Source: an uncultured Eubacteriales bacterium
GTDB taxonomy: Bacteria > Bacillota_A > Clostridia > Christensenellales > Aristaeellaceae
Direction: 5' to 3'
Assembly: GCA_900313545.1 (NCBI GenBank)
Contig: OMRS01000136.1
Span: 1-7,663, forward strand
DNA: 7,663 nt
The position numbers were made by a program, and so were the translations under genes. Below the pieces are notes generated by a model. That model saw nothing but the letters and a program-made list of their open reading frames with translations. It was not told where the DNA came from and did no database searches. Shown piece by piece: positions 1 through 7,663 of this stretch (positions are counted from its first letter, which is position 1; the number at the start of each line of letters is the position of its first letter).

Positions 1-60
1 CGTATCCCTCCCCGGGCCCTCCGGGCCCTCTTTGTTCTCTTCCGGCATGCCGGTCTTCAC
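1..60 (-). CDS. Possible 5' end of a further operon gene, cut by the window edge
   Basis: Downstream of the FkbH-like gene a minus-strand frame is open from a GTG at 60 or an ATG at 48 to the window edge. From the ATG it reads MPEENKEGPEGPGRDT, a charged Gly/Pro-rich N-terminus that matches no family I recognise and does not look like an acyl carrier protein start. The gap to the FkbH stop is about 30 nt. A GAGGG motif lies 4 nt before the GTG and a GGTGA lies 8 nt before the ATG, so both starts are possible. Codons (GAG, GGC, CCG, ACG) resemble those of the neighbouring genes. With only 16-20 codons visible, this could equally be non-coding intergenic DNA. Confidence 0.25.
   Translation of the reverse strand, partial: MKTGMPEENKEGPEGPGRDT
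12..29. repeat. Tandem 9-bp duplication CCGGGCCCT x2
   Basis: CCGGGCCCT occurs twice back to back (12-20 and 21-29). The two internal GGGCCC blocks (14-19, 23-28) can also pair as a 6-bp stem with a 3-nt loop, and a pyrimidine-rich stretch with short T runs follows on the plus strand. If the left-edge frame is coding, the repeat is in frame and gives EGP-EGP. It may be either a coding micro-repeat or a weak plus-strand hairpin; there is no T tract on the minus-strand side. Confidence 0.5.
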
Positions 61-89
61 CGGTCCCTCTTTTTCCTGAAACCCGCCGC

Positions 90-1895
90 TCAGCCGTTTA
101 CGGGTCCGTTCAGGTCCGAGGTGACCTCAATCACCGTCTGCCGGTCGCTGTACGTGCCGGGGACCTGGTATTCCCAGACGGTCCCCCCTCTTTCATCGCT
201 GCCGGCCGGTGCAAAGCCCATCGTCTCATAAAACGACCTGACCATTCCATTCTTGGCCGTCGGATAATACACGCCAAGGATCCTGCGCATTCCCAGTTTC
301 ATGCATTTGCGGATCAGCGTATCCATCATGGCCGATTCCATTTCACGCTTCAGAACGCGGCAGCTCATCAGCCAGAGATCGATCCGGCAGGTATCGCCCT
401 CCAGGTGCCCGATCACCACGGACACGACGCCATTGTCTCCAAAGCAGTCCTCGAGCTTTCCGTACATCGTCAGGTAGCTGCCGTCCGCCGCCAGCGCTTC
501 AATTTCGCTTTGGGTATAGCGCCGCGTCGTCAGGTTAAACTGGTTGCTTTTGTTGGTGAGCTGCGCGATCCTGCCCATGTACATGGGCTCAAAGGGCAGA
601 ATCCTCGCCTTCATCCCCAGGCTCCTCAGATACGACTCGTAATCCGGAAAGCTCTTTTCCTGCATCCGGCGGGCCGCGTTGCTCCTGTACATTTCATTGC
701 GCCTGAAATCATCCTCTGACAGGACGGTGGCCTCAAAAAAGCCGTTGCGGTCAATATTCCTGATGTATTCGCAGACCTCTCCGATTTCCGGTGCCGCAAC
801 CCCCGGCAGCTGCCCCGTCACGATGTGCCGCTCCGCGGGATTGTCATCCACGAAAACCAGACTCTCCGGCAGCAGCCCGAGAGAATCCGCGATGTCCGCA
901 AAGTTGCGGTCCTTGGGATCCCAGTTTGCCCGGATGACGATGAAATCCTCCGGATGCAGCTCGCTGTCAGGATGATTGAGTCCGGCGAGGGCATTGCTTT
1001 CCTCATTCTTGGAGTCGACATTGAGAAGTATTCCCAGATCCCTGTGCGCCTTCAGGTACCGCTGGAATTCGGAATACGCCTGTCCGAGGGAGGTTTCAGG
1101 CCCCAGTTCAATGTTCTCCACGCCGTCATCTCCGATGACGCCTCCCCACAGCGTGTTGTCCAGGTCCAGAACAAGGCCCTTCTTGTTTTTGCCAAGCAGG
1201 GACTTGATGATGTTTGACACGTTGAAGGAGAGATAGGGAATGGCATTCACGTTGACCGCATACTTGTACATATGCCAGTAAAACGGATCTGACCATGCCG
1301 TCAGCCCGTAATCCGCCGACAGGTAATTGACGTCGCAGATGTAAAAATGCTCGTGGTCTGCCGCGTAATCATAAAAGCGCAGATTGAGCCGGGTCAGGAA
1401 ATTCGTTGCCCCGTGCACATCCCAGGCGTCCCGGTTGCCAAGCAGACGGTAATAGGGCATTTCCATGTTGTTCTGGATAATCGGGCAGTGGTAGACCGCC
1501 TCGAGCCGGTCCCACATGGCCCTGAAGCGTTCGTATTCGCTCTCCAGCAGCGCGTTGACCGCATCCTTTGCATCCCTGAGCGAGGGCAGGGCCGTGACGT
1601 TCCTGCAGCAGGTGCAGATATAGATGATATCCGGCGCGAAGGCTTCAAGCTCAGCATTCGGGAACATCGCGTCCTGATAGTACTGGTTGTACTCCGACTC
1701 ATAGAACGAAGGCTCGATTCCCTGGTCCAGCAGGAACAGTTCAAGCATCAGGCGGATGTTGCTCGTCGTGTATCCGCCGAGTATGGCAATCTTCTTGCAA
1801 ACCCTTCCGGTCCCGTCCCCCAGCAGCTGGCGGCGCAGTTTCTTTTTGTGCGAAAGGATGGCCTCCGCATCAAAGGGATATTGAAGTTCTTTCAA
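90..1895 (-). CDS. FkbH-like HAD-IIIC family protein with C-terminal GNAT-like domain
   Basis: 601 aa, cytoplasmic. Residues about 1-230 match the N-terminal domain seen in FkbH/BF1531-type proteins (IAILGGYTTSN near 36-46). The HAD core follows: motif I DLDNTLWGG (D244, D246), the SKN motif at 295-297, WDPKDRN with K328, and the acidic VFVDDNPAER (D350, D351). About 420-575 is a GNAT-like domain (LTNKSNQFNLTTRRY at 446-460, RSFYETMGF at 553-561). Characterised FkbH relatives such as OzmB convert 1,3-bisphosphoglycerate to glyceryl-S-enzyme and pass glyceryl to a carrier protein. Here Asp294 stands where those proteins usually have Cys (CSKN), so the same chemistry is uncertain. The start is a TTG: AGGAGG at 1902-1907 lies 6 nt upstream and no ATG fits better. 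It is the fourth gene of the operon, 51 nt after the MBOAT gene. Family certain, substrate unknown. Confidence 0.93.
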   Translation of the reverse strand: MKELQYPFDAEAILSHKKKLRRQLLGDGTGRVCKKIAILGGYTTSNIRLMLELFLLDQGIEPSFYESEYNQYYQDAMFPNAELEAFAPDIIYICTCCRNVTALPSLRDAKDAVNALLESEYERFRAMWDRLEAVYHCPIIQNNMEMPYYRLLGNRDAWDVHGATNFLTRLNLRFYDYAADHEHFYICDVNYLSADYGLTAWSDPFYWHMYKYAVNVNAIPYLSFNVSNIIKSLLGKNKKGLVLDLDNTLWGGVIGDDGVENIELGPETSLGQAYSEFQRYLKAHRDLGILLNVDSKNEESNALAGLNHPDSELHPEDFIVIRANWDPKDRNFADIADSLGLLPESLVFVDDNPAERHIVTGQLPGVAAPEIGEVCEYIRNIDRNGFFEATVLSEDDFRRNEMYRSNAARRMQEKSFPDYESYLRSLGMKARILPFEPMYMGRIAQLTNKSNQFNLTTRRYTQSEIEALAADGSYLTMYGKLEDCFGDNGVVSVVIGHLEGDTCRIDLWLMSCRVLKREMESAMMDTLIRKCMKLGMRRILGVYYPTAKNGMVRSFYETMGFAPAGSDERGGTVWEYQVPGTYSDRQTVIEVTSDLNGPVNG

Positions 1896-1901
1896 AACAA
1901 G

Positions 1902-1907
1902 CCTCCT
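1902..1907 (-). promoter_or_regulatory. Shine-Dalgarno AGGAGG for the TTG-start FkbH-like gene
   Basis: A full consensus AGGAGG on the minus strand sits 6 nt before the TTG at 1895-1893. This spacing fixes the unusual start. A strong ribosome site paired with a weak start codon suggests moderate translation of the last confirmed operon gene. Confidence 0.8.
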
Positions 1908-1946
1908 GTGGCCCGCATGAGCGCGGCCGCATCCATATGTTTCAGC

Positions 1947-3428
1947 TTAGAACTGTTCGTAAACGAAAAACGTATCGCCAAAGTATCCCAGCAGCAGCGC
2001 AAGGCCTGCACACATCAGCAGGAGCGCAAGTCCCCGCACGGTGCCAAGGTCCTGAACAGGATAGAATCCCTCCGGTTCAGGAAGGCCCTCCCTGTGCTGG
2101 CGGAGAATTGCCATCAGGGTTGCCGCACCCAGCAGCACAAATCCGGCAATGCACCAGAACGACATGAATGAGACGCCGGCGTGGGGCACAAAGAGCGCGC
2201 GGTAAAACCCGGCCGCCTCCCTGACAGTCCCGGTCCTGAAAAAGACCTGAATGAGATTGATCAGGAGGAAATTCGCCAGGATGGAGATCACGCGGCCCGC
2301 TTTTCCCCAGGACGGGGCTCCAGACTTTTTGCGGGCCTGCGCAAACAGCTTCTGGATGACGTAAAAGATGCCGTGCAGCAGACCGAATATGGCGAAATTA
2401 AACCCTACGCCATGCCAGATGCCGCTGATCAGGAAGGTGATGACGGCAGCGGCGGATTCCGGCAGCAGCTTGTGCTTTTTTCTGAATTCCTTCGGCATGC
2501 CCGCCATTTTTCTGCGGAAATGCACCGCCAGCGGATTGAACAGATAGGTCTGCAGCCATGCCGTCAGCGTCATGTGCCATCTGTTCCAGAATTCGCTGAT
2601 GTTGCTGGTGATGAACGGCAGATTGAAGTTCGGCTGCAGCTTGTAGCCGATCATCCGGCTCATGCCGATGGCCATGTCGGAATAGCCCGAAAAGTCAAAA
2701 TACAGCGCCGGCATGTTGGCGATCATGGCCAGAAAGAGCGTTCCGTTGTCGAAGGCGGAAGGCGCAAAGAAGACGCTGTCAAGGAACCTCGCCATATGAT
2801 TGGCCAGCACGGCCTTCTTAAAGAACCCGAACACAAAGATCTGGATGCCCACGGCAAAGGATTCCCGGGTCATCCGCCGCGACTGCCGGAGCTGCGGCAG
2901 AAAGTCATTTCCCCGGACAAGCGGCCCGCACAGAAGCTTTGGGAAATAGGCGATGAGCAGCGCGACATTGATGAGGCTGGTTTCCGCCGGGCATTTTCCC
3001 CAGGAGACATCCATCAGGTAGCTGATCGCCGTGAAGATGTAGAACGAAATGCCCACGGGCGCCGCGATTTGAAGAAGGGTCACCTGGCGGCCCGTCACCG
3101 CCGAAAAGGTACCCAGTAGGAAATTGAAGTACTTGAAATAGCCGAGCAGAAGCACCAGACAGGTGACTAGCAGTCCGGCCGCCAGGGGCTTTCGGGGCTC
3201 CGGGCAGCGCTCAATGAACCGGCCGCCGGCGTAGGTGAGCCCAATGACGCCGGCAGTGCACAGGCAGAATTCCGGACGGTACAGACAGATCACGTAAAAG
3301 CTGGCCGCCAGCAGCAGCAGCTTCTTGATCACCGGGGCTGTCTTTGGCCCCGTCAGATGCTCCGCAAGAAAAATCAGCAGCAGCAGCACCGCGGCAAACG
3401 GATAAAAGCTGAGATCGTTGAAAGACAT
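1947..3428 (-). CDS. MBOAT family membrane O-acyltransferase (AlgI/DltB/PatA-like)
   Basis: Polytopic membrane protein of 493 aa from the preferred start. In numbering from an upstream ATG at 3434 it carries the family landmarks in order: GPLVRGNDFLPQL (170-182), FGFFKKAVLANHMA (202-215), ALYFDFSGYSDMAIG (243-257), the FWNRWHMTL block with H287, and SGIWHGVGFNF with the presumed catalytic H341. It ends in FVYEQF, like the typical AlgI-type tail. Hydrophobic segments run from about residue 12 to 490. The family moves acyl groups from a cytoplasmic donor across the membrane to extracellular acceptors. The ATG at 3434 directly abuts the GGAG motif, whereas the ATG at 3428 is 6 nt away, so translation should begin MSFNDLSF. 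The gene follows the SGNH gene almost without a gap, implying coupling. The acyl donor and acceptor are not deducible. Confidence 0.95.
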   Translation of the reverse strand: MSFNDLSFYPFAAVLLLLIFLAEHLTGPKTAPVIKKLLLLAASFYVICLYRPEFCLCTAGVIGLTYAGGRFIERCPEPRKPLAAGLLVTCLVLLLGYFKYFNFLLGTFSAVTGRQVTLLQIAAPVGISFYIFTAISYLMDVSWGKCPAETSLINVALLIAYFPKLLCGPLVRGNDFLPQLRQSRRMTRESFAVGIQIFVFGFFKKAVLANHMARFLDSVFFAPSAFDNGTLFLAMIANMPALYFDFSGYSDMAIGMSRMIGYKLQPNFNLPFITSNISEFWNRWHMTLTAWLQTYLFNPLAVHFRRKMAGMPKEFRKKHKLLPESAAAVITFLISGIWHGVGFNFAIFGLLHGIFYVIQKLFAQARKKSGAPSWGKAGRVISILANFLLINLIQVFFRTGTVREAAGFYRALFVPHAGVSFMSFWCIAGFVLLGAATLMAILRQHREGLPEPEGFYPVQDLGTVRGLALLLMCAGLALLLGYFGDTFFVYEQF

Positions 3429-3434
3429 GCGCAT

Positions 3435-3440
3435 CTCCTA
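3435..3440 (-). promoter_or_regulatory. Shine-Dalgarno TAGGAG overlapping the SGNH stop codon
   Basis: The minus strand reads TAGGAG, whose first three bases are the stop codon of the SGNH gene. The distance to the ATG at 3428 is 6 nt and to the ATG at 3434 is zero, which selects the downstream start for the MBOAT protein and indicates termination-reinitiation coupling of the two genes. Confidence 0.75.
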
Positions 3441-4454
3441 CAGTTTCTCGATAATCCGGGCAATCTCGTCTGCGAACATGGCATGCCCATCGGTATTGAA
3501 ATGACCGTCGCCTATGGCGGAATTCACAAAGCCGTAGGGCAGTTTATGATTCTGCGCGTATTCCGAGGCAAACCTTCCGCTCATGTCCAGGAACCAGATC
3601 CCGTTTTTTTCGCAAAGGTCCGCAAACTGCCGGATCGTACTGGCATCGCTCCACACCTGCAGGCTCCCGTCCGCATTGATGGATGCCTTGGGATGGTAGG
3701 CGATGATCAGCCGGGTTCCCGCACGCTCCGCAATTCCGTGGAGCCACTGGGTGAACCGGTCAAGGACCTCCTCATCGTTTTTCGGCGCATCCAGGAGAGA
3801 ATCCGAAATGCCGTCCTCATTGTCCCTTCCTGCTCCGGCAGCCGCTTTCTGATAGCTCTCCAGCTGCGAATGCAGCAGGCGCAGGAAATGGTTCTGACGG
3901 GCGAAACCGGAAAGGATGCCCTGTGCGGGAACGGACTCATGAAATGTCCTCCCCCGCATGACCTCCTCAAATTCGTAGTCCGAAAAGATGATGTTGATCG
4001 TCTCGATGACCGCACATCTGGACGGCTGATACTTTTTGAGGGCCGCCTCCAGATTGCTGCAGCAGGACAGCAGGTCATGATTGGACATCCCGATGTTGTA
4101 GACCTTCGCATCCCTGAACCTGTCGGAAAGGCGCATCACCGTGGCGTCCTTCATCGGTACCTGGAGCGCTTCCATGTGCGAGCTGCCCACAATCAGGATA
4201 TCGACCGGATCCCCTTCCCTGTAATCCCCCGGATTGACATATCCCTCATTGTTCATTTTCCCCCAGGCAAATCCCTCCGTGCCCCGGGAATAAAACGCAT
4301 TTGGCGCCCAGCGGTAATTGGTTGCGCCGTCCGGGTCCTCGACCCGCACGGGCAGATGGTAGTACACCTCGCAAAACAGCGACAGTCCCAGAAACGCCAG
4401 GACAGCCGCCGCCGTGATGCGTCCCAGCGCCTTCCAGACGGAGTGCATTGTCAT
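3438..4454 (-). CDS. Membrane-anchored SGNH/GDSL-like protein, MBOAT partner (AlgJ/AlgX/DltD-like role)
   Basis: 338 aa. One hydrophobic segment at about 12-28 with short basic flanks (K8, R12) is a signal anchor, placing the rest outside the cell. SGNH landmarks: ILIVGSSHMEALQV with nucleophile candidate S92 (GSS in place of GDS), VYNIGMSNHD with G122 and N125, and GDGHFNTDGHAMF with D316 and H318 as the remaining triad residues. All triad positions are present, so it is probably active. A 202-230 stretch rich in Ala, Gly and Asp looks like a loop. In alginate, peptidoglycan and teichoic acid systems, such proteins receive the acyl group from an MBOAT and pass it to the polymer, or edit it. 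It starts 4 nt after the VOC stop, with AGGGG about 9 nt upstream of the ATG. A secreted esterase is the alternative; context favours transferase. Confidence 0.88.
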   Translation of the reverse strand: MTMHSVWKALGRITAAAVLAFLGLSLFCEVYYHLPVRVEDPDGATNYRWAPNAFYSRGTEGFAWGKMNNEGYVNPGDYREGDPVDILIVGSSHMEALQVPMKDATVMRLSDRFRDAKVYNIGMSNHDLLSCCSNLEAALKKYQPSRCAVIETINIIFSDYEFEEVMRGRTFHESVPAQGILSGFARQNHFLRLLHSQLESYQKAAAGAGRDNEDGISDSLLDAPKNDEEVLDRFTQWLHGIAERAGTRLIIAYHPKASINADGSLQVWSDASTIRQFADLCEKNGIWFLDMSGRFASEYAQNHKLPYGFVNSAIGDGHFNTDGHAMFADEIARIIEKL

Positions 4455-4458
4455 ATCG

Positions 4459-4908
4459 TCAAACCCCTGCGTCGCGCATCTCCGTTTCGGAGCATGCCGT
4501 CATTTTTTCATGTATTCTGCCGTCATACAGCTCAATCATCCCGATCTTCGGGTGCATCAGGAACACCACCATCCCCCAGCCCATGCACGGGGCCGGCTGG
4601 GGCTCCAGGAACACGGAATACCCCTGCGCCTCAAGGCGGGCTATCTCCCCCTCAAAATCCTCTGCCGTAAAGCACAGATGATACGGTGCATTTTTGTAAT
4701 GCTTCAGGAGGCCGTAGACCGGCGAGAGCTGATCCATCGGGGAAACCAGCTCGATCCGCGTTCCCTCCTTCACGAGAAACGCCATATACGTCCTGCGGAC
4801 CGGATCCTCTGCAGGCGGATGCTCCACCTCATATCCAAGCTCTCTGAACGCGTCCACGCTCGGCGCCATTTCCTTGACAAGATATCCAATATGATGAAAG
4901 TGAAGCAT
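4459..4908 (-). CDS. VOC superfamily metalloenzyme (glyoxalase/methylmalonyl-CoA epimerase-like)
   Basis: 149 aa, cytoplasmic. Two beta-alpha-beta-beta-beta modules are visible: HHIGYLV near the N-terminus with H6, RIELVSP with E53, then YHLCFTAED with H77 and MIELYDG with E126. These form an H/E/H/E set consistent with the metal ligands of glyoxalase I-type proteins, so a divalent metal site is likely intact. Family reactions include isomerisation, epimerisation and thioester chemistry next to a carbonyl; which applies here is not visible. AAGGGG at 4915-4920 lies 6 nt before the ATG. It is the first gene of the operon, behind the promoter at 5081-5109, and ends 4 nt before the SGNH start. 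The position suggests a role in making, epimerising or clearing the acyl donor handled by the FkbH-like protein; this is inference. The C-terminal 15-20 residues are a charged tail. Confidence 0.9.
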   Translation of the reverse strand: MLHFHHIGYLVKEMAPSVDAFRELGYEVEHPPAEDPVRRTYMAFLVKEGTRIELVSPMDQLSPVYGLLKHYKNAPYHLCFTAEDFEGEIARLEAQGYSVFLEPQPAPCMGWGMVVFLMHPKIGMIELYDGRIHEKMTACSETEMRDAGV

Positions 4909-5074
4909 ACCCGTCCCCTTTGCTGTGGCATTCCATCCGGTTCACCGCACATGCGCTGCCCGGGTGAGCAGTCCATATCACGGACCGATCTCCTCCATGC
5001 AGAAAAATCAGGCCTGCGGCTGTTCCCCCATGCTCCCGTCAAGCAGAAAAAGGAGGGAAAACCGCTGCCCCTGC
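4909..5074 (-). other. Long untranslated leader of the VOC-SGNH-MBOAT-FkbH operon
   Basis: Between the predicted transcription start (about 5074) and the VOC start lie roughly 165 nt without a supported gene. The plus-strand text holds two copies of GCAGAAAAA (4999-5007 and 5043-5051); on the transcript these are TTTTTCTGC. Each follows a short GC-rich stretch, giving two weak attenuator-like units, but the stems I can draw are only about 4 bp. I cannot assign it to a known riboswitch or T-box. Confidence 0.4.
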
Positions 5075-5080
5075 AGCCTG

Positions 5081-5109
5081 ATTCTAACATCAACTATTGC
5101 CCGTTTCAA
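5081..5109 (-). promoter_or_regulatory. Strong sigma-A-type promoter with extended -10 for the acylation operon
   Basis: On the minus strand a -35 TTGAAA (5104-5109) and a -10 TAGAAT (5081-5086) are separated by exactly 17 bp. Each hexamer differs from consensus at one base. A TG dinucleotide one base before the -10 makes it an extended -10. Transcription would begin near 5074 and run into the VOC gene at 4908. It lies between the DUF1653 stop and the VOC start, so it divides the two into separate transcription units. It is the only convincing promoter I find in the window. Confidence 0.75.
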
Positions 5110-5176
5110 GGTTCATCTCACCCCCGCGTGCCTGCCGGCGGGGCCGGAAACACCGGATGTGTCACCGAATGCATCG
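5110..5176 (-). other. Intergenic tail after the DUF1653 gene with GC-rich short hairpins
   Basis: Just after the DUF1653 stop the sequence can fold into short GC stems, the best being CCGGC/GCCGG with a GGG loop (5135-5147), plus an alternative CCGG pair at 5144-5156. No T tract follows on the minus strand, so I do not call an intrinsic terminator. Read-through into the promoter region of the next operon is possible. Confidence 0.3.
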
Positions 5177-5638
5177 TCAGTCAACAGGCTCCAGGCATGC
5201 CCCGGCCCGCTCCAGCAAATCCGACAGGCCATCCTGTGACAGAACACCCCGCTTCAGGTCCGGAGGCAGTTCTCCCCGTTCGTCGGCTTCATAGTCCTCC
5301 AGCCACTGCCCGCAGGTGTAGTAGGCGTTCAGCGCGGCAATCCTTCCGGGATCCGGGAAGGCAGACGCCTCCTCGAACAGCCGCTCATAGTGTTCCACGC
5401 GCTCGATCCGGTCCAGGCGGTAAAAGCGGCGGAACGTGACTGCGTTCCTGGTGACCTGCTCATTCCACATCTGTGCCGGACGGACCCAGATGCCGCCCTC
5501 GCCATAGAGGGCGCGGTAAACCACCATCGGGCTTTCATCCTCCGAATGCCTTGCAATGGCGATCACCTCGTAGTTATTCCCCTTGAAGTGACGGTACCGG
5601 CCGGGCGGGATGGTCCGGACCGCTTCCTCGTAAGTCAT
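5177..5638 (-). CDS. DUF1653 protein with DUF4298-like C-terminal half
   Basis: 153 aa from the preferred start, soluble, function unknown. Residues about 13-62 are a DUF1653 core: GRYRHFKGNNYEVIAIARHS, then MVVYRALYG and IWVRPAQMWNE. Residues about 77-145 resemble DUF4298: a helical stretch (RIERVEHYERLFEEA), then YYTCGQWLEDYEADERGELP and DLKRGVLSQDGLSDLLER. Both families are usually described as small separate proteins, so this looks like a fusion. An ATG at 5674 in the same frame would add 12 residues (MTAPSDCRKDQN), but AAAGGA at 5646-5651 lies 7 nt before the ATG at 5638, giving the MTYEEAV start. The protein is rich in aromatic and acidic residues, without signal peptide or membrane segment. 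It is separated from both neighbours by more than 200 bp, so probably single-gene. No promoter is evident upstream, and a large hairpin lies 54 nt before its start. Confidence 0.85.
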   Translation of the reverse strand: MTYEEAVRTIPPGRYRHFKGNNYEVIAIARHSEDESPMVVYRALYGEGGIWVRPAQMWNEQVTRNAVTFRRFYRLDRIERVEHYERLFEEASAFPDPGRIAALNAYYTCGQWLEDYEADERGELPPDLKRGVLSQDGLSDLLERAGACLEPVD

Positions 5639-5645
5639 ATTCTGA

Positions 5646-5651
5646 TCCTTT
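5646..5651 (-). promoter_or_regulatory. Shine-Dalgarno AAAGGA deciding the DUF1653 start
   Basis: AAAGGA lies 7 nt upstream of the ATG at 5638. The alternative in-frame ATG at 5674 has no comparable site, so the shorter protein is preferred. Confidence 0.7.
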
Positions 5652-5692
5652 CTGCAGTCGCTTGGCGCGGTCATCTCTGTTTTCCGGAAACA

Positions 5693-5736
5693 CGGAAGGT
5701 GTCCGGCGATCAGTCATGATTGCCGGACACCTTCCG
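5693..5736 (-). terminator. Large near-perfect hairpin (20-bp stem, 4-nt loop), likely GH3 terminator or attenuator
   Basis: The arms at 5693-5712 and 5717-5736 pair over 20 bp with a single G-T wobble around a GTCA loop; the outer 15 bp are perfect Watson-Crick. Reading on the minus strand, only a short T-containing tail (GTGTTT) follows. It lies about 170 nt after the GH3 stop and 54 nt before the DUF1653 start. It is a good intrinsic terminator by stem strength but poor by U tract. It could instead be a bidirectional terminator, an mRNA 3'-end stabiliser, or an attenuator in the DUF1653 leader. A 10-bp palindrome TTTCCGGAAA (5681-5690) lies next to it. Confidence 0.6.
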
Positions 5737-5907
5737 CACTTTGGGCTCTTTTCAACTCCGGGCGGGCGGAAACGAAGCCTTTCCCGGCCATCTGCCGGGG
5801 AGCCTCACCGCATCATTCGGGTCTTCCCTGCGAAGCCGTCCCGCGGCGCCCGGACAGACTGTCAGACGGCAGGAGCACATTCCCCGGCTCCCGCAGGAGG
5901 AGATCCG
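5737..5907 (-). other. GH3 3' flank, no supported gene
   Basis: About 170 nt between the GH3 stop and the large hairpin. It contains a 6-bp stem (CCCGGC 5783-5788 with GCCGGG 5794-5799, loop CATCT) and a minus-strand open frame of 42 codons from ATG 5880 to TGA 5752. The frame is Arg/Pro/Gly-rich with no recognisable domain, so it is noted under findings and not called a gene. I see no -10/-35 pair for the DUF1653 gene here. Confidence 0.4.
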
Positions 5908-7663
5908 TCACACGCGAATGCTGTGATGTCCGGTCAGTTCCTCCGTCCGCTCATCAGGCTGTCCCAGTCCCACATAAAAGACCGGGGTCCCTTCCGCGCA
6001 GAGATGTCCCTCATCGTCCACCACTCTGGTCCGCGCTTCGGGCACCGCCAGCGTGATCTCCATCTCGCCCTTCGCAGGAATATGAATGCGGCGGAAGGCG
6101 CACAGTCTCGGATTGCGGGGTGCATGCTCCGCGCCTTCATTCTGGATATAGATCTGAAGCACTTCATCCGTATCCCGGTCTCCCTCATTGACCACGGTCG
6201 CCGTGATCAGCAGCCCGTCCCGGCTGGCATAGGAGACGCGGCAGTCGCCATAGGTCAGGCCGTACCCGAAGGGATACAGCGGTTTCTCCTCCAGATAGCG
6301 ATAGGTGCGGCCTTTCATGGAATAGTCCGTGAATGCCGGCATCCGTTCAAGCTGCTCGTTGTGATAGAAGGTCACGGGCAGCTTGCCTGAAGGAGAAACC
6401 TCTCCCAGCAGGATATCCGCCACCGACCGGCCGCCCCGGGCACCGGGATACCAGGTCAGCAGGATCGCATCCGCTTTTTCACCGGCCTCTCCCAGATCGA
6501 TGGAGCTGCCGGCCATCAGGCAGATGACCGTGGGCTTGCCGACAGCCAGCACCGCATCCATCAGCTCCCGCTGTCCCTGAGGCAGGAGCAGGTCGGCCTT
6601 GTCTCCGGAGGCTGCCGCGTTTCCGGTATCGCCTTCTTCTCCCTCCAGGGTCTCATCCAGGCCCACCACCAGCACCACCGCATCGGAATGCTCCGCCACC
6701 GTCACCGCTTCGGAGATCCCGTCAGCGCTCTGGCTCAGGGGCTCGATGCGGTCGCGGAACAGGTCGCTGCCCTGGGCATAGAGCACCCTCGCCTTCCCCT
6801 CCAGAGCATCCTGCAGACCTTCAAGCACGGTGATGTAACGGGAGGACGTCCCGTGATAATTGCCCACCAGCGCCGCGCGGCTGTTGGCATTGGGGCCGAT
6901 CACGCCCAGCGTCCGGACATTCGTCAGCGGCAGGACCCCGTTGTTTTTGAGCAGCACACAGCCCTGTTCCGAAGCCACGCGGGCCTTGTCCAGGTGATCC
7001 CTGCACTCCAGAACCTCATAGGAAATATGATCGTATTCGCTGCCTTCCATCAGGCCCAGCAGGTACCGGCAGGTAAACAGGCGCACCGCCGAACGGCGGA
7101 TCTGCTCCTCGGTGATCATGCCCTTTTCATAGGCGCTCATGATAAAGGTGTAGGTGCATCCGCAGTTCAGGTCGCAGCCCATTTTCAGGGCAAGGGACAC
7201 GGATTCCTCCGGACTGGCCGTCACATGATGGCTAGTGTGGAAATCCCGGATGGCCCAGCAGTCAGAGACCATGTGCCCTTCAAACCGCCATTCCTCCCGA
7301 AGCAGCTTCATGAGGGCCTCGCTGGCACAGCAGGGTTCGCCGTTGGTCCGGTTGTAGGCCCCCATCACGGATTCCACGCCCTCTTCCACCAGTGCCTTGA
7401 ACGCCGGAAGATAGGTTTCCGCCATATCCCGGACGGATGCCCTGGCGTCAAATTCATGCCGGAGCGCCTCAGGTCCTGAATGGACCGCAAAATGCTTGGC
7501 GCAGGCGGCAGACTTCATGGTGGCGCCATGCCCCTGCAGTCCCCGCACATAGCGTACGCCCAGCTCGGAGGTCAGGCAGGGATCCTCACCGTAGGTCTCA
7601 TGGCCTCTTCCCCACCTGGGGTCACGGAAAATATTGACATTGGGCGACCAGAAAGTCAGCCCC
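5908..7663 (-). CDS. Glycoside hydrolase family 3 beta-xylosidase/beta-glucosidase, N-terminus cut by window edge
   Basis: The frame is open to the edge, with 584 residues visible (counting from 7662) and roughly 100 probably missing. Within the visible part: SPNVNIFRDPRWGRGHETYG (6-25) and GEDP, AKHFAVHSG with K56/H57 and H61, SVMGAYNRTNGEPCC, then VSDCWAI with the presumed nucleophile D134. The C-terminal sandwich domain starts near 230 (LLKNNGVLPL) and carries GLDETLEGEEGD (334-345), where the acid/base Glu is expected (E340 or E343). PFGYGLTY leads into a fibronectin type III-like domain, about 475-570. The KHFAVHSGPE plus RHEFDA pattern resembles the xylosidase/arabinosidase branch of GH3, but beta-glucosidase is not excluded. 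A GTG at 7548 is in frame but internal, since conserved GH3 sequence continues upstream. The enzyme would release terminal sugars from plant-type oligosaccharides. It has no evident link with the acylation operon. Confidence 0.95.
   Translation of the reverse strand, partial: GLTFWSPNVNIFRDPRWGRGHETYGEDPCLTSELGVRYVRGLQGHGATMKSAACAKHFAVHSGPEALRHEFDARASVRDMAETYLPAFKALVEEGVESVMGAYNRTNGEPCCASEALMKLLREEWRFEGHMVSDCWAIRDFHTSHHVTASPEESVSLALKMGCDLNCGCTYTFIMSAYEKGMITEEQIRRSAVRLFTCRYLLGLMEGSEYDHISYEVLECRDHLDKARVASEQGCVLLKNNGVLPLTNVRTLGVIGPNANSRAALVGNYHGTSSRYITVLEGLQDALEGKARVLYAQGSDLFRDRIEPLSQSADGISEAVTVAEHSDAVVLVVGLDETLEGEEGDTGNAAASGDKADLLLPQGQRELMDAVLAVGKPTVICLMAGSSIDLGEAGEKADAILLTWYPGARGGRSVADILLGEVSPSGKLPVTFYHNEQLERMPAFTDYSMKGRTYRYLEEKPLYPFGYGLTYGDCRVSYASRDGLLITATVVNEGDRDTDEVLQIYIQNEGAEHAPRNPRLCAFRRIHIPAKGEMEITLAVPEARTRVVDDEGHLCAEGTPVFYVGLGQPDERTEELTGHHSIRV

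Follow-up and report, generated by a model that had tools for sequence, protein, structure and literature searches.

The stretch of DNA analysed here, referred to as the window, comprises 7,663 nucleotides from a gut-type bacterium. Four neighbouring open reading frames, all on the minus strand, occupy positions 90..4908 and encode an FkbH protein, an MBOAT protein, an SGNH acyltransferase-like protein and a VOC metalloenzyme. The original prediction described four adjacent same-strand genes with gaps of 4, 9 and 51 nt; the arrangement and the spacing are both correct, the 9 nt gap being the one obtained with the MBOAT start at 3428. The single strong promoter that it placed before the genes did not hold up. 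The window contains three promoter-like matches, that at 5109-5081 among them, where shuffled sequences gave a mean of 3.0, and the promoter was therefore dropped as evidence. The description had also left out the acyl carrier protein (ACP) gene of the relatives and the C-terminal shuttle motif of the MBOAT. No RNA elements were detected in the window at gathering thresholds, and no tRNA genes were found. An identical gene set in the same order is present at locus L055, a MAG of Christensenella sp. UBA4263. As the best non-self database relatives of the SGNH and VOC proteins are 60% and 79% identical, respectively, this conserved four-gene order points to a cassette beyond chance.

The FkbH gene (90..1895, minus strand) begins with a TTG start and encodes 601 aa, with an N-terminal FkbH_N region, a HAD domain and a C-terminal domain of GNAT fold. 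The protein scored 246 bits against TIGR01686, above the curated cut-off of 146.65. In this family, the HAD domain dephosphorylates 1,3-bisphosphoglycerate and the GNAT domain passes the glyceroyl group on to an ACP. The HAD motif DLDNT spans residues 244-248 (1152..1166, minus strand). D244, D246 and T248 are conserved in at least 97% of 81 aligned proteins, and DxDNT was present in 22 of 22 FkbH proteins from a sample of the class Clostridia (described below). Cys512, within MSCRVLK (codon 360..362, minus strand), is the candidate acyl-carrying residue, a role known from the FkbH literature; it is retained in at least 97% of the 81 proteins, and SCR in all 22 of the class sample. Within the genus, 2 of 29 genomes carry FkbH, a patchy distribution.

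The MBOAT gene (1947..3434, minus strand) encodes 495 aa when read from 3434, the start at 3428 being preferred. The protein matched PF03062 with 80 bits (cut-off of 27; E 2.5e-22) and the DltB structures 6bug and 8jem with E values of 7e-25 to 8e-25, but remained below the DltB equivalog cut-off (TIGR04091, 162.2 bits versus 375). H287 and H341, the latter being the invariant His, are conserved in at least 97% of 80 proteins. The C-terminus is formed by FVYEQF (F490-F495, including Tyr492; 1950..1967, minus strand), an instance of FXYXXF. Of 80 MBOATs encoded at FkbH loci, 78 end exactly in this motif; in the class sample it was exact in 11 of 22, with a Tyr at the same position in all 22. 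FXYXXF has been described as the acyl-shuttle motif of PatA and DltX, and acetyl-CoA as the acyl donor of PatA (PMC12148441).

The SGNH gene (3438..4454, minus strand; 338 aa) lies 3 or 9 nt upstream of the MBOAT gene, depending on the MBOAT start chosen. No family profile matched the protein above its cut-off. An AlphaFold2 model (pLDDT of 92.9) matched TesA (E 7.8e-8), PatB (8tlb; E 3.6e-6) and other SGNH enzymes; the DltD and AlgX structures were not among the matches listed in this fold search, which is no evidence against them. The SGNH domain covers approximately residues 81-338, and an N-terminal helix (residues 3-31) in the model is predicted to be a likely membrane anchor. The candidate catalytic residue Ser92, in GSSH (codon 4179..4181, minus strand), is invariant in alignment A1; the proposed role is that of the Ser in the SGNH family. 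The window's SGNH type was found in 3 of 396 genomes of the order, and in two of these (L120 and L121) MBOAT adjoins SGNH and there is no FkbH or ACP. Three profiles identified no SGNH gene in 16 of 22 class-sample loci, with one more locus giving a weak result. One neighbour is a DHHW/AlgX-type protein in two of the 16 (L188 and L198), and another GDSL profile matched in L142.

The VOC gene (4459..4908, minus strand) encodes 149 aa of a subfamily to which PDB 2qh0 and 3hdp belong, with 54 bits against PF13669 (cut-off of 27) and an E value of 5.8e-24 against 2qh0. H6, E53, H77 and E126, which we take to be the H, E, H, E metal ligands of VOC enzymes, are conserved across an alignment of 27 VOCs from FkbH loci, and were aligned with 2qh0. 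The protein fell below the cut-off for methylmalonyl-CoA epimerase (TIGR03081, 43.1 versus 114.95 bits), as well as that for glyoxalase I (TIGR00068, 18 versus 120 bits). Four FkbH-linked relatives scanned against TIGR03081 scored 38.7-64.5 bits.

Counts over 89 FkbH loci were obtained by profile searches of all stop-to-stop frames. The related loci were the best 80 of 331; from 13 genomes with FkbH, G001 and eight others were taken, and the weak G046, G168, G218 and G275 were left out. Absences in this set are upper bounds, as several contigs are short. An ACP gene was present near FkbH and on the same strand in 86 of the 89, the exceptions being L006, L010 and the cut window. The window stops 89 nt past the FkbH stop codon and contains no ACP, nor is an ACP start visible in those 89 nt; the gap between FkbH and ACP is at least 89 nt in 27 of 104 measured relatives. 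ACP is present in G001, the nearest relative of the window, and in a genome of the same genus (G417), and was found by genome search for L055. The ACP is thus a fifth part of the system in relatives, and presumably in the window's own genome.

The FkbH-first survey covered 382 Clostridia genomes with 64 FkbH places over the cut-off, of which 54 were examined. Those left out were eight in open frames of more than 2000 aa (G555, G615, G617 and G773), G555:C1:1342258 and a fragment in G678. Long FkbH proteins were separated from the others at 900 bits, a border set after the scores were known, within a drop from 949 to 477; three proteins of the short type reach high ranks solely when the query is of that type too. 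All 21 long FkbH genes had both ACP and MBOAT nearby, and MBOAT was near 4 of the 33 others. Homologues scattered without MBOAT, which the original prediction had named as the finding that would speak against it, were thus absent among the long FkbH of this sample. Of the neighbours whose co-occurrence it had proposed to survey, MBOAT and ACP recurred and VOC proved optional. DltA is absent from the window, and neither it nor another AMP ligase was found in the annotated shared gene clusters, for which a subset of neighbours was scanned.

MBOAT was located within 6 kb of FkbH in 70 of the 89 loci, several of them on short contigs. VOC was present in 31; searches within 6 kb of FkbH detected none in the other 58, some on short contigs. 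Where present, VOC lay on the strand opposite FkbH in 23 of 31 loci; in L003, L061, L067 and L075, VOC, FkbH and ACP share one strand in varying order. The presence of VOC requires at least 12 changes on the FkbH tree, a quick tree with a long-branch warning for L112, L115 and L116. When sampling began instead from VOC (391 genomes of the class, 15 matches), FkbH and ACP were near 14 of the 15, and the sole exception was a true methylmalonyl-CoA epimerase. C79 is common to 2qh0 and 14 of 14 FkbH-linked VOCs and D35 is found in 13 of 14; neither is present in the exceptional epimerase. Two of the 14 VOC genes (L146 and L149) look broken.

Neither the window nor the L055 stretch, the latter inspected by eye, has a glycosyltransferase or other glycan gene adjoining the cassette, and the surrounding genes look unrelated in several class-sample loci (L188, L193, L198 and L203); a glycan target therefore rests on other relatives. 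In many of the 80 related loci, the surrounding genes encode glycosyltransferases, sugar aminotransferases and sugar epimerases. In L138, an ACP-FkbH-VOC trio sits inside a pseudaminic acid cluster (PseC, PseG, PseH and PseI over cut-off) beside flagellar genes, which suggests that the trio acts as a portable surface-glycan donor module.

Our best explanation of the whole, which we consider reasonably likely, is that the cassette serves to attach a three-carbon acyl group, derived from glycolytic 1,3-bisphosphoglycerate, to an extracellular polymer. By family knowledge, the HAD domain of FkbH would dephosphorylate 1,3-bisphosphoglycerate, and the GNAT domain would shift glyceroyl via Cys512 onto the ACP of the adjacent gene. 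The VOC protein would then abstract the C2 proton of the acyl-ACP, most likely epimerising D- to L-glyceroyl. By analogy with PatA and DltX, the MBOAT would unload the ACP and ferry the acyl group across the membrane on Tyr492, and the anchored SGNH protein, to judge by its fold and residues, would accept it on Ser92 and esterify a surface glycan. A putative FkbH-fed MBOAT/SGNH acyl-export system, as first predicted, is well supported at the sequence level by the consistent company of ACP and MBOAT with long FkbH and by the shuttle motif of the MBOAT. We infer that the exported group would be glyceroyl and its target a surface polymer, and that the VOC would act on FkbH-loaded acyl-ACP. More tentatively, these VOC proteins, including 3hdp and 2qh0, may be new acyl-ACP C2 epimerases for FkbH products, within a modular code in Clostridia (FkbH and ACP, with VOC added, or with MaoC and SDR added) that would set D-glyceroyl, L-glyceroyl or lactoyl for MBOAT-SGNH surface polymers and for intracellular flagellar nonulosonic acids; this we consider possible, but doubtful.

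The same machinery could export a different C3 acyl group, such as lactoyl or pyruvoyl, made by VOC or, elsewhere, by MaoC and SDR. MaoC and SDR occurred together in 20 of 26 MaoC loci (tree sign test, median p 0.004), VOC and MaoC in 1 of 89 (L109; Fisher 4.9e-5), and the sister loci L028 and L040 differ in carrying MaoC with SDR versus VOC. A strict exclusivity of VOC and MaoC, suggested by a first count of none together (Fisher 1.2e-5), was rejected given the exception in L109; on the tree the exclusion is not significant (median p 0.6) and is a hint only. Neither VOC nor MaoC with SDR was found in 33 of 89 loci, where plain glyceroyl is simplest, and dehydration of glyceroyl by a VOC enzyme has no precedent known to us; another acyl group is accordingly unlikely. 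We consider it rather improbable that the VOC detoxifies methylglyoxal as an ordinary glyoxalase I and is a chance neighbour, leaving FkbH, ACP, MBOAT and SGNH as the pathway. Its closest solved structures, 2qh0 and 3hdp, do bear the names lactoylglutathione lyase and glyoxalase I, and are presumably a protein of Clostridium acetobutylicum. That protein is treated as glyoxalase I in an excerpted review (PMC5412262). The many loci in which VOC was not found and the two broken-looking genes also fit a bystander; against this stand the VOC-first linkage, the residues that set FkbH-linked VOCs apart from the true epimerase, and the low score against the glyoxalase I profile.

A product that is a small molecule or lipid, with FkbH as a natural-product enzyme, would suit the 8 of 64 class-sample FkbH places in frames above 2000 aa and the lack of adjoining glycan genes in the window and L055. 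It would also suit the published FkbH proteins that, in the excerpted texts, feed polyketides and peptides (PMC7489565, PMC10143770), among them the suomilide cluster with an FkbH domain and an MBOAT (PMC10143770). This reading is made quite improbable by the frequent sugar-gene surroundings of related loci, by the lack of a large synthetase frame both in the window and around the L055 genes, and by the N-terminal helix of the SGNH protein and the envelope-type shuttle motif of the MBOAT. In G001, carrier domains do occur in large frames, on other contigs.

The favoured acyl-export reading would in effect describe a Dlt-like, carrier-fed pathway with FkbH in place of the ligase DltA and a PatA/PatB-like membrane half. 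Teichoic acid D-alanylation by DltABCDX has in common with it a carrier-protein donor (presumed here), an MBOAT, an SGNH protein and an FXYXXF acyl-tyrosine shuttle. There, the donor is made via DltA and the motif lies on the DltX microprotein; here, no ligase was seen, FkbH would make the donor, the motif lies on the MBOAT itself, and that MBOAT reaches 162 of the 375 bits for DltB. Peptidoglycan O-acetylation by PatA/PatB and AlgI-type systems are alike in a C-terminal FXYXXF on the MBOAT and in the SGNH fold of its partner; PatA uses acetyl-CoA, and the donor here would be FkbH-charged ACP. Methylmalonyl-CoA epimerase and glyoxalase I share the VOC fold family and metal-ligand set, whereas the window VOC is below both curated cut-offs and has an FkbH-linked neighbourhood. 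In polyketide and tetronate pathways, FkbH proteins charge a stand-alone ACP with glyceryl derived from 1,3-bisphosphoglycerate (Mad7/Mad8, Mad14/Mad12; excerpt of PMC7489565); the window differs in having no polyketide synthase, and in its MBOAT, SGNH and additional VOC genes. Campylobacter jejuni flagellin carries di-O-methylglyceric acid pseudaminic acid, and cj1302, with an FkbH domain, lies in the flagellar glycan region (excerpts of PMC3958885 and PMC7099621). Here too, the FkbH gene belongs to a surface-glycan region, and it is probably linked to this glyceric acid, with no MBOAT route implied.

The open-licence literature, with subscription papers and preprints outside the scope, gave no FkbH-MBOAT surface system among the matches listed, in which the papers naming both FkbH and MBOAT concern aeruginosin-type peptides. 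If the proposed pathway is true, a new glycolysis-derived building block would join acetyl and D-alanyl among the groups exported by MBOAT-SGNH pairs. A VOC subfamily with solved structures but a doubtful name would gain a testable function, and one donor module would connect the decoration of flagellar glycans with that of surface polymers in Clostridia.

Four consecutive minus-strand genes were present in the window, as in the original prediction, and the intergenic gaps given there were correct. They encode a VOC protein (4459-4908), an SGNH protein (3438-4454), an MBOAT protein (1947-3434, or with its start at 3428) and an FkbH protein (90-1895). The single strong promoter claimed for them was not borne out; the window contains three promoter-like sites, compared to a mean of 3.0 in shuffles. 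Upstream of the VOC gene is a minus-strand gene with DUF1653 and DUF4298 domains (5177-5674), which showed no sign of belonging to the cassette. A glycoside hydrolase family 3 gene (5908-7662), also on the minus strand and upstream of the cassette, is cut by the window end. No tRNAs and no Rfam families were found in the window.

The outline of the original interpretation held, but it was incomplete, as a fifth part, an acyl carrier protein (ACP), was missing from it. A scan of genome contigs identified 331 FkbH relatives, and the top 80 were retained. Adding the window and eight loci found by searching the order gave a set of 89 loci, which was scanned with profiles built from clusters. In 86 of the 89 loci, a same-strand ACP lay within 4.5 kb; L006, L010 and the window had none by this measure. 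The other partners found within 6 kb, with some contigs being short, were MBOAT (70 loci), VOC (31), MaoC (26) and SDR (21). In the nearest relative of the window (locus L055 in genome G001), the FkbH protein is 73% identical, and the VOC, SGNH, MBOAT and FkbH genes are in the same order, followed by an ACP after 31 nt. The FkbH gene of a same-genus genome, G417, is also followed by an ACP. In the window, 89 nt separate the FkbH stop from the window end and contain no recognisable ACP start; the FkbH-ACP gap was at least 89 nt in 27 of 104 measured relatives. As an ACP adjoins FkbH in these relatives, we infer one for the window, although it is not in the sequence itself. The final bases downstream of FkbH (6-13, minus strand) read GGGGAGGG, followed by ATACG and the window end; GGGGAGGG could be a candidate ribosome-binding site for an ACP gene starting just outside.

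FkbH is patchily distributed, being found in 13 of 396 order genomes (E 1e-30) and in 2 of the 29 genomes of the genus. To avoid selecting loci by closeness to the window, a sample of genomes from the class to which G001 belongs was also searched. The FkbH family (TIGR01686) exceeded its cut-off at 64 places in 51 of 382 class genomes; 14 control genomes gave no such match. Among the 54 places examined, 21 carried a long-type FkbH (scoring >900 bits against the window-family profile, with this threshold fixed once the scores were known). All 21 had both an ACP and an MBOAT nearby, with a VOC nearby in seven and a MaoC in two. An MBOAT was nearby in only 4 of the remaining 33 (long versus other, Fisher 2.4e-11, uncorrected for relatedness). 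Long-type FkbH homologues in the class sample were therefore not scattered without MBOAT genes, a pattern that would have refuted the original interpretation.

PatA of the peptidoglycan O-acetylation pair PatA/PatB was shown to auto-acetylate the tyrosine of a C-terminal FXYXXF motif (Anderson et al. 2025, PMC12148441), and the same article recounts that D-alanine taken from a carrier protein travels on this motif in DltX. FVYEQF forms the C-terminus of the window MBOAT. The FxYxxF motif ends 78 of 80 MBOATs from FkbH loci; in the class-level samples the match was exact in 11 of 22 MBOATs, with the tyrosine kept in all 22. Of the sequence evidence for acyl export by the MBOAT, this C-terminal motif is the strongest.

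FkbH proteins make glyceroyl-ACP, and on this family knowledge the FkbH of the cassette would charge the ACP. By analogy with PatA/PatB and teichoic acid D-alanylation (Dlt), in which an MBOAT-SGNH relay acts onto a surface polymer, the MBOAT and SGNH proteins would pass the acyl group on to such a polymer. Glycosyltransferases and sugar-nucleotide genes surround many related loci; however, the window, L055, L188, L193, L198 and L203 lack such surroundings, which counts against a glycan target, as do the patchy distribution of FkbH and the following SGNH result. With the window SGNH as the query, matches were found in three of 396 order genomes. In two of these (loci L120 and L121) an MBOAT adjoins the SGNH without FkbH or ACP, and the pair can thus probably be fed by another donor. 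At L120:9043-11456 and L121:7900-10559, the MBOAT directly follows the window-type SGNH, and neither FkbH nor ACP is present in 18 kb.

The VOC association was analysed using the stretch of 2qh0, one of the closest solved relatives of the window VOC, as the query. The protein cluster containing the window VOC is itself reported on 10 contigs, of up to 15,563 bases. A VOC match was found in 15 of 391 class genomes, and FkbH and ACP were present in 14 of the 15 neighbourhoods. The fifteenth match (L150) serves in effect as a control: it lies in a mutase operon and is a genuine methylmalonyl-CoA epimerase, scoring 177 bits against a cut-off of 115. C79 is common to the window VOC, 2qh0 and 14 of 14 FkbH-linked VOCs, and D35 is present in 13 of the 14 (L149 has no readable N-terminus); both are absent from L150. 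Presence of the VOC switches at least 12 times across the FkbH tree, so the association is a repeated one. Against membership, 58 of the 89 FkbH loci showed no VOC within 6 kb (some contigs being short), and in 23 of the 31 VOC-bearing loci the gene is on the opposite strand. The VOC genes beside FkbH at L146:8307-8633 and L149:7975-8375 look broken, which also counts against it. Our reading is that the VOC is part of the pathway. In both glyoxalase I and methylmalonyl-CoA epimerase, a proton adjacent to a thioester is moved at a metal centre; the VOC would thus work at C2 of the acyl thioester, with an epimerase as the simplest reading.

In loci with MaoC and SDR instead of VOC, co-occurrence leads us to speculate that glyceroyl might become lactoyl through dehydration and reduction. 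MaoC and SDR co-occur on the FkbH tree (median p 0.004), and VOC-MaoC exclusion on the same tree was non-significant (median p 0.6). Six FkbH loci (L020, L024, L027, L046, L057 and L080) carry MaoC, ACP and a transketolase-half gene, the C-terminal half being cluster 21 (Pfam for L024) and an N-terminal-half lookalike, recognised by eye, cluster 25; the acyl group made there may be longer or of a glycolyl type. DUF6044 proteins (PF19510; e.g., L056:14725-16497 and relatives) also recur among the FkbH loci retrieved (cluster 10, 18 loci); L056 is from Kineothrix alysoides strain KNHs209.

ACP-FkbH-VOC can be regarded as a portable donor module. At locus L138, PseI/PseH flank this trio on one side and PseG/PseC on the other within a pseudaminic acid cluster, with all four Pse proteins over their cut-offs; a PseB-like gene scored below its own. 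A FliD-like gene, again with its best match below cut-off, is nearby. L140, L146 and L149 resemble L138, with NeuB- and PseG-like genes. The L138 cluster (4235-15416) also holds a PIG-L deacetylase and a formyltransferase-like gene, and an N-acyl swap on the sugar may take place. Similarly, the FkbH-domain gene cj1302 of Campylobacter jejuni is reported in the flagellar glycan region (PMC7099621), and the pseudaminic acid of strain NCTC 11168 is reported to carry di-O-methylglyceric acid (PMC3958885); we infer that cj1302 makes this group. D-glyceroyl is described on the Pragia fontium O-antigen (PMC10609480), and in tetronate pathways FkbH and a stand-alone ACP are held to make glyceryl-ACP (PMC7489565).

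We assign the window to a recurrent branch of MBOAT-SGNH acylation that is fed by FkbH and ACP; searches of an open-licence library turned up no description of it. Its VOC partner may represent a new enzyme activity.
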